Of a stretch of 64,000 nucleotides of DNA, positions 1-64,000 are shown piece after piece. Position 1 is the stretch's first letter. Every line of letters starts with the position of its first letter. Position numbers and translations under genes: made by a program. The notes under the pieces are model-generated. The model had not been told where the DNA came from and ran no database searches. It was given only the letters and a program-made list of their open reading frames with translations. Source of the stretch: Alloalcanivorax dieselolei B5 (GTDB taxonomy: Bacteria; Pseudomonadota; Gammaproteobacteria; Pseudomonadales; Alcanivoracaceae); contig NC_018691.1 of NCBI RefSeq assembly GCF_000300005.1, positions 3,410,001-3,474,000 on the forward strand, read 5' to 3'.

Positions 1-256
1 CGAAGAAACCGCACTCGAATTTCAGCACGTCCTTCGGTTTCAGCTGAATCATGGCGTCCACCATGGCCTGGGTGGCGTCTTCGCCCGGCGCTACCGTGAA
101 CACCCGGCCCTGGCCTTCCGGATCCGGCACTTCACCGCCCGGGTTCTCGCCACCCGGGTTCTCGCCACCAGAGTCCGAGCCGCCGGAACCACCGCAGCCC
201 GCCAGCACGCCCAGCAGCAAACACAATGACAGCCAACCGATTCCTCGCTCGCACAT
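1..256 (-). CDS. Lipoprotein, N-terminal part (parallel beta-helix family likely); cut by window edge
   Basis: The frame begins at an ATG at 256 on the minus strand and runs off the left end of the window, so only about 85 residues are visible. It opens with a lipoprotein signal: a hydrophobic stretch (WLSLCLLLGVLAGC) ending in a lipobox with Cys at about residue 21, followed by a flexible Gly/Ser/Glu/Asn/Pro linker with repeated GGENP units. The sequence then reads RVFTVAPGEDATQAMVDAM, which resembles the start of right-handed parallel beta-helix proteins in which a 'PGED/ATQ' segment precedes the first coil. The protein should be anchored in the outer membrane or the periplasmic face. The family call is an inference from the first 30 residues after the linker; the lipoprotein call is seen directly. 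Confidence 0.7.
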   Translation of the reverse strand, partial: MCERGIGWLSLCLLLGVLAGCGGSGGSDSGGENPGGENPGGEVPDPEGQGRVFTVAPGEDATQAMVDAMIQLKPKDVLKFECGFF

Positions 257-373
257 AAGCAGATCCCCTGAATATTGTTGTTCTGGACCCTTACCCCTCA
301 TTTTTATGTGGGCATTTGGTACGGTTGTACTACGTCAGCCGGTGCAGGAATGTAGTGATATTGTCAACGGAGG

Positions 374-1600
374 TTAAAGCGCGTCGGGGGGCTGGGCGGA
401 AAAGGGTTGTACCGGCCGCCAGTTGCCCTGGCCATCCAGGGTTTGCCGATACTCGAAACCAGACAGGATGCGCTCCGGCAAGTGGCTGGGAAATTCCTCG
501 AACAGCAGCCCGCGCCAGCCGCCACGCGGCACCCGCACGCTGTAGAGATAGTGGCCGCGCACCGGATCACCGGGGCGGCCCCGCCCGTGGGCGGAGAGCA
601 CCAGCCAATGCACCTGCGGAATCACCGCCAGCGCTTCACCGATCAAACGCACCCCAGTGGCGTGGGCATGCTCGCGGTGCAGACGCCGTCGGGCGCCATC
701 GGACAGCCAGGTCACCAGCACCCCGGCACCCTGCGGGTGCGGACGCAATTTGGTATAGGGAAACAGCGCCGGATCCGGCACATCCACTTCCAGAGTCAGG
801 CTGCGCAGATCGTCACTGAGCTGGAATGCCACCTGAGTCACCCGCGGCCAGGGCACCATGGACAGCCGATGGGCCAGCACGCCTTCCAGGGCCTCGCGCT
901 GCCCTTGCCGGGCCGCCTGATACAGCCGCCTGAGCCGCTCGAACTGGCCGGCATGCCGATGCAGGCGCTGCAACCAGGCCAGCCGCACCTGCCGTTGCTG
1001 TTCCTGCCACTGCCGCCGCCGGCTTGCCAGACAAGCCCGCCGGCGCGCCGACCAGGCCGCCAGGAACCGCTCCCAGAGCCCGGCCCGGAACGGCAACGTG
1101 GCCGGCTCCGGCTCCTCCGGCGCCATTGGAGAAAGCAGCGGCTGCTCCCCGGGGACAGGGGTGCAATGGTGCAAGGTCACCAACCCTTCCAGCCGTTGCT
1201 GGTGTTGCTGGATTTGCTCATCCACCGACTGACGAACCCCGTCCGGGTCCACCCGTAACAGCAACATCAGCGCCTGAGGGTCCAACGGGCGCTGCTCCCG
1301 GTCCAGCACCTGGATGTTGCCGGTATGTTCGTTGACCAGCAGCGCCGCTACCCGCGACAAGATCTCCAGCTCGCCGTGGCGGAGCCCGCGCCGCACCAGG
1401 GAACGCCGGCTCAACACTGACTTGAGGCGATGGCCATAGCCCCGGTCGGGCACCAGCAAACCGCCTTCGCCGTGCAGGCCAAGACGGTGGGCAACCCGTT
1501 CCGTGGTCTCCGGTGATTCGGGCAGCCCGCTCCAGGCATAGGGCGACGGCGGCCCGAAACCGGGTTCCAGGACTAGGGTGTGGCGCAAACGCTGGGCCAT
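374..1600 (-). CDS. Conserved-looking protein of unknown function (408 aa)
   Basis: I do not recognise the family. The frame is open back to 1858, but the upstream part reads as low-quality sequence, and the ATG at 1600 (MAQRLRHTLVLE) is preceded by AGAGG at a suitable distance, so I place the start there. The protein has no signal peptide or membrane segment. Residues of about 180-300 are rich in Arg, Gln and Leu and look like a helical or coiled-coil region (RRRQWQEQQRQVRLAWLQRL). The C-terminal third reads as alternating strands and helices with motifs such as VTWLSDGARRRLH and HWLVLSAHGRGR. It lies divergent to the WYL regulator at 2058, with about 460 bases between them, so it could share its control. 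Function unknown. Confidence 0.6.
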   Translation of the reverse strand: MAQRLRHTLVLEPGFGPPSPYAWSGLPESPETTERVAHRLGLHGEGGLLVPDRGYGHRLKSVLSRRSLVRRGLRHGELEILSRVAALLVNEHTGNIQVLDREQRPLDPQALMLLLRVDPDGVRQSVDEQIQQHQQRLEGLVTLHHCTPVPGEQPLLSPMAPEEPEPATLPFRAGLWERFLAAWSARRRACLASRRRQWQEQQRQVRLAWLQRLHRHAGQFERLRRLYQAARQGQREALEGVLAHRLSMVPWPRVTQVAFQLSDDLRSLTLEVDVPDPALFPYTKLRPHPQGAGVLVTWLSDGARRRLHREHAHATGVRLIGEALAVIPQVHWLVLSAHGRGRPGDPVRGHYLYSVRVPRGGWRGLLFEEFPSHLPERILSGFEYRQTLDGQGNWRPVQPFSAQPPDAL

Positions 1601-1998
1601 GGCATTACCTCTGGGCGACGATGGACATGGCCGACGCCATGCCACAACCACGAAAGGTAATGCCCGCCCCCCGGACACGCCGGGCGCACCCCGGCCTGGG
1701 CAGGTCGTCCGCCAGAGGCGGATGGTCTGAAGGTTCCCCCAATCACCGGTCACCGGCCACACCGATGAACCCGAAGCAAAGATCCCCATCTCGCCCACCC
1801 CTATCCATCCCCATAGGATAGTTACCCCAGCGACACAGCCCGAAGGCGGCGCGGACATTCCTTTCTTTATTCGATCTCAGAGCCTACTCAGGGTCTTTTT
1901 CCTGACCTGGCGGCACAGGGAGCTGGACAACAATGGCAATGGCAAAATTCGTGACCTGCTCCTGAGCCCCCGCCGGCAAGGAGACCATAATATGTATT

Positions 1999-2045
1999 CA
2001 GTGTGGTCATACCAACACTGACTACATGAACACGTCGTTTTTTGG
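1999..2045. promoter_or_regulatory. Putative operator upstream of WYL regulator 1
   Basis: The 460-base gap 1601-2057 holds no convincing gene. Near its right end lies an imperfect inverted repeat (CAGTGT at 1999-2004 with ACACTG at 2015-2020, inner GGT/ACC). It is followed by a second one built around ACATGAACACGT (2023-2034). Bases 2006-2045 match bases 44923-44962, upstream of the second WYL regulator, at 36 of 40 positions, while the sequence outside that block is not obviously alike. Conservation of a non-coding block in front of two paralogous regulators points to an autoregulatory operator. Binding by the WYL protein is an inference. Confidence 0.55.
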
Positions 2046-2057
2046 AGCCCATGGGAA

Positions 2058-2945
2058 ATGTCCCGTTCCCCCCGCAAAAGCGCCGGCGACTGGCCGTTAC
2101 GCTGGGATTTGCTGCTGCGTTACCGTTTGATCGAGATCATCGCACTCTGGGAGGGCCGTCTCACCACCAATCACCTGATGCGCGCCTTCGGCATCGGCCG
2201 CCAGCAGGCCAGCAAGGACATCAACCTGTACCTGAAGCAGTATGCACCGGGCAATCTGGTCTACGACCGCTCCCTCAAGGGCTACCGGCCCGGCCCCGGG
2301 TTCACCCCGCGCTTTACCCTGGGGGCCGCCGACGAGTATTTGCAAATGGTACGGACCCGTGAGGATCTGGCCTGCTCCTTCGAGCAATTGGCAGTCAGGG
2401 AATTGAATATCGACGTGCTGCCGGTGCCGAACCGGGGGCTCCGCCCGGAGGTGCTGCGGGCGCTGATTCAGGCCTGCCGGGAGCGGCTGCGGCTGGAAAT
2501 CGACTACGCCTCGCTGGCTCATCCCGAGCCGGAGCCCCGGGTAATCCAACCTCATACCGTGGTGTTCTCGGGCTATCGCTGGCACGTTCGCGGTTGGTGT
2601 GAGAAAAACCACGACTATCGCGATTTCGTACTGAGCCGCATCGGCGACGGCGCCAGACAGCTCACCCCGGCCGATCGGGACGCACGGCAGGATCGGGCCT
2701 GGCAGAAGGTGATCACCGTGCGGCTGGCAGCGGATCCCCGTCTTGATCAAGCGCAGCAAGCGCTGATCGCCGCGGATTACGGCATGGATAACGGTGAACT
2801 GGCCCTGCCCACCCGGGCGGCGCTGGTCGGCTACCTGCTACAGTGGCTGCGATTGGAGCCAACGTGCCCCCGCCCGCCGGAGGCGCAACAGATCGTGCTT
2901 CTGAATCGGGATGAATGCCGGCCCTGGCTGATCGGCGACAACTGA
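2058..2945 (+). CDS. WYL-domain transcriptional regulator (BrxR/CapW-like), copy 1
   Basis: This 295-residue protein has an N-terminal winged-helix segment (about residues 15-60, LTTNHLMRAFGIGRQQASKD). A WYL-type sensor domain follows at about residues 135-200 (LEIDYASL, RVIQPHTVVFSGYRWHVRGW and DFVLSRI), and then a C-terminal extension. Proteins of this kind often sit at the head of phage-defence loci and repress them until a nucleic-acid or nucleotide ligand is sensed. It is a clear paralogue of the protein at 45002, with long identical stretches in the DNA-binding half. Here it precedes only an SMI1 fragment and an unknown gene, so whatever defence genes it once controlled are not visible. 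Start ATG 2058 is chosen by homology to the second copy. Confidence 0.85.
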   Translation: MSRSPRKSAGDWPLRWDLLLRYRLIEIIALWEGRLTTNHLMRAFGIGRQQASKDINLYLKQYAPGNLVYDRSLKGYRPGPGFTPRFTLGAADEYLQMVRTREDLACSFEQLAVRELNIDVLPVPNRGLRPEVLRALIQACRERLRLEIDYASLAHPEPEPRVIQPHTVVFSGYRWHVRGWCEKNHDYRDFVLSRIGDGARQLTPADRDARQDRAWQKVITVRLAADPRLDQAQQALIAADYGMDNGELALPTRAALVGYLLQWLRLEPTCPRPPEAQQIVLLNRDECRPWLIGDN

Positions 2946-2957
2946 ACGGTATCGACC

Positions 2958-3152
2958 ATGCTGAACAGAACGGACCTGAAACAACACTACCGGCTGGAAT
3001 CGCCGGCCTCGCCGGAAGCCCTTGCCCGGGCCGAAACCGTGCTGGGCCGGCCGCTGCATCCGGACTATGCGGTCTTTCTCCGGCTTAGTGACGGCTTGTA
3101 CACCGGCGGCAACCTGGTGCTGCTGGACGCGTGGGAGATGCCTCTTGTCTGA
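2958..3152 (+). pseudogene. SMI1/KNR4-like fragment (64 aa)
   Basis: The frame starts 12 bases after the WYL gene and encodes 64 residues ending in LLDAWEMPLV then stop. The segment SPEALARAETVLGRPLHPDYAVFLRLSDG followed by LLDAWEMP is typical of the first half of an SMI1/KNR4 domain, in which ligand-binding or immunity proteins normally run to about 130-150 residues. The second half is missing and no continuation is visible in the other frames, so this looks like a truncated gene. It may still be translated, because the next gene appears to be coupled to its end. SMI1 proteins often act as immunity or antitoxin partners; no toxin is visible next to it. Confidence 0.5.
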
Positions 3153-3714
3153 TCCTGACTTGTCCTTGGTACTGGAGCCGGTCCGGCTCCCCTTTTCGGA
3201 GCGGCTGTTCTCCGCCGCCCACCGGGAAGCCCTGCCCGACGGCACGGAGGCCCTCACCGATCTGGACCGGGCCATGCTGCTGGAGAACTCGCAGGAGTTA
3301 CCGCCGGAGTACCGTATCTGGCAGGACGTGCAGGCCAATGCGGTTTCCCCTTTCTATTGCACCGACGCCTACGCCACCATTAGCACGGATATTGAGGAAG
3401 CCGTCGCCCCATTCTGGGAACAGTGGGAGCCGATCCGGATGACACTGGTCAAACGCCGTCTCAGGAAAACCCAGACCGAGTTCGAAAACTTCGTCAACAC
3501 CCTGCTCTACGATGCCGTGGAACAACTCAAGCAGGTGTCGGCGGCACGGCATTGCCTGAGCCCGGACGGCGAACCGGTGCTTGAAGCGCTGTTCCGGGTC
3601 TACCATGCGGGCTTTTACCCCTGCGGCTGGCGCCGGGACAACAACATCGTCTGCTTCGACCCTTCTGTTCTGGAGGGGCATTGGATTGGCTGCCTGCTCG
3701 ACTACCCGACCTGA
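3145..3714 (+). CDS. Protein of unknown function (189 aa), translationally coupled
   Basis: No family recognised. The frame is open from 3022, but the upstream portion overlaps the SMI1 fragment out of frame. A TTG at 3145 (M-SDPDLSLVLEP) overlaps the previous stop by 8 bases and has GGGAG seven bases upstream, so I take it as the start; TTG starts are uncommon, and this one is the least certain point. The protein is soluble and acidic, with a charged helical middle (RRLRKTQTEFENFVNTLLYD) and a Trp/Cys/Phe-rich C-terminus (YPCGWRRDNNIVCFD). It ends the short WYL-SMI1 operon. It could be a partner of the truncated SMI1 protein, but this is only an inference from position. Confidence 0.5.
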   Translation: MSDPDLSLVLEPVRLPFSERLFSAAHREALPDGTEALTDLDRAMLLENSQELPPEYRIWQDVQANAVSPFYCTDAYATISTDIEEAVAPFWEQWEPIRMTLVKRRLRKTQTEFENFVNTLLYDAVEQLKQVSAARHCLSPDGEPVLEALFRVYHAGFYPCGWRRDNNIVCFDPSVLEGHWIGCLLDYPT

Positions 3715-3769
3715 GCAGCTGCCCCGGGGGATCGGGCCACCGGCAGCCCGTGCAAATCCGCATGGAGGG

Positions 3770-5149
3770 TCAGCCAGCCGCTCCCGCCATGGCCGCAAAA
3801 AGGGAGTCGTATCCGGACTGTTGGTCAAGCTTCGAGACAAAGTCCAGCACACTTTCTTGCGCCCCTTCGCTCAGGTGCGGCGTGGCCATCTTGTGGAACT
3901 TCGCTTCAAACTGGACCTGCGTCATCGGCGTTTCAACGGAGCCCGGACCGCTGATCACCTCACTGATCAGACTCTCACCGGATTTCAACGTCACCTTGAC
4001 CCGGTTGGCCAAGTGCTTCGGGAAAAGTGCCGTCAGCTCCGGATCAACAACAACGGTGGTCTTGTCCATAAGCGCGATCGCAACCGGATCGGTGATGTTC
4101 TCCGGAGAATAAGACTCAATGGATATGTCCCCGTCGATCAGTGCCCGGGCCACGTTGTAGGGCAAACTGTGGTCGGCGGTCTCCCGCGTTCGCGGTCGCC
4201 ATTTGTCAGCGCCATCCGCCAATACACGCTTGTTGAACGCGGAGGTCTCGATTCGTATCGACTGGATATCAGACACCTCCCCGATCCGGTTACGCAATTC
4301 GATTCCCGCCCACACCGCCGTGTGCAGTTCCCCGTTGGTGGGAAACGTCTTTGTCAGAGAGCGTCGGATGGCAAGGTCTCCGCCAGCCACCGACCCGAAA
4401 TCCGCCGGATCGAGAAAGAACTCCCCCGTGACCTGGTTCTGGAACCCCATTCTTCCCTCGAAGATCGGCGCAGGGCCGGTCATGCCGTGCCGGGCCAGCT
4501 GTGCGGAGAAAAGAGCATTACGCGCGGCATTTGCCGCGGAGCAGCCCTTCCAGTCCGACAAAGTGCCGGAACGCACCTGCCGCATCGCCAAATGACCGCT
4601 CAGCGAAATATTGATCGCCTGCTCGATTTGCGCCTCACTGAGCTTCATCAGCTTGGCGGCCGCCACCACCGCCGAGATGTTGACGTAATTCACATGATCC
4701 CAGCCCTGCTTGTTCAGGCTGGCGGCATCCTGAAACCGCATCTGAATCTCGTACGCCAACACAATGGCGGCGATCAACTCATCCCCACCGGCGTTTTCGG
4801 CCTGGGCAATGGCCAGACAAGCGGGGATGTTGTCACTGGGGTGCCCCGGCTCGAGCCCCATGTAGCCATCGTTATAATCCAGAAAGCGCACCATCACGCC
4901 GTTGGCGAAGGCGGCGCATTCAGGTGTTGTTTTCAAAGTCGTGCCAAAGATACTCGCGGCACCACCGGGAATCGACGAAGCGTAAGCGACGCTGGCCTTG
5001 ACCGGCGCGGCGCCGTACGCGCCCAATATGCACGCGAGGCTATCCAGGAAGCGATTGCGCACAATCGTCTTCAGATCATCAGGCATCCCATCGACCGGAA
5101 ATTCGTACGCGTACTTCGCGATGCTCCTGGCGATTGTCATAGCAGCCAT
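3770..5149 (-). CDS. MmgE/PrpD family protein (2-methylcitrate dehydratase-like)
   Basis: The 459-residue product matches the MmgE/PrpD fold throughout: RNRFLDSLACILGAYGA near the N-terminus, AAFANGVMVRFLDYND and GHPSDNIPACLAIAQ around residues 75-110, and LSGHLAMRQVRSGTLSDWKG near the middle. Known members are iron-independent 2-methylcitrate dehydratase, cis-aconitate decarboxylase and iminodisuccinate epimerase, so the family acts on tri- or dicarboxylic acids without a cofactor. It is the last gene of a leftward train that starts with a citrate-type transporter. This supports a role in breaking down an organic acid, but the exact substrate cannot be read from sequence. The start at 5149 has GGGAGAG just upstream. 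Confidence 0.85.
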   Translation of the reverse strand: MAAMTIARSIAKYAYEFPVDGMPDDLKTIVRNRFLDSLACILGAYGAAPVKASVAYASSIPGGAASIFGTTLKTTPECAAFANGVMVRFLDYNDGYMGLEPGHPSDNIPACLAIAQAENAGGDELIAAIVLAYEIQMRFQDAASLNKQGWDHVNYVNISAVVAAAKLMKLSEAQIEQAINISLSGHLAMRQVRSGTLSDWKGCSAANAARNALFSAQLARHGMTGPAPIFEGRMGFQNQVTGEFFLDPADFGSVAGGDLAIRRSLTKTFPTNGELHTAVWAGIELRNRIGEVSDIQSIRIETSAFNKRVLADGADKWRPRTRETADHSLPYNVARALIDGDISIESYSPENITDPVAIALMDKTTVVVDPELTALFPKHLANRVKVTLKSGESLISEVISGPGSVETPMTQVQFEAKFHKMATPHLSEGAQESVLDFVSKLDQQSGYDSLFAAMAGAAG

Positions 5150-5203
5150 CCTGCTCTCCCAAATACCGATAAAAATTCAGTGGGCCAGGATCACCCACCC
5201 TTG

Positions 5204-6174
5204 TCACAAATCCAGACTGGCGCTGATCCAGCTCAAGTAAGCCAAGTAGATGACCAGTAAAGCGGCGCCAGCCAGACGGGTCAGGCGAAATCCGGTTGCG
5301 CACCCGGCCATGGCATGGAACTGAAGAATCAGCACCAACACGAACATCACCAGCCAATCCCGGGACAACAGCCACGGCTCAAAGTGAAATGGAGTGATCA
5401 CGCCGGCCAGCCCCGTCACCGCCAACGTATTGAAAAGGCCCGAGCCGACGATATTGCCCAGGGCAAGGTCGTGATGTCCTTTACGCACCGCCGCGATAAC
5501 GCTGGCAAGCTCCGGAAGAGACACGTCCCCAGTGCGACCACCGTGAGCCCGATGATCAACTCGCTGATCCCCAGCGACAGCGCAATCTCAACCGCCCCCC
5601 AAACCAGCAGTTTGGACGATGCCAGTAGCAACATCAGACTGATCGACAGCCAGGCCAGCGCGGCGGTGACTGTCATGGTCCCGGCAGCCTCCTCGTCCAT
5701 CGACGCGGCCAGAGCCGTGTCCTGGCCGGCAACGCTTTTCCTGATCGACCAGCCCAACAGAACGGCAAAGGCGAGCAACAGGACGAGTGAATCCAGACGG
5801 CTCAGATAACCGTTAAACAGCAAGGCACCGGCCAGCACGGTGACGCCAACCAGAACCGACAATTCATCTCGAACTACTGGCGATCGCGTATGAACAGGCT
5901 GTATCAGCGCGGCCATACCCAGCACCAGAGCGATATTGGCTATGTTCGAGCCCAAAGCGTTCCCCAGCGCCAGTTCGGGGCTGCCTTCCAGCGCCGCGAT
6001 GGCGGAGACCACCAGTTCGGGAGCGGAGGTACCAAAGCCAACAATGATGATCCCGATAAACAAAGGGGGAACACCGAAGCGACGTGCGCTGACGGACGCG
6101 CTGTCGATAAAACAATCCGCGCTCCACACCAGTACTATCAAACCGGAAAGAAGAGCCAGCCATGGAAAGAGCAT
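5204..6174 (-). pseudogene. Na+/Ca2+ exchanger (CaCA/YrbG type) split by a frameshift
   Basis: Two overlapping frames together make one inner-membrane cation/calcium exchanger of about 320 residues, the usual length of YrbG-type proteins. The upstream frame (from 6174) carries the first alpha repeat, GFGTSAPELVVS and ALGNALGSNIANIALVLG, and reaches VVALGT of the second repeat. The downstream frame (ending 5204) continues with SLPELASVIAAV and ALGNIVGSGLFNTLAV. At 5521-5525 a GTGT run (minus strand) appears to have gained one GT: deleting two bases restores the family motif ALGTSLPEL exactly. As it stands the first frame ends in an unrelated tail, so the exchanger should be non-functional unless translation slips. 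It sits in the middle of the organic-acid gene train. Confidence 0.8.
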
Positions 6175-6282
6175 AGAACCGCAACCCTAGATCCAAGTTA
6201 ACATGGAGGTTGGTGTCAGCCCCTTGGGGAGCAGCGCGGAAGTCCTGATGCATGGCTTCCGCGCTTAAACACCTGGTTCGAA

Positions 6283-6591
6283 CTAACTGACTGGGACCTT
6301 CAGTAGCCGGACATACTGCTGGCCGGCGTGCATATCACGCTCAACCATTCCACCTTGAGACGTTGGCCTGGGGTAGGAGATTTTGATCATACTGAGTTGC
6401 GGGACCGGTATACGCTTCACATACGCCGGATCCGCGCCGTACAGCCGGGCGAACTCCTCGACGGAGAGCGCCGGACTCTCGTGATAGCGATCAAAGTTCT
6501 CGCGGCTGTCGAAGAAGATATCGAAGGTAATCCAGAATGGCCCCGCCTGTTTCGACCTGATATAACGACACACTTCGCCTAGCTTAGGCAT
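6283..6591 (-). CDS. DUF4387 (AtuA-like ferredoxin-fold) protein
   Basis: This 102-residue protein reads MPKLGEVCRYIRSKQAGPFW then DIFFDSRENFDRY, matching DUF4387, a small domain nearly always found next to or fused with AtuA/DUF1446 proteins. The ATG at 6591 overlaps the end of the AtuA-like gene by 8 bases and follows AGAAGGA, so it is preferred over an upstream in-frame start at 6612. The coupling implies that the two products form a complex. Its biochemical role is not established as far as I know; the context suggests a subunit of an enzyme acting on an organic acid or its CoA ester. Confidence 0.8.
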   Translation of the reverse strand: MPKLGEVCRYIRSKQAGPFWITFDIFFDSRENFDRYHESPALSVEEFARLYGADPAYVKRIPVPQLSMIKISYPRPTSQGGMVERDMHAGQQYVRLLKVPVS

Positions 6592-7999
6592 ATTCCTTCT
6601 CCTTACTGCCATTCTCTTGGGAAAGATCCAACCACTCAGTCGTCACCAGCTCAAACGGGTCATCCAGCCGCACGACGTGATTCAGCTTGAACTCGTAGAT
6701 CCGGCCGCGCGGTATATCCGCCGGAGAAAAAGCGAAACCATATGACGGCAATTCTTCCCCCATGATGCTTGGATAATGGAAGAAATACGGATTGCAGGCG
6801 TGGGCGATGGTATTGGCCAACTCCTGGGTGGACGCTGTCGCGACAAACAACACACCCACTTCCGGCGGCGTGGCGGTTCCGGCCAGGGGCTTGACGCCGG
6901 TTACCGCGTTCCAGCCGTACATACGAAGGGAGATATGGAACTCCCCCAGTTCTTCCTCGGGAATACACTGACGGGTGCGCTCGTAGAGTGCCGCCAACAG
7001 ACGGTCATGAAAGCCATCAATGTCCGCCAGTACATCCGGATCCTGAATACCCACCAGCATAATGGTCTGGTACGGACCGGCCACGGCCCCTTCCAACTTC
7101 ATGGTGTAAGGTTTGGGTTCCCAGCGAGACCCGGTCACTCGAACCGTACGTTCGTTGAGAGACACGTACTCGGCCGCGGACACATCAAGAACGCCACCGG
7201 GTTCCGTCAGACGAAAGGGATCACTGTTTTCGTACAGCATATGTCCGGAAACACTGTTTGGCGTACACCGATTGCTGGGATCAAGCGGCTCGACCTCGAA
7301 GCCATTCGCATCGACGGAAAGCAGCACGCCTGACCCACCAGTGGCATTCTCTGCGCATTGCACGCCACATTCGGCAATTTTTCCGGCGTGCCATGAGGGC
7401 CCCCAGGGCGCGCCTTTCCAGATGGGAAAAGAGGCGATGACAGCGGTATCGGTAGCCCGGCCGGCCAGGATAATGTCCGCCCCGTCTTCCAGCGCGGCGA
7501 CGAAAGGCTCCACCCCCAAGGCCGCAACGATATGCTCGCAAGAGTCGATCGTCGCATCATCCAGATCCTTGGAAGGCGCGAGTGGAGTGATCCGCCCTTC
7601 GGCGTTCAGTCGCTTGATCGTCGCCTTGTCCTGCTCGCAATGGATCATCGCGATTCTGGGCGAAACAGCCAATTCCCGCGCAATCTCGAGAACGATATCG
7701 CGGGTCCAGGCCAGGTTGAGATCGCCGCCGGCCTGCCCGGAGGTGCCGACAATGATGGGCACGCCGCTGGTGGCCTGAGCTTTCATCATTATCTTTAAAT
7801 CGCGCTTTACCGCTCCACGATTATTCTTCGACTTCCCCAATGCCAGATAAGCCGCTCCGCTATCGGTCGATCCCGCGTCCGTTGCGATGGCTTGTCCTCC
7901 CAACATTAGTCCACGTGTCACTTCATCCTCACGCACTCCTGCTCCCAATGTCGGACAAGGTACGATAATTTTAATGGTCTCTTCTAAATCCTGTTTCAT
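6584..7999 (-). CDS. AtuA-like protein (DUF1446, acyclic terpene utilisation family)
   Basis: The product has 471 residues. DUF1446 features are clear: GLMLGGQAIATDAGSTDSG near the N-terminus, GTSGQAGGDLNLAW at about residue 85, ILAGRATDTAVIASFPIWKG near residue 180 and the conserved NATGGSG segment. AtuA belongs to the acyclic terpene (citronellol) catabolic cluster in Pseudomonas, but many homologues occur with DUF4387 in unrelated acid-degradation clusters, as here. The gene is translationally coupled to the DUF4387 gene and preceded by a hydroxyacid dehydrogenase. The reaction is unknown, and the 'terpene' label should not be taken as the substrate. GAGG precedes the ATG at 7999. Confidence 0.85.
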   Translation of the reverse strand: MKQDLEETIKIIVPCPTLGAGVREDEVTRGLMLGGQAIATDAGSTDSGAAYLALGKSKNNRGAVKRDLKIMMKAQATSGVPIIVGTSGQAGGDLNLAWTRDIVLEIARELAVSPRIAMIHCEQDKATIKRLNAEGRITPLAPSKDLDDATIDSCEHIVAALGVEPFVAALEDGADIILAGRATDTAVIASFPIWKGAPWGPSWHAGKIAECGVQCAENATGGSGVLLSVDANGFEVEPLDPSNRCTPNSVSGHMLYENSDPFRLTEPGGVLDVSAAEYVSLNERTVRVTGSRWEPKPYTMKLEGAVAGPYQTIMLVGIQDPDVLADIDGFHDRLLAALYERTRQCIPEEELGEFHISLRMYGWNAVTGVKPLAGTATPPEVGVLFVATASTQELANTIAHACNPYFFHYPSIMGEELPSYGFAFSPADIPRGRIYEFKLNHVVRLDDPFELVTTEWLDLSQENGSKEKEYA

Positions 8000-8083
8000 A
8001 AAAACGTCCTCTTCATCTCTTAATAAATTCCGACGCCCAAGAAGCCAAGCTCCTTAGGGACGTTCCACACATCCGTTGGCAGG

Positions 8084-9088
8084 TCATAAGTCGGCACTCC
8101 CCACAATCAGACATCCCGGTGGGGGCTCTTTCCCGTCAAGCACGGAGACCACACACTCGGCGGCCACGGCATTGGTACGCTGCAGCCCTTCGTGCGTCGA
8201 CGCCCCGGAGTGCGGGGTAGCGACGACGTTGGGAAGACGTACCAGCTCCCGAGTGACCCCGGCCAGATCGGGGTCCGCCTCACTTTCGAACACATCCAGT
8301 CCGGCACCAGCAATCCGCCCGCTTTTCAGGGCCGCCAGCAGGGCCTGGTCATCCACCAGACCTCCACGTGCCGTGTTGATCAAAAAGGAATCGCTTTTCA
8401 TCATCGCCAGCCGGCTGGCGTTGATGAGATGTTTTGTCTCGGGTTTGAACGGAGCATGGATCGAGACGAAATCGCTGCGCCGCAACAGCGTCTCCAGATC
8501 CACGTACTCAACTCCCATGGCCGCCCCATAGTCGGGATCAGGTCGGGGCGTGGTCACCAGAACGGTGGCATCGAATGCCTTCAGTCGCCTCACCACATTT
8601 CGGGCAATGCGGCCGAGCCCGACGATGCCCACCGTCCTGGCATAAAGATCATTGCCGAGCAGAATGGAGCCGGGGCCATCTATAAGCTGTTGCTGGGACT
8701 CCCGCAGCCGGTGCGCCGCCGCCAGCATCAGCGCCAGGGTGCGATCCGCCACACTCTCCTCGTTGCCGCCGGCGGCAATAGTCACGACCTTTCCCGTCGC
8801 CAACGCGGCTTCGAGATCCACCTTCTCGTACCCCACACCTCTGCGGGCTACGATCCTGAGCCGAGGCAGTGACTGAAGGAGGCTCAAAGTCACCTTGGCG
8901 TGGCCGACGATCCAGGCATCCGCCTCCGACAGAATCGAGATCAACTCCGCCTCCGTCGCGGTGGCATCCGTCTTGCCCTCCGGGAAGCTGGCCACGGTTA
9001 CCGAAAAGCCATGTTCTTCCAGATAATTGATCGTCGCGTCGTCGAAGAACTTCTGCGTTACCACCACCGACTTTTTTTCACTTACCAT
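8084..9088 (-). CDS. D-isomer-specific 2-hydroxyacid dehydrogenase
   Basis: This 334-residue NAD-dependent dehydrogenase resembles 3-phosphoglycerate dehydrogenase. The Rossmann signature is TVGIVGLGRIARNVVRRLKA. The catalytic set is visible as the Arg in LINTARGGLVDDQAL, the Glu in GAGLDVFESEADPD and the His in VVATPHSGASTHE. Such enzymes reduce 2-oxo acids to D-2-hydroxy acids or run in reverse. Its position between the porin gene and the AtuA-like gene suggests that it handles an intermediate of the local acid pathway rather than serine biosynthesis. I place the start at 9088 (MVSEKKS, with GGTGG upstream); an in-frame ATG at 9127 would add 13 unremarkable residues. Confidence 0.85.
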   Translation of the reverse strand: MVSEKKSVVVTQKFFDDATINYLEEHGFSVTVASFPEGKTDATATEAELISILSEADAWIVGHAKVTLSLLQSLPRLRIVARRGVGYEKVDLEAALATGKVVTIAAGGNEESVADRTLALMLAAAHRLRESQQQLIDGPGSILLGNDLYARTVGIVGLGRIARNVVRRLKAFDATVLVTTPRPDPDYGAAMGVEYVDLETLLRRSDFVSIHAPFKPETKHLINASRLAMMKSDSFLINTARGGLVDDQALLAALKSGRIAGAGLDVFESEADPDLAGVTRELVRLPNVVATPHSGASTHEGLQRTNAVAAECVVSVLDGKEPPPGCLIVGSADL

Positions 9089-9140
9089 TTGGAATCCACC
9101 GTTCAACTTTACCTTTGATTGCCGCAATCACTTCCTATCG

Positions 9141-10532
9141 CTAAAACGCGTAATCGATATACACCCTGACCTCCTCCCCATTCAGTACGTTGTCCGGCTG
9201 CGCCGACACCAGCGCGACAAAGTCCTCATCGATCCAGTAGCGCGTATACAAAAGGCCGACGGCGAGCCCCTCATGGTCCGGCTCATCGAATCGGTAGTTC
9301 AGCCGATACTCCAATTGGCTTTCCTGAACCTCGGCATTCACTCCGGACAAAGGGTTGGTAGCGTCAAACTTGCCGCGCTTGAAAAGGACCATCGCATTGA
9401 AGCCATCAAGCGGCATCCCGGCTATCGAATAGCCGTCGAATTTATACTGGCCGCCGATTTGCCAGGCCTTTTCGCCGTCGTTATTGAAATCGTTGCCGGA
9501 TCGGGTCCAGGCGTCCATCAAACCGCTGGCGTTCTGGCCATGATCAAAGTACGCGTAGCCCAGCATGCCGTTGCTCAGCTCCGCATCTGCCTTGGAGTAG
9601 GAGAGCCCCAGCCCCCAACGGCCGATCTCCAGTCCCAGATTGAGATTCAGCCAGCTTGCCTTGTCGTCATAGGCGGCATCGCCGGCTTCCCAGTCGCGAT
9701 CCCAGGCCGCGCCTTCCCTGCGAAAATCGTAGTACTGGGTTTCGAAGATGGCGCCACCGCTTTCGCCGATGGGAGCGCGCAGCGTCAAGCCATAGCTGGT
9801 GTTCTGGTTGAAGTCCTCGGCCACCCCTCTGGCGAACTTCAAGGCGAACAACCTGGCGTCATATTCAACGCCGAAGGTCCGGATATCCTTGATCTCTTCC
9901 CCGCTCTCGCTGAGGATTTTCTCGAAGTCCTTCCGATCACGCGGCGAGGTGCGATTAATGTACGCGGCATCAAAGCTGAGCACCCCCGGCAGCGGACCGA
10001 TATCAAGCCCTTCAATACGCATTTGTCCCCGCGCTCCCTGATAGCTGCTCGGCACCGCCCTGGTGTCCTTGGTCACCACGGTGCCGGCATCAAATCGGCC
10101 CCTTCCGACCTGGAAGGCCCCAACCCAGTTGTTACCACCGTGAAGAAACTTCAGGTTCGCTTGGCCCAGCTTGCCGAAGCCTTCGTTGTCACCCGAGGTA
10201 TCGTCGAACAGATCCCGGTCTTCCGGCCGGGCATCCAGCTTTGCCACACCGTAAACAGAGGCATCGAACCCGATGCTGTCCAGCCAGTATCCCGACTTAT
10301 AGTCGGCGACCACGCCCAGTGCCGTGCCACCCAGCCGGTCGCCTATGGGGATCCCGCCGAACAGGTCATCCATGAGATCGTTTTCGATCCGGGTATCGAT
10401 GTGGACGGCGCGCATATAAACGTTGAACTCACCTTCATTGCCTGTTCTGTCGTAGTCATTAATGCTGACCGCGAGGGTCTGGGTCGGAACACCCAGCACC
10501 AATGTCGATACAATTGCTTGTTTAAATTTCAT
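9141..10532 (-). CDS. OprD-family outer-membrane porin
   Basis: The 463-residue product has a signal peptide (MKFKQAIVSTLVLGVPTQTLA), then repeated amphipathic strands rich in Tyr, Gly and Asp, and ends in Phe (VRVYIDYAF), as outer-membrane beta-barrels do. The pattern FNVYMRAVHIDTRI, YDARLFALKFARG and LNYRFDEPDHEGL fits the OprD/OprQ family of substrate-specific porins for carboxylates and amino acids. It follows the CitMHS gene, so the pair would bring the same anionic substrate across the outer and then the inner membrane. The ATG at 10532 has GGGTGA upstream; a GTG three codons earlier is less likely. Confidence 0.85.
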   Translation of the reverse strand: MKFKQAIVSTLVLGVPTQTLAVSINDYDRTGNEGEFNVYMRAVHIDTRIENDLMDDLFGGIPIGDRLGGTALGVVADYKSGYWLDSIGFDASVYGVAKLDARPEDRDLFDDTSGDNEGFGKLGQANLKFLHGGNNWVGAFQVGRGRFDAGTVVTKDTRAVPSSYQGARGQMRIEGLDIGPLPGVLSFDAAYINRTSPRDRKDFEKILSESGEEIKDIRTFGVEYDARLFALKFARGVAEDFNQNTSYGLTLRAPIGESGGAIFETQYYDFRREGAAWDRDWEAGDAAYDDKASWLNLNLGLEIGRWGLGLSYSKADAELSNGMLGYAYFDHGQNASGLMDAWTRSGNDFNNDGEKAWQIGGQYKFDGYSIAGMPLDGFNAMVLFKRGKFDATNPLSGVNAEVQESQLEYRLNYRFDEPDHEGLAVGLLYTRYWIDEDFVALVSAQPDNVLNGEEVRVYIDYAF

Positions 10533-10625
10533 GTTATTCACCCACTTATATTTATTTTTTGACGCAAGGGGTCCCGCGCGCCCGCGCTTACGCGGGCGCC
10601 GAACTCATTTCTTTCTTTATCGAAT

Positions 10626-11918
10626 TCAGTAAATGGCGCCCGTGATAAACGCTCCGGCGATGAAGATCAGTGACGCCACAATGGCCGGCAGAAGTGAGAA
10701 TCTCTGCAATTCACCGACCTCCTTATTCAGCAGCCCGCCTATCACGTAGATCGCGGCGATCAGCGGGCTCAGTGCATGCACCGGTTGTCCCAGCATCGAG
10801 GCCCGGGCGATATGGATCGGATCCACGCCATACTCCGCCCCGGCCGCCGCCAGAATTGGCACGATGCCGAAGAAGTAGGCGTCATTGGATACAAAGAAAG
10901 TGAAAGGCAGCGAGGCAAAGGCGGTAATCAGTGCCATATACTCGCCGGCGGCGTCGGGGATGATGCCGACAAAGGACTCCGACATGGCGTCCACCATGCC
11001 TGAGCCGGTCAGGATTCCAGTGAAGACCCCCGCGGAAAATATGAGCGTCGCCACCGTGACCGCGTTTTCCGCGTGCGCGGCGATACGCTCCTTCTGTTGC
11101 GACAGCCGTGGGTAGTTGATCAACAAGGCCAGCGCAAAGGTGACGACCATAACCACCGGTAGCGGCGCCAATCCGGTCCCCATGGCGGCGGCCATTCCCA
11201 GCATCAGAATAAGGTTGACCCAGACCAGTTTCGGACGTTGGTGGCTGCGGTCAATTTCCGGCAGCTTGCCCCCCGCCTCCGACATCAGCATGTTCTTTCC
11301 GGGTTCCCAGCCCAGCCGTTTGCGTTCCCTCAGCCCCAGCCACCACGCCATGCCCGTGGCGTAGACAAGGCCGATCAAAGCCGCCGGGATCAGGCCCCAG
11401 AAAACCTCCATCACGTCCAGGTTCAGAGCGCTGGCCACCCGGGCGGTGGGCCCACCCCAGGGGATGATATTGATCATGGTGTTGGTCAGCAGGATCAGCA
11501 ACGCAATGATCAGCGGATTCATTCCGATACGAAGGTAAACCGGCAGGAAGGCCGTAACCACGATCAGAACGGTGCTGGTGCCGTCGCCATCAAAAGACGT
11601 CACCGCCCCCAGAAAAGCGGTGGCCAGCGCTATCCGCAGGGGATCATGGCCGGCAAAACGCGTGATCGATTTGACCAGAGGCTCAAACAAACCTGCGTCG
11701 TACATGATCGAGAACAGAAGTATCGCGAACACCAACATGATCGCGATGGGCGCGACTTGCCGCATCCCATCCATGACCATGCCACCCATGTCGCTGCCCA
11801 GACCGGCGAGCAATCCGAAAGCCACCGGAACAAGAATAAGGGCCACCACGGCGGACAACCGCCTGGTCATGATCAGTGTCATGAAGGTGATGACCATACC
11901 GAAACCAATCCAAGCCAT
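10626..11918 (-). CDS. CitMHS-family organic acid:H+/metal symporter
   Basis: The 430-residue inner-membrane protein has about 11-12 hydrophobic segments and CitMHS signatures: VTSFDGDGTSTVLIVVTAFL near residue 105, NTMINIIPWGGPTARVASAL near 145, and FFVSNDAYFFGIVPILAAAG near the C-terminal third. CitMHS transporters take up citrate or related tricarboxylates, often as metal complexes, in exchange for or with protons. It is the first gene of the leftward train and lies divergent to the helix-turn-helix/citrate-synthase gene, with a 181-base control region between them. AAGGAAAG precedes the start. The substrate is probably a tri- or branched dicarboxylate. Confidence 0.85.
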   Translation of the reverse strand: MAWIGFGMVITFMTLIMTRRLSAVVALILVPVAFGLLAGLGSDMGGMVMDGMRQVAPIAIMLVFAILLFSIMYDAGLFEPLVKSITRFAGHDPLRIALATAFLGAVTSFDGDGTSTVLIVVTAFLPVYLRIGMNPLIIALLILLTNTMINIIPWGGPTARVASALNLDVMEVFWGLIPAALIGLVYATGMAWWLGLRERKRLGWEPGKNMLMSEAGGKLPEIDRSHQRPKLVWVNLILMLGMAAAMGTGLAPLPVVMVVTFALALLINYPRLSQQKERIAAHAENAVTVATLIFSAGVFTGILTGSGMVDAMSESFVGIIPDAAGEYMALITAFASLPFTFFVSNDAYFFGIVPILAAAGAEYGVDPIHIARASMLGQPVHALSPLIAAIYVIGGLLNKEVGELQRFSLLPAIVASLIFIAGAFITGAIY

Positions 11919-12099
11919 ACCGCTTTCCTTGTTATTTTCTGAAGTACACGAATCGACCGCATAGCGATCAGGGCAAAACCGTACACATTGATCAAAATCA
12001 TGTAAATCTTGATTTTTCTAATACATGTTTACATTCACCATTCATGTATGTTGTAATCGGGCGCAACCCGCGCTTGTCTTGAGCGTCAAAGAGAAAGCA
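11919..12099. promoter_or_regulatory. Divergent control region of the organic-acid island
   Basis: This AT-richer gap separates the leftward transporter train from the rightward citrate-synthase fusion. It holds an inverted repeat ATACATG (12021-12027) / CATGTAT (12043-12049) with a 15-base spacer. It also has two copies of a TACACATT/TACATGTTTACA-like motif (11982-11993 and 12022-12033). A related motif, TACACATTTACA on the minus strand (15534-15545), lies upstream of the leuCD-like genes. The shared element suggests joint control of the three transcription units, probably by the DNA-binding fusion protein encoded at 12100; binding is an inference. Confidence 0.45.
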
Positions 12100-13317
12100 A
12101 TGTCCCGTGAACGACCAGGACGAACTCCCGTGAGTGACGATCATCTGTACCTGAACGCCGAGGAGGCCGCTGCCATGCTCGGCGTCAGCCTGCCAACCCT
12201 GTATGCGTACGTAAGCCGAAAAGGTATTCGCTCGGTGAAGGTTGAAGGGTCACGAAAGCGGCTCTACTGGGCCGCCGACATCGAAAGACTCTCCAGCGGC
12301 GAGCGCCAGCCCAGGATAGCCGGCCAACCCGCGCTGGACCTGGGCAATCAAAGCAGCGCGATCACCCTGCTAACCGACAACGGCGTCTACTACCGTGGCG
12401 TCAGTGCCACCGAGCTGGCCGACTCCGCCTCTGTCGAGGAAGCCGCGGAACTCATCTGGCAATCAGAAGGCGCATTTTCGGATTCTCTCCCGGTAATGCC
12501 GAAAGACACCAAAGCACTGCTTGACCTGTATCGTGATATGACCGTGTCGGAAAAAGCGATCGCGCTGTTTCCGCTGGTTGAAAGGGAGAACCCCCGATCC
12601 TTTGACCTGTCACCGGATGCTTACGCCAGGACCGGCGCCGATGTGGTACGCATCCTGGCCTCGCTGATCGCGGGCCGGGGCGCCCCGGACGCAACACCAT
12701 TGCACCAGTTCCTGACCAGGGAGCTGGGCCTGGATCCAGCGTATCAGGATCTGATCAGGCGCCTTCTGGTCCTGTTCATCGACCACGAGTTTGACCATTG
12801 CACCTACAGTGTCAGAGCCGCGGCGCGCACCGGCGTCACCCCCTACTACGCGGCGATCGCGGGACTGACCACCTATCAAGGCAGGAGAACCGCATACAGC
12901 CGGCACCAGGCCGCCAACCGGCTGCTTACCGAGATATGCACCGCGAAGGATCCCACTCCCCCGCTGCTACAGCACTTCAGCCAGAGTGGGGAAATCCCGG
13001 GCTTCAACCATTCCACGCACAAGGTCGAGGATCCGCGGGTGGACAATCTGATCACCGCCCTGACCGCCATGTTTGAATCCGACCCGGAATTTCGGAACCT
13101 GCAGAAAGCCGTCGAGGTGGCGAACGAGTTGGTCCGCAAACCGCCGGAGTTTGTTTTGCTGGCCAGTTTCGTCGGGCGAAAATGCAACCTCGTGGGCGAG
13201 GAATTGGCGCTGGCGGGCATTGCCCGCACTATTGGCTGGATCGCCCACGCCAGCGAACAATGTCAACAACCCCTCTCCCGGCAGCGCGCGAACTATGTCG
13301 GCCAGCTTCCCCTATAA
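12100..13317 (+). CDS. Helix-turn-helix/citrate synthase-like fusion protein
   Basis: The 405-residue protein begins with an excisionase/MerR-type DNA-binding segment (LYLNAEEAAAMLGVSLPTLY, residues about 12-75) fused to a citrate synthase fold. Recognisable synthase landmarks are GVYYRGVSATELAD, the IPGFNHSTHKVEDPR segment (equivalent to the GFGHRVYK..DPR loop with its His) and ARTIGWIAHASEQ near the C-terminus. The usual GPLHGGA motif with the first catalytic His is replaced by QGRRTAYSRHQA, and the NVDFYSG Asp motif is not recognisable. It may therefore be a catalytically dead ligand-sensing regulator rather than an enzyme. I chose ATG 12100 over the upstream 12025 because the helix-turn-helix begins soon after it. 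It is divergent from the transporter operon. Confidence 0.8.
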   Translation: MSRERPGRTPVSDDHLYLNAEEAAAMLGVSLPTLYAYVSRKGIRSVKVEGSRKRLYWAADIERLSSGERQPRIAGQPALDLGNQSSAITLLTDNGVYYRGVSATELADSASVEEAAELIWQSEGAFSDSLPVMPKDTKALLDLYRDMTVSEKAIALFPLVERENPRSFDLSPDAYARTGADVVRILASLIAGRGAPDATPLHQFLTRELGLDPAYQDLIRRLLVLFIDHEFDHCTYSVRAAARTGVTPYYAAIAGLTTYQGRRTAYSRHQAANRLLTEICTAKDPTPPLLQHFSQSGEIPGFNHSTHKVEDPRVDNLITALTAMFESDPEFRNLQKAVEVANELVRKPPEFVLLASFVGRKCNLVGEELALAGIARTIGWIAHASEQCQQPLSRQRANYVGQLPL

Positions 13318-13361
13318 CGTTGTTGCCGTCCCGGCGTTGCCGGGCCTCATGGCCCGGCGCC

Positions 13362-13970
13362 TTACGACAGCCAGGGACGAGCGGCGAAATGCCTCCGCTC
13401 GAACTGCTCGATCTCATCACTCAGTTTGAGCGTGCCGCCAATCGCATCAAGCCCCGACACCAAAGCGTCCTTGCGCAGTCCATCAATGGCGAAGTCGAGC
13501 GTGGTGCCATCGGCAAGGGATATCTTCTGCGCGGGCAGATCAATCTCAATCACCGCCGCATCTTCCTCGGACACACTCTTACCCACCCCGCCAACCTGTT
13601 CTTGCGTCAACTCGATCAGCAACACCCCATTGCGCTTGCAGTTATCGAAGAAGATGCCGGCGAAACTGCTTCCTATCAAAGCCCGGATACCAAGCTGCCT
13701 GAGCCCCCAGACCGCATGCTCACGACTCGAACCGCAGCCGAAATTGGGGCCCACGACAAGAAACTTCGCGTCATACCACGGTGCCTGGTTCAATACGAAA
13801 TCGGGATTCTTCCGTCCGTCGGGAAGAAAACGCAGATCATGAAACACCCCTTTGTCGAGCCCCGAACGGTCGATCCCCTTCAGAAACTGCTTTGGCATGA
13901 TGACATCGGTATCGATGTTGGCGGAAAGCATCGGCGCCGCCGCGCCCCTGACATTGGTAAACGGTTCCAT
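13362..13970 (-). CDS. leuD: Small subunit of an isopropylmalate dehydratase-type hydro-lyase (LeuD-like)
   Basis: The 202-residue product carries LeuD/aconitase swivel-domain signatures: SANIDTDVIMPKQFLKGIDR near the N-terminus, GPNFGCGSSREHAVWGL around residue 70 and GSSFAGIFFDNCKRNGVL after it. It pairs with the large subunit encoded immediately upstream; the ATG overlaps the large-subunit stop by one base (TAATG). The family isomerises or hydrates 2-substituted malates, citramalate, maleate or homoaconitate. The location beside a CitMHS transporter, a PrpD protein and a citrate-synthase-like regulator, and the absence of leuA or leuB, argue for a catabolic role instead of leucine biosynthesis. 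Confidence 0.8.
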   Translation of the reverse strand: MEPFTNVRGAAAPMLSANIDTDVIMPKQFLKGIDRSGLDKGVFHDLRFLPDGRKNPDFVLNQAPWYDAKFLVVGPNFGCGSSREHAVWGLRQLGIRALIGSSFAGIFFDNCKRNGVLLIELTQEQVGGVGKSVSEEDAAVIEIDLPAQKISLADGTTLDFAIDGLRKDALVSGLDAIGGTLKLSDEIEQFERRHFAARPWLS

Positions 13971-15472
13971 TAATCCTCCAGATCCGCGCGATCGTCTTCT
14001 CTGACGTCGGCGAGCCGCCCGGCGATGGCGGCCGCGGCCACCATCGCCGGGCTCATCAAATGGGTGCGAGCGCCCGCCCCCTGCCTGCCTTCGAAGTTGC
14101 GGTTGGTGCTCGAGGCGCACCGATCGCCAGGCGCGAGCACATCGTCATTCATGGCAAGGCACATTGAACAACCGGATTGTCGCCACTCGAACCCCGCGTC
14201 GATAAACTGTTGCGCCAACCCTTCCTCTTCCGCCTGCCGTTTGACCAGGGTCGAACCCGGAACGATCATTGCCCGCACATGACCGGCCACCTTACGGCCT
14301 CGCAGCACCTTGGCGGCGGAACGCAGATCCTCGATACGCGAATTGGTACACGAACCGATGAAGGCATGCGTGATGGGGACCGTGTCCAGGCGCGTTCCCG
14401 GCTCCAGCGCCATATAGCGAAGCGCTCGCTGCATATCCCCGCGCTTGAGAAGGTCAGGCTCCTTTTGCGGATCCGGAACGCTTCCGTCTATGCTCACGAC
14501 CTGGTCCGGGCTTGTTCCCCAGGTCACCATCGGCCCGAGCTCTCCCGCGTCCAGGGTCACCACCCGGTCAAAATGGGCGCCGGGATCGCTATACAGCTCA
14601 CGCCATTGGGCCAAAGCCCGCGTCCACATCTCGCCCTTCGGCGCCCGGGGCTTATCCGCCAGATAGGCGTAGACCTTGTCGTCCGGTGCCATGAAGGCCC
14701 CTCTGGCCCCGGCCTCGACGGCCATATTGCAGATGGTCATCCGCGCCTCCACCGACATGGCGTCGATGGCGGAGCCGCAAAACTCGATGGCGTAGCCAGA
14801 CGCACCGGACGCGCCTATCCGCCCGATCAACGCCATGATGACATCCTTGGACGTAACGGCCGGGGCCAGAGCACCGTCCACCACCACCCGCATGGCCTTG
14901 AGTTTTTTGTAGACCAGGGTCTGGGTGGCCAGCAGATGCTCGATCTCCGACGTGCCGATGCCAAAGCCGAAAGCCCCCAGCGCGCCATAAGTCGTGGTGT
15001 GACTGTCACCGGCCGCGATCACCATACCCGGCAGAATAAAACCTTGCTCGGGCGCGACCACATGTTCGATGCCCTGACGGCCGTCGAGGATATCGAACAG
15101 TTCAATGCCGAACTCCGCGCAGTTCTGGCCGAAATACGACACTTGACGAGCACCACCGGCGTCGGCCACTTCAGCGGTACGCGACGGCGAGGTGGGATTG
15201 ACATGATCCACCACCCCCAGGGTGGCGGAGGGCCGACGCACCTTCCGCCTCGCTTCCCGAAGCCCGCTAAACGCCTGGGGACTGGTGTACTCATTGGCGA
15301 CCTGGCGGTCTATGTAGAGCAACACATGCCCATGCTCATCCAGTTCACGAATGGTGTGTGAGTCGATGTGCTTGTCGTAGAGGGTTCTCGGCTCTTTGGC
15401 GTCTTCAAACATGGCGGCTCCAAACATAGCGGTTCCAAAGTCCATCACTATTTCGACCCTTACCCCCTTCAT
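13970..15472 (-). CDS. leuC: Large subunit of an isopropylmalate dehydratase-type hydro-lyase (LeuC-like)
   Basis: The 500-residue large subunit has the aconitase-superfamily iron-sulfur ligands: one Cys in THAFIGSCTNSRIEDLR and two in WRQSGCSMCLAMNDD. It also has the substrate-loop motifs AGDSHTTTYGALGAFGFGIG and TLYDKHIDSHTIREL. The protein is slightly longer than typical LeuC (about 465-475), with an N-terminal extension whose first in-frame ATG is at 15472; a later start near MDFGTAMFG is possible. It is translated together with the small subunit. The substrate is uncertain: the neighbours point to a citrate-, citraconate- or methylcitrate-like acid. Confidence 0.8.
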   Translation of the reverse strand: MKGVRVEIVMDFGTAMFGAAMFEDAKEPRTLYDKHIDSHTIRELDEHGHVLLYIDRQVANEYTSPQAFSGLREARRKVRRPSATLGVVDHVNPTSPSRTAEVADAGGARQVSYFGQNCAEFGIELFDILDGRQGIEHVVAPEQGFILPGMVIAAGDSHTTTYGALGAFGFGIGTSEIEHLLATQTLVYKKLKAMRVVVDGALAPAVTSKDVIMALIGRIGASGASGYAIEFCGSAIDAMSVEARMTICNMAVEAGARGAFMAPDDKVYAYLADKPRAPKGEMWTRALAQWRELYSDPGAHFDRVVTLDAGELGPMVTWGTSPDQVVSIDGSVPDPQKEPDLLKRGDMQRALRYMALEPGTRLDTVPITHAFIGSCTNSRIEDLRSAAKVLRGRKVAGHVRAMIVPGSTLVKRQAEEEGLAQQFIDAGFEWRQSGCSMCLAMNDDVLAPGDRCASSTNRNFEGRQGAGARTHLMSPAMVAAAAIAGRLADVREDDRADLED

Positions 15473-15533
15473 CTCAAACCAGAGGGCACGGGAAGACGAC
15501 TGAAAGCGGGAGCATATACACGCACGATTTATG

Positions 15534-15545
15534 TGTAAATGTGTA
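15534..15545. promoter_or_regulatory. Candidate shared regulatory motif upstream of leuCD-like genes
   Basis: The 345-base gap 15473-15817 between the divergent leuC-like and lipase genes is AT-rich and contains no gene I can support. At 15534-15545 the minus strand reads TACACATTTACA, a 10 of 12 match to 12022-12033 and close to 11982-11993 in the other control region of this island. No clear -10/-35 pair could be assigned. Confidence 0.35.
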
Positions 15546-15817
15546 CTATTTTTATCAACTATTGATGATCTTTTATTCTACTTAAATAACAGATCGAGAC
15601 ACGGCAGCACCGACCAAACCCGACATCGAAAACAACAGATACCGCTTTTACGCCGTACTTTCGCCAGCAACCTCGACGACACGCTCGGCGGAAGGTCAGC
15701 AATCCTTATATTGATAAAACCCGTACAGATTTATTTGATTCAGTCAATGATATATGTTCCATCGACTTGCTGTTTGACCTGGTGCCCTCGGCCCCGATTC
15801 AGAGAAGCGAACTCTCA

Positions 15818-17098
15818 ATGCCTATTTTTCAAACCTTTAAACCGTCACCAGCCCTTATGCGAATCTGCCTTGGGGCCATCGTAGCGATGTCATCCAACCT
15901 GTTGAGCGCCGGCGAGTTGCCGGTCGGTCCGTCTTCGGGGGATATGGACCTCTCTTCGTTTTATCGCTGGCGCAACGAGATGCCCGAATCTCCCGGTGCG
16001 GTACTGCGGAGCCAGACTCTGCGGCCGCAGGAGACCATGCCGGCGGCCTCGGAAGCCATCCGCCTTCTCTATAGCTCAACGGACCAACGTTGGCATTCCG
16101 GCGCGATCCCCGTCAGCGGAACCCTGTTCCTGCCAGCCGGACCCGCGCCCGCTCAGGGCTGGCCAATTCTGGCTTGGGCGCACGGAACGCTCGGCATCGC
16201 CGATGTCTGCGCCCCTTCCTGGACCGGCTTCAGGGATCGTGACGCGGCGTACCTCAACCGCTGGCTGGAGCGGGGCTTCGCCGTCGTCGCCACCGACTAT
16301 CAGGGCCTGGGTGGCCCCGGCCCCCATCCCTATTCAGTCTGGCAGGCGGAAGGCAGCTCCGTGCTGGATTCGATCCGCGCCGCCCGCGCGGCCAGACCGG
16401 ACCAACTTTCAAACCGCACCCTCCTGGCGGGCCAGTCCCAGGGCGGAGGCGCGGCGTTGGGGGCAGCGACACTGGCCGCGTTTTATGCCCCGGACCTTCA
16501 TATCCTGGGCGCGGTTGTAACCGGGCCGAACAGTACCTTCCCCGATGGTCCCGTCGAGGTGCTTCCGCGCCAGTCCATGACCATGTTTCTGTCGTTCGCC
16601 ACTGGTGGTCTGCGAGAGGATGGCCCTGGCATAGACGACATTCTCTCCCCTCAAGGGCTTGAGCTGCTTGAGGTCGCCCGCCGGGGCTGCACGCGTGATA
16701 TCGCGCTCAAGGCACGGGAGCTGAAGGTCGCGTCCTATGAGGATCTTCTCGCCATCACTTCCGAGCGGCTCGCCACTTTGCGCGTGCCCACCACCGATAT
16801 GCCTGCGACGGCGCTTTCCTTCCCGTTACTGATTGCCACTGGCCAGGCCGATGAGACCATCCCCCCGGCCAGACAGTATGCCGTGGCGGCGGCACTGTGC
16901 GCCGCCGGCAACAAGGTCACCTGGCAGGTTTATGAGGGGCTGGGCCATGACGGCGCGATGCACGGCTCACTCAATGACGCCTTCGCTTTCGCGCGCGCTC
17001 GACTCAATGGACAGCCCCCCACTTCGAACTGCGATGACATCCAACCGCCCGGACCGCCCGGCAGCAGAGATCCAGACAAGCCTTTCAATGACGACTGA
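15818..17098 (+). CDS. Secreted lipase/esterase (LIP family alpha/beta hydrolase)
   Basis: The protein is about 426 residues from the ATG at 15818. It has an N-terminal signal peptide (ALMRICLGAIVAMSSNLLSA) and then an alpha/beta-hydrolase fold of the secretory-lipase type. Key elements are GWPILAWAHGTLGIADVC, the nucleophile elbow LLAGQSQGGGAALGAA (Ser in GQSQG), the Asp in LLIATGQADETIPPARQ and a late His in YEGLGHDGAMHG, giving a plausible Ser-Asp-His triad. It ends with a Pro/Gly-rich tail. The frame is open to an upstream ATG at 15767, but the signal peptide supports the later start. It probably hydrolyses ester substrates outside the cytoplasm, and is followed by a membrane protein gene 30 bases later. 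Confidence 0.8.
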   Translation: MPIFQTFKPSPALMRICLGAIVAMSSNLLSAGELPVGPSSGDMDLSSFYRWRNEMPESPGAVLRSQTLRPQETMPAASEAIRLLYSSTDQRWHSGAIPVSGTLFLPAGPAPAQGWPILAWAHGTLGIADVCAPSWTGFRDRDAAYLNRWLERGFAVVATDYQGLGGPGPHPYSVWQAEGSSVLDSIRAARAARPDQLSNRTLLAGQSQGGGAALGAATLAAFYAPDLHILGAVVTGPNSTFPDGPVEVLPRQSMTMFLSFATGGLREDGPGIDDILSPQGLELLEVARRGCTRDIALKARELKVASYEDLLAITSERLATLRVPTTDMPATALSFPLLIATGQADETIPPARQYAVAAALCAAGNKVTWQVYEGLGHDGAMHGSLNDAFAFARARLNGQPPTSNCDDIQPPGPPGSRDPDKPFNDD

Positions 17099-17128
17099 TC
17101 TTGGGCGAAGCGCAACCGGAAATCGATA

Positions 17129-18205
17129 ATGACAACAAGCGACACTCGAAAACGTCTCTCATGGCTCCTGCTTATCCTGCTGTCGGTGGCAGCCGCCACC
17201 TTGATGCGCCAACTGCAACTGCCGGCGGCTTTCATGCTTGGTCCGATGATCGCCGCGGTAGTCGTCGCCCTGAGCGGCAGCGGTCTTCGTCTGCACAGGA
17301 ACTTCTCGCTCGGCGCGCAAAGTGTCATGGGCTGCCTGATCGCCGGCTTCATCACACCGAAGCTGCTGGCCGTCTACATGGATCACTGGTTGCTGCTGAC
17401 AACCATCAACCTCACCACCATGGCCATTATCGTGGTCATCAGTGTTGTCATCGCGCGGCGTCGCTGGTTGCCCAACACCACCGCCATCTGGGGGCTCTTT
17501 CCCGGGGCGGCCTCCGCCATGGTCCTTCTCGCCGATACCCACCATTCCGATCCGCGCGTCGTCGCGATGATGCAGTACTCCCGAATCGTGCTGGTTTCCG
17601 TCGCCTCCATTGCCATGGCAGCGTTGCTTGACCAGATGCATGATGGCGGTGCATCAGCAGCGGGCCCGCTCCGGTTGACCTGGTCTCTGCCCACGGATTA
17701 TCTGCCCATCCTCGCCGGGCTGGCCCTGGCACTGTGCGGCTACACCATCAGCAAACTGACCGGCAACGGCACTCTGGCACTGCTAATCCCCGCTTTCGGC
17801 GGTACCGCCTTGCAAGGAGCCGGCTTGGTCACGATCGAGGTTCCGTCATTCATCTTCATTCCCGCTTTCGCCATGACCGGTTGGTACGTGGGGCTGACGT
17901 TCACTCGTGGCGCGATCAAGCACTGCCTCAAGCTGTTACCGATCATGTTGTCGGCGGCGGCGGTGGTCATTCTCATGTGCGGCCTGATGGCGCTACTGCT
18001 GGCGCGCACGGTCCCGGGCATCGACTTGCTGACCGCCTACCTGGCGTTGAGCCCGGGCGGCATCGAAACCATCATTATTATCGCCAGGGACGCCGACGTG
18101 GTTCTGCCACTGATACTGGCTTCGCAGTTCCTGCGCCTGTTGATCGTGCTGTCGATAGGCCCCAGAGTCGCCAGAGCGGTGGCGGGCTGGCAGAGCCGGC
18201 AGTAA
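17129..18205 (+). CDS. AbrB-family membrane protein (putative ammonia monooxygenase/transporter family)
   Basis: The 358-residue hydrophobic protein has about 9-10 membrane segments in two similar halves. The motifs LPAAFMLGPMIAAVVVAL and SVMGCLIAGFI in the first half, and FPGAASAMVLLADTHHSDPR and LALSPGGIETIIIIARDADV, are characteristic of the AbrB (PF05145) membrane family. These are often misnamed 'ammonia monooxygenase' or 'AbrB transcriptional regulator'; they are most likely transporters of unknown substrate. It follows the lipase by 30 bases and is probably co-transcribed with it. Confidence 0.8.
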   Translation: MTTSDTRKRLSWLLLILLSVAAATLMRQLQLPAAFMLGPMIAAVVVALSGSGLRLHRNFSLGAQSVMGCLIAGFITPKLLAVYMDHWLLLTTINLTTMAIIVVISVVIARRRWLPNTTAIWGLFPGAASAMVLLADTHHSDPRVVAMMQYSRIVLVSVASIAMAALLDQMHDGGASAAGPLRLTWSLPTDYLPILAGLALALCGYTISKLTGNGTLALLIPAFGGTALQGAGLVTIEVPSFIFIPAFAMTGWYVGLTFTRGAIKHCLKLLPIMLSAAAVVILMCGLMALLLARTVPGIDLLTAYLALSPGGIETIIIIARDADVVLPLILASQFLRLLIVLSIGPRVARAVAGWQSRQ

Positions 18206-18291
18206 TCGGATTCACGGTGAGCGGTGGCGCAATCAAGCTTTGTGGCGGCACGCCAGTCCCACGGCTTTGAGACGGTCCGCCTGCAGTCTGA

Positions 18292-18358
18292 TTCGCTGGC
18301 AAGCCCGCTCCCACAGCGGCTACGTAGCTTTGTCTGTGGGAGCGGGCTTGCCAGCGAA
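18292..18358. repeat. REP-type inverted pair
   Basis: Two 24-base arms, TTCGCTGGCAAGCCCGCTCC.. (18292-18315) and its exact reverse complement (18335-18358), flank a short spacer. This matches the REP palindromes of pseudomonads and their relatives ('GCTGGCAAGC..GCTCCCACAG'). Related single or paired copies occur in the window near 23861, 29403, 31807 and 45922. It lies in the gap between the AbrB gene and the tRNA, with no coding content. Confidence 0.8.
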
Positions 18359-18379
18359 GGAGGTGCGGACGTGTCAAAC

Positions 18380-18408
18380 AAAAACGCCCCGCGGAGCGGG
18401 GCGCTTTT
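18380..18408 (-). terminator. Rho-independent terminator after tRNA-Ser
   Basis: An 8-bp GC stem (CGCCCCGC 18385-18392 with GCGGGGCG 18396-18403, loop GGA) is followed on the minus strand by TTTTTG (18384 downward). It sits 8 bases beyond the CCA end of the tRNA gene. A short T run on the plus side (18405-18408) means that it could also stop rightward transcription. Confidence 0.8.
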
Positions 18409-18415
18409 GTTTGTA

Positions 18416-18505
18416 TGGCGGAGAGGGCGGGATTCGAACCCGCGATACGGTTACCCATATGGTTCCTTAGCAGGGAACTGGTTTCAGCCACTCACCCACC
18501 TCTCC
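18416..18505 (-). tRNA. tRNA-Ser(GCU)
   Basis: The 90-base gene reads GGAGAGGTGGGTGAGTGGCT at its 5' end. The anticodon stem is GTTCC/GGAAC around the loop CTGCTAA, so the anticodon is GCT (18469-18471). A long variable arm follows, as in class II serine tRNAs, then GGTTCGAATCC in the T arm and an encoded 3' CCA. The acceptor stem GGAGAGG pairs with CCTCTCC. The position beside csrA is common in gammaproteobacteria. It decodes AGC/AGU serine codons. Confidence 0.95.
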
Positions 18506-18622
18506 GGAACACGGTCGATCGCTTGTTGCTTACTTCTTCACTTCTTGACGGCAACTTCTTCACGGCGATCCGTGACATCGCCGCGCATCATACCAGTTTG
18601 AGCAGAAAATACAGCTCAAAAA

Positions 18623-18811
18623 TCAGGCAGACTCGCCATCAGTGCCTTTTTCGTGCTGGATACGCTGATAAATTTCCTCACGGTGCACAGCCACCTCTTT
18701 AGGCGCGTTAACACCAATACGTACCTGGTTACCTTTTACGCCCAGAACGGTGACGGTGACATCGTCGCCGACCATGAGCGTCTCGCCGACGCGGCGGGTC
18801 AGAATAAGCAT
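18623..18811 (-). CDS. csrA: Carbon storage regulator CsrA
   Basis: The 62-residue protein [20 protein letters not shown]... with [20 protein letters not shown] and REEIYQRIQ is a full-length CsrA/RsmA. It is a dimeric RNA-binding protein that recognises GGA motifs near ribosome-binding sites and represses or stabilises target mRNAs. The N-terminal Leu-Thr-Arg strand and the R in VHREEIY, both used for RNA contact, are present. The lysC-csrA-tRNA-Ser order is the classical arrangement. A stem (TACCCGCC 18915-18922 with GGCGGGTA 18933-18940) separates it from lysC, without a T run. Confidence 0.97.
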
Positions 18812-18969
18812 GGGAGTTCCCTCCTCGAATCCATATATTGTTCAGTGAGCGCGGTTTTGCACACTGGATACGAGCCACCCGTCATCCTTGAGCGTTCCAC
18901 TATCGGGAAGCCGGTACCCGCCCCGTGTGCGAGGCGGGTAGTATGCCGCATGCCAATAAGAATGTCTCG

Positions 18970-20196
18970 TCAGGCGGCGGGCTGATCCAGCTCGAAGGCC
19001 TGGTGCAGTGCGCGTACCGCCAGCTCCAGGTACTTCTCGGCCACCACCACGGAAATCTTGATTTCCGAAGTGGAGATCATAGTGATATTAACCCCTTCCT
19101 GGGCCAGGGTTTCAAACATCTTGCTGGCCACGCCGGCGTGGGAGCGCATGCCCACGCCCACCAGGGAGATCTTGGCGATCTTGTCGTCACCGATGATCTC
19201 CGGGCTACCCAGCTCCGACGCCGATTTCTGCAGCGCGTCCTTGGCCTTGTTGAAGTCGTTGCGGTGCACGGTGAACGTGAAGTCGGTGGCGCCGTCGGCC
19301 CCCACGTTCTGCACGATCATGTCCACTTCGATATTGGCGTCGCTTACCGGGCCGAGGATCTTGGCGGCGATACCCGGGGTGTCGGGGGCACCGCGCACGG
19401 TGATCTTGGCTTCATCACGGGTAAAAGCAATGCCAGAAATTACCGGCTTTTCCATATCCACCTCGTCGTCGACGGTAATGAGGGTGCCCGGACCCTCCTG
19501 AAAACTGGACAGTACACGCAGCGGCACATTGTATTTGCCGGCGAACTCCACCGAGCGGATCTGTAGCACCTTGGAGCCGAGGCTGGCCATTTCCAGCATT
19601 TCCTCGAAGGTGATACTGTCCAGGCGGCGGGCACTGTCCACCACCCGGGGATCCGTGGTGTAAACCCCGTCCACGTCGGTGTAGATCTGACACTCATCGG
19701 CCTTCAGGGCAGCCGCCAGGGCCACCGCCGTGGTGTCGGAACCACCCCGGCCAAGGGTGGTGATGTGGCCGTCGTCGTTGATCCCCTGGAACCCGGCCAC
19801 CACGACCACGCGCCCGGCTTTCAGGTCGGCGCTCATTTTCTGGTCGTCGATGTCCTCGATACGTGCCTTGGAGTGGCTTTGATCGGTGCGGATCGGCACC
19901 TGCCAGCCGGTGTAGGAGCGGGCATCGATGCCGCGCCCGTGCAGGGCCATGGACAGCAGCGCGATGGTGACCTGCTCACCGGTGGACACCAGCACGTCCA
20001 TTTCCCGCGGAGACGGGGTGCCGCTGATGCCATTGGCCAGCTCGATCAAACGGTTGGTTTCGCCGCTCATGGCGGAAACCACCACCACCACCTGATCACC
20101 CTGCTGGTGAAAGCGCGCCACCCGCTCGGCGACGGCCTGGATGCGTTCGACGGAGCCCACGGAGGTGCCGCCGTATTTCTGAACAATTAGGGCCAT
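18970..20196 (-). CDS. lysC: Aspartate kinase (monofunctional)
   Basis: The 408-residue enzyme phosphorylates aspartate, the first step towards lysine, threonine and methionine. The catalytic domain starts [14 protein letters not shown] and includes [33 protein letters not shown] and [14 protein letters not shown]. The C-terminal third holds two ACT domains (for example [19 protein letters not shown]) that bind the feedback inhibitor. I start at ATG 20196, which matches the family N-terminus; an upstream in-frame ATG at 20238 would extend across a terminator-like hairpin. No strong Shine-Dalgarno is visible before the chosen start. Confidence 0.95.
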
Positions 20197-20213
20197 ATAT
20201 GACGTTGTTCCGC

Positions 20214-20248
20214 AAAAAAGGGCGCGTAAGGGTAACATTTCCGCGCCC
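20214..20248 (-). terminator. Terminator between alaS and lysC
   Basis: On the minus strand GGGCGCG (20248-20242) pairs with CGCGCCC (20226-20220) and is followed directly by TTTTTT (20219-20214). A second GC-rich stem (GCCCCG / CGGGGC, 20281-20298) lies closer to the alaS stop. The T run ends only 17 bases before the lysC start, so the hairpin would also be part of any lysC leader started upstream of it. Confidence 0.7.
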
Positions 20249-20303
20249 GGTTATCATGTGAGAGGCATGTGAGGCCACCAGGCCCCGCCCTGACGGGGCG
20301 CGC

Positions 20304-22901
20304 TCAGGCCTGCTCCGCCACCCAGTCGTAAACGCCGGCCAGCGCTTTCGGCAGCGCCGCCACGTCGTTGCCGCCGCCCTGAGCCATGTCCGGCCGGCCG
20401 CCACCGCGGCCGTCCAGTTGACCGGCCACCTGGCGCATCAGATCGCCGGCCTTGAAGCGGTCGGTGAGGTCCTTGGTGACGCCGGCCACCAGCGCCACTT
20501 TGTCACCTTCCACCGCCGCCAGCAGGATCACCGCCGAGCCGAGCTTGTCCTTCACCTTATCCATGGTCACCCGCAGGGTCTTGGCGTCGGCGCCGTCCAC
20601 CTGGGTGGCCAGCACTTTCACCCCGGCCACCTCGCGGGCGTCGGCGGTCAGATCACCGCCGGCACCGGAAGCCAGTTTCTGCTTCAGGCGTTCCACTTCC
20701 TTCTCCAGCTCGCGCACACGGCGAGCCTGGGCACCCACCCGCTCGGCGACCAGTTCCGGGCTGCTCTTGAGAGTGCCGGCAATCTCCGCCAGCGCCGCTT
20801 CGTGCTGACGCACCAGCGCCAGAGCCCCTTCCCCGGTGACCGCCTCGATACGGCGCACGCCGGCGGCGGCGGAGGTTTCCAGGGTGATTTTGAACAGGCC
20901 AATGTCGCCGGTACGGCTCACGTGGGTGCCGCCGCAAAGCTCCTTGGAGAAGCCATCCCGCCCCATGGTCAGCACCCGCACCTGGTCGTCGTATTTCTCG
21001 CCGAACAGGGCCATGGCACCGGCCTCACGGGCGGCGTCGATGTCCATCAACTCCGTGGATACCGCCGTGTTCGCCAGGATCTGACGGTTGACGATGGTCT
21101 CGATCTGCTCGCGCTGTTCAGCGCTCAGCGCCTCGCCGTGGGAGAAATCGAAGCGCAGGTAATCCGGCGCCACCAGCGAGCCTTTCTGCTGCACATGCCC
21201 GCCCAGCACCTGACGCAGCGCGGCGTGCATCAGGTGAGTGGCGGAGTGGTTGCGCATGATGTTGTTACGGCGTTCGACGTCCACGTAGGCATCGACCTTG
21301 TCCCCCACCTTCAGAGTGCCGGCTTCCAGCGTGCCCTGATGCACATGGGCGGACTGGCGCTTTTTGGTATCCGCCACGGCGAAGCGGTTGTCGCCCTTGA
21401 CCAGCAGGCCGGTGTCGCCCACCTGGCCGCCGGATTCGGCGTAAAACGGCGTGCGCGCCAGCACCACCATGCCTTCGTCGCCGGCATTGAGACTGTCCAC
21501 GACGTCGCCGTCCTTGTAGAGACCGACGATCTCGTCCTGATCCGCCAGCTTCTCGTAACCGGAAAAACCGGTCACCGACTCGATGGTGAGGCGGTCACTG
21601 TAATCGTTGGCGAAGGCGCCGGTACCCCGGGCCAGGGCCCGTTGCGCTTCCATTTCCTTTTCGAAGCCGGCCATGTCCACGGTCAGGCCGCGCTCGCGGG
21701 CCACGTCGGCGGTCAGGTCCGGCGGGAAGCCATGGGTGTCGTACAGCGCGAACACCACATCGCCGGGCAGCTCGCTGCCCTGCAGACTGGCGATGGCGCT
21801 TTCCAGTACCTTCATGCCCGCGTTGAGCGTACGGGCGAACTGTTCTTCCTCGGTGAGCAGCGCTTTCTCGATGCGTGCCTGCTCGCGGACCAACTCCGGG
21901 TAGGCCTGGCCCATCTGTGCCACCAGCGCCGTCACCAGGGTGGAGAAGAACGGCTTGTCCTGCCCCAGCTTGTGGCCATGGCGCAGTGCCCTGCGGATGA
22001 TGCGGCGCAGCACATAACCGCGTCCCTCGTTGGAGGGAATCACGCCGTCACAGATCAGGAAACTGGCGGAGCGGATGTGATCGGCGATTACCCGCAGAGA
22101 CTTCTCTTCCAGATCCTGGCAACCGGTGGCTTCGGCGGCGGCTTTCAGCAGGGCCTGGAACAGATCGATCTCATAGTTGGAGTGCACGCCCTGCATCACC
22201 GCGGCGATGCGCTCCAGCCCCATGCCGGTGTCCACGCTGGGTTTGGGCAGCGGCTTGAGCTCGCCGTCCGGCTGGCGATCGTATTGCATGAACACCAGAT
22301 TCCAGATCTCGATGTAACGATCCAGGTCATCGTTCTCGGAGCCCGGCGGGCCACCGGGAACGTCCTCGCCGTGATCGTAGAAGATTTCCGAGCAGGGACC
22401 GCAGGGACCGGTATCCCCCATTTGCCAGAAATTGTCCTCGTCCAGGCGGGAGAAGCGCTCGGCGCTGACGCCCATTTCCTTGAGCCAGATGTCGGCGGCT
22501 TCGTCGTCAGAGACATGCACCGTCACCCACAGGCGCTCTTCCGGCAGCCCCAGGGTGCCGGTGAGGAATTCCCAGGCGAAGCGGATCGCCTCGCGCTTGA
22601 AGTAGTCGCCGAAGCTGAAATTCCCCAGCATCTCGAAGAAGGTGTGGTGGCGGGCGGTGTAGCCCACGTTTTCCAGGTCGTTGTGCTTGCCGCCGGCACG
22701 CACGCAGCGTTGCGAGCTGGTGGCACGGGTGTAATCCCGCTTTTCACGGCCCAGGAACACGTCCTTGAACTGGTTCATCCCGGCGTTGGTGAACAGCAGG
22801 GTGGGATCGTTCTCCGGCACCAGGGAGGAGGACGGCACGACCGTATGGCCCTGGCTGGCGAAGTAATCAAGAAAGGCCTGGCGAATCTCAGCGCTCTTCA
22901 T
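20304..22901 (-). CDS. alaS: Alanyl-tRNA synthetase
   Basis: The 865-residue class II synthetase charges tRNA-Ala. The N-terminal catalytic core starts [14 protein letters not shown] and includes [18 protein letters not shown] (motif 2 region) and ARHGHK-type helices around [11 protein letters not shown]. The editing domain carries the zinc/tRNA-binding signatures [12 protein letters not shown] and [13 protein letters not shown]. The C-terminal part includes a coiled-coil ([19 protein letters not shown]) and a C-Ala domain ending with the Gly-rich [11 protein letters not shown] motif. All expected parts are present at near-normal length (E. coli about 876). Confidence 0.97.
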
Positions 22902-22999
22902 ATAAGGAACACGTCATTGCTGGATTGGGGGTGACCGGCAAGTATAGCGTCGTCATCGACCGGTTGCGATGGGTCACGAACACCAATAGACGTGGCCGA

Positions 23000-23767
23000 T
23001 CAACCCTTGAGGAAAGCGGCGGAACAGGTCACCAGCACCATGATCAGCAGCAGCCCCTTGAGCCAGCCGCCGGAGACCCGGTGAGCGAAGCCCACCGCCA
23101 GGCGCACCCCCAGCAAGGAACCAGCCCCAACCACCAGTCCTGGCAGCCAGGCCACCTGATCACGCCAGACAAACACTCCCAGAGCAAGAACGGTGAAGCT
23201 CGTGCTCATGGCCAGTTTCAGCGCGTTGGTACGGCGCAGGTCATAGCGCAACTGACCGGCGAGCACGGCGATAGCCAGGAAACCGACGCCCGCCTGGGCA
23301 AAGCCGCCATAGGCGCCGGTGAGGAACAAACCCACCCAAGCGGCGGGCGTCGACGCCAGCGCCTTCGGCGTCTCGCGCTCCCCCGGCATCAGCGTGGAAG
23401 GCCGTACCACCATGATCACCGCCATCACCACCAGGGTGGTCAGTAACACCGGTTTGAGAATAGTCGGGGGCAGGAAGGAGGCGGCCACGGCACCGATCAA
23501 AGCACCGCTCAGGGTGGGAATCAGAATGCCGGGCAGGACGTTGAACGGCACCGAACCGTGACGATGGAACTGGCGCACCCCTTCCACGCCTTGCATCAAT
23601 ACCGCCACCCGCATGGTGCCATTGGCCAGGGCCGGGCCCATGCCGCTGAGCATCAGCAGCGGCAGAATCAGCAGGCCGCCACCGCCGGCCAGGGTATTGA
23701 TAAAGCCGGCGATCACCCCCGAGCCAAGCAGGGCCGCCACCAGCCAGGGGTCGCCAAGATATTCCAT
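23000..23767 (-). CDS. TSUP (TauE/SafE) family membrane transporter
   Basis: The 255-residue inner-membrane protein has about 7-8 hydrophobic helices. The N-terminal motif GSGVIAGFINTLAGGGGLLI and the mid-protein GAYGGFAQAGVGFLAIA are the repeated Gly-rich signatures of the TauE/SafE sulfite-exporter-like family. These carry sulfonates, sulfite or small organic acids; the substrate here is unknown. It lies upstream of and in the same direction as alaS, 98 bases away. Confidence 0.85.
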   Translation of the reverse strand: MEYLGDPWLVAALLGSGVIAGFINTLAGGGGLLILPLLMLSGMGPALANGTMRVAVLMQGVEGVRQFHRHGSVPFNVLPGILIPTLSGALIGAVAASFLPPTILKPVLLTTLVVMAVIMVVRPSTLMPGERETPKALASTPAAWVGLFLTGAYGGFAQAGVGFLAIAVLAGQLRYDLRRTNALKLAMSTSFTVLALGVFVWRDQVAWLPGLVVGAGSLLGVRLAVGFAHRVSGGWLKGLLLIMVLVTCSAAFLKG

Positions 23768-23860
23768 GGGGCGGACGTCCAGGGCAGAAAACAGGAGCGG
23801 GTATTATGCCTGTTGACGCGGCGGGGCGCTTGCAGACTCTCTTCCCTCAGGGCTACAAGG

Positions 23861-23934
23861 CCACTGTAGGAGCTTGCCCTGCAAGCGAATTCTTTTCGGG
23901 TCTTGGTGCCCTCAATTCGCTTGCAGGGCAAGCT
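23861..23934. repeat. REP inverted pair, right arm interrupted by the IS110 element
   Basis: The left arm (23861-23892, CCACTGTAGGAGCTTGCCCT..) is mirrored by AATTCGCTTGCAGGGCAAGCT (23914-23934). The mirror stops abruptly at 23934. The missing remainder, CTCCTACAGTGGCTTCG, resumes at 25132-25148 on the far side of the transposase gene. Joining 23934 to 25134 restores a full palindromic partner of the left arm. The inner 23768-23860 gap shows nothing else. Confidence 0.85.
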
Positions 23935-23944
23935 TGTATGGTTT

Positions 23945-24130
23945 CCCGGCAAGTCTTAGAAAGAAAAGACTTGTCGGGGTGGAGGGACCAAGCAAGCTTC
24001 TGACCCTAGGGTACAGACTGTGGGAGATATGGCCCCACCCCGCACCTTCAAACGCCGATAAGGAATCCATCGGCTGAGCGCACACTCAGACCGACGATAC
24101 TCTGCAAGCCAGCGTTACGGTGCGCCCCGA
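23945..24130 (+). ncRNA. Predicted IS110 bridge RNA (bounds approximate)
   Basis: The left non-coding end can be folded by eye into three parts. A 5' hairpin pairs 23945-23957 with 23966-23978 (one G-U). A target-binding loop is closed by GGGGTGG (23976-23982) / CCACCCC (24035-24041), with an inner hairpin around ACCCTAGGGT (24003-24012). A donor-binding loop is closed by CGCACC (24041-24046) / GGTGCG (24119-24124). Inside the target loop, GCAAGCT (23992-23998) equals the target left side and core (23928-23934). CTGTGGGAG (24018-24026) is complementary to the right side CTCCTACAG (25132-25140) with a single G-T wobble. The donor guides are weaker: GAATC (24063-24067) and ATAC (24097-24100) match the element ends next to the core. 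Confidence 0.75.
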
Positions 24131-24164
24131 CAAGCCCATTTAACCTAGCTGACAGGGGTGCCCC

Positions 24165-25109
24165 ATGGCAATGCCGGCAAGCCGCCCGGAGATCGGGATT
24201 GATGTGGCCAAAGACGACCTGGTGATTCACCTCCAGGACCTGAACCAAACCGTCACCATCGACAATACCCCCCAGGCCATCCGCCAATGGCTGGCCACCC
24301 TCCCCAAGGGCTGCGATATCGCCATTGAGGCGACCAGCACCTATCACCTGGACATTACCGAGCGCGCACACGCCAAGGGCCACCGGGTCTATGTGGTGGA
24401 CGGCTACCGCCTCAGCAACTACCGCAAAGGCGTTGGAGGGCGGGCCAAGACGGATCTGGCCGATGCCCAGTTGCTGGCCCGCTATCTGCGCAGGGAGAAA
24501 GACGAGTTACGCCCATGGAGCCCACCCCCAAAGGCGTACCGGGTGCTGCAGAGCCTGCTGCGTCGCCGCGCCGCCTTGGTTAAGGCCCGCACGGCATTAC
24601 GCCAGAGCCTGAGCGGAGAACCGGAGCTCAAGGCCCCGCTACAGGCCCTGATCGCCGAAATGGACCGGATTGACACTCTGATCCAGAAACGGCTCAAGAG
24701 TGCGGTGAGGGCCGCAGGCTTACAGACCCAGGTCCAACGCTGCGACGCCATCGATGGGGTCGGCGAGCTCACCGCCACCGCCTTGGTCATGGCCTTCCTG
24801 AGAGGGGACTTCAAGAACAGCGATGCCTTCGTGGCCTTCCTGGGGCTGGATGTCCGAGTGCGTGACTCTGGTAAACTCACAGGCAAGCGTAAGCTGACCA
24901 AGCAAGGGGATACCGAGGTCAGGCGACTGCTGCACTGTGCCGCCATGAGTGCCTCTCGACACCCGGTCTGGCGCGCCTTCTATCAGCGCTATCGGGATCG
25001 GGGACTGCACACCACCCAAGCCTTGGTGATCCTGGCCCGGAAGATCGCCCGCACCGCCTTCACCCTGATGAAGCAGCAACAAGAATATTGCCCCGCAAAG
25101 CTCTTTTAA
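24165..25109 (+). CDS. IS110-family transposase (DEDD recombinase)
   Basis: The 314-residue recombinase has an N-terminal RuvC-like domain with DEDD acidic residues: Asp in EIGIDVAKDDLV, Glu in DIAIEATSTYHLD and the Asp pair in GRAKTDLADAQLLARYLR. The C-terminal transposase_20 domain includes CDAIDGVGELTATALVMAF, a Gly-rich DSGKLTGKRKLTKQGDTEVRR stretch, and LLHCAAMSASRHPVW with the conserved Ser used for catalysis in this family. The gene is full length, so the element may be active. It works with a bridge RNA, predicted here in the 5' non-coding end. Confidence 0.93.
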   Translation: MAMPASRPEIGIDVAKDDLVIHLQDLNQTVTIDNTPQAIRQWLATLPKGCDIAIEATSTYHLDITERAHAKGHRVYVVDGYRLSNYRKGVGGRAKTDLADAQLLARYLRREKDELRPWSPPPKAYRVLQSLLRRRAALVKARTALRQSLSGEPELKAPLQALIAEMDRIDTLIQKRLKSAVRAAGLQTQVQRCDAIDGVGELTATALVMAFLRGDFKNSDAFVAFLGLDVRVRDSGKLTGKRKLTKQGDTEVRRLLHCAAMSASRHPVWRAFYQRYRDRGLHTTQALVILARKIARTAFTLMKQQQEYCPAKLF

Positions 25110-25112
25110 GCA

Positions 25113-25118
25113 TTGCAG
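25113..25118 (+). promoter_or_regulatory. -35 half of a split junction promoter (with -10 at 23937-23942)
   Basis: TTGCAG lies near the right end of the IS and TATGGT (23937-23942) near the left end. In the linear copy they are 1.2 kb apart in the wrong order. When the ends join through one CT core, as in an excised circle, they become a -35/-10 pair with a 17-base spacer, reading into the bridge RNA and the transposase. Such junction promoters are known for IS110-type circles; here the pair is inferred from spacing and from moderate matches. Confidence 0.45.
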
Positions 25119-25190
25119 GACACCATAGAATCTCCTACAGTGGCTTCGTAGCGGACTGTGAATGCGGGCCTTCAAGGTCCGTGCTTTGGC

Positions 25191-25691
25191 TCAGTCCTGC
25201 TCGCGCTGCTGATCCAGGGCGTGGAAGCTTTGCTCGGCATCGAAGCCTCGGCCCTGCAGAAAACGCAGCTGTTTGGCTTTTTCCTTCTGGTCCGCTGGCG
25301 GGTGCCGGAAGCGCCGGCCCAGGACCTCGGAGGCAAGGGCGAACCAGTCGCACTCGGCCTCGCCCAATGCCTCGGTAACCAGCGCCTCCCCCACTCCTTT
25401 CTGTTGCAGCTCGGCGCGAATGCGCAGCGGCCCCTGCCCCCGTTCGATTCTTGAACGGACAAAAAAACCGGCGAAACGCCGGTCATCCAGGAAACCTTGC
25501 TCCTCGCACCACGCCAGCACTTCGTCCAGCCAAGGCGCCGCGCCAAACTTGCGCGTCAGCTTGGCGCGCAGTTCGTGGCGGGAGTGATCCCGGCGCGCCA
25601 GCAAGCTGACCGCATGCTGGCGCCCCTGGGCGGCATCGGCGGGGGTCGGGTCGCCGCCTTTACTCTTCCGTGGACTCTGGCTGGGCCACAT
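25191..25691 (-). CDS. recX: Regulatory protein RecX
   Basis: RecX binds RecA filaments and inhibits them. The product (about 166 residues from the ATG at 25691) has the RecX helical-repeat pattern: [39 protein letters not shown] and [19 protein letters not shown]. The start at 25691 overlaps the recA end by 32 bases; a slightly later start is possible, since the first 20 residues are not conserved-looking. It is directly downstream of recA, the usual place. Confidence 0.9.
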
Positions 25692-26697
25692 TTTCGGCGC
25701 TCTCCTCCGCTGGAGTTCCCAGCAGGCGTGCCCGGATTTCCCGCTCGATGGCGCCCGCCACTTCCGGATGCTCCGCCAGGTATTCACAGGCATTCTGCTT
25801 GCCCTGACCGATCTTGTTGCCCTGGTAGGCGTACCAGGCACCGGATTTGTCCACCAGTCCCTGCTGTACGCCCAGGTCCAGTACCTCACCGAGCTGGTTA
25901 ATGCCCTGGCCGTAGAGGATCTGGAACTCGGCCTGCCTGAACGGCGGCGATACCTTGTTCTTCACCACCTTGACCCGGGTTTCGTTACCGGTCACCTCGT
26001 CGCCCTGCTTCACCGCGCCGATACGGCGGATGTCCAGACGCACGGAGGAGTAGAACTTGAGCGCGTTACCGCCGGTGGTGGTTTCCGGGTTGCCGAACAT
26101 CACCCCGATCTTCATGCGGATCTGGTTGATGAACACCACCAGACAGTTGGCGTTCTTCACGTTACCGGTGATCTTACGCAGCGCCTGGCTCATCAGGCGG
26201 GCCTGCAGGCCCACATGGGTGTCGCCCATTTCGCCTTCGATCTCCGCCTTGGGCACCAGAGCCGCCACGGAGTCCACGACCACCACATCCACCGCGCCGG
26301 AGCGCACCAGCATGTCGGTGATTTCCAGCGCCTGCTCACCGGTGTCCGGCTGGGACACGATCAGGTCGTCCACGTTGACGCCCAGCTTCTCGGCATAATC
26401 CGGGTCGAGCGCGTGCTCGGCGTCGACGAAGGCACAAGTAGCGCCTTTACGCTGCGCCTGGGCGATGACGCTCAGGGTCAGCGTGGTTTTACCGGAAGAT
26501 TCCGGACCGTAGATTTCCACGATCCGGCCCTTGGGCAGACCACCAATGCCCAGGGCGATATCCAGGCCCAGGGATCCGGTGGAGATGGAGGGCATGCGCT
26601 CGCGTTTGCGGTCGCCCATGCGCATCACTGAACCTTTGCCGAACTGTCGCTCGATCTGCGACAGCGCCGCGGAAAGTGCTTTACCTTTATCGCTCAT
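25660..26697 (-). CDS. recA: Recombinase RecA
   Basis: The 345-residue RecA catalyses homologous strand exchange and LexA self-cleavage. The Walker A motif is [14 protein letters not shown] (about residues 64-75), Walker B lies within [15 protein letters not shown], and loop L2 is [19 protein letters not shown]. The C-terminus is acidic ([12 protein letters not shown]). A LexA box lies 127 bases upstream of the start. All core motifs are intact. Confidence 0.98.
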
Positions 26698-26823
26698 TGA
26701 ATGACCCCTGTCCGTTTATTCCTTGATAGTGCCGTGGCCTTGCCGCTGACTCGCTTGTGCCCCGGCGAGAGCCTGCTGACCGTTGGCCGGCGAGCTTCCC
26801 GTTGCCTGCCCCTTTGATCAGCA

Positions 26824-26839
26824 CTGTCTATAAGGACAG
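26824..26839. promoter_or_regulatory. LexA (SOS) box upstream of recA
   Basis: CTGTCTATAAGGACAG is CTGT-N8-ACAG, the gammaproteobacterial LexA consensus. It lies in the 178-base gap between pncC and recA, both leftward, 127 bases before the recA ATG. The position implies SOS induction of recA-recX. Confidence 0.85.
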
Positions 26840-26875
26840 CATTATGGACACTGTCCCGCGCCACTGCAACCCCCC

Positions 26876-27355
26876 TTATTCGAGGCGGGCCAGCAGCCCT
26901 TCCAGGGCGGCCGCGATGGTAGCATGCCGGACCTGCCCACGATCACCGTCGAAGAGGAATCGCTCGGCGCGGGCCCAGTCCGGCTGCTGCGCCCAGGCGA
27001 TCCACACCGTGCCCACCGGCTTATCGGCGCTGCCGCCGCCGGGCCCCGCCACGCCGCTCACCGCCACCGCCAGATCCGCCCGTGAACGCCCCAACGCGCC
27101 CCGGGCCATGGCCAGGACGGTCTCTTCGCTGACCGCGCCGGCGCTGGCCAGAATCGCTTCCGAGACACCCAGCATGCTCTGCTTGGCCTCATTGGAGTAA
27201 GTGACGAAGCCGCATTCGAACCAATCCGAGGATCCGGCCAACTCCGTCATTTCGCGGGCGATGCCGCCGCCGGTGCAGGACTCGGCGGTGGCCACGCGCA
27301 GGCCCCGTTCGCGCAGGGTGTCGGCCAATGCAGTGACCTGCTCGGATATGGTCAT
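26876..27355 (-). CDS. pncC: Nicotinamide-nucleotide amidase (CinA C-terminal domain type)
   Basis: The 159-residue protein is a stand-alone CinA C-terminal domain that deamidates nicotinamide mononucleotide in pyridine nucleotide recycling. The signatures are RVATAESCTGGGIAREMTEL (catalytic Ser region), WFECGFVTYSNEAKQSMLGV and AVAVSGVAGPGGGSADKPVG. It lies directly upstream of recA, as in many gammaproteobacteria. Confidence 0.93.
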   Translation of the reverse strand: MTISEQVTALADTLRERGLRVATAESCTGGGIAREMTELAGSSDWFECGFVTYSNEAKQSMLGVSEAILASAGAVSEETVLAMARGALGRSRADLAVAVSGVAGPGGGSADKPVGTVWIAWAQQPDWARAERFLFDGDRGQVRHATIAAALEGLLARLE

Positions 27356-27554
27356 GGTGACTCCTGATGTTCAGAGAAGATCAAAAAAATCGCCATCCAT
27401 GATGGCCGACTTTGCCGACCCTGCCCACCGCTGATCCAGCAAACCGGCCTCCGGTTCACGGACTGACGCCCCGAAACCGAAGGGAAACAAAGGGCATCCT
27501 TCCATCGGCTTTGTTACTCTGGGCCGTAAGTAGCCCCTGGCCTTCGGAGTCATC

Positions 27555-27791
27555 ATGAAAAAGCTCAAGAATGAGAAGGAATGGGTCAAGAAAGCCATCG
27601 CGCTCGGCATGGAGTACGGCGAAAAGCGGGGCGTGGTCGAGTTCGAGCCCACCGATTCCGCGGCACTGAAGCTGGAATACATTTATCGTCTGCTGGTTCA
27701 TGACAAGGTCATCCAGCCGCTGCCGGAGGATCAGGTGTCCCAGCAGTCGATCCAGCATAAGCTGGCGATCTGGGCGTCGAAACAGCCCTAG
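27555..27791 (+). CDS. DUF5062 family protein
   Basis: The 78-residue protein is made almost entirely of charged helices (MKKLKNEKEWVKKAIALGME, LEYIYRLLVHDKVIQPLPED) and matches DUF5062, a small gammaproteobacterial family of unknown function. It is divergent from pncC, with about 200 bases between. An imperfect 17-base tandem duplication (27807-27823, 27824-27840) follows it and covers the stop codon of the converging deaminase gene. Confidence 0.75.
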   Translation: MKKLKNEKEWVKKAIALGMEYGEKRGVVEFEPTDSAALKLEYIYRLLVHDKVIQPLPEDQVSQQSIQHKLAIWASKQP

Positions 27792-27820
27792 GGCCTGTTC
27801 ACACTACCGATACAGAGGCG

Positions 27821-29218
27821 TCACTGATACAGACGCGTCATGACCCGGGCGTGTTCCCGTATCAGCACCGCCGGTTCCGTGTCGAGCAGTTGCCCATCCC
27901 GGACCCGCATCCGACCGTTGACCATGACCTGACTGGCCAGAAAGGGCCCGCACATTACCAGCGCCGCCAGCGGGTCCCGCTGCGCGCCGGCGAAGGACAG
28001 GTGATTCATATCCACCGCCACCCAGTCCGCGCTCATCCCCGGTGCCAGATGGCCGATGTCATCCCGGCCCAGCAAGCGGGCGCCGCCACGGGTGGCCAGG
28101 GTCAGCGCCTCCCGGGCCGATAGCGCCCCGGGATCACCGCCGAATCCGCCCCGCCCGCCCGGCGCTTCCGAACGGTAACGGGCCGGCGCCACCCGCTGCA
28201 GCATCATCGCCATGCGCGCCTCCAGGAACAGATTGCTGGAATCGTTGGAGGCGGAACCGTCCACCCCCAGCCCCACCGGCACCCCGGCGTCCAGCAACTG
28301 GCGCACCTTGGCGATGCCCTGCCCGCAGCGCATGTTGGCGCTGGGGCAGTGGGCGATACCGGTGCCGGTGCGGGCCAGCAGCGCGATCTCCTCGTCGTCG
28401 AGGAAGATACCGTGGGCGAACCACACGTCTTCGCCCAGCCATTCCACTGACTCCGCGAACGCCACCGAACGCATGCCGTATTGCGCTAGGCAGTAGTCCT
28501 CCTCATCCAGTTCCTCGGCCAGGTGGCAATGCAGACGCACGCCCTGGTGGCGCCGGGCCAGCCGGGCGGCGTCTCGCATCAGTTCCGGCGTCACCGAGAA
28601 CGGCGAGCACGGCGCCAGTACCAGGCGCAGCATCGAATGGCGGCCGGCATCGTGGTAACGGCGGATCAGACGTTCCGCGTCACACAAAATATGGTCTTCC
28701 TTCTCCACACAATTGTCCGGCGGCAAACCACCCTGGCTCTGCCCCCGAGACATGGCGCCCCGGGCGGCGTGGAAGCGGATGCCCATCTCCCCGGCGGCCT
28801 GGATCTGACTGTCCAGGCGGGCGCCATTGGGCAACATATAAAGATGGTCGGCGGCGGTGGTGCAGCCTGAGAGCAACAGTTCCGCCATGGCCACCTTGCT
28901 GCTGAGGTAGATCGCCTCGTCGTCCAGTCGCGCCCAGATCGGGTAAAGCGTATTGAGCCAGGGGAACAGCGAGTCGTCCTGGGCCATCACCCGGGTGAAA
29001 TTCTGGTACATGTGATGATGCGTGTTCACCATCCCTGGCATCACCACATGGCCGCTCAGGTCCAGGGTCTCGCCCATCGCCAAGTCCGGTTTCTCCACAC
29101 ACGGCCCGGCCCACAGAATCCGGTTGTCACGGATCAGCATGGCGGCATCGCGCCACTCGTGGCGCTGATCATCGAAGGTTGCCAGGTAGTCGATACGGTC
29201 GATCAATAAGGTTGTCAT
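27821..29218 (-). CDS. 8-oxoguanine deaminase / guanine deaminase-like amidohydrolase
   Basis: The 465-residue zinc amidohydrolase has metal ligands in VMPGMVNTHHHMYQNFT (HxH), the His in VRLHCHLAEELDEED, the His in WFAHGIFLDDEEI and the Asp in GLGVDGSASNDSSNL. The motif set (SGCTTAADHLY, HCPSANMRCGQG) is that of 8-oxoguanine deaminases, cousins of AtzB and guanine deaminase. They clear oxidised purines or open purine salvage by hydrolytic deamination. It has a GGAG ribosome site and stands alone between DUF5062 and the copper receptor. Confidence 0.85.
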   Translation of the reverse strand: MTTLLIDRIDYLATFDDQRHEWRDAAMLIRDNRILWAGPCVEKPDLAMGETLDLSGHVVMPGMVNTHHHMYQNFTRVMAQDDSLFPWLNTLYPIWARLDDEAIYLSSKVAMAELLLSGCTTAADHLYMLPNGARLDSQIQAAGEMGIRFHAARGAMSRGQSQGGLPPDNCVEKEDHILCDAERLIRRYHDAGRHSMLRLVLAPCSPFSVTPELMRDAARLARRHQGVRLHCHLAEELDEEDYCLAQYGMRSVAFAESVEWLGEDVWFAHGIFLDDEEIALLARTGTGIAHCPSANMRCGQGIAKVRQLLDAGVPVGLGVDGSASNDSSNLFLEARMAMMLQRVAPARYRSEAPGGRGGFGGDPGALSAREALTLATRGGARLLGRDDIGHLAPGMSADWVAVDMNHLSFAGAQRDPLAALVMCGPFLASQVMVNGRMRVRDGQLLDTEPAVLIREHARVMTRLYQ

Positions 29219-29402
29219 TGGTCACTCCGAAAACGCGGAAAAGGAAACAACAAAAGCGCGATTTCGGAGCGAATCAGAACAACTGGTGAGCAAAAGCGGT
29301 GCGTTGCCAGAACGGCCGGAACGGCAAAGCGCGCTGCCGGCGCACGCCGACCACGGGGGTTTTCCTCATACCCTGCCCTCCTGATACCTGAGTCCTTCGC
29401 CA

Positions 29403-29527
29403 TTCGCTAGCAAGCTAGCTTCCCACAGGGGCACAACGCCGCTGTAGACCTGATAATTGACAGCAGACAGCGGAAAACTGAAAACCCTCATTCTTTAGCC
29501 GCTGTGGGAAGCCAGCTTGCTGGCGAA
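29403..29527. repeat. REP inverted pair
   Basis: TTCGCTAGCAAGCTAGCTTC.. (29403-29427) and its near reverse complement TGTGGGAAGCCAGCTTGCTG.. (29503-29527) are spaced by 75 bases. They belong to the same REP family as the other copies in the window. The rest of the 469-base gap 29219-29687 holds no supported gene. Confidence 0.75.
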
Positions 29528-29687
29528 TAGACCGCGACAAGAAACGATGCAAAAACAGCGCCAGTTCAACAGCGCGGCAAAACACCGCAGTGAGTCCCAT
29601 CCCCCTCGATGCTAGGCTCTGCGCCGACTTTGTCACCGTGTTTGGTGGCCGACGGAGCGCCCGGGTACTGACTTCTTGGATGGGATC

Positions 29688-31766
29688 ATGAATACACCTT
29701 TTCTCTCTTCTTTCTCTTCTTCTGTCTCTGCATTACGCCTGATTCAACGACGGAGCCTTTGGGGCCCGGCCCTGCTCGGCGGGCTGCTTCCTTTCTCCGC
29801 TCCGGCGCTGGCCGACGACGAGCAAACCCCGCCCCTGCTGGCCCCGGTGGTGGTCACCGGCGTGGCCCCCAGCGCAGGACCGGTGATCGAGGCCAACCCG
29901 AAACAGCCGCGCCAACCCGTGCCGGCCAGCGACGCCACCGATTACCTGAAAACCATCCCCGGTTTCTCCGCCATCCGCTCCGGCGGCAGCAATGGCGACC
30001 CGGTACTGCGCGGCCAGTTCGGCTCACGCCTGAACCTGCTGGTGGACGGCGGCGAAATGATCGGCGCCTGCCCCAACCGCATGGACGCCCCCAGCTCCTA
30101 CATCGCGCCGGAAAACTACGACAAACTCACCGTGATCAAAGGCCCGCAAAGCGTGCAGTGGGGCCCTGGCGCCTCCGCCGGCACGGTGCTGTTCGAGCGT
30201 GACCCGCAATACTTCAGCGAAGCGGACGCCCTGGTGGACGCCCAATGGCTGCTGGGCTCCCACGGCCGCAACGACCAGCGCATCGACGCCACCCTCGGCA
30301 ACCCGCTGGGCTACCTGCGGCTCTCCGGCAACAACGCCCGCGCCGACGACTACAAGGACGGCAACGGCGACCGCGTGCCCTCACGTTGGAAGAAATGGAA
30401 CAGCGACGTGGTGCTCGGCTGGACGCCCAACGCCGACAGCGTCATCGAACTGAGCGCCGGCAAAGGCGACGGCGAAGCCCGCTACGCCGGCCGTGGCATG
30501 GACGGCAGCCAGTTCAAAAGGGAAAGCCTGGGGATGCGCTTTGAATTCCGGAACCTGGGTGCCGTGCTCGACCAGATCGACGGCCGCGTCTATTACAACT
30601 ACGCCGACCACCTGATGGACAACTACAGCCTGCGCACCCCGTCCGGCACCGGCATGATGGCCAATCCCATGGCCGCCAACGTGGACCGCCGCACCCTCGG
30701 CGGCCGCTTCAAGGTCACGTGGCGCGGCCAGAACTGGGAAGCGCTCGCCGGCGTCGACGCCCAATCCAGCGAACACCGGCAACGCAGCGCCATGGGCGTG
30801 GACGCCTACCGAGGCGAAGCCTGGGACAAAGACGCGGACTTCCATCAGTACGGCGCCTTCACCGAAGTCACCCGTGCCGTCAGCGACAACGGCCGCATCG
30901 TCGCCGGCGCCCGCCTGGACCGCAACGAAGTACGCGACTTCCGCGACGCCGCCGACAGCGCCACCGCCGGCGACACCCGCGGCGACACCCTGCCCAGCGG
31001 CTTCCTGCGCTATGAAGCGGACCTCAGCCAGAACACCAACTACTACGTGGGCATCGGCCACGTGCAGCGCTTCCCCGACTACTGGGAACTGTTCTCCCCC
31101 GGTAGCGGCCCGGCCGGATCGCTTAACGCCTTCGACGCCATCGAACCGGAAAAAACCACCCAACTCGACATCGGCAGCCAATACCGCAACGGCAACCTGG
31201 AAGCCTGGACCTCCGCCTACGTCGGCCAGATCAACGACTACATCCTGTTCACCTACCAAAGCGGCATGATGGGCTACAGCACCGACGCCGATAACATCGA
31301 CGCCCACATCGCCGGTGCCGAAATCGGCGCCCGCTACCGCTTCACCGACAACCTCAGCGGCGACGCCACCCTCGCCTACGCCTGGGGCCGCAACCGCGAC
31401 GACAGCGAACCGCTGCCGCAAATGCCGCCGCTGGAAGCCCGCTTCACCACCACCTACGAACAAGGCAACTGGAGCGCCGGCGCCCTCTGGCGGCTGGTCG
31501 CCGCCCAGCACCGCACCACCAACAACAAAGGTAACGTGGTCGGCCGCGACCTCGGCGACAGCAACGGCTTCGGCGTCTTCTCCCTCAACACCGCCTACCG
31601 CGTCAACCACCAATTCACCGTCAGCGCCGGCGTCGACAACCTGTTCGACAAAGCCTACGCCGAACACCTCAACCTGGCCGGCAACGCCGGCTTCGGCTTC
31701 CCCGCGGACACACGCATCAACGAACCGGGACGGATGTTCTGGGGGAAGGTGGATTGGCGGTTCTGA
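29688..31766 (+). CDS. oprC: TonB-dependent copper receptor
   Basis: The 692-residue outer-membrane receptor has a long signal peptide ending LLPFSAPALA. The TonB-box region and plug follow (PVVVTGVAPS, YLKTIPGFSAIRSGG, DPVLRGQFGSRLNLLVDGG), then a 22-strand barrel ending in WRF. The plug motif EMIGACPNRMDAPSSYI, with its Cys and Met, is the copper-site signature of OprC/NosA-type receptors (TIGR01778). It imports copper across the outer membrane using TonB energy. The start at 29688 follows GGATGGGATC; an in-frame ATG lies 12 bases upstream. No regulator is adjacent. Confidence 0.92.
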   Translation: MNTPFLSSFSSSVSALRLIQRRSLWGPALLGGLLPFSAPALADDEQTPPLLAPVVVTGVAPSAGPVIEANPKQPRQPVPASDATDYLKTIPGFSAIRSGGSNGDPVLRGQFGSRLNLLVDGGEMIGACPNRMDAPSSYIAPENYDKLTVIKGPQSVQWGPGASAGTVLFERDPQYFSEADALVDAQWLLGSHGRNDQRIDATLGNPLGYLRLSGNNARADDYKDGNGDRVPSRWKKWNSDVVLGWTPNADSVIELSAGKGDGEARYAGRGMDGSQFKRESLGMRFEFRNLGAVLDQIDGRVYYNYADHLMDNYSLRTPSGTGMMANPMAANVDRRTLGGRFKVTWRGQNWEALAGVDAQSSEHRQRSAMGVDAYRGEAWDKDADFHQYGAFTEVTRAVSDNGRIVAGARLDRNEVRDFRDAADSATAGDTRGDTLPSGFLRYEADLSQNTNYYVGIGHVQRFPDYWELFSPGSGPAGSLNAFDAIEPEKTTQLDIGSQYRNGNLEAWTSAYVGQINDYILFTYQSGMMGYSTDADNIDAHIAGAEIGARYRFTDNLSGDATLAYAWGRNRDDSEPLPQMPPLEARFTTTYEQGNWSAGALWRLVAAQHRTTNNKGNVVGRDLGDSNGFGVFSLNTAYRVNHQFTVSAGVDNLFDKAYAEHLNLAGNAGFGFPADTRINEPGRMFWGKVDWRF

Positions 31767-31806
31767 GGCACCACAGTTTACCTACGCACCGCACGACTTC
31801 CGATTC

Positions 31807-31839
31807 GAAGCCGCTGTAGGAGCTTGCCTTGCAAGCGAA
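31807..31839. repeat. Single REP copy with an intact IS110 target core
   Basis: GAAGCCGCTGTAGGAGCTTG.. carries, on the minus strand, GGCAAGCTCCTACAG, the same sequence that flanks the IS at 23929-23934/25134-25140. It is therefore an unoccupied candidate target of that element within the window. Confidence 0.7.
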
Positions 31840-31903
31840 TCTTCCGTTCTCTCTCTAACCACTGCGGCATCGTTGCCAACTACAACGATGCCGCCAGGCA
31901 AAT

Positions 31904-32464
31904 TCATCTTTCCCCCAACAACCCCAACATCTCCTTGATCGGCCGAATATACCCCCGCCCCTTGATCCCCATAGGCGTATCCGCCAACCAAACAGACGTG
32001 CTGTAAGGCGCCAGATCCATCACCGAACCGCCACCGTCCAACACCCCAAACCGAATCATCTTCCCATACTCAGTGGAAGAACCCTGCACAGACCGATCCG
32101 ATTCGCTGTCACACACCAAAGGCCCCAGCAAATGCACCGCCCGATCCAACTGCCCCTCCGCCGCCCCCACCTTGCCCAGCACACTGATCAAAGCATCCGC
32201 GAACAGCCCATCCAACCCAGCCAAATCCGCCTTCTTCACCGCCGGAATAAACAAAGGGAAACGAGTAGCGTCATGCACGAACATCAAACACTGACGCCCC
32301 TGCAACACAACCAGATTCGCATGCCAATTATCCAGCAGATTGGCTTCACTGACCTCGTGCAGGGCAGGATGCTCACGTTGTGGATCCTTCAGCAGACCGT
32401 TCTGGTCCAACGGCAGCTTGGCGATGAGTTTTTTGGTGCAGTGGAGGTGGATCACGAGGGGCAC
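31904..32464 (-). CDS. DUF6933-like protein (186 aa)
   Basis: The product starts MPLVIHLHCTKKLIAKL and has the pattern DNWHANLVVLQGRQCLMFVH DATRFPLFIPAVKKADL. That pattern resembles DUF6933, in which short proteins combine a 'TKKL..KL' opening with a 'WHANL...R...L..N..T' strand. Function unknown. The first codon is a GTG at 32464 with no strong ribosome site, so a start nine bases later is possible. It is the last leftward gene of the defence island, next to a REP copy, and could mark its edge. Confidence 0.6.
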   Translation of the reverse strand: MPLVIHLHCTKKLIAKLPLDQNGLLKDPQREHPALHEVSEANLLDNWHANLVVLQGRQCLMFVHDATRFPLFIPAVKKADLAGLDGLFADALISVLGKVGAAEGQLDRAVHLLGPLVCDSESDRSVQGSSTEYGKMIRFGVLDGGGSVMDLAPYSTSVWLADTPMGIKGRGYIRPIKEMLGLLGER

Positions 32465-32554
32465 CTTGGTGGTTTCGGGTTATTCGGATAGGCATTGAAA
32501 ATCAAGGACAGGTAGCCGCAGCCACCGGACTATCGCCGTACTGTAGTACCGGAC

Positions 32555-33079
32555 TCAATCAAGCTCCAGCTCCGGATCGAAATCAAACCACAGCTGCTCA
32601 GGCTCTCGATAAAGACGGAAAGGCCGCCAAGGAGCGACCTGGCGATAGGATTCTCCTTCCATGCCCAGCCCAAGGACAGTTTGCGCTCTGGCCAGATTTT
32701 GCACCTTGTCATAACAACGATAAGCGTGTGATCGGGATATTCTGAGAAAGCGAGCCACATGCACCATACGCCTACCGCAACGATCCCATACCAGCAACCA
32801 GGCCGCCGCCACGGACATTCCTTGAGCGGCCAGAGCTTCTTTATCCCTCGCCTCCTGCTCCTTCCGATGCAGTTGATCAACCGGATCAGTCTCCGCCTCA
32901 CCGGCCATTCGATCCAGAGGCCCAAAGGTATCATCCTCATAGGCACCATGATCGAGACTGGAGGCATAACGCAGGCGCTTTTCTGTATATACGACCAAAC
33001 GTTGACGAGTAAAAGAAAGAATCAACTGCTGATGTTCCGGGTCATTGAAGTTGACCTCAATACCCTTTTTCTCCTGCAA
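32555..33079 (-). CDS. Sigma-factor-like protein with unresolved start
   Basis: The C-terminal part contains a probable region-4-type helix-turn-helix (AAAWLLVWDRCGRRMVHVAR followed by FLRISRSHAYRCYDKVQ). The only usual start in this frame is a TTG at 33079. The same frame stays open for 56 further codons to a TGA at 33248-33250. Those codons read like sigma region 2 (ASYQHFIERFSGDLVRISRQ, then HTAEDIQGEIWITAYDL), so the true protein probably includes them. Either an unusual start codon or a broken N-terminus explains this. A divergent ECF-like sigma factor is my best guess; an unknown DNA-binding protein is the alternative. It lies downstream of the DUF5655 gene in the RM locus. Confidence 0.5.
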   Translation of the reverse strand: MQEKKGIEVNFNDPEHQQLILSFTRQRLVVYTEKRLRYASSLDHGAYEDDTFGPLDRMAGEAETDPVDQLHRKEQEARDKEALAAQGMSVAAAWLLVWDRCGRRMVHVARFLRISRSHAYRCYDKVQNLARAQTVLGLGMEGESYRQVAPWRPFRLYREPEQLWFDFDPELELD

Positions 33080-33328
33080 ATCATAGGCAGTTATCCAGAT
33101 CTCGCCCTGGATGTCTTCAGCAGTATGCTCACCTCGGGTTTGACGAGAGATCCGTACAAGATCGCCCGAAAATCGTTCAATGAAATGCTGATAGGATGCG
33201 TGATCGATGGTATTCGCTCCGGTGTCCCCAAAGGCGAATATCCAGCATCAAAATGACAAACTTATGGCAAGTCCCGCATCCTGCTCTCCACTGAAAACCT
33301 CTTGTCCGGACAGGCTCAGTTCGAGGAC

Positions 33329-34246
33329 TCAACTCTCCTGATAGCTCTGCTCCACCAGAGCTTTCGCTTTCAACCAATCCTCGGGACTACGCACCGTCAA
33401 CTCAAGGTTCCCTGTCCCCCAATGGCCAATCTGGGTGACATCGCGGCTGAAATCCTCCTCAGCCAGATCACCCGGCAGCTTCAGATAAATCAGCAATTTC
33501 GGATCCGCCTTGCCCGGCATGATCACCACGGACATAAAGTTCCGGATTCGTTTGAACACCGTATACAGTTTCAACTCCTTTCGCTGAACCTCATCCCCGA
33601 GCTGTTCAGCATAATCACACACGGTGTCAAACAGTGCCTTCAGATCAGCGGGAGCTTCCGCCAACCGCTCTGATTGTGTTTTATCCTTTCCCGAGCTGGT
33701 CCGATCCGTACTGGAAGGAAGGCCGCTGAGGGCCCGACTGGCGGTTTGAGCGTTGACCAGTTCCAGCAGTAGCAAGCCGTCGCCAAAGTAGCGATACCGC
33801 ATCAACTCGATATTACGGTTAATCTGCTGAACCGCATGCTCATCGTACTTATTGAAATCAGACGCGATACAAATCAACCGTGTACCACCCCACTCAATGG
33901 TCTCGGAAGCCTCTTTCCCCAACCTCTCCATTACAAGCCATCGGAACTCCGCCTGGTGATCCAGCAGCCAGTCCAGATAGAACAGCCCCTGATTGATCAC
34001 ATTCTCGTTGCTGTGGCGCTTGTACTCCACAATCACCGGACAGCCGCTTTCATCCAGCCCCAGGGAGTCGATGCGTCCCTTATGAGTCTTGCCAGTATCG
34101 TATTCCGTGGCCAGAAAACGCACACCCAGCAAGGTCTCCATGTTGGCTTCCACATGCTGCTGGAGGTCCTTTTCCAGAGACGCGGCTTTGCCCGGCAACT
34201 CGGCGGCGTTCCCGTTGGTGATAGTGAAGAGCTTGATATCACTCAT
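33329..34246 (-). CDS. DUF5655 protein with PD-(D/E)XK-like N-terminal domain
   Basis: In this 305-residue protein the N-terminal half resembles NucS/DUF91-type nuclease folds: GRIDSLGLDESGCPVIVEYK carries a D...(E)xK arrangement at about residues 57-76. The C-terminal half (DYAEQLGDEVQRKELKLYT, VFKRIRNFMSVVIMPGKAD) matches DUF5655. Such proteins recur beside type I restriction genes, as here, 27 bases after hsdM. A nuclease or DNA-end-binding role is plausible but unproven. GGGGAAG precedes the ATG at 34246. Confidence 0.75.
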   Translation of the reverse strand: MSDIKLFTITNGNAAELPGKAASLEKDLQQHVEANMETLLGVRFLATEYDTGKTHKGRIDSLGLDESGCPVIVEYKRHSNENVINQGLFYLDWLLDHQAEFRWLVMERLGKEASETIEWGGTRLICIASDFNKYDEHAVQQINRNIELMRYRYFGDGLLLLELVNAQTASRALSGLPSSTDRTSSGKDKTQSERLAEAPADLKALFDTVCDYAEQLGDEVQRKELKLYTVFKRIRNFMSVVIMPGKADPKLLIYLKLPGDLAEEDFSRDVTQIGHWGTGNLELTVRSPEDWLKAKALVEQSYQES

Positions 34247-34273
34247 AAATCTTCCCCAAAATTCACAACACCA

Positions 34274-35755
34274 TCACTTGAGCTCACTCAACACCGCACG
34301 AAAACTCGCCAGACCGGCCTCGAGATTTTCGATAATTTCCTCCGCCAGCTCATCCGGTTCGGGCAGGTTATCCAGGTCGGTAAGGCTTTTATCCTTCAGC
34401 CAGAACACGTCCAGACTGGTCTTATCACGCGCAATGAGCTCTTCATAGGTAAATGATCGCCAGCGCCCTTCAGGGTTGCTCTCGGCATCCCAGGTGGCTT
34501 TCCGTTTTCGGGGATTTTTTGGGTTGTAGCACTCGATAAACTCGGCCAGGTCCTCGAAGCGTAATGGTTTCTTCTTCAACGTGTGGTGGATGTTAGTCCG
34601 GTAATCGTAGTACCAGACCTCCTTGGTCCAGGGCTTGGGGCTGGCTTCACGGTTATCGAAGAACAATACGTTTGCTTTCACCCCCTGGGCGTAGAAGATG
34701 CCCGTCGGCAAGCGCAGAATCGTGTGCAGGTCCGTGGTTTCCAGCAACTTACGGCGAATGGTTTCGCCAGCGCCGCCCTCGAACAGTACATTGTCCGGTA
34801 CCACCACCGCGGCCCTGCCGGTGGTTTTCAGCATGGAGCGAATATGCTGCACGAAGTTAAGCTGCTTGTTGGAAGTGGTGGCCCAGAAATCCTGACGGTT
34901 ATAGGTAAGGTCGTCGGTTTCCTGCTCACCCTCCTCATTAGTAAAGCTCATGGAGCTCTTCTTGCCGAAAGGCGGGTTGGCCAGCACATAGTCCACCGCA
35001 CTGGATGGAGCGGCCACCAGGGCGTCGTTCGGCGACACCGCGCCTTCGCCATCGATTTCGCCGATGTTGTGCAGGAACATGTTCATCAGGCATAGACGAC
35101 GGGTATTGGCGACAATCTCGTTACCGGCAAAGGTGTCGTGCTTGAGAAAGGCTTTCTGCTTCTTGTCCAGCTTGTGGTTCCGCACCAGGAAATCATAAGC
35201 CGCCAGAAAGAAGCCGCCGGTACCACAGGCCGGATCGGCAATGGTCTTGCCCGGCTCTGGACGCACACACTCCACCATAGTGCGGATCAAGGCGCGGGGC
35301 GTGAAGTACTGCCCGGCGCCGGACTTAGTATCCTCCGCATTGCGTTCCAACAGGCCTTCGTAGATATCACCTTTGATATCGGCTCCCATCACCACCCACT
35401 GCACGCTGTCAATCATCTCGATCAGCCGCGCCAGCTTGGCCGGGTCCTGTATCTTGTTCTGCGCCTTGGTGAATACCTGCCCCAGCAACCCTTTCTTCTT
35501 GCCCAACGCCATCAGAAGCTCGACATAATGCACTTCCAGCTCAGCGCCCTTTTTGTTCTTCAGGGTTGTCCATGAATACTTCTTCGGAATACCCACCTCT
35601 CGGTTATAGGGCGGCTTGGCGTACTCATCCGCCATCTTCAGGAAGATCAGATAGGTGAGCTGCTCCAAATAGTCGCCGTACCCGACGCCGTCGTCGCGCA
35701 AGGTGGTGCAGAAACTCCAGACTTTGGAAATGATCGGGGCACTCGCGGGGCTCAT
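34274..35755 (-). CDS. hsdM: Type I restriction-modification DNA adenine methyltransferase (HsdM)
   Basis: The 493-residue modification subunit has an N-terminal helical domain (ISKVWSFCTTLRDDGVGYGD), then the N6-adenine methylase core. The SAM-binding motif is TIADPACGTGGFFLAAYDFL, the catalytic motif IV is DYVLANPPFGKKSSM, and GQYFTPRALIRTMVECV lies before them. It methylates the host site together with HsdS and forms the R2M2S complex with HsdR. Here it is separated from hsdS by four genes, an unusual split layout. AAGGACCC precedes the ATG. Confidence 0.93.
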   Translation of the reverse strand: MSPASAPIISKVWSFCTTLRDDGVGYGDYLEQLTYLIFLKMADEYAKPPYNREVGIPKKYSWTTLKNKKGAELEVHYVELLMALGKKKGLLGQVFTKAQNKIQDPAKLARLIEMIDSVQWVVMGADIKGDIYEGLLERNAEDTKSGAGQYFTPRALIRTMVECVRPEPGKTIADPACGTGGFFLAAYDFLVRNHKLDKKQKAFLKHDTFAGNEIVANTRRLCLMNMFLHNIGEIDGEGAVSPNDALVAAPSSAVDYVLANPPFGKKSSMSFTNEEGEQETDDLTYNRQDFWATTSNKQLNFVQHIRSMLKTTGRAAVVVPDNVLFEGGAGETIRRKLLETTDLHTILRLPTGIFYAQGVKANVLFFDNREASPKPWTKEVWYYDYRTNIHHTLKKKPLRFEDLAEFIECYNPKNPRKRKATWDAESNPEGRWRSFTYEELIARDKTSLDVFWLKDKSLTDLDNLPEPDELAEEIIENLEAGLASFRAVLSELK

Positions 35756-35764
35756 TCAGGGTCC

Positions 35765-37300
35765 TTACTGCTCGCGGGCAAGCCACTGCCTGCCCTTGTC
35801 GGTTAATCGGTATTTCTGAGTGGGGCTGCGTGGGGAATCGGGCTGGGTCATTTCCACCAGTCCCACCTCCAGCGCAGGTTGCAGATAATTTTGTATAAAG
35901 GTTGGTCGGTGGCTCAGCTTCAGGATGCCCAACAGGTCTTTGGTACCCAGGGGGGCGGCCTCCAGAGCGATCAGCAGGCGCCTTACTTGTTCGGTTACTT
36001 GTTCGGTTACTTGTTCGGTTACTTGCTGTGTGCCGTCTCCGGCAAACCCTTCATGCACCGGCAAGCGAATCAGAAACGAACTGCGCTCCTCGTCCGTTTC
36101 AAAGACAGGCACAGGCGACCCGTTCGCCTGCATCACCCGCAGAATCTTGGGAATACCGGTGGAGCGGCCCTCGGTGAGGTCCAGCTCCTTCAGAAACTCG
36201 CCAATACGGCGGTTACGGTAGCGGCGACTGACGGCGCGGCCTGCCCGCAAGTCCTCCATGCGAATCGATCTATCCGGGCCGGGAAAGCTTAACACCACCA
36301 ATTCCTCAGGGGTGATACGCACCTCTATCGGTTCGCGGATTTCATAGGAGCGGTGGTATACCGCATTCACCACCGCCTCTTCAATGGCCGCCAGAGGATA
36401 GTTCCAGAAACGCTCGACCTGGGGCCGGTCCGGGTGTTTGACAACGGTTTCTTTCAGGTAATTGCGGGCGATGTAATCCACCGCATCACGGGTAATGCGC
36501 CCCAACGGGCCACGAAACTCCTTTTCCTCGAAACGGTCCCCGCCCGGCCCATCGGGGAAATACACCACGTCAATCTGGGTGGCCGGGAAGAACTGCTCCG
36601 GATGCTCGTTAAAAAACAGCAGTCCAACATTCTTGGGGAACGCCATCTCCGCCGGACCGCCGACCACATTCATCCGCCGCCCCAGCGCCTCGGCATCCAG
36701 AACTGCGGCCTCAGCCGCCAGCTCACTGCCGATCTCCTGCAGGAACTCACGCATAAGGTGAGCCGATAAATCCGTAAGGCTGGCCCCTTGCCGGTAACGG
36801 TCATCAAACGGCACCGTCGCAGCCAGCGACAACAACTCCCGCTCATCCGCCCCTTTGGCGCGCACCGTACTGGTGTGCTTACGCAGGTAATACGCCCAAT
36901 CCGCTTTCTTGTCGCCCAGGCGGGTTCTGGCCTTGTAAGGCCGGGTTTCCCCGCCCGGCACCCACAGCACCAGAATCAGCTTGCCCTGGACTTCATAAGT
37001 GGCGGTCAACGGATGATATGTTGGTTGCATGGCCGCATTGCCCAGGTTCAGCAACTCCTTCTGGATGCGGTCGATCTGTTCTGGCTGCAAACCCACTGGC
37101 GGCAACAGAGGTTGGCCATTCTGCTCTTCCACCCCCACCACCACATAGCCGCCGCCCAGATTGTGAAAATCATTGGCGAAGACGCAGATGCTGTGCAACA
37201 CCGCTTCCGGGTTCCAGCCCGCCTTGTATTCCACCCGTTCGCTTTCTATGGTGCGGTGGCGGAGTAGGGAGTCGAGGTTGATGGGGAGTTTGGGGGTCAT
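35765..37300 (-). CDS. Schlafen-like (AlbA_2) ATP-binding protein with VTEQ repeats
   Basis: The 511-residue protein opens with an AlbA_2/Schlafen-type domain (ESERVEYKAGWNPEAVLHSI, NLGGGYVVVGVEEQNGQPLL). A divergent GHKL-like ATP-binding region follows (YPLAAIEEAVVNAVYHRSYE, GRSTGIPKILRVMQANGS), and the C-terminus is a winged helix (LLGILKLSHRPTFIQNYL, QKYRLTDKGRQWL). A tandem VTEQ repeat (about residues 428-442), encoded by 12-base units near 35990-36026, links the last two parts. Such proteins are frequent passengers in type I RM loci; their role in defence is plausible but not shown. I start at ATG 37300; upstream codons overlap the previous gene. Confidence 0.8.
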   Translation of the reverse strand: MTPKLPINLDSLLRHRTIESERVEYKAGWNPEAVLHSICVFANDFHNLGGGYVVVGVEEQNGQPLLPPVGLQPEQIDRIQKELLNLGNAAMQPTYHPLTATYEVQGKLILVLWVPGGETRPYKARTRLGDKKADWAYYLRKHTSTVRAKGADERELLSLAATVPFDDRYRQGASLTDLSAHLMREFLQEIGSELAAEAAVLDAEALGRRMNVVGGPAEMAFPKNVGLLFFNEHPEQFFPATQIDVVYFPDGPGGDRFEEKEFRGPLGRITRDAVDYIARNYLKETVVKHPDRPQVERFWNYPLAAIEEAVVNAVYHRSYEIREPIEVRITPEELVVLSFPGPDRSIRMEDLRAGRAVSRRYRNRRIGEFLKELDLTEGRSTGIPKILRVMQANGSPVPVFETDEERSSFLIRLPVHEGFAGDGTQQVTEQVTEQVTEQVRRLLIALEAAPLGTKDLLGILKLSHRPTFIQNYLQPALEVGLVEMTQPDSPRSPTQKYRLTDKGRQWLAREQ

Positions 37301-37302
37301 GT

Positions 37303-37842
37303 TTACCAATTCCGTGGTCCACCGGCTTCTTGCAGCGCCGATAATAACTGTTCCTTTGAAGGAGAGACTAGCTTTGTCAACGGGATGCCTATTTCCTTGC
37401 AAACACATTCTGCCCTGCGCAACTCTGCTTCTGCTAGCTCAGAAATATCCTCTATCGATTGTGGTGTACCTCTTTCCTTCAATCTGGACGCCACAACAGG
37501 CGCAGGAGATTCAATCAAAATGACAGAGGACAAACCAAGGCGCCTATAAATATCTGAAGGCAGAGAAACCACCCCCCCTGACTCGTTCCTCAAAACGAAA
37601 TGGCCATCCAAAACTAATGTGACATCATCATTTTCAACGATTCTAAAAACAGCGGCCACCAGAGCTTCTTGATTACCATTTACATTCTTTGTGCGCTTGT
37701 TATCTTCCCAGTTTTGCATGCCTCCAAGCTCGTCACGAATAAGGGAACTCGCCGTCGCATATCTGCATCCCGTAGACTCCGCGGCGGGCTTTCCCAGAAA
37801 GGTCTTGCCTACTCCGTGTGTCCCGGCGAGGAAGATAACCAT
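37303..37842 (-). CDS. P-loop nucleotide-kinase-like protein
   Basis: This 179-residue protein begins MVIFLAGTHGVGKTFLGKPA, an adenylate-kinase-like Walker A motif (residues 7-14). An acidic strand TLVLDGHFVLRNE follows, and then a lid-like Arg-rich helix (VVASRLKERGTP). The pattern suggests a small-molecule or nucleotide kinase, or an ATPase module. It is part of a three-gene cargo between hsdS and hsdM and follows the ASCH gene by 12 bases; it stops three bases before the next start. The substrate is unknown. Confidence 0.7.
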   Translation of the reverse strand: MVIFLAGTHGVGKTFLGKPAAESTGCRYATASSLIRDELGGMQNWEDNKRTKNVNGNQEALVAAVFRIVENDDVTLVLDGHFVLRNESGGVVSLPSDIYRRLGLSSVILIESPAPVVASRLKERGTPQSIEDISELAEAELRRAECVCKEIGIPLTKLVSPSKEQLLSALQEAGGPRNW

Positions 37843-37854
37843 GTGTCGCCCCTT

Positions 37855-38280
37855 TCATAGAGTCATCGATTGGATGGATTCAAACTGTTCATTTGTCAGA
37901 TAAACATAAGATTGCGGCGCACGCATGCCTGGAATCGCTTCAGCCAATGAGAGAGACGCCTTGAGCCGATTTATTTTGCTCAGGATAATAGCGTGCCCCT
38001 TTGATACACCATCGAAATAAGTTCGCAGCTCATTCCTGGTCAATCCTCCCCCATACTCCTTGGCGACTTCCCATAAGGCCGCCTTGCTACCCGTGAACAC
38101 GTCTTCTACCCCGACGGTGGCTTTAACTTTCATTTCCGGCGATGTGGAATAAATAACTAGGTGCGTTACTCTCTGGGCAGCCCACACCCTGCGAAACTCC
38201 ACTCTTTTTTTTCCGCTCAGTATTTTCGAAACATACTTGGGGTGAACAGAAATCAGCACGGCTCTAGACTCGTGCTGCAT
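37855..38280 (-). CDS. ASCH-domain protein
   Basis: The product is about 141 residues from the ATG at 38280, which overlaps the upstream gene by 17 bases. The opening AVLISVHPKYVSKILSGKKR VEFRR is the standard ASCH-domain start, with the conserved GKK..E.RR. The PUA-like fold is completed by HLVIYSTSPEMKVKATVGVE and GHAIILSKI. ASCH proteins bind RNA or modified nucleosides and some act as nucleases or amidohydrolases. Coupling to the PIN-GNAT-PUA-like protein suggests a joint function in an RNA- or nucleotide-directed module. Confidence 0.8.
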   Translation of the reverse strand: MQHESRAVLISVHPKYVSKILSGKKRVEFRRVWAAQRVTHLVIYSTSPEMKVKATVGVEDVFTGSKAALWEVAKEYGGGLTRNELRTYFDGVSKGHAIILSKINRLKASLSLAEAIPGMRAPQSYVYLTNEQFESIQSMTL

Positions 38281-39736
38281 CGAGAAAACTTCGATATTTT
38301 GATTCATCAATCTTAACGATGGACTGGGCTGACCCTGATAATATTCCACGTTCTTTTAACTCCTTAAATGGAACTGGCGATTGAAGGTGCTTGATCATCC
38401 TAAAAAGGATGACTTTTACTTCATTTTCCGCCATTTCCTTAATTTGCTCGAATGAATAAACTGTACGCCTGCTGACTTGCGCCGAAATCTCGGCCGGATC
38501 GGCCGATACTGAGAAATCATCAACCACTCCAATGGTGGTGACCGCCTTCTCGTCTCGGGATCGATAAAAGAGAAGTATGTCACCAGGAACAATACTTTTC
38601 GTTTGAGAACCACACAAATAGGCCAACTTTATCGCATTTCCAACATGCCTTTGAGGGCTTTCAAAGAGCCGAAGTTGTGCACTTCTCTGGCTAAAGTAGT
38701 CTGGAAATAGAACATCGTGGTAATCGGGAAGAATCGGAACAAGATATTTGGAAACCTTTTCATCCTGACGGTAGTGCGGATAATAAAGACGGACAAATGC
38801 TTTTGCATCAACGTTATCATTCGGAACAGATACAGGGTGTTTCTTTATCCAGACCGTATCACCCCCATAATTTCCCGAGTGCCCTGTAAAGCCGAAATCT
38901 TCCAGCAACAATGCCAGATAGTGTTGTTTTTTCTCGTTGCCGTGAATAAATATATGTTGGCACTGATTTTCGGTTGCATAACGAAAAGCGGCTTTCAGAA
39001 ATAGCTCTCCAATTTTCCTACCCCTCACAGATTCTCCGACCTTAAAAGTACAAATTTTCAGCGCCCTTCCTGATAGCACATCACCTGAATCAGTTATCTT
39101 CTGATCGACTTGCTCGGCATATATACAGAGAGCACCAAGGCTTCCTTGATCGTCCCGGCATATCCATGCATGCCTTCCTTCTTGGGCTTTGTTTCCAAAC
39201 CAATCATTGAAACCCGGATAGTCGTCTCTAAGGCTATTGAAGAATTCCCCGTTCAATTCTGGCGAAAGAGTATGAAGCTGTACATCTTCAATATTTGGGA
39301 GATGAACCTCCATGGGCTCATGCAAACGACGAAGCCAGTCCTCCGCCGTCTGAATGTTATAAACGCGATCACTGAGCCCGTGTTCTCGGGCCTTGGCGTG
39401 AATGCCCTTATCTTCTGTGATCAGTGCATGCGCGGCATTGCACTGTAGCGCGTACAAGATTTCATTATCGCAAGCATCATTGGGCTCAGTCTCATCCGTA
39501 TTCCAAGGGCAGTCAGGGACACCTTCAAGCCTTTCATACTGCTCTAGCCGTGACAGAGTTCTATTCCGTCGATTAACATCACGGTCTCTTTCTATATCTG
39601 CCCGTGAAGCCGGATGATAAATAAGCTGATGGCCGCCCTTTCCTGATAAACGAATGAAGTTCTGAAGGCTTCCTTTCAAAACGACATAAGAGTCCTGTAA
39701 AGGAATAATAATATTCGTATCAAGTAGCAGGCGCAT
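38264..39736 (-). CDS. PIN-GNAT-PUA-like three-domain fusion protein
   Basis: The 490-residue protein has three parts. Residues 1-125 form a PIN-like nuclease domain (MRLLLDTNIIIPLQDS with Asp6, CDNEILYAL with Asp90/Glu92, HALITEDKGIHAKA with Asp109). Residues about 150-310 form a GNAT acetyltransferase (ICTFKVGESVRGRKIGELFL, the acetyl-CoA loop, and YLALLLEDFGFTGHSG). Residues about 350-470 resemble an EVE/ASCH PUA-like domain (IVPGDILLFYRSRDEKAVTT). The combination of an RNase-like, an acetyl-transferring and a base-recognising domain is unusual. It lies between hsdS and the ASCH gene, all leftward, and looks like cargo of the RM locus. I know no characterised protein of this layout. Confidence 0.75.
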   Translation of the reverse strand: MRLLLDTNIIIPLQDSYVVLKGSLQNFIRLSGKGGHQLIYHPASRADIERDRDVNRRNRTLSRLEQYERLEGVPDCPWNTDETEPNDACDNEILYALQCNAAHALITEDKGIHAKAREHGLSDRVYNIQTAEDWLRRLHEPMEVHLPNIEDVQLHTLSPELNGEFFNSLRDDYPGFNDWFGNKAQEGRHAWICRDDQGSLGALCIYAEQVDQKITDSGDVLSGRALKICTFKVGESVRGRKIGELFLKAAFRYATENQCQHIFIHGNEKKQHYLALLLEDFGFTGHSGNYGGDTVWIKKHPVSVPNDNVDAKAFVRLYYPHYRQDEKVSKYLVPILPDYHDVLFPDYFSQRSAQLRLFESPQRHVGNAIKLAYLCGSQTKSIVPGDILLFYRSRDEKAVTTIGVVDDFSVSADPAEISAQVSRRTVYSFEQIKEMAENEVKVILFRMIKHLQSPVPFKELKERGILSGSAQSIVKIDESKYRSFLDAARV

Positions 39737-39747
39737 GGCTCATGTTC

Positions 39748-41208
39748 CTACTCTACCATCTCCACGGAGGGCACCCGGCCCGCGCCCGCCTTGTCACGGA
39801 CTTGGCTGATAAGCTGGCCAGAGAAGGCTTTTTCCAGGATGGATTGGCGGAGGATTTCGGCCTTCTCAATCTGAAAACTTATTTCAGCGTCTAGTGCATC
39901 AGCTGCTGATATTCTCGAATCTAGCAGGGCTTCTATCTCCTTTTGCTCATTCTTTGAACAAATTGGAACAATCAAGTTAGTCAAGGTTGATTGACTTATT
40001 TTTGGCATGCTTCCTGCTGCACCAACAGCGTTATCCCTTAGCCAGGAGCGGGCTCGATGCTCGCTCATCGCATAAACCAGATACTGCCTGTTAATCGATG
40101 GCACAGACTGTATTTTCATTATCAGATCAGGGTAAACAAACCTATTATCAGCGCCTTTGTATAATGCGGGAACCCCAACATATTCAATGGTGTTTCCTCG
40201 TTGCACGAGAATATCGCCTTTCTTTATCCAAAGCTCTGATTTCTTCGGGACATGGGTATCCAGGTATTTGAAGTGGGCACCATCAAATTTTCCGGAAGTG
40301 GTTGCAGTCAAAGTAATGGCCTTTATTGGCGTCTCGTAATTAACGGCTTTTGGAGACCACCCGTTTGATGGACCATAAGAAATAATAGCACCTAACTTAG
40401 TCCATCCCCAGCAATCTGGGAGATTTGAACTTGCATTTTCCTCTAGCGTAGCTGGGGGTAGTCGCTTTGGTTTACTCGGCTTCTTCCCTTCCTTGCCGTT
40501 CTCTTCCCACGCTTTAACAGCCTGTTTCCAGTCTTCAAGCTGCTGCTGGTAGCGCTGTTCACGCTCCTGCTGAATGCGGGTGAGAAGTTGTTCAGGGGAT
40601 TCCAGTTTGTCGGGGTTTTGCTGGCGCCATTGTTCGGTGAGTTTGCCTTCGAAGGCGTGTTTGAGGACGGCCTGGCGGTAGGCTTTGAGTTGTTGCCGGG
40701 CGGTTTTCAGGGACTCGATGCCTTTGTCGAGTTCTGAGAATAGGGTTTCGATTTTATCCACGACCAATCGCTGCTCATCTACATCAAAAGCAGGAATGCC
40801 GAACGATGATATTTGCTTAAAGTTCACCCTCGGCCTATCCCCGGAATTCAATGAATTGGCAAACGTAACAAAATCCCGGGCATTGATGCGGTAAGCCAGA
40901 AATTTAGGATCTATATCTTCCTGTTTAGGGAGAACAATGAACTCTGATGAGCACAATCCATCTCTATCTGCCACCCATACCTTGTTCAGATAAGGTCGAA
41001 GTCTCGAATACAAGACGTCCCACTTATAGAATTTCTTTGCTGAACTTTTAAGTTCAGCCGCACTTTTCCACCCGATAAGCCTCATCGTATGGGGTTCAAC
41101 ATCATCAAGCCCGACATATGGCATATCGGGATAACCTTGAGGATCTGCCTTTTCTTTGCGCTCGGCCATGCTACTGAGCGGCATAGTAGTTACTACCGGT
41201 GCGTTCAC
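39748..41208 (-). CDS. hsdS: Type I restriction-modification specificity subunit (HsdS)
   Basis: The 486-residue subunit holds two target-recognition domains, each followed by a conserved helical spacer. The first ends with FDVDEQRLVVDKIETLFSEL and DKGIESLKTARQQLKAYRQA; the second ends with QKEIEALLDSRISAADALDA and EKAEILRQSILEKAFSGQL. A charged linker (about residues 210-255) separates them. The N-terminus lacks the usual first strand of the first domain and begins at PLSSMAERKEKADPQGYP, so TRD1 may be slightly shortened. The ATG overlaps the hsdR stop by four bases (ATGA). It determines the bipartite recognition sequence, which cannot be read here. Confidence 0.92.
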   Translation of the reverse strand: MNAPVVTTMPLSSMAERKEKADPQGYPDMPYVGLDDVEPHTMRLIGWKSAAELKSSAKKFYKWDVLYSRLRPYLNKVWVADRDGLCSSEFIVLPKQEDIDPKFLAYRINARDFVTFANSLNSGDRPRVNFKQISSFGIPAFDVDEQRLVVDKIETLFSELDKGIESLKTARQQLKAYRQAVLKHAFEGKLTEQWRQQNPDKLESPEQLLTRIQQEREQRYQQQLEDWKQAVKAWEENGKEGKKPSKPKRLPPATLEENASSNLPDCWGWTKLGAIISYGPSNGWSPKAVNYETPIKAITLTATTSGKFDGAHFKYLDTHVPKKSELWIKKGDILVQRGNTIEYVGVPALYKGADNRFVYPDLIMKIQSVPSINRQYLVYAMSEHRARSWLRDNAVGAAGSMPKISQSTLTNLIVPICSKNEQKEIEALLDSRISAADALDAEISFQIEKAEILRQSILEKAFSGQLISQVRDKAGAGRVPSVEMVE

Positions 41209-43988
41209 GCCACCAACTCCCGATTCATATCCTCAATCACCCCATCCACCTGATCCCCAAACAACTGATACATCCGGCCCAGCCCACCCTTGCCGTCGAA
41301 GGGCGCCATTTCCAGGTCGTCGCGCTCCAGGTGGAAGGAGCTGGCGATGTGGTCGCGGATCAGGGTGAGCCAAGTCATTTGTTCCTCGTTGAATTTTTCG
41401 CCGGCGCCGCTGTGGCGTTGGAAGATCCAGCGCTTGAAGTTTTCCTTTACGGTGGCGGCGAAGGGGGTGATGGTCGGGTCGATGCCGGTGACGCGGCGGA
41501 TCAGGGCGACCAGTGCGGTGAGGTCGCTGATGGGGTTGTCGCCGCGATAGTTGTCTAGGTGGGCGTAGGCCTGCCAGACGCGCAGGGGGGCCAGTTTGGG
41601 CCTGTCCTGTTGCAATGCATCCAGCAAGGTTTTGATCATGTCGTAGGTGACTTCGCTGCGGCGGGCCGGGGTCTGGAAGTAGATGGCCAGGGCTTCGATC
41701 TGATCGCGGTGCTGGTTGAGGTAGTCGGCAAAGTCCTGTACCAGGGCTTCAGCGTTGGCCCGGGTTTCACCGGCCCATTCCGCTTTCAGCACTTCGTCCA
41801 GGTCTTCGTGGACGATTGTCTGTTCCTTTTCGCGGCGGATGGTGTCGATCAGTTCGATCAGTTCGCCGTTGAAGACTTTGGCGGCCTGCCCTACCAGTTG
41901 GTCGCGGGCCTTGTCCCGGGCGTCATCACCAGGGTTGCTGCTTGCGGGCACCTGAGCAATTTCGCAGGCTTTCCGTTCCACCACATCCGGGTTGATGGCG
42001 TTGAGGAGTTCGCCCACGATCAGGGTAAGCGGCGTCCCGTCGGCTTTTTCGGCGATGCGGGCTCGGTCTTTGTCGTTCAATTGCTTGTCGAGCCGGGCGA
42101 GGCGGCCTGCCAGTGAGCTTACGCTGTCTTCATCGCGGGCGGCGCCCATCATCACGCCCATGGCCAGTTCCTTCAGGGAGACGCCGGGTTTGGTAATCAA
42201 GGGTTGGCTGGCGGTTTTCAGGGATTGGGTAACGCCGATGGCGTCGACGATAACGTAATGGGTCTTGGCGCTGTTGGCGGAGGGGGTGACTTTCTTCAGG
42301 CCATCGGCATCCAAAGTACGAGTACCGCGCCCCTTCATCTGCTCAAAGTAGTTCTTACTCTTCACGTCGCGCATGAATAGCAGGCATTCCAGCGGACGCA
42401 CGTCGGTGCCGGTGGCGATCATGTCCACGGTGACGGCAATACGCGGGTAGTAGTCGTTGCGGAACTGGTTAAGCACCGATTTGGGGTCGTCCGCATTGTG
42501 AGTGATCTTCTTGCAGAAGGCGTTGCTCTCGCCAAACTCTTCACGCACGGTCTGGATAATGTCGTCGGCGTGGCTGTCGGTTTTGGCGAAGATCAAGGTT
42601 TTGGGCACTTCTTCCCGCCCAGGAAAAATATCCGGCAGCTTGTCCCTGAAGGTGCGGATCACGGTGCGAATCTGGTCCGGGTTGACGATATCGCGGTCCA
42701 ATTGTTTGGCGCTGTAGGCTTCGTCTTCGTCCTGGGTTTCCCAGCGATGCTGGCGCGTCAGACGTTCACGCTTCTCTACCTGCTGTCTGGCCTCGATGAC
42801 ACCGCCGCTTTTGGTTTTCTTTGTTTCGATCAAATAGACCTCGTTGCCGACATTGACGCCATCCGCCACGGCTTTCTCATGGTCGTATTCACTGACCACG
42901 TTTTTTCTGAAGAAGCCGTAGGTGCGCTTGTCCGGGGTGGCGGTGAGGCCGATCAGGTAGGCATCGAAGTATTCGATCACCTGCCGCCACAGGTTGTAGA
43001 TGGAACGGTGGCATTCGTCGATGATGATGAAGTCAAAGAATTCCGGCGGAATCCTGTCGTTGTAGACCACCGGCAAAGGTTCTTTCTTCAGGCTCTTCTT
43101 TTCCGCCGGGTTGTCCTCTTCGGTGGCTTCGTCCAGCTCTTCACCCTTGAGCAGGGAGTACATACGCTGGATGGTGCTGATACAGACCTGGCTGTCGCTG
43201 GCGACGTAAGAGGACTTCAACCGCTGTACGGTATACAGCTCCGTGAATTTACGGTTGTCGTCATTGGGCAGGTAAGCCATGAACTCCTGTTCGGCCTGTT
43301 CGCCGAGGTTCTTGGTGTCCACCAGAAACAGAATGCGCTTGGCCTTGGCGTACTTGAGCAGACGATAGGCGGCGGTGATGGCGGTATAGGTTTTGCCGGA
43401 CCCCGTGGCCATTTGCACCAGGGCACGGGGCCTGCCCTGTTTGAAGGAGTTCTCCAGATTGGTAATGGCGGTGATCTGGCAGTCGCGCAGGCCGGCGGTA
43501 TTGAGTGGCGGCAGCTTTCTCAGGCGTTCACGCAAGGTGCCCTGGTTGTCATTCAGGCGCTCGCGCCAGCGGGCCAGTTCTTGCGGGCGGGGGAAGTGGA
43601 AGATTTCCCGCGAACGTGGGGCCGGGTCACGCCCATTGGTGAACCGGGTGATGGTGCCCGTGCTCTGGTAGACGAACGGCAGAGGTTCCTCATTCTTGAT
43701 CCATTTGAGTTTCGCGTTCGCGTATCCGTCTGCCTGATCCTCCACCGTGGTGATCTTGTGGCCCCAATCTTCGGGCTTGGCTTCGATCACCCCCACGGCC
43801 TGGCGCTCTACGAACAACACATAGTCCGCCGGACCGACATCGGTCTGATATTCGCGTACGGCAACCCCCGGCCCCGCATTGAGGTTGATCGCCGTCTTGT
43901 CCTGAACCACCCAGCCCGCGGCGATCAGCTTGCGATCAATCCGATCCCGAGCCCGCTGTTCCGGTGTTTGATTAAGGGAACTGGCCAT
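41205..43988 (-). CDS. hsdR: Type I restriction enzyme, R subunit (HsdR)
   Basis: The 927-residue motor/nuclease subunit has an N-terminal nuclease domain (PADYVLFVERQAVGVIEAKP, the D...ExK core). The SF2 helicase motor follows: Walker A QMATGSGKTYTAITA, DEAD-box-like IIDECHRSIYN, LTATPDKRTYGFF, and motif VI KGRGTRTLDADG. The C-terminal helical domain binds the methylase (EcoEI-type). It cleaves foreign DNA far from the site after ATP-driven translocation. It is probably transcribed with the HEPN gene upstream. AGGAACCC precedes the start. Confidence 0.94.
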   Translation of the reverse strand: MASSLNQTPEQRARDRIDRKLIAAGWVVQDKTAINLNAGPGVAVREYQTDVGPADYVLFVERQAVGVIEAKPEDWGHKITTVEDQADGYANAKLKWIKNEEPLPFVYQSTGTITRFTNGRDPAPRSREIFHFPRPQELARWRERLNDNQGTLRERLRKLPPLNTAGLRDCQITAITNLENSFKQGRPRALVQMATGSGKTYTAITAAYRLLKYAKAKRILFLVDTKNLGEQAEQEFMAYLPNDDNRKFTELYTVQRLKSSYVASDSQVCISTIQRMYSLLKGEELDEATEEDNPAEKKSLKKEPLPVVYNDRIPPEFFDFIIIDECHRSIYNLWRQVIEYFDAYLIGLTATPDKRTYGFFRKNVVSEYDHEKAVADGVNVGNEVYLIETKKTKSGGVIEARQQVEKRERLTRQHRWETQDEDEAYSAKQLDRDIVNPDQIRTVIRTFRDKLPDIFPGREEVPKTLIFAKTDSHADDIIQTVREEFGESNAFCKKITHNADDPKSVLNQFRNDYYPRIAVTVDMIATGTDVRPLECLLFMRDVKSKNYFEQMKGRGTRTLDADGLKKVTPSANSAKTHYVIVDAIGVTQSLKTASQPLITKPGVSLKELAMGVMMGAARDEDSVSSLAGRLARLDKQLNDKDRARIAEKADGTPLTLIVGELLNAINPDVVERKACEIAQVPASSNPGDDARDKARDQLVGQAAKVFNGELIELIDTIRREKEQTIVHEDLDEVLKAEWAGETRANAEALVQDFADYLNQHRDQIEALAIYFQTPARRSEVTYDMIKTLLDALQQDRPKLAPLRVWQAYAHLDNYRGDNPISDLTALVALIRRVTGIDPTITPFAATVKENFKRWIFQRHSGAGEKFNEEQMTWLTLIRDHIASSFHLERDDLEMAPFDGKGGLGRMYQLFGDQVDGVIEDMNRELVA

Positions 43989-44046
43989 AAGGGTTCCTGT
44001 TCAGATCCATCCCCAAAGGGGAATAGTAGCACTTGTTTTGCATCGC

Positions 44047-44697
44047 TCAGACCACCGGATAACTCGCCTCCCCCCACAACGCCCCCGGATTATCCATCAT
44101 GATCTCGATCACCGTCGGCACCAGGTCATTGAGGATGGCGACACAGTCGCGGATCTGTTGGCGGTTGACGCTGCCACCCCAGGTAGCGCCGCCGTGGATG
44201 ATCTGGTTGCGCAGGGTGTAGATACGGCTGAAGACTATGGCGAGGACGGTGGGGGTGTTCTGTTTGGCCAGGGCGGTGTTGGCGGCTTTCTTGGCGCGTT
44301 CGAAGCTCTGCTTCCAGTGGTCTTCTGTCAGGTTGCCCTTTTGGTGTTCCCAGAAGCAGCGGAAGACGTAGGGGTTGTCCAGGAGGACGCGGATGGCGCC
44401 GGAGTAGGCGCTCCATACCAGTTCGTCCAGGCGCCTTTGGCGGTCCAGGTCCCAGAGTTTCTGCAGGAAGCCGTTGAAGGTGGTTTGCTCGTTGAGCCCG
44501 TGCCGGTCGTCAATTTCGGTGGCGTAAGCAGCGTTGAAGGCGATCCACAGGAAAATGAAGCGGCTGTCCGGGTCGGCTTCCTGCTCGGCGCGGTCAAGCC
44601 AGCTCAAGGCCCGGTGGACACGCAGGGACAGGTTGTCCGGGTAGCCGTGACGCTCCCGGCGCTGTCGGGTTTTCAGGTTGTGGTGTCGGCTTTCCAT
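44047..44697 (-). CDS. HEPN-like protein at the head of the RM operon
   Basis: The product is 216 residues from the ATG at 44697 (MESRHHNLKTRQRRERHGYP), preceded by AAGGGA. An Apea/HEPN-like helical domain is suggested by RALSWLDRAEQEADPDSRFI, the FLWIAFNAAYATEI segment and a late IYTLRNQIIHGGATW. The last contains R-N-x3-H, the Rx4-6H-type motif that forms the RNase site of HEPN proteins. Longer in-frame starts (to 44901) run through a poly-C tract and read poorly. It stands 58 bases before hsdR. It could be an RNase effector or a nucleotide-binding accessory protein; the HEPN call rests on motif recognition. Confidence 0.7.
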   Translation of the reverse strand: MESRHHNLKTRQRRERHGYPDNLSLRVHRALSWLDRAEQEADPDSRFIFLWIAFNAAYATEIDDRHGLNEQTTFNGFLQKLWDLDRQRRLDELVWSAYSGAIRVLLDNPYVFRCFWEHQKGNLTEDHWKQSFERAKKAANTALAKQNTPTVLAIVFSRIYTLRNQIIHGGATWGGSVNRQQIRDCVAILNDLVPTVIEIMMDNPGALWGEASYPVV

Positions 44698-44922
44698 GTT
44701 GCGGTCCCTTCTTGCCATGCCGTCCCCAATCGCGGCCTGGCGGCGCCTTTCTGGCGCGGGGCTTTTCGTTGTACGAGTGTGAACTTTATCACATACGTTG
44801 GTCTGAGCCAGTCCGGCGGCTCCCACTTTCTTATTACTTCCTCGTGCTCCCACAGCAAGCCCCCCCCCCCTGATATCAAAGCGACGTCGCTCTCTGGACA
44901 ATCAACCTATGACTTTATTATC

Positions 44923-44962
44923 GTCATGCCAATACTGACTACATGAACATGTCGTCTTTTGG
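44923..44962. promoter_or_regulatory. Putative operator in the divergent RM/Wadjet control region
   Basis: The gap 44698-45001 separates the leftward HEPN-hsdRS train from the rightward WYL-jetABCD train. Bases 44923-44962 match 2006-2045 at 36 of 40 positions. Within them, GACTACATGAACATGTCGTC (44937-44956) is a palindrome with 8 of 10 paired positions. A run of eleven C (44860-44870) lies 50 bases to the left. The location lets one WYL regulator control both defence systems. No confident -10/-35 pair was assigned. Confidence 0.6.
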
Positions 44963-45001
44963 GTTATATCGCTTTTTGGCGCACTTTGGGGAGGCGGGAA
45001 G

Positions 45002-45898
45002 ATGGCGCGCACTACTGGGCAGAACGCCGGGAAGTGGCCTCTGCGTTGGGATTTGTTACTGCGGTATCGGTTGATCGAGGTGATCGCTCTTTGGGAGGGG
45101 CGGTTGACCACCAATCATCTGCAGCGGGCGTTCGGGATCGGGCGGCAGCAGGCCAGCAAGGACATCAATCAGTATTTATCCGAGCACGCGCCGGAGAATC
45201 TGGTCTATGACCGTTCCTTGAAGGGTTACAAGCCCTCCCCTGACTTCGAGCCCCGGTTTACGCGCGGGGTGGCGGACGAGTATTTGCAGATGATGCACGC
45301 CCGGGAGGATTTGAGCTGCGCCTTCGAGGCGTTGGACGTGCGGGAGCTGAATACGGAGGTGTTGTTGCCGCCCCGGCGGGATCTGCGCCCGGCGGTGTTG
45401 CGCCCTATTCTGCAGGCCTGTCGGGAGGGGCTGCGGGTGGAGATTCGTTATGCGTCCCTGCGTAATCCGGTGCCGGAGGAGCGGGTGATTCAGCCGCATA
45501 CAGTGGTGCACAGCGGCCTGCGCTGGCATGTGCGCGCCTGGTGCGAGAAGAACTCTGCGTACCGGGATTTCGTGTTGAGCCGGATCGAGGATGATCCGGA
45601 GCCGGTTACCGAGGGGTGGCAGGGCGCCGACGAGGACGAGGACTGGCAGACCCGGCTGACCCTGGAAGTGGTGCCGGACCCGCGTCTGGACGCCCGCCAG
45701 CAGGCAATGATCGCCCGGGATTACGCCATGGAGGACGGCCGTTTGCTGATTCCCTGCCGTGCCGCGCTGGTGAATTACGTGGTGCAGCTGCTGCATTTGG
45801 ACGTGGCGGATAACCGAGCGCCGGAGGCGCAGCAGATTGCGTTGGGGAATCGGGAGGCGGTGGCGGCTTGGTTGTGGGGGGATGGTGGAGGTGGCTGA
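45002..45898 (+). CDS. WYL-domain transcriptional regulator, copy 2 (Wadjet/RM associated)
   Basis: The 298-residue regulator has the same plan as the protein at 2058: a winged helix (LTTNHLQRAFGIGRQQASKD), a WYL domain (VEIRYASLRNPVPEERVIQP, then HTVVHSGLRWHVRAWCEKN) and a C-terminal WCX-like extension. The two proteins share long identical runs in the N-terminal 60 residues and about two thirds of positions overall by eye. Homologues repress defence operons (BREX, CBASS) and release them on infection or damage. It lies just upstream of jetABCD, with a 358-base gap holding a REP copy. A role as repressor of this island is inferred from place and family. Confidence 0.87.
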   Translation: MARTTGQNAGKWPLRWDLLLRYRLIEVIALWEGRLTTNHLQRAFGIGRQQASKDINQYLSEHAPENLVYDRSLKGYKPSPDFEPRFTRGVADEYLQMMHAREDLSCAFEALDVRELNTEVLLPPRRDLRPAVLRPILQACREGLRVEIRYASLRNPVPEERVIQPHTVVHSGLRWHVRAWCEKNSAYRDFVLSRIEDDPEPVTEGWQGADEDEDWQTRLTLEVVPDPRLDARQQAMIARDYAMEDGRLLIPCRAALVNYVVQLLHLDVADNRAPEAQQIALGNREAVAAWLWGDGGGG

Positions 45899-45921
45899 GG
45901 TGGAGGTGGAGAGTAATTTCA

Positions 45922-45960
45922 TTCGCCAGCAAGCTGGGCTCCCACAGCGGCTTCGGGTTG
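45922..45960. repeat. Single REP copy between WYL gene and jetA
   Basis: TTCGCCAGCAAGCTGGGCTC followed by CCACAGCGGCTTCG is one REP arm of the family seen elsewhere in the window. The rest of the gap 45899-46256 shows no supported gene, and I could not assign a jetA promoter in it. Confidence 0.7.
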
Positions 45961-46256
45961 AAGCCATTGCCGGATTGCTGAGGACTATGTGTAGCGGGAG
46001 ACCATGCCTATCAGGCCGCGGCCAGCCTCCCCACTCAATTCCGAGTCTTGCGCTTATTTTTGATCAATGCCCGCTACCGTTCCCTTCACGGCGAACTACC
46101 GAGGAATCCTCGGGTGCCAACATAGCTCTGAACGCCTCGGCGAACCAGACACCGGCCCGGTTTCACAATGCCTGCCCGGGGGCAGGCAACCGCCGCCGAT
46201 TGCCGGTATCATCGGCCCTTATTCCAACGCTTTATTGCAACCCTTTAGCTGACGCC

Positions 46257-47693
46257 ATGTTTTTCACGGAAGACCGCCATCAATTCTTCAAGCCGCTGAC
46301 CGGCAAGTACCGCGAGCAGGTGGCCGAGTGTCTGCGGCTGTTGCACGAGCGTCTGTACAGCGCCCAGGCCGATTACGGCGAGTCGCTCAAGCGCGAGCAG
46401 GTGCTGGATGTGTTCAGTGAGGCACTGGAGCGGGCGCCCTTGCTGGAGGGCGGCGATGAAGACGGCGGCCGCTTCCGCAACAATCGGGAGCAGGCCGCCT
46501 GGATTCTCAATACGCTGGTGGAGCACGGCTGGCTGAAGCGGGACAAGGACGAGGCGTCGTTTCAGTCCACCTATCCGTTCAGCCGCACCGGGCGCCTGTT
46601 TACGCAGACTCTGGCGGAGGTGGACGGCCGCGGCATCCGCACCCGCCATCGCAATACCCGCAATACGCTCAATGCGCTGGCCGCGTTTCTGGATCGCGGC
46701 GAGGTTTATGATCTGCTCGACGCCCACGAGCATTCCGAGCGCATCATCGCTGATTTCACCGACATCATCGCCGAGCTGGAAGAGCGCAAGCGGGAACTGG
46801 TCAAGGAAGTGGAGGCCCAGCAACTGGTGCAGCAGGCCAGCGACCAGTTCTTCGAGTTCATGGAGAAGCGCTTCCAGCCGGACGTGGCGATCCGCATGTC
46901 CGCCGACAGCGTGGAGAAACACCGCGACCGCATCCAGAACACCATCGAGCGCATCCGCCGCAAGCCCAAGGCATGGAAGCGTAACGCGGAACTGGAGCTG
47001 CGGCGGCTGGCGCCGGATCTGGTGATCAACCCGGAAGGCTCGGTGCTGTGGCAGTTGCTGGACAGCATCGAAACCCGCATGCGCAGCGCCGCCGAGATCA
47101 TGCTGCCGGCCCTGCGCCGGACCCTGCAGGGCTTTACCCGGCGGGCGGACATTATCATCCGCCAGCTCAGCTATCTGCACAGCCAGCAGCACAGCGACAT
47201 TGTCGGCCTGTGCCGGGAGCTGTCCGAGCTGGATGACACCACCGCCGCCAAGCGTCTGGAAGCCGCCGGGCAAGCCATGGCCCATTTGCGTCTGGGGCTG
47301 GTGGATCCGGCCCAGAACCGGCTGCGCGAGCAGCGGGAGAAACGGCAGGTGCAAAGCCGCATGGCGCACTTGGACGCGCCGGACCCGGCCACCCTGCGCG
47401 ATCTGGCGATTCAACAGTTGCTGGAGAAGGCGTTCAGCATCCACGGCGAAGGTCTGCGTGACTATTTGCGCCAGGCCCTGGGCGCCAGCCGCCGCATCGA
47501 CAACCGCGACCTGCCGGTGAACAACGCCACCGATCTGCTGGCGCTCAGCCATGTGATCGAGCTGGGCAGCGCCGACCATCGGGCCAGCGGTTTCCGGCTG
47601 CGCATCGAACCCACCGACCCCATCATCGGCGAACCTTATTTCGCCCGCCGTGATGGTTTCTTGCTGGAACTGGAACACGATGACGATACGTGA
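46257..47693 (+). CDS. jetA: Wadjet subunit JetA (kleisin)
   Basis: The 478-residue protein begins MFFTEDRHQFFKPLTGKYRE and continues with winged-helix and helical regions typical of the MukF-like kleisin of type I Wadjet (DUF5716). Examples are EQAAWILNTLVEHGWLKRDK, then TYPFSRTGRLFTQTLAEVDG, and a long helical middle (SERIIADFTDIIAELEERKR). It bridges the two heads of the JetC SMC dimer. I chose the ATG at 46257 since the frame upstream (to 45837) reads as intergenic REP sequence and the family starts at this position. The jetB start lies 14 bases inside the end of this gene. Confidence 0.9.
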   Translation: MFFTEDRHQFFKPLTGKYREQVAECLRLLHERLYSAQADYGESLKREQVLDVFSEALERAPLLEGGDEDGGRFRNNREQAAWILNTLVEHGWLKRDKDEASFQSTYPFSRTGRLFTQTLAEVDGRGIRTRHRNTRNTLNALAAFLDRGEVYDLLDAHEHSERIIADFTDIIAELEERKRELVKEVEAQQLVQQASDQFFEFMEKRFQPDVAIRMSADSVEKHRDRIQNTIERIRRKPKAWKRNAELELRRLAPDLVINPEGSVLWQLLDSIETRMRSAAEIMLPALRRTLQGFTRRADIIIRQLSYLHSQQHSDIVGLCRELSELDDTTAAKRLEAAGQAMAHLRLGLVDPAQNRLREQREKRQVQSRMAHLDAPDPATLRDLAIQQLLEKAFSIHGEGLRDYLRQALGASRRIDNRDLPVNNATDLLALSHVIELGSADHRASGFRLRIEPTDPIIGEPYFARRDGFLLELEHDDDT

Positions 47694-48348
47694 CGCTTTG
47701 GCCGAGGCTCTGGAGGCCCGCGGCGTCGGCCCGGATCAGTTCTCCGAACTGATGATCCGGCTGCTGGACCGGGGCGTGCTGTGCCGCGACGAAAGCAAAA
47801 AGGAAACGGAGCTCTACGATCGCTACCTGCAAGTGGCCGATCTGGTGGAGGATTATTTGAGCGTGCTACGCATTCGCCTGCTGCACGAACGGCGTTTTCA
47901 TTCACTGCGGCTGTTTCCACCCGGCGCCGAGGTGCCCGGCCTGGCCGACAGCGAGGACGGCTTCAACCAGGGCCTGCGCGAGCGCCTCAGCCAACAGGAA
48001 GTGGCCGCCATTCTGGTGTTGCGCGCGGAGTACGACAAAGCGTTGCGCGAAGGCCAGATCGACGAACACGGCCAGGTGATGCTGCCGCTGGAAGCGTTCA
48101 ATCTGGCCAGCAAGAATCTGCTTGGCCGGCCGCTGCCGGAGGCGCTCACCGAACGGCGCGCCCTGTTCCGCCGGCTGCGTCAGTTACGGCTGATCCGCAC
48201 CGCCAGCGACGACGGTCTGGAAGACGCCGAGACCTGGCTGACCATCCGTCCGGACATCACCAGCCTGGTCACCGACGCGGTACTCAGCCAGCTCACCGGC
48301 GACGGGCCGGACGCCGAAGCCCCTTCATCGGAAGAGCTGCCATCATGA
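47680..48348 (+). CDS. jetB: Wadjet subunit JetB (KITE)
   Basis: The 222-residue protein is MukE-like (DUF4194): FSELMIRLLDRGVLCRDESK, then VEDYLSVLRIRLLHERRFHS, LRLFPPGAEVPG, and LSQQEVAAILVLRAEYDKAL. It is the winged-helix KITE subunit that dimerises and binds the JetA kleisin. The ATG at 47680 overlaps jetA by 14 bases, which indicates translational coupling. The C-terminal tail is acidic and Ser-rich. Length and order fit type I Wadjet. Confidence 0.9.
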   Translation: MTIRDALAEALEARGVGPDQFSELMIRLLDRGVLCRDESKKETELYDRYLQVADLVEDYLSVLRIRLLHERRFHSLRLFPPGAEVPGLADSEDGFNQGLRERLSQQEVAAILVLRAEYDKALREGQIDEHGQVMLPLEAFNLASKNLLGRPLPEALTERRALFRRLRQLRLIRTASDDGLEDAETWLTIRPDITSLVTDAVLSQLTGDGPDAEAPSSEELPS

Positions 48349-48388
48349 TCGGTTATTTCACGTTCGCCTTTGTTGATCCGAGCCGCCC

Positions 48389-51300
48389 ATGTTTTTGAAA
48401 CGTTCCATCACCGTCAATTGGGGCAACCTGCCCGCCGAGGAGCTGGAATACGGCCCCATCAATCTGTTCTCCGGCGGTAACGGCTCCGGCAAGACCACCG
48501 CCGCCGATGCCCTGCAGACGTTGATGACCGCCGCCCACGACAATCTGTTCAACTACAACCCGGGCCAGGACGAAACCACCCAGCGCGGCCGGGGCGGCAA
48601 GCAGGTGCGTACTCTGGCCTCCTATATTCTCGGCTGCGACGACGGCGCCTTCGCCCGCCCCTATGACAGCGACGGTTACCTGGCCGGCGTGTTTCATCCC
48701 ACCAAGGGCGAGACCGCCGAGCCGTTCACGGCGGTGATTGGCGTGCGCGCGCATCTGGACCGCGCCGGCGTCACCGCCCAGGCGCGGCAAAATGAACTGC
48801 TGCTGATGATCGTGCCCGGCGAGATGCTGAGCCTGTCGCACTTCGTCCACGGCGAAGGCGCCGAACGCCAGGTGGTGGAAATCACCGAGCTGCCCAATGC
48901 GCTGCGCCGCACGTTCGGTAAAAAGAACGTGGAAACCTACGAGAAGAAAGGCGCTTATCTGGCCCGACTGTACGGCGCCCTGCGCGGCCGCCGCGACGCG
49001 GTGTCCCAGCAGGAAGCCAAGAACGCCGCCCGCACCTTCGCCCGTTTCATGGCGTACAAACCGGTGGACTCCATTGATCAGTTCGTCGCCGGCGAAGTGC
49101 TGGAAGCCCAGGACATGGGCGACACGCTACGCCGCATCCGCGACATGCTGCGCACCATCCATGGCATGGAGCAGGAGGCCCGGCAACTGCGCGCCAGCGT
49201 GGACTATCTGGAGCAGGCCCGCGGCCTGGCCGGGCAGTATCAAGAGACCTGGCTGGAGCGCACCGCCCTCGCCTACGGCGCCGCCGCGCAACGTTACCGC
49301 CGCAACCAGCGCCAGTATCTGGAGAAAAAAGAGGAACAGTCCCAACTCCGCCAGCAACAACAGGCGTTGCGCGAAGAAGCGGAACAGGTGGAACAGCGCC
49401 TGGAGCAGGCCCACGACGAACTGGTGGGGCTGGAAGCACGCATACAGGGCATCCCCGCGCTGCGTGATAAACAGCAACTGCAGGCACAGCTGGAAAGCCT
49501 GACCCAACAGTTGCAGCAAGGCGCCCGCCCCCTGCTGGAGCAGGATCAGCAGCGCAGCCGTAACTTCACCGCATTACGCAATCTGCGTGATCTGCTCAAC
49601 CGTCACAGCATCGAGCTGGAACTGCCGTTGTTCGCCAGCAAGGGCTGGCGTGCCACCAGCAAGGAACTGCTGGCCCTGGAGCAACGTCCGATACCGGACC
49701 TGAATCAGATGCTGGCGCGGGACTGGATCGATTTGTCGCCGCTGGAAAGTGGCCTGGAACAGGCTCGCGCCGAGCAGCAGCTGCACAACTATCTGGCGGA
49801 GCAGTTGCACGGGCCGGCGGAAAGCGGCACCAATCAGGACGCTTTGTCGCTGGCGCAGCGGCTGGATCGTCTGGTGACGCAAAGAGCGCAGGCGCTGGAA
49901 AAACTGGACGAACAGCAAAGGCAGATTCAGCACCGTATCAGCACGCTGGAATCGAAACGGGTGAACTATCCCCGTGATGTGGAAGAAGCGCTGCAGGCGA
50001 TCCGCGAGCAGTGCCCCCAGGCCGACCCGCGCGTGCTTTGCGATCACGTGGAAGTACAGGATCCGGAATGGCAAATGGCCATCGAGGGTTACCTGGGCGG
50101 CGCCCGCTTCGGCATTCTGGTGGAGCCGGATTACGAAGCCGAGGCGATCCGCGTGGTACGCCGGCTGGCCGGCCGCCAGCGCAACAAGGCCCGGGTAATC
50201 CAGGGCGAGCAGGCGCGGCGGGACGCGGAGAAAGCCGCGCTGCCGGCGGAGTCCATCTTCCACGTGCTGCGTTTTTCCCATCGCACCGCGGAGCATTATC
50301 TGAAGGCGTCCTACGGCAATGTGGTGCGGGTGGACGACGCCGAAACCCTGCGCCGCACCCGGCGTGGTATCACCAGCGACGGTCTCGGCTCCGGCAACTA
50401 CGCACTGTTCCGCTGCGATCTGGACGACAGCCAGTTGGTGTTCGGCGAGACCGCCCGCGAGCGCAACCTGTATGCGCAGCGCAACGCCCTGATGGACGTA
50501 CAGGAAAGCTACCGCCACGCCAGCGATGACTATCAGGCGGTGCGGCAACTGCAACAGCAGGTGCTCGAGTTCAAGCCGCTGGACTGGGTGGCCACCGTCA
50601 CTCACCTGCTGCAATGCCAGCGCCAGCTGTCCGACACCGAGCAGGCCCTGGCCAATCTCGACCTCAGTGACCATGAAGAGCTGGAACGGCAACAGCAGGA
50701 CGCCCGTCAGCGGCACAAGCAGCTGAGCCAACGGCAGGGCGAATTGAAGGAAGAGAACGGCAAGCTCGGCGAGCAACAACACGCCTGCGAGCGTGCCATC
50801 AGCGCCCTCGCCGATCAGAGTGAGCAACTGCAGCAGGATCAGGAAGACGCCGAGGCGCACTTGCACGCCTGCACCCGCTACTGGCCGGATTTGGATGTGC
50901 TGCCCCGTATCGAAGCCATGGACCGGCGCTTACAGGCCGCCCAGGACGATATTGATTTCAGCGTTGAAGAGCAGACACAGAGCAAAGCTCTGAACCTCGC
51001 CGTCCTCACCCTGGAACGGCTTGTCGGCGACTACAATCAGCAGGCCCAACCGGCGGATCAGATCCTTATCGAAACCGCCGAGGAGCTGCACAGCGCCCCG
51101 TTCTTCGGCCATGTGCATCACCTGCATCAACAGCTGGACAACCTGCACAACCGGCTGCGCAACAATGTCCTGCTGAGCAAACTGGAGCAACTGGGCGGTC
51201 TGCGCGACACCTTCAACACCACCTTCGTCAGTGATCTGTGCAACCAGATCCAGCAAGCCATCAAGGACGGCGAACGTACTCTCAAGAATCTGAACAAGGA

Positions 51301-52039
51301 ACTGGAGCACCATTACTTCGGCGCCGACCGGGAGCGGTTCTCCTTCGACTGGGAATGGGTGAGGGAATACAAGGAATACTGGGACTTCTTCCGCGACGTC
51401 ACCGAGATTCCCAACCTGGGCGATGGCGCCAGCCTGTTCGAGAGTACTCTCTCCGACAAGGCCACGGAGGTGCGCGACCGGCTGCTCGCATTGCTGTTGG
51501 ACGGCGACGAACAGCAGGCGCTGCGCGAACTGGAGCGGATCAGCGACTACCGGCGCTATCGCCGCTACGACATCCTCAAACACCCGGAAGGCAAGGCGCC
51601 GATCCGTCTCAGCCAGTATGGCACCGGCTCCGGCGGCCAGTTGGAAACGCCCGCCTACATTATCCGCGCCGCCGCCATCACCAGCGCTTTCCGCTTCAAC
51701 GAAGGCGACAGCCACCTGCGCATGGTAATCGTCGACGAGGCGTTCATGCACATGGACGAAACCCGCTCACGCCAGGTGATTCGTTACCTCACCGAAACCC
51801 TGGGCCTGCAACTGATCTTCATCATGCCCACCAGCAAAGCCGGCCCCTTCCTGGACCTGGTCAGCAACCAGTTCGTGTTCAGCAAGGTGCCCAGTCCGGT
51901 GCCGGTGGGCGAACTCAATACCCGCGTGCTGGTGGACCGCCAGCAACTCAACCAGGAACGCATCGCCGAGCTGTGGGATCAACACCGGCGCGTGATCCGC
52001 CAGCAAGGCGCGCTGGACTTCATGGAAGGGATTTCGTGA
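48389..52039 (+). CDS. jetC: Wadjet subunit JetC (SMC-like ATPase)
   Basis: The 1216-residue SMC protein has Walker A at residues 29-36 (FSGGNGSGKTTAADALQTLM). Long coiled-coil arms follow (for example residues about 300-380, QRYLEKKEEQSQLRQQQQAL and the following Gln/Glu-rich helices, and again about 740-870). The ABC signature region is YGTGSGGQLETPAYIIRAAA (about residue 1078 on), and Walker B is MVIVDEAFMHMDE near 1112-1124. JetC extrudes DNA loops, measures plasmid size with JetA/B and hands small circles to JetD for cleavage. All ATPase motifs are intact, so the complex should work. Confidence 0.93.
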   Translation: MFLKRSITVNWGNLPAEELEYGPINLFSGGNGSGKTTAADALQTLMTAAHDNLFNYNPGQDETTQRGRGGKQVRTLASYILGCDDGAFARPYDSDGYLAGVFHPTKGETAEPFTAVIGVRAHLDRAGVTAQARQNELLLMIVPGEMLSLSHFVHGEGAERQVVEITELPNALRRTFGKKNVETYEKKGAYLARLYGALRGRRDAVSQQEAKNAARTFARFMAYKPVDSIDQFVAGEVLEAQDMGDTLRRIRDMLRTIHGMEQEARQLRASVDYLEQARGLAGQYQETWLERTALAYGAAAQRYRRNQRQYLEKKEEQSQLRQQQQALREEAEQVEQRLEQAHDELVGLEARIQGIPALRDKQQLQAQLESLTQQLQQGARPLLEQDQQRSRNFTALRNLRDLLNRHSIELELPLFASKGWRATSKELLALEQRPIPDLNQMLARDWIDLSPLESGLEQARAEQQLHNYLAEQLHGPAESGTNQDALSLAQRLDRLVTQRAQALEKLDEQQRQIQHRISTLESKRVNYPRDVEEALQAIREQCPQADPRVLCDHVEVQDPEWQMAIEGYLGGARFGILVEPDYEAEAIRVVRRLAGRQRNKARVIQGEQARRDAEKAALPAESIFHVLRFSHRTAEHYLKASYGNVVRVDDAETLRRTRRGITSDGLGSGNYALFRCDLDDSQLVFGETARERNLYAQRNALMDVQESYRHASDDYQAVRQLQQQVLEFKPLDWVATVTHLLQCQRQLSDTEQALANLDLSDHEELERQQQDARQRHKQLSQRQGELKEENGKLGEQQHACERAISALADQSEQLQQDQEDAEAHLHACTRYWPDLDVLPRIEAMDRRLQAAQDDIDFSVEEQTQSKALNLAVLTLERLVGDYNQQAQPADQILIETAEELHSAPFFGHVHHLHQQLDNLHNRLRNNVLLSKLEQLGGLRDTFNTTFVSDLCNQIQQAIKDGERTLKNLNKELEHHYFGADRERFSFDWEWVREYKEYWDFFRDVTEIPNLGDGASLFESTLSDKATEVRDRLLALLLDGDEQQALRELERISDYRRYRRYDILKHPEGKAPIRLSQYGTGSGGQLETPAYIIRAAAITSAFRFNEGDSHLRMVIVDEAFMHMDETRSRQVIRYLTETLGLQLIFIMPTSKAGPFLDLVSNQFVFSKVPSPVPVGELNTRVLVDRQQLNQERIAELWDQHRRVIRQQGALDFMEGIS

Positions 52040-52104
52040 TGAGAAGGGCTCTGGTGATGGAAGGGCTCTGGTGATGGAAGGACTCTCATGATAGAAGGGA
52101 AGTC
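52036..52104 (+). repeat. Four tandem 17-18 bp repeats carrying ribosome-site-like units before jetD
   Basis: Between the jetC stop and the jetD ATG lie GTGATGAGAAGGGCTCTG (52036-52053), GTGATGGAAGGGCTCTG (52054-52070), GTGATGGAAGGACTCTC (52071-52087) and ATGATAGAAGGGAAGTC (52088-52104). Each unit has a purine-rich GAAGG core preceded by ATG or GTG. The last AGAAGGGAAG serves as the jetD ribosome site. Copy number could change by slippage and alter jetD spacing or expression. Confidence 0.8.
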
Positions 52105-53232
52105 ATGAGCGCGCCGCCCTGGCTGGAGGAAGAGCCCTGGTTGCGGCGGTTACTGAGCTGGTTCCTGGACCGGCTGGAGCACCCGCGCACCCAGGCCATC
52201 ACCCGCCGGGTCAAAAAAACCACGGTGCCGGAATTGTTCCGCTTCAGCGAGGACACCCGCTATCGCTGGCAGTTGGTGGAACGGCTGGCACAGGAATACC
52301 GGGTCTTCAGCATCCATTACGACTCCCGGCTGGATCCTTTTCAGGAACACTACGAGAACGCCCAACTGCGTCTTGATCCCATCTGCGAGGCACTACTACG
52401 CGATTGGCTCGATCGTCCCCGCGTGGATCCACGGAGACGAGCCTGGCAGAACGCTCTGAGCGGCCATGAAGCACATTTCCAGGATGACGGCGCGGCTCTG
52501 CTCGATGCCCAACCGGCACTGGCCGGTGAATCACCGGAAGACATGGTCGGCCAATTCGTCCTTGCCGCTAATTTGCTGGACAGCGACCTCACGCTGCGCG
52601 AGCTTTCGGCCCGCTGCTTTCGCGGCGACTCCAAGTTTCTCGATGGCCGCCAGGACCTGCTCGCCCGCCTGTTCGGCGAGCGCGCCCAACGCCTCCGGCC
52701 ACGTCCTTTGCTGCTCACTGCCTGGGCGCCAGCCGGTTTCGACCGATTACTGATCGTGGAAAACCAGGACAGCTTCCTGCGTCTGGTGGAACAAGCGCCC
52801 GCCGGCCATGCCCTGCTCTACAGTGGCGGTTTCCGCGCCAGCGCTCAACGCCTCACCAGCCCCCACACCCGTTTCGCCTTTCTGTCCGGCAGCGACGGCG
52901 CTGATTTCCAGGCGCGCTGGCTCAGTGACACCTTGCCCGCGTTCTTCTGGGGCGATCTGGATTTCGCCGGCCTGGGTATTCTCGCCGCGCTGCGACACAG
53001 CCTGCCGCAACTGACGGCCTGGCGCCCGGGCTATGAGCCCATGCTCCTGGCGCTGAAGGATGGCCAGGGCCATGGCGCCGAACAGGCCGGCAAGGCGCGT
53101 CAGAATGATCCCGGCAACACCGGCTGCCCCTATGCGGACCAACAGTTGCTGCCCGCCCTCCGCGACTGCCGGCGTTTTCTGGATCAGGAAGGCTTCCTCC
53201 CGGTTCTGTCCTCCCCCCGAACACCATTGTAA
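52105..53232 (+). CDS. jetD: Wadjet nuclease subunit JetD (TOPRIM)
   Basis: The 375-residue effector has an N-terminal DUF3322-type arm (HPRTQAITRRVKKTTVPELF) and a C-terminal TOPRIM/DUF2220 nuclease domain. The family motifs are ELSARCFRGDSKFLDGRQDL, then the Glu of LLIVENQDSFLRLV, the acidic LPAFFWGDLDFAGLGILAAL and a late FLDQEGFLP. JetD cuts plasmid DNA presented by JetABC. All catalytic acidic residues expected for TOPRIM appear present. The Fur-like box of the next locus begins inside its final codons. Confidence 0.9.
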   Translation: MSAPPWLEEEPWLRRLLSWFLDRLEHPRTQAITRRVKKTTVPELFRFSEDTRYRWQLVERLAQEYRVFSIHYDSRLDPFQEHYENAQLRLDPICEALLRDWLDRPRVDPRRRAWQNALSGHEAHFQDDGAALLDAQPALAGESPEDMVGQFVLAANLLDSDLTLRELSARCFRGDSKFLDGRQDLLARLFGERAQRLRPRPLLLTAWAPAGFDRLLIVENQDSFLRLVEQAPAGHALLYSGGFRASAQRLTSPHTRFAFLSGSDGADFQARWLSDTLPAFFWGDLDFAGLGILAALRHSLPQLTAWRPGYEPMLLALKDGQGHGAEQAGKARQNDPGNTGCPYADQQLLPALRDCRRFLDQEGFLPVLSSPRTPL

Positions 53233-53246
53233 TGATATCCATTCTC
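53228..53246. promoter_or_regulatory. Probable Fur box before the sigma/anti-sigma/haem receptor locus
   Basis: TGTAATGATATCCATTCTC matches the 19-base Fur consensus at 13 positions by my count. It overlaps the jetD stop and lies 51 bases before the sigma gene. It suggests iron repression of the following three genes. Confidence 0.6.
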
Positions 53247-53296
53247 ACATAGACTCGCCGTCATCCCTAACCTTATAAAAATGTCGGGGGCGGCAA

Positions 53297-53830
53297 ATGT
53301 CCGGCGCCACACGGGACCCCCTTACGGTCCACGCCTTGTACAGTGAATATCACGGCTGGTTGCACCGGGTGCTGCAGCGCCGTTTGGGTGATGCCGACGA
53401 TGCCGCCGACCTGGCTCATGATGCTTTCCTACGTCTGCTGACGCGGCCCCGGCCGCTGGATCATGGCAGCGCCCGCCCCTATTTGAGCCGCATGGCCCGG
53501 GGGTTGTGCGTGGATCTGTGGCGCCGCCGGGAAATCGAACGGGCCTGGCTGGAAACCCTGGCCCACCATCCGCAGGCCGAGGCGCCATCCGCCGAGCAAA
53601 GCGCCGCCGCCCTGGAAGCGCTGGTGGCGGTGGACGGCATGTTGAAACGGCTGCCGCCGATGGTGGCGCGCACTTTCGTGCTGTCCATGGTGCACGGCCT
53701 GAACGGCAAGCAAATCGCCCAGCGTCTGGGGATAACCGACCGCACCGTGCGCAACCATCTGTCGCGGGCGATGCTCGCCTGTCTGCGTTTGCACGCACGT
53801 TTGGATGGCGCCCCGGAGCCCCACTCGTGA
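53297..53830 (+). CDS. FecI-type ECF sigma factor
   Basis: The 177-residue sigma factor has region 2 at about residues 10-75 (YSEYHGWLHRVLQRRLGDAD, DLAHDAFLRLLTRPRP, YLSRMARGLCVDLWRRREIE). Region 4 is at about 115-168 (LKRLPPMVARTFVLSMVHGL, GKQIAQRLGITDRTVRNHLS). Iron-starvation sigma factors of this type switch on the adjacent TonB receptor when the receptor signals through the FecR-like protein. The next gene begins with GTG overlapping its stop (GTGA). Confidence 0.92.
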   Translation: MSGATRDPLTVHALYSEYHGWLHRVLQRRLGDADDAADLAHDAFLRLLTRPRPLDHGSARPYLSRMARGLCVDLWRRREIERAWLETLAHHPQAEAPSAEQSAAALEALVAVDGMLKRLPPMVARTFVLSMVHGLNGKQIAQRLGITDRTVRNHLSRAMLACLRLHARLDGAPEPHS

Positions 53831-54822
53831 CACGATCCGCGCCGCTCGATCCCCGGATCCTCAGTGACGCCGCCGACTGGTTCGCGCTACTGCGTTCCGG
53901 CCAGGCCTCGGAGTCGGACACCGAGCGCTGGCGGCAATGGCTGGCCCGGCACCCGGACCATCAACAGGGCTGGCGCCTGGTGGAACAGGTGGAGCAGCGC
54001 TTCGAAGCCGCCACTGGAGACCATCCACATCACACCGAAGCCACTCTGGAGCGCGCACGCCATGATCGGCTGCGGCGTCGGGGCGTGATCAAGGGATTGG
54101 CGCTGCTGCTTGCCAGCGGCGGCCTCGGTTGGTCCGGCTGGCAGGTCACCGGCGCCGGCGAGCGGATCGCCGCCTGGCGGGCCAGCCACCGCACCGGCGT
54201 CGGCGAGATCCGCGCCCTGGAACTGGCGGACGGCACCCGGGTGTGGTTGAACACGGACACCGCGCTGAACACCGACCTGACCGGACCCCAGCGCCACTTT
54301 CAATTACTGCGCGGCGAGATCCTGCTGGAAACCGGCCCCGACCCACGGCCATTGGAAGTGGCCACACCAGCAGGCGTCGCCCGCCCGTTGGGTACCCGCT
54401 TCACCGTCCGTCTGGAACAGGAGCGCACTTTCCTGGCGGTCTACGCAGGCGAGGTGGCAATCACCACCCGCGGCCACCAGCAGGCGCGGCTACCGGCCGG
54501 TTTTCAGACCCGCTTTTCCGCAACGGACATCGAGACACCGGCCCGGGCGGACCCGGCGCGCGAGGCCTGGCATCGGGGCATCCTGCTGGCCGACGACATC
54601 CGCCTCGACGAATTGGTGAAGGAGCTGGGGCACTACCAACACGGCTTCATCAACGTGGCGCCGGAAGTGGCCGGTCTGCGGGTCTTCGGCGGTTATCCGC
54701 TGGCGCAACCGGAACGGGCACTGACCATGCTGGAGGCGGCCCTGCCGATCCGTATCCAACGCCCTCTGCCCTGGTGGACGGAGATCGGCCCTGGCCCCGG
54801 CTTCCGGGCAGAAGAAAAATAA
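53827..54822 (+). CDS. FecR-type anti-sigma/signal transducer
   Basis: The 331-residue inner-membrane protein has a cytoplasmic DUF4880 segment (LSDAADWFALLRSGQASESD, WLARHPDHQQGW), one membrane helix at about residues 82-98 (GLALLLASGGLGWSGW) and the periplasmic FecR domain (LADGTRVWLNTDTALNTDL, FQLLRGEILLETG, GTRFTVRLE). A C-terminal STN-like segment follows (LAQPERALTMLEAALPIRI). It holds the sigma factor inactive until the receptor's signalling domain contacts it. The GTG at 53827 overlaps the sigma stop; longer in-frame starts run inside the sigma gene. Confidence 0.9.
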   Translation: MTRSAPLDPRILSDAADWFALLRSGQASESDTERWRQWLARHPDHQQGWRLVEQVEQRFEAATGDHPHHTEATLERARHDRLRRRGVIKGLALLLASGGLGWSGWQVTGAGERIAAWRASHRTGVGEIRALELADGTRVWLNTDTALNTDLTGPQRHFQLLRGEILLETGPDPRPLEVATPAGVARPLGTRFTVRLEQERTFLAVYAGEVAITTRGHQQARLPAGFQTRFSATDIETPARADPAREAWHRGILLADDIRLDELVKELGHYQHGFINVAPEVAGLRVFGGYPLAQPERALTMLEAALPIRIQRPLPWWTEIGPGPGFRAEEK

Positions 54823-54898
54823 TTTTCCGCTTTCAGCCTACCTGTTCGATGTATTGGTAAGCCCGCACTGTCGGGCACCGACGACAACAGGAGATACC

Positions 54899-57121
54899 GT
54901 GTCACATTCAGCACCGACGCGCCGCCGGCTGCGCGCCCTGGCCCTTGGCGTGGCCCTGGGTCTGGGCGGCGTACCGTTCACCGGCGCCACCGCCCAAACC
55001 ACCCCGCCCGGCAGCGAGCAACAGCAGTACGACATCCCTCCCGGGCCGCTGAACACGGTGCTGACGCGCTTCGCCGAACGCTCCGGCACCTTTATTGCCG
55101 GCGACCTCCGGCTGACGGCGGACAAGCACAGCGACGGCCTGCGCGGCCGCTTCAGCCGCGAGGAGGCGCTCGATCGCATCCTGGCCGGCAGCGGACTGAT
55201 GGCCGAACGTCAAGATGACGGCAGCTATACGCTCAAGGCCGCCAGCACCAGCACCCGGCTCGCCCCGGTGACGGTCACAGCGCCGACTCACCAGCGCGGG
55301 CGGCCGCGCACCCTCGACTACGACCGCGCGACCATCGAGGCGCAGCGTCCGCAGGACATCAAGGATCTGTTCAAGAAGGAGGCGTCGGTGGCGGTGGGCG
55401 GCCCCATCGCCATGAACCAGAAAGTCTACGTGCGCGGTGTCGAGGAAACCGCCATGGTGGTCACCGTGGATGGCGCCCGGCAGAACAACAAGGTGTTCCA
55501 CCACAACGCCACCAATCTGATCGACCCGTCCCTGCTCAAAGCCGCGCGCGCCTCCGCCGGTGTAGCGGCGGCCGACGCCGGCCCCGGCGCACTGGGCGGC
55601 AGTCTCGCCTACGAGACCGTGGACGCGGCCGATCTGCTGGCGCCGGACGACAATGCGGGCGCTTTCCTGGACGGACGCTATGCCTCCAACGGCGATACCC
55701 GGTCCGTTGCCGGTGCCGCCTTTGGCCGGGCCGGCGGCTTCGAGGGGCTGGGTTACATCAAGCATACCGACGGCAATGACTACGAAGACGGCAACGGCGA
55801 CACCGCCCGTTTCACCGCCCCCGGACTAATCAGCGGCCTGGTCAAGGTGGCCTACGAGGATGCCGGAGCGGGCCGCTTCGAGCTCAGTCACGAAGTGGTC
55901 AACGACGATGCCGCCCGCCCCTACCGGGCCAACTTCGCCGGTCTGGACGGCGGCCGGCCGGTGCCCGATTCCCGGGTCTACGATCTGACCCGCCGCAATA
56001 CCGTCTTCAATTACCAGCGCGACACCGGCCAGGGCTACTGGAACCCGGCGGTAACGCTGGCTCATAACGAAACCGAACTGGACACCCGCGAAGTGCCGCT
56101 GTCCGCGCCGGATACCCAGGTGGTCTACACAGGCATCACCGAAAGCGTGTCCGCCACCCTCAAGAACGTGGCGCACACCCGCTTCGCCAATATCACCTTC
56201 GGCCTCGACCATTACGATGACAGCGCGATATTTCGTGAGGCCGGCAGCGCGGACCTGGAGGAAGCCGCCCGCAATACCGGGGTCTTCGTGCAGTTTCGCC
56301 AGGATCTGTGGGAACGGCTGGAACTCTCCTATGGCGCCCGCTACGACGACCAGACCTTCACTGGTACCGACGATTCCCACCACGACGACGAGGGCGTCAG
56401 CAGCAACGTGTTCGGCGAGTTCCACGTCAACGATCATCTGTCACTGAACGCCGGCTACACCGACGTCTGGGCGGGCACCGCCCTGGCCGAGAACTACATC
56501 CTCAACGGCGCCTGGGACTACGCCAATCTGGAACCGGTGCGCGCCCACAACCGCACCGTCGGATTGCACGTGCATCGTGGCGGCTTCTTCGCCGAGGCCA
56601 ATCGCTTCCGCACCGCCATCGCCAACGCCCGGGTGCCATCCTACAGCGGCGATCCGGCCGCGGTGGCGGATTTCGACATCGATGGCTACGACCTGGCGGT
56701 GGGCTACATGGGGCGCCTGGGCGAAGTGTCAGTGAAATACGCCAACATCGATTCGGAGAAAGACGGCGACCCAGCCACCTCCTACGACGGCAACTATTTC
56801 ACCGCGCCGCTGGGCGAGTTGATCACCGTCAGCGGCGTGTTCGCGATGCCGCGCTGGCCCCTGGAACTGGGCGCCAGCGCGGAAATCGCCCTCGACAACG
56901 ACGATGTGGAGAGCAGCGGCGCCAAGCAGCAGGGCTACACCGTGGTGGACATCTACGCGGAATACCGGCCGGTACCGCCGTTGACCCTGCGCCTGTCGGT
57001 GGACAACCTCAATGACGAGGACTACGTGGACCGGGCCAGCTATGGCCAGGAATTCCTCGATGTGAGTCCGTTGTTGGAGCCGGGCCGCTCCATCGCGTTG
57101 CAAGCCCGTTACGACTTTTGA
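54899..57121 (+). CDS. TonB-dependent haem/haemoprotein receptor with STN signalling domain
   Basis: The 740-residue receptor starts at GTG 54899, with AGGAG upstream. A signal peptide ends near GATAQ, an STN domain follows (YDIPPGPLNTVLTRFAERSG to ERQDDGSYTLKA), then a linker with PVTVTAPTHQ. The plug (QKVYVRGVEETAMVVTVDGA, ARASAGVAAADAGPGALGG) is of the haemoglobin/transferrin receptor family. The barrel ends in Phe (ALQARYDF). The STN domain and the preceding sigma/FecR pair indicate surface signalling: ligand binding induces its own synthesis. Haem or a haemoprotein is the likely ligand; another iron ligand is possible. Confidence 0.88.
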   Translation: MSHSAPTRRRLRALALGVALGLGGVPFTGATAQTTPPGSEQQQYDIPPGPLNTVLTRFAERSGTFIAGDLRLTADKHSDGLRGRFSREEALDRILAGSGLMAERQDDGSYTLKAASTSTRLAPVTVTAPTHQRGRPRTLDYDRATIEAQRPQDIKDLFKKEASVAVGGPIAMNQKVYVRGVEETAMVVTVDGARQNNKVFHHNATNLIDPSLLKAARASAGVAAADAGPGALGGSLAYETVDAADLLAPDDNAGAFLDGRYASNGDTRSVAGAAFGRAGGFEGLGYIKHTDGNDYEDGNGDTARFTAPGLISGLVKVAYEDAGAGRFELSHEVVNDDAARPYRANFAGLDGGRPVPDSRVYDLTRRNTVFNYQRDTGQGYWNPAVTLAHNETELDTREVPLSAPDTQVVYTGITESVSATLKNVAHTRFANITFGLDHYDDSAIFREAGSADLEEAARNTGVFVQFRQDLWERLELSYGARYDDQTFTGTDDSHHDDEGVSSNVFGEFHVNDHLSLNAGYTDVWAGTALAENYILNGAWDYANLEPVRAHNRTVGLHVHRGGFFAEANRFRTAIANARVPSYSGDPAAVADFDIDGYDLAVGYMGRLGEVSVKYANIDSEKDGDPATSYDGNYFTAPLGELITVSGVFAMPRWPLELGASAEIALDNDDVESSGAKQQGYTVVDIYAEYRPVPPLTLRLSVDNLNDEDYVDRASYGQEFLDVSPLLEPGRSIALQARYDF

Positions 57122-57166
57122 GCGGGGCGGCGTGCCGGCGTGTTGCGTGTAAGCGATTTCCGCCGA

Positions 57167-58597
57167 TCACCCCATGCGAAACGCTTCCGGCACCGTCAGT
57201 TCGTAGGTCTTGCCCACCGGCAGCAACCCGGTCAGGCCGGCGCTGGCACGCTGGGAACTGAAGTACAGCCTTGAGCCGTCGGCGGTAAAAGCCGGACCGG
57301 TCAGTTCGCTGCCGCCGCCGGGTATCCGCAGCAAAATCCTGGCGGGCTGATTGGGCACCATGACCATCAAGCGCATCTCGTCGCCATCTTCCGCGACCAC
57401 CACGTCTCCGGCGGGGCTGACCACCAGGTTGTCGACGTCGTCGAATTTGGCTTCGCCCGAGACGGTCAGTTGCTCATTATCGAACACCACTTCGATCAGC
57501 TCATTATCCAGGTCCAGCGCCCACACCCGGTTATCCCCTTTGGTGGCGAAGAACACCACCGCCCGCAGAGGGTGCTCGAAACCGCTGACCTGCTCCTGTT
57601 CACCTTCCGGCCAGTATTGAATCCAGATGCCCTCGCCCCCCTTGAAACGGGTTCCCGGTGCGCCTTCGCCGGTGCTGTTCTGATGATCCTCACGCACCTT
57701 GCTCTGGGGCTTTTCGGGAGACAGCGCATCCACCCAGCTCACCCGCTGGATATGGCGGGCAACGTCCAGGTCCTCGATATAGGCGCCGTTGGGGTAGCCC
57801 TCCACCTCCAAGACTTGCAAGGTACCGTTGTCCAGATCCAGGCCTTCCCGGCCATTAACGGCGCTCACTTTCCCGACGGACACGAACCGATAAAGCCGGC
57901 CATCCCCTTCGTCCTCGGTCATGATCACCGTCGAGGTGGCCATGTCCACGGCTGCGGCCTCGTGCTTGAACAGCCCCATTGCCGGGTGGGATTGGGCCAG
58001 ACGCGGCGTCCCTCGAGGATCGCATTCGTACACTTTGCCGTCCTGGATTTCCTCGCAGGACAACCAGGTCCCCCAGGGGGTGGCACCACCGGCGCAATTC
58101 ACTCGTGTGTTTTGCAAAATAGGATAGGCGTCCAACAGGTCGCCATTGGCGGCGAAGCGCAAAGCGCCGACGCCACCGGGCAGGAACTCACTGTTGGAGA
58201 CATAGACCCAGCCGCCGTCGTCTTCCACCGGGAACACCGCACCGCCGTCCGGGAGCCAATGCCACAGGTATCCCAAGCCCCCCGCCACCGGTTGCCGGCC
58301 CGCAGTGGCGACCAGTCTTAACGAAAAGGCCTCGGGAATCAGGATGCCATCCACGCCGGAATCCACCAGCGGGCCGATGTTCGCCAATGGCCCCGCCTTC
58401 AAAGGCAATTCCCGGGCGGGCGGCTGCGGGGGCGGACTCGGTGGAGAAGGCTCGCCAGGGCCGGGATCGACCGGGTCGCCACCTCCGCCCCCCTGCTCTG
58501 GAGCGGAACCGGAAGAACCCCCACCACAGGCGGCCAACGCCGCCGCGCCGCCTCCGACGAACATCATTTGCAATAAGGTTCTTCGCGAAATAGCCAT
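57167..58597 (-). CDS. PhoX-like Tat-exported protein (DUF839)
   Basis: The 476-residue protein has a Tat-type N-terminus (MAISRRTLLQMMFVGGGAAA) followed by an AAC lipobox and a Gly/Pro-rich linker (about residues 30-65). The DUF839/PhoX propeller follows: GYLWHWLPDGGAVFPVEDDG, then CAGGATPWGTWLSCEE, KHEAAAVDMATSTVIMTEDE and VAEDGDEMRLMVM. The acidic and Cys-containing motifs (NCAGG, SCEE, TEDE) resemble the Ca/Fe sites of PhoX phosphatases. It is probably a phosphatase or related metalloenzyme anchored in the periplasm. It converges on the haem receptor gene. Confidence 0.8.
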   Translation of the reverse strand: MAISRRTLLQMMFVGGGAAALAACGGGSSGSAPEQGGGGGDPVDPGPGEPSPPSPPPQPPARELPLKAGPLANIGPLVDSGVDGILIPEAFSLRLVATAGRQPVAGGLGYLWHWLPDGGAVFPVEDDGGWVYVSNSEFLPGGVGALRFAANGDLLDAYPILQNTRVNCAGGATPWGTWLSCEEIQDGKVYECDPRGTPRLAQSHPAMGLFKHEAAAVDMATSTVIMTEDEGDGRLYRFVSVGKVSAVNGREGLDLDNGTLQVLEVEGYPNGAYIEDLDVARHIQRVSWVDALSPEKPQSKVREDHQNSTGEGAPGTRFKGGEGIWIQYWPEGEQEQVSGFEHPLRAVVFFATKGDNRVWALDLDNELIEVVFDNEQLTVSGEAKFDDVDNLVVSPAGDVVVAEDGDEMRLMVMVPNQPARILLRIPGGGSELTGPAFTADGSRLYFSSQRASAGLTGLLPVGKTYELTVPEAFRMG

Positions 58598-58752
58598 GCT
58601 TCACCACTGGACGGATTGGAGGTGGCAAGCAGGATATTGAGTGCGGTTGACAGCACGGTTTCATCCGTGACCAGTGGCGGGCATTTATTGTTGTAAAGAT
58701 GTAATTCTGCGAATCATGAAGCGCTGAGCCCGCCCGGGCCCGTCCCCGACGG

Positions 58753-59703
58753 TCAGCCCGCGGTAAGTCCCGTGGTTTCGTCGATGCCGAGATGGACGTT
58801 CATGTTCTGCACGGCGGCGCCGGCCGCACCCTTGCCCAGGTTGTCCAGCCGCGCGATCACGCACTGGCGCTCGCCGTTGCCGAACAGGAACAGGTCCACC
58901 CGATTGGTGTCGTTACTGCCCTGAACGTCGAAGAAACCACCGTCAAGGCCGGCGGGATCGTCCGGCGCGTGCACGCGAATGAACGGCTCACCGGCGTACC
59001 GCTGACGCAAGGCCTCGTAGAGCGCGCCAACGTCGGTGCCCGGTTTCAGGTGGGACATTTGCAGCGGCACGGTCACCGCCAGGCCTTTGAGGAAGGGGCC
59101 CACGGTGGGGACGAAGATCGGTGCCCGGGTCAGGCCGGTGTAGCGCTGCATTTCCGGCAGGTGCTTGTGCTCCAGGCCGAGCGCGTAGGCGCGCGGCGCC
59201 TGCAGGCGGCCCTCGGTATCGGCTTGGTAGTCGGCGATCATGCTCTTGCCGCCACCGCTGTAGCCGGTCAGGGAGGTGGCACTGACCGGGTAATCCGCCG
59301 GCAGCAATCCGGCATCCACCAAGGGACGCACCGCCAGGATGAACGCACTGGCGTGGCAACCCACGTTGGCGATGCGCTTGCTGGCGCGGATGCGCTCGCG
59401 CTGCCCGGCTTCCAGTTCCGGCAGGCCGTAGACCCAGTCATCGGCCACCCGGAACGCGGTGCTGGCGTCGATCAGACAGGTGTCCGGGTTATCCACCATG
59501 GCCGCCGCTTCCCGCGAGGCCGCGTCCGGCAGGCACAGAAAGGCCACGTCGGCGGCGTTCAGCAGCCGGGCACGCTCGTCAGGGTCCTTGCGCAGCGCGC
59601 TGTCGATGCGCAGCAGCTCGATGTCCGCGCGCCCTTCCAGGTACTCGAACAGACGCAGACCGGTGGTGCCTTCCTGACCGTCCACATAAACCTTGAATGC
59701 CAT
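58753..59703 (-). CDS. argC: N-acetyl-gamma-glutamyl-phosphate reductase (short type)
   Basis: The 316-residue enzyme carries out the third step of arginine biosynthesis (reduction of N-acetylglutamyl phosphate). The N-terminal [20 protein letters not shown] is the NADP-binding opening of type-2 ArgC. The catalytic Cys is in [15 protein letters not shown], and [14 protein letters not shown] and [15 protein letters not shown] follow. I use the ATG at 59703 (MAFKVYV); ten extra in-frame residues upstream do not look conserved. It is separate from other arg genes in this window. Confidence 0.92.
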
Positions 59704-59826
59704 TTTCGGATCTCCCGGTGAAACAGACCGCAAAGCCTAAGTATCCGGCGGGGCGGTTGCAACGGGCATTATGGATTCTCCCGCCTCCTTGTACCTTACT
59801 CTCTTCACGCCGCTTTAAATAGAAAC

Positions 59827-59841
59827 TAGACGACCGGTCTA
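59827..59841. promoter_or_regulatory. Probable operator of the TetR/quinone-reductase cluster
   Basis: TAGAC-GACCG-GTCTA is an inverted repeat 20 bases before the TetR start, inside the likely promoter. It resembles the TAGACC..GGTCTA box of NemR-type TetR repressors, which respond to reactive electrophiles. Autoregulation is inferred. Confidence 0.55.
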
Positions 59842-59861
59842 TTTTTCCTTATATTGCCCTC

Positions 59862-60509
59862 ATGACTCGAACATCCAAAGCGGAAGCGACACGTCAGAAC
59901 ATCCTCGATAACGGCCACGACCTGGTGCTGAGAAAAGGCTTCGTCGGGGTTGGACTGCAGGAAATCCTCAAGGCCTCCGGCGTGCCAAAGGGCTCGTTTT
60001 ATCATTACTTTCCTTCCAAGGAAGCGTTCGGTTGCACGCTCTTGCAGGACTATGCCCAGGCTTATGGCGCCCGACTTGATGCCTTGCTGGCGGGCGACGC
60101 CATAAGCGGGCGTGAACGGCTGATGCGCTATTGGCGGGCCTGGCTCGACGATCCGGGAGAAGAGGACCCGGCCGGAGGTGGCTGGGCCGAGGACTGCCTC
60201 GCGGTGAAGCTCTCCGCCGAAGTCGCGGACCTCTCCGAGACGATGCGCCAGATTCTCAGCAAGGGCATTGCCCGCCTGCTCGACCGGATCGCCGTCATGA
60301 TCACCGAAGCGCGCGCCGACGGCTCTTTACCGGCCGGTCCCGACCCCATGGCCCTGGCTCAAGTGCTCTATCAAATGTGGCTTGGTGCCGCGCTATTGGC
60401 CAAGCTGGATCGGAGCCGGGCGCCAATGGAGCGCGCGCTAGCCGCCACTGAACAATTGCTGGCCTGCGCCACGGAGGCCGGGCCGACTTTTCCTGTCATC
60501 ACTTCTTAA
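59862..60509 (+). CDS. TetR/AcrR-family regulator (NemR/AcuR-like)
   Basis: The 215-residue repressor has an N-terminal TetR helix-turn-helix (ATRQNILDNGHDLVLRKGFV, GLQEILKASGVPKGSFYHYF PSKEAFG) and a helical ligand domain with GWAEDCLAVKLSAEVADLSE containing a Cys that could sense electrophiles, as in NemR. It is the first gene of a three-gene cluster with a quinone/enal reductase and DUF1304, and an inverted repeat lies just upstream. Confidence 0.88.
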   Translation: MTRTSKAEATRQNILDNGHDLVLRKGFVGVGLQEILKASGVPKGSFYHYFPSKEAFGCTLLQDYAQAYGARLDALLAGDAISGRERLMRYWRAWLDDPGEEDPAGGGWAEDCLAVKLSAEVADLSETMRQILSKGIARLLDRIAVMITEARADGSLPAGPDPMALAQVLYQMWLGAALLAKLDRSRAPMERALAATEQLLACATEAGPTFPVITS

Positions 60510-60519
60510 GGACACCATC

Positions 60520-61497
60520 ATGCGCAGCGCGATCCACACCCAGTTCGGCGAGCCCGCCGAGGTTCTTGCCCTCGGCGACAGCCCCGTTCCGCAGCCCGGC
60601 CCCGGCCAGGTACGGATCAAGACCCTTCTCTCACCGATCCACAACCATGATTTGTGGACCGTGCGCGGCAGCTACGGCTACAAACCCGACCTGCCCGCCA
60701 TTGGCGGTTCCGAAGCCGTGGGCATCGTCGATGCGCTTGGCGAAGGCGTCAGCGGTATCAGCCCCGGTCAACGCATTGCCGTGGCGTCAGTCCATGGCAC
60801 CTGGGCGGAGTACTTCCTTGCCCCCGCGGCCGGCCTCATTCCAGTGCCGGAAGTGATTGCCGACGAGGCCGCCGCCCAGCTTATCGCCATGCCCTTCAGC
60901 GCCATCTCCCTGCTTGAATTTCTCGATCTGGAGAGTGGCGACTGGATGGTTCAGAACACCGCCAATGGCGCGGTGGGCAAGACCGTTGCCATGCTGGCCG
61001 CCGCACGCGGAGTGAACGTGATCAACCTGGTGCGCCGCGACGCCGGCGTCGACGAAATGACCGCGCTGGGCATCAGCAATGTGGTCTCCACCGCCCATGA
61101 AGGCTGGCGGCATAAGGTGCGTGAAATCGTTGGTGATGCCCCGATCCGCGCGGCGGTGGATTCAATCGGCGGGGAAGCCAGTGCTGCCCTGTTATCACTG
61201 CTCGGCGAGAACGGCGTGCTGGTTTCCTTCGGCACCATGACCGGGGAAGCCATGCAACTGCCTTCGGGGGATGTGATCTTCAAACAGGCGACGGTGAAAG
61301 GTTTCTGGGGCGCCAAGGTCAGCGCCAATATGGCCGCCGAAACCAAGGCGCGGTTGATCGGTGAGCTGCTGCGCCTGGTCGCCGCCGGGGAACTGCAGCT
61401 GCCCGCCGAAGCGACCTTCGATCTGGCGCAAGTATCCGACGCGGTCACCGCCTCGCTGGCGCCGGGCAAAACCGGCAAAGTGCTGCTGAAACCTTGA
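60520..61497 (+). CDS. Zinc-type alcohol dehydrogenase-like NADPH oxidoreductase (quinone/enoyl reductase)
   Basis: The 325-residue medium-chain dehydrogenase has the motifs LSPIHNHDLWTVRGSYGYKP, then PAIGGSEAVGIVDALGEGVS, NTANGAVGKTVAMLAAARGV (nucleotide-binding loop) and FGTMTGEAMQLPSGDV. No structural zinc Cys cluster is visible, which favours quinone oxidoreductase or enoyl-thioester reductase activity. It starts 10 bases after the TetR gene and is probably induced by the compound it reduces. Confidence 0.82.
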   Translation: MRSAIHTQFGEPAEVLALGDSPVPQPGPGQVRIKTLLSPIHNHDLWTVRGSYGYKPDLPAIGGSEAVGIVDALGEGVSGISPGQRIAVASVHGTWAEYFLAPAAGLIPVPEVIADEAAAQLIAMPFSAISLLEFLDLESGDWMVQNTANGAVGKTVAMLAAARGVNVINLVRRDAGVDEMTALGISNVVSTAHEGWRHKVREIVGDAPIRAAVDSIGGEASAALLSLLGENGVLVSFGTMTGEAMQLPSGDVIFKQATVKGFWGAKVSANMAAETKARLIGELLRLVAAGELQLPAEATFDLAQVSDAVTASLAPGKTGKVLLKP

Positions 61498-61513
61498 TCC
61501 CAGGGAGAGACCG

Positions 61514-61867
61514 ATGATCGCCAATATTCTGATAGCGCTGATCGCTATTCTGCACGTCTATATCGCCGTTCTGGAAATGGCGCTCTGGGAAACCCCCGCA
61601 GCGAGGCGAGCCTTTGGTCTCTCCCCGGATTTCGCACGACAGACCCGCGCACTGGCCGCCAATCAGGGGCTCTATAACGGCTTTCTCGCGGCGGGCCTGG
61701 TGGTCGGATTGCTGCATCAAACGGCCGGGTTGGATTTCAAACTCTTCTTTCTCATCTGTATCGCCGTGGCCGGTGTTTTCGGCGCGGCCACCGCCAGCAG
61801 GAAGATCCTGTTCATCCAGACCCTGCCGGCCATCCTGGCTCTCGGCGCGCTTTGGGCAGGCGTCTGA
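61514..61867 (+). CDS. DUF1304 small membrane protein
   Basis: The 117-residue protein has four hydrophobic helices (ANILIALIAILHVYIAVLEM, GFLAAGLVVGLLHQTAG, FFLICIAVAGVFGAA, and the C-terminal LPAILALGALWAGV). The LEMxLW and ANQGLYNGFLA motifs are those of DUF1304. Function unknown; homologues often accompany TetR regulators and reductases, as here. It is 16 bases after the reductase gene and probably in one operon with it. Confidence 0.85.
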   Translation: MIANILIALIAILHVYIAVLEMALWETPAARRAFGLSPDFARQTRALAANQGLYNGFLAAGLVVGLLHQTAGLDFKLFFLICIAVAGVFGAATASRKILFIQTLPAILALGALWAGV

Positions 61868-61973
61868 GTCCTTCCTTCAACCGGCAGCAACAGCTGCTGC
61901 CGGCGGACAAGACGAAGGCTATGGCCGCGGCCGTCCCCTTCGTTCGACCTGGGAAGAGGCCAGACAGAGAGAC

Positions 61974-62888
61974 TCACTCTCCCTTGAGTTCCTTCAACTT
62001 TTGTTCCAGCTCGGCGATCTTGCGGCGCGCGTCGTCGCCTTCGGGAATGTCGCGGCCGCTGTCGCGCCATTCGATGGCCGCTTTGAATCCTTCCGTCTGA
62101 GCATAACGACGGAACCAGAGACCTTCCGGATTGTGGCGGGTAATGCCATCGAACACCGTGGCCAGCATCTGGGTCTGCTCCAAGCCCATGGTCAACATGA
62201 CCTGATTCACCACCAGCTTGTGCATGCTCAGATGACTGCTTGGTACCCCGGCAATGCGCCCCGCCACTTCCATGGTCTTGGCGTCCAGTTCCTCTTCCGG
62301 CACCACATAGTTGGCCAGGCCCCATTCGCCGGCCTGCTTGCCGGAAATCAGATCCCCGGTGAACATCATCTGCTTGGCCCGGATCGGCCCGAGCCGATAG
62401 GTCCACATGGCGGTCGTCGGGCATCCCCAAACCCGGGTGGGCATGTAACCGATACGGGCGTTATCGGCCATGATCATCAAGTCACAACACAAGGCAATAT
62501 CACTTCCGCCAGCGGCGGCGGCGCCATGAATCTTGGCGATGGTGGGTTTACGGGACCGCCAAAGACTCATGAAATCCTCGGTGTTCCGCTTCATATGGGC
62601 GTAGTCGACCATGGGATCCCAGGGAGTGGCTTCCTGCTGACAAGGATTCTCTCTTTGTGATTCCGCGTAGTAGGTCAGATCGTAACCGCCGCAAAACCCT
62701 TTGCCGGCGCCTTCAACGACAATCACGTGGACCTGGTCGTTCTCTTCCGCCCACCTTACCGCGCGCCGAATATCGTCACCGGTTTCATCGATGATGGCAT
62801 TGAGTCTTTCCGGACGATTGAGGAGCAGCCTAGCGATTCTCGGGTTTCTCTCATCCTGGGAAATCCGGACAGTTGTCAATTCCAGCAT
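61974..62888 (-). CDS. Crotonase/enoyl-CoA hydratase family protein
   Basis: The 304-residue crotonase-fold protein has the oxyanion-hole segments [20 protein letters not shown] and [20 protein letters not shown], and also [19 protein letters not shown]. The usual catalytic Glu pair of enoyl-CoA hydratase is not clear, so it may be an isomerase, hydrolase or a hydratase of unusual substrate. The C-terminal coiled-coil ([17 protein letters not shown]) is a feature of some fatty-acid-catabolism members. It starts at 62888 with GGAGAG upstream and is divergent to a TetR gene, sharing a palindromic operator. Confidence 0.85.
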
Positions 62889-62923
62889 GATTCTCTCCAA
62901 TAAGGGGGTTTTCGACTTCTTGA

Positions 62924-62943
62924 CAGTCAGTCATGACTGACTG
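62924..62943. promoter_or_regulatory. Perfect 20-bp palindromic operator between crotonase and TetR genes
   Basis: CAGTCAGTCATGACTGACTG is its own reverse complement over all 20 bases. It overlaps a TTGACA (62920-62925) that could be a -35 element for rightward transcription. The place between divergent genes suggests that the TetR protein controls both. Confidence 0.75.
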
Positions 62944-62978
62944 CAAAGTATCACCCTGGATTTCGGAGTGCAAACTCA

Positions 62979-63575
62979 ATGAAGACCTCAACGTCCAAAG
63001 CACGGCCTTCCCCTTCCTTGAAGGATCGGATTACCGACGCGGCGGTGGCATTGCTGATCGATGAAGGCGTGGCAAGAACCACAACAGTGGCGGTTCAGAA
63101 ACGGGCGAACGTGAGTCGCGGGGCTCTGCTTTATCACTTCCCGAGCAGAGCGGAATTACTCGCCTCCACCATCGAGAGGCTGGTCCGGATGAACGAGCAG
63201 CAGATCAATGAATCCTTTCTGAGTTGCTCGGACCCGGCCGAGGATGTGGAAAAAGCGCTGATCGCGTTGAGCGACAACATGGCCCGCCCCTCGTATCTGG
63301 CCGAAATGGAGCTGTGGGCGATCTCACGCAACGATCAGGAATTACGCGACGCCCTCTACCAGGCGGAAAAAGCCGCCCGCTTTGACCTGGACCGGGTGGT
63401 CGGGAAGCTCCTTGAATGCTGGAAGAAGCACGAGAATTATCAGTTTCTGGCGGATCTGAGCGTGGAGTTCCTCAGAGGCGTGGCCTTTTCCGACATCCTG
63501 AGAAAGCGGCCCGAATACCGATGGCGAATGATTTCGTTATGGGTTGAAGTGATCAAAAAATCACTGGAAACCTGA
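62979..63575 (+). CDS. TetR-family regulator of the acyl-CoA gene cluster
   Basis: The 198-residue regulator has a TetR DNA-binding domain (KDRITDAAVALLIDEGVART, AVQKRANVSRGALLYHFPSR) and a ligand domain typical of fatty-acid-responsive members (VEFLRGVAFSDILRKRPEYR). It lies between a divergent crotonase gene and a downstream acyl-CoA synthetase, 36 bases after a perfect palindrome. It probably represses both until an acyl-CoA or its precursor binds. Confidence 0.88.
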   Translation: MKTSTSKARPSPSLKDRITDAAVALLIDEGVARTTTVAVQKRANVSRGALLYHFPSRAELLASTIERLVRMNEQQINESFLSCSDPAEDVEKALIALSDNMARPSYLAEMELWAISRNDQELRDALYQAEKAARFDLDRVVGKLLECWKKHENYQFLADLSVEFLRGVAFSDILRKRPEYRWRMISLWVEVIKKSLET

Positions 63576-63663
63576 ACACCATCACCGAAGGCTCTTTTTG
63601 TCTCAGTTCGGGCTGGTTGGCAATCCATCCTCATTTGAAAACAAAGAAACAGGAGACGAACCG

Positions 63664-64000
63664 ATGAGCCAGGCTATTCCTCATGACGACATTGAGGCCG
63701 CCAAACTGCTTGAACAGGCTCCCAGCCCGCTGGCCTTGCTGCGCCGAACCGCTGCCCGGCGTCCGGATCATCCCGCGCTGATCTATCTGCGCGATGCCAA
63801 CGACCCACACCCCGTGACACTCACTTATGGTCAGTTACTCGAGGAAGTGGAAACCCTTTGCCGGGCACTGAAAGCACGAGGCGTCAGTCAGGATGACGGA
63901 ATCCCCATACTGCTGCCGCTGGTTCCTCAAGCGGTATCCAGCCTGATTGCCGCCCTGACCGTGGGCGTCGCCTTCCCGGTGAATCTGTTGCTGTCTCCGG
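63664..64000 (+). CDS. Acyl-CoA synthetase (AMP-binding), N-terminal part; cut by window end
   Basis: The frame starts at ATG 63664 (MSQAIPHDDIEAAKLLEQAP), with CAGGAG upstream, and is open to the end of the window (about 112 residues). The opening ALLRRTAARRPDHPALIYLR, VTLTYGQLLEEVETLCRAL and PLVPQAVSSLIAALTVG match the N-terminal subdomain of AMP-forming acyl-CoA synthetases. It would activate a carboxylic acid for the crotonase encoded upstream. The AMP-binding motif itself lies beyond the window. Confidence 0.8.
   Translation, partial: MSQAIPHDDIEAAKLLEQAPSPLALLRRTAARRPDHPALIYLRDANDPHPVTLTYGQLLEEVETLCRALKARGVSQDDGIPILLPLVPQAVSSLIAALTVGVAFPVNLLLSP

What the first reader, a model, noticed from the sequence alone, without database searches (positions are those of the whole stretch)
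23935..24164. IS110 element with a readable bridge RNA whose guides match its own insertion site
Within the 230-base non-coding left end I can pair a 5' hairpin, a target loop closed by GGGGTGG/CCACCCC and a donor loop closed by CGCACC/GGTGCG. In the target loop GCAAGCT (23992-23998) repeats the left target plus core. CTGTGGGAG (24018-24026) is complementary to the right target CTCCTACAG, with one G-T wobble. This is the IS621 bridge-RNA plan, found here with a natural REP target still in place, so guide and target can be compared directly.
Basis: partly seen in the sequence, partly recalled or inferred. Interest (0 to 1): 0.78.

Follow-up and report, generated by a model that had tools for sequence, protein, structure and literature searches.

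The report
IS110 jumping gene with bridge RNA
This is a small bacterial jumping gene of a known type that carries its own guide RNA, and the guide spells out the repeat sequence into which the element has inserted, as it also does, fully or in part, in related copies in other genomes.

Summary
An IS110-group element (23935-25131, 1197 bp, CT core on both sides) lies in a REP palindrome. Its 230-nt left end reads as an IS621-type bridge RNA: left guide GCAAGCT equals left target plus core; right guide CTGTGGGAG pairs with CTCCTACAG with one G-T wobble. A Markov control gave both in 4 of 200,000 sequences. The genome has four copies, all in REPs at the same point. Across 36 copies from 18 genomes, guides track targets: LT positions 3-6 matched 88/120 against at most 66 in 20,000 shuffles, RT positions 10-14 71/75 against at most 65. 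In one relative all 13 copies, carrying two left guides, fit their own guide better. Across 23 left ends 16 of 29 stem pairs show two-sided changes, though the window sequence folded alone gives those stems weakly. Mechanism, REP targeting and natural redirection are already published: a new member of a known kind. Less expected: the right guide is perfect for the REP type of sister genomes and uses the local type by wobble; and a conserved segment 3' of the donor loop can pair with the RNA's base.

The parts
23864..23891 (-). inverted partner REP upstream of the occupied REP
23914..23934 (+). left half of the occupied REP, ending in left target GGGCAAG plus core CT (23933-23934)
   Evidence: 171 uninterrupted GCAAGCTCCTACAG sites elsewhere in the genome
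23935..25131 (+). IS110-group insertion sequence, 1197 bp
   Evidence: four copies with the same two ends
23945..23978 (+). 5' hairpin of the bridge RNA, 13 bp (23945-23957/23966-23978)
   Evidence: pair probability 0.76-1.00
23976..24041 (+). target-binding loop; stem 23976-23985/24033-24041 with bulged A at 23983; apical hairpin 24000-24016
23990..23998 (+). left target guide AAGCAAGCT; 23992-23998 matches left target plus core
24018..24026 (+). right target guide CTGTGGGAG, pairs with 25132-25140, one G-T wobble (target position 12)
24027..24028 (+). putative target-loop handshake bases AU, complementary to donor positions 7 and 6
   Evidence: read from the sequence; scheme from PMC11208158 (passages)
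24041..24124 (+). donor-binding loop; stems 24041-24046/24119-24124 and 24052-24055/24112-24115; apical hairpin 24070-24094
24060..24067 (+). left donor guide AAGGAATC; 6 of 8 identical to the right end ATAGAAT plus core C
   Evidence: read by eye
24097..24108 (+). right donor guide AUA-CUCUG-CAAG, discontiguous pairing with donor CTTGTAT
   Evidence: read by eye; discontiguous right donor guide described for IS621 (passages)
24125..24134 (+). CCCCGACAAG, complementary to 23970-23979, just 3' of the donor loop
   Evidence: 198 of 230 cells pair across 23 left ends; slid controls at most 0.52
24165..25109 (+). IS110 DEDD/Tnp recombinase, 314 aa
   Evidence: Pfam PF01548 and PF02371, NCBIfam NF033542 above cut-off, ISCro4 and IS621 chains
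25132..25140 (+). second core CT and right target: CTCCTACAG

Best explanation
An IS110-group insertion sequence whose left end encodes a bridge RNA. Inferred working, by analogy with IS621: excision makes a circle joined at the CT core; the RNA is transcribed from the left end and bound by the DEDD/Ser recombinase. The left target guide (23990-23998) reads the bottom strand of the 3' arm of a REP hairpin and the right target guide (24018-24026) reads the top strand of the REP's CTCCTAC tail, while the donor loop reads the element's own joined ends. Strand exchange at CT then inserts the element into a REP. Shown here by sequence: the element, four copies at the same REP position, a conserved RNA architecture, and guide-target agreement beyond shuffled guides. 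Inferred: transcription, RNA-protein complex, circle and recombination.
For: Recombinase family and aligned catalytic residues. Four of four copies lie in REPs at the same base with the same ends. Guide-target permutation tests: LT 3-6 88/120 against mean 42.6 and max 66; RT 10-14 71/75 against mean 48.9 and max 65; 0 of 20,000 each. Right targets CTCCTAC, CTCCCAC, CTCACAT, CTCATCG and CTCAGTG go with changed right guides that pair 6 or 7 of 7. In G013, 13 of 13 copies fit their own left guide better than the other (by 3 in 10 copies, by 1 in L042, L058, L060). Nine copies with identical left end lie at nine loci. Structure.
Against: No RNA, circle or recombination data. Stems of the two loops are weak in the single-sequence fold. 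Left guides of L043, L045, L046, L053, L088, L090, L094 and L095 agree only in part with their targets, and L058 and L060 sit at targets one base longer than the guide. L097 and L098 were given a one-base hand shift; without it the LT 3-6 test still gives 84/120 against max 65. A sigma-70-like promoter across the joined ends was not clear: the best score in the window element was reached by 51 of 300 shuffles. Shuffles ignore relatedness of the copies.
Confidence: 0.93

Rival explanations
1. The recombinase protein alone recognises REPs, and the guide-like stretches in the left end are chance or a captured piece of REP.
For: REPs are targets of IS elements of five families, among them IS3, IS4, IS256 and IS5 (PMC1525189, passages).
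Against: Both guides in order arise in 4 of 200,000 Markov sequences; guides of relatives change together with targets, 0 of 20,000 shuffles.
Confidence: 0.03
2. The left-end RNA is mainly a regulator of transposase translation (structured 5' leader or antisense target, as reported for ISPpu9) and targeting is secondary.
For: ISPpu9, also REP-borne, has a structured tnp 5' leader controlled by small RNAs (PMC8450116, abstract). The window element has a conserved segment beyond the donor loop that can pair with the base of the RNA.
Against: A purely regulatory role does not predict guide-target covariation. Regulation and guiding are compatible.
Confidence: 0.03
3. Guides copy the target after insertion (the site writes the guide), so the match is a consequence and not a cause.
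For: Guide and target agree within individual genomes and copies.
Against: Nine G013 copies with identical left ends lie at nine places. Nine of the eleven CGAC-guide copies sit at CGAC-GCT sites; of the first 100 listed (of 470 counted, 78 in the backward control) VNNNNGCTCCTACR sites of that genome only 6 are of that class (counted by hand, forward strand only).
Confidence: 0.01

Closest known systems
IS621 (IS110 group, E. coli), bridge-RNA recombinase (PMC11208160, PMC11208158; passages)
   Same: Recombinase domains and aligned catalytic residues, CT core, REP target, long left non-coding end with 5' hairpin, target loop and donor loop, guide scheme, discontiguous right donor guide.
   Different: Distant by sequence (phmmer 83 bits, E 2.2e-22); left end 230 nt against 191 bp; the window copy's left guide matches from LT position 3 on; right donor guide read here with a 5-nt bulge (two flipped-out bases in IS621); an extra conserved segment follows the donor loop. 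The IS621 RNA letters themselves were not compared.
ISCro4 transposase (PDB 9t56)
   Same: Best solved-structure match by sequence (85 bits, E 5.3e-23).
   Different: Its bridge RNA was not compared here.
ISEc21 / ISMch6 and ISEc11 / ISXne4 seekRNA pairs (PMC11187229; passages)
   Same: Natural redirection: relatives with altered guide bases at altered targets.
   Different: Here two guides of one element lineage coexist in one genome (G013), each with its own REP subclass.
ISPpu9, ISPpu10, ISPa11 (REP-borne elements of Pseudomonas)
   Same: All copies of each associated with REPs (7/7, 7/7, 6/6 in PMC1525189; passages).
   Different: Other hosts and REPs; sequences not compared here. PMC11187229 counts ISPa11 among IS1111 members.

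Membership tests
IS110 family, IS110 group | DEDD_Tnp_IS110 plus Transposase_20 domains | tested here: met
   81.5 bits against cut-off 29 and 65.0 against 21.3; NF033542 203.6 against 140
IS110 family, IS110 group | Catalytic D, E, D, D and a Ser in the Tnp domain | tested here: met
   D13, E55, D97, D100, S235 (positions) align with the corresponding residues of IS621 in the HMMER alignment. D102 and S241 of IS621 are named in PMC11208158; the other catalytic assignments are recalled.
IS110 family, IS110 group | Long left non-coding end upstream of tnp, short right end | tested here: met
   230 nt left, 22 nt right
IS110 family, IS110 group | CT core at both ends, fixed insertion point | tested here: met
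   4 of 4 own copies
IS110 family, IS110 group | No long subterminal inverted repeats (an IS1111 feature) | not tested
   Only a short ATA near the right end and TAT near the left end were read by eye
Bridge RNA system | 5' hairpin and two stem-loops with internal guide loops, conserved by covariation | tested here: met
   16 of 29 pairs with two-sided change for the two loops; the 5' hairpin was judged by single-sequence folding only
Bridge RNA system | Target guides covary with insertion sites | tested here: met
Bridge RNA system | Donor guides covary with donor ends | tested here: inconclusive
   Donor ends vary little; L090 shows a changed right end (GAGC) with a changed left donor guide (GAGC), read by eye
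Bridge RNA system | Promoter rebuilt at the joined ends | tested here: inconclusive
   In 14 of 16 elements more than 15 of 300 shuffles scored as well
Bridge RNA system | RNA expressed, bound by recombinase, directs recombination | not testable with these tools
   none

The most novel reading that the evidence does not exclude
In this lineage the bridge RNA has an added switch: the segment just 3' of the donor loop (24125-24134) competes with the 5' hairpin and the target-loop stem for the same strand (23970-23979), so that a longer transcript (the tnp mRNA leader) cannot take the guide fold while the shorter RNA can. The same lineage also keeps pace with drifting REPs by G-T wobble and by small left-guide changes.
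Probability: 0.15. Interest if true: 0.55.

Novelty: new member of a known kind. Interest (0 to 1): 0.38.

Why it matters
It supports the published bridge-RNA rules from natural copies: guides within one lineage, and even within one genome, have diverged and the insertion sites follow. It also gives a natural case of a guide meeting a changed host repeat. The right guide is perfect for CTCCCAC, the tail seen at 17 of 17 further right ends from sister strains and one MAG (the guides of those copies were not seen because their left ends are not in the loci) and more frequent than CTCCTAC in three relatives (CCCAC:CCTAC 226:55, 99:34, 25:1), whereas in the window's genome the ratio is 23:171 and all four insertions use CTCCTAC through one G-T wobble. 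Tolerance of rG-dT at target position 12 is thus a concrete, testable prediction. The element and its relatives are also candidate programmable recombinases, of a known type.

Tried and rejected
Rfam gave no family over this region at gathering scores (only a tRNA elsewhere in the window). Plasmids held no relative at E 1e-50 and 16 records at 1e-20, the 15 listed being 29.7-32.0% identical; the close-relative scan of viral contigs found none. A promoter at the joined ends could not be told from shuffles in 14 of 16 elements. Single-sequence folding did not confirm the two loop stems. No exact empty site was found in relatives: the orthologous stretches of G029 and G018 lack the element but carry other REPs; in G028 the left flank was not in the same locus. 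Rows dropped before counting: L040 and L041 (same places as L065 and L066, from another collection), L067 and L050 (truncated, no left end), L068 (no left end found), L069 (28% relative, right end not found), L070 (25% relative, fell outside the 1e-20 limit of the script); L071-L087 have right ends only and are counted apart. L053 has no right target because its right side reads N, so right-target work uses 35 of 36 copies. Not run: covariance-model build, structure prediction, comparison with the IS621 RNA letters, test for long subterminal repeats.

Full report
The element. The window holds a 314-aa IS110 recombinase at 24165-25109 (PF01548 and PF02371; NF033542 above its cut-off; best solved-structure matches ISCro4 and IS621). 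Its 230-nt left end and 22-nt right end give a 1197-bp element, 23935-25131, with CT on both sides. The genome (one contig, 4.93 Mb) has four copies: three identical, one with 8 differences. All four lie at the same base of a REP, with the same last 7 bases on the left (GCAAGCT) and first 9 on the right (CTCCTACAG). The Tnp domain PF02371 was found in this genome at these four places only (E <= 0.001). The nearest named relatives are Alcanivorax sp. 24 and A. hongdengensis (92 and 91%), so the host is taken to be of that family. The window copy lies between genes, in the second REP of an inverted pair.

The RNA. Both guides in order arise in 4 of 200,000 Markov sequences. Folded alone, the RNA gives the 5' hairpin and both apical hairpins strongly but the closing stems of the two loops only at probability 0.07-0.26. 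94.2% of cells pair; 16 of 29 pairs have two-sided changes; none of 500 shuffles reaches four of the five measures, and 19 of 500 reach the fifth (further pair types); slid versions pair at most 49.2%.

Guides and targets. I tabulated 36 copies with a left end, from 18 genomes including the window's own (dropped rows are listed under Tried and rejected). They come from family, order and class searches: 8 of 46 genomes at 1e-30, 7 of 390 and 8 of 369 at 1e-50, the window's genome being in each and others overlapping. Collapsed to 30 distinct guide-target pairs, LT positions 3-6 match 88 of 120, against a shuffle mean of 42.6 and maximum of 66; RT positions 10-14 match 71 of 75 over 15 distinct pairs, against 48.9 and 65; 0 of 20,000 shuffles each. 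Shuffles ignore relatedness, so these are not exact probabilities. By position, LT 3 to 6 are 0.60-0.80 against 0.29-0.44 expected, position 1 is 0.77 against 0.49, position 2 is 0.43 against 0.32, position 9 equals expectation (0.33), and positions 7-8 hardly vary.

Within-genome tests. G013 has 13 copies with two left guides, CGACGC and AGGTGC. L055 and L048 differ at 31 of 1193 alignment columns, three of them in the left guide. All 13 fit their own guide better than the other, by 3 bases in 10 copies and by 1 in L042, L058 and L060; L058 and L060 sit at CGACCGCT, one base longer than the guide. Of the first 100 VNNNNGCTCCTACR sites listed for that genome (470 counted, 78 in the backward control), 6 are CGAC-GCT, yet 9 of 11 CGAC-guide copies sit at such a site (counted by hand). 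G456 has two copies whose guides differ at one left position (CCTTGGC, CCCTGGC) and whose targets differ in the same way. In the window's genome, copy L054 has one guide change (A to G at element position 57); it matches its own target at 9 of 9 left positions, the other three copies at 7 of 9. Copies that agree only in part: L043, L045, L046, L053, L088, L090, L094, L095.

Wobble and host. The right guide GTGGGAG is perfect for CTCCCAC. Seventeen of seventeen further right ends (five from Alcanivorax sp. 24, eleven from Alloalcanivorax xenomutans, one from a MAG) read CTCCCAC; their own guides were not seen. In the genus, exact 14-base sites with CCCAC:CCTAC number 226:55 in G018, 99:34 in G028, 25:1 in G029 and 23:171 in the window's genome; six of the 13 genomes have neither, and three have 3-5 CCCAC and no CCTAC. 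All four window-genome insertions use CCTAC by one G-T wobble. With 171 of 194 sites of that type this is what abundance predicts; it shows tolerance, not preference. PMC11208160 (passages) reports that 74.5% of IS621 insertion sites in an assay were of a sequence with one guide mismatch.

Donor loop. Left donor guide AAGGAATC against ATAGAATC (6 of 8) and right donor guide AUA-CUCUG-CAAG against CTTGTAT (7 of 7 with a 5-nt bulge), both read by eye, fit the IS621 scheme, in which nine RNA bases pair discontiguously with seven donor bases. Donor ends barely vary, so covariation is untested except for L090.

An extra segment. CCCCGACAAG (24125-24134), just 3' of the donor loop, is complementary to 23970-23979, most of which (to 23978) is also the 3' arm of the 5' hairpin. 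Over 23 left ends 198 of 230 cells pair, slid versions at most 52%; among 11 distinct pairs 12 of 20,000 shuffles do as well. Folded alone, the window element does not use it (probability 0.00), while L052, L091, L096 and L090 do (0.62-0.81). IS621 has a 191-bp left end and an RNA of about 177 nt, so it has little room for such a segment. Function is conjecture.

What is known. Bridge RNAs, the guide scheme, REP targeting by IS621 and guide-target covariation over thousands of elements are in PMC11208160 and PMC11208158 (passages; section 7 of the latter). Natural redirection is in PMC11187229 (passages). REP targeting by IS110-family elements in Pseudomonas is in PMC1525189 (passages). Searches for Alcanivorax with IS110 (four papers, listing only) and for bridge RNA with IS110 (listings) showed no title on this element in the open library; subscription journals are mostly not covered. 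Verdict: real, well supported by comparison, a new member of a known kind.

Noticed in passing
window 24125-24134 with 23970-23979: Segment 3' of the donor loop complementary to the base of the RNA, conserved in most of 23 left ends and competing with the 5' hairpin and the target-loop stem.
   Followed up: partly
G013 copies L055 and L048, element position 95: The second base after the right guide (second handshake base) is C in copies with the CGACGC guide and T in copies with the AGGTGC guide, changing together with the left guide; I found no pairing partner that explains it.
   Followed up: no
left guides of the 66-67% identity group (L042-L046, L048, L049, L052, L053, L055-L064): The guide base opposite the core T is A instead of T, so the core T is not paired by the left guide in these elements.
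   Followed up: no
L090 left end and right end: Changed right end (ATAGAGC-CT) with a correspondingly changed left donor guide (GGAGC): one natural example of donor-guide covariation.
   Followed up: partly
L100, orthologous locus in G029: A REP-like stretch there reads TTGCAGGGCACCATCGAAGCTCCCGCAG, resembling the element's right end (TTGCAGGGCACCATAGAATCT) fused to a REP tail; possibly a decayed remnant or chance.
   Followed up: no
L077-L087 (Alloalcanivorax xenomutans JC109): Eleven contig edges carry the 3' end of the element, suggesting many copies that broke the assembly.
   Followed up: partly
window element position 57 (23991), copy L054: One of the four copies has A to G in the left guide and matches its target at 9 of 9 left positions, against 7 of 9 in the others.
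   Followed up: partly
window 24165-25109: The recombinase also gives a weak match, below cut-off, to the TIGR-Tas RNA-guided endonuclease model (24.7 bits against 100).
   Followed up: no
window 18419-18505: A tRNA gene on the minus strand (Rfam).
   Followed up: no
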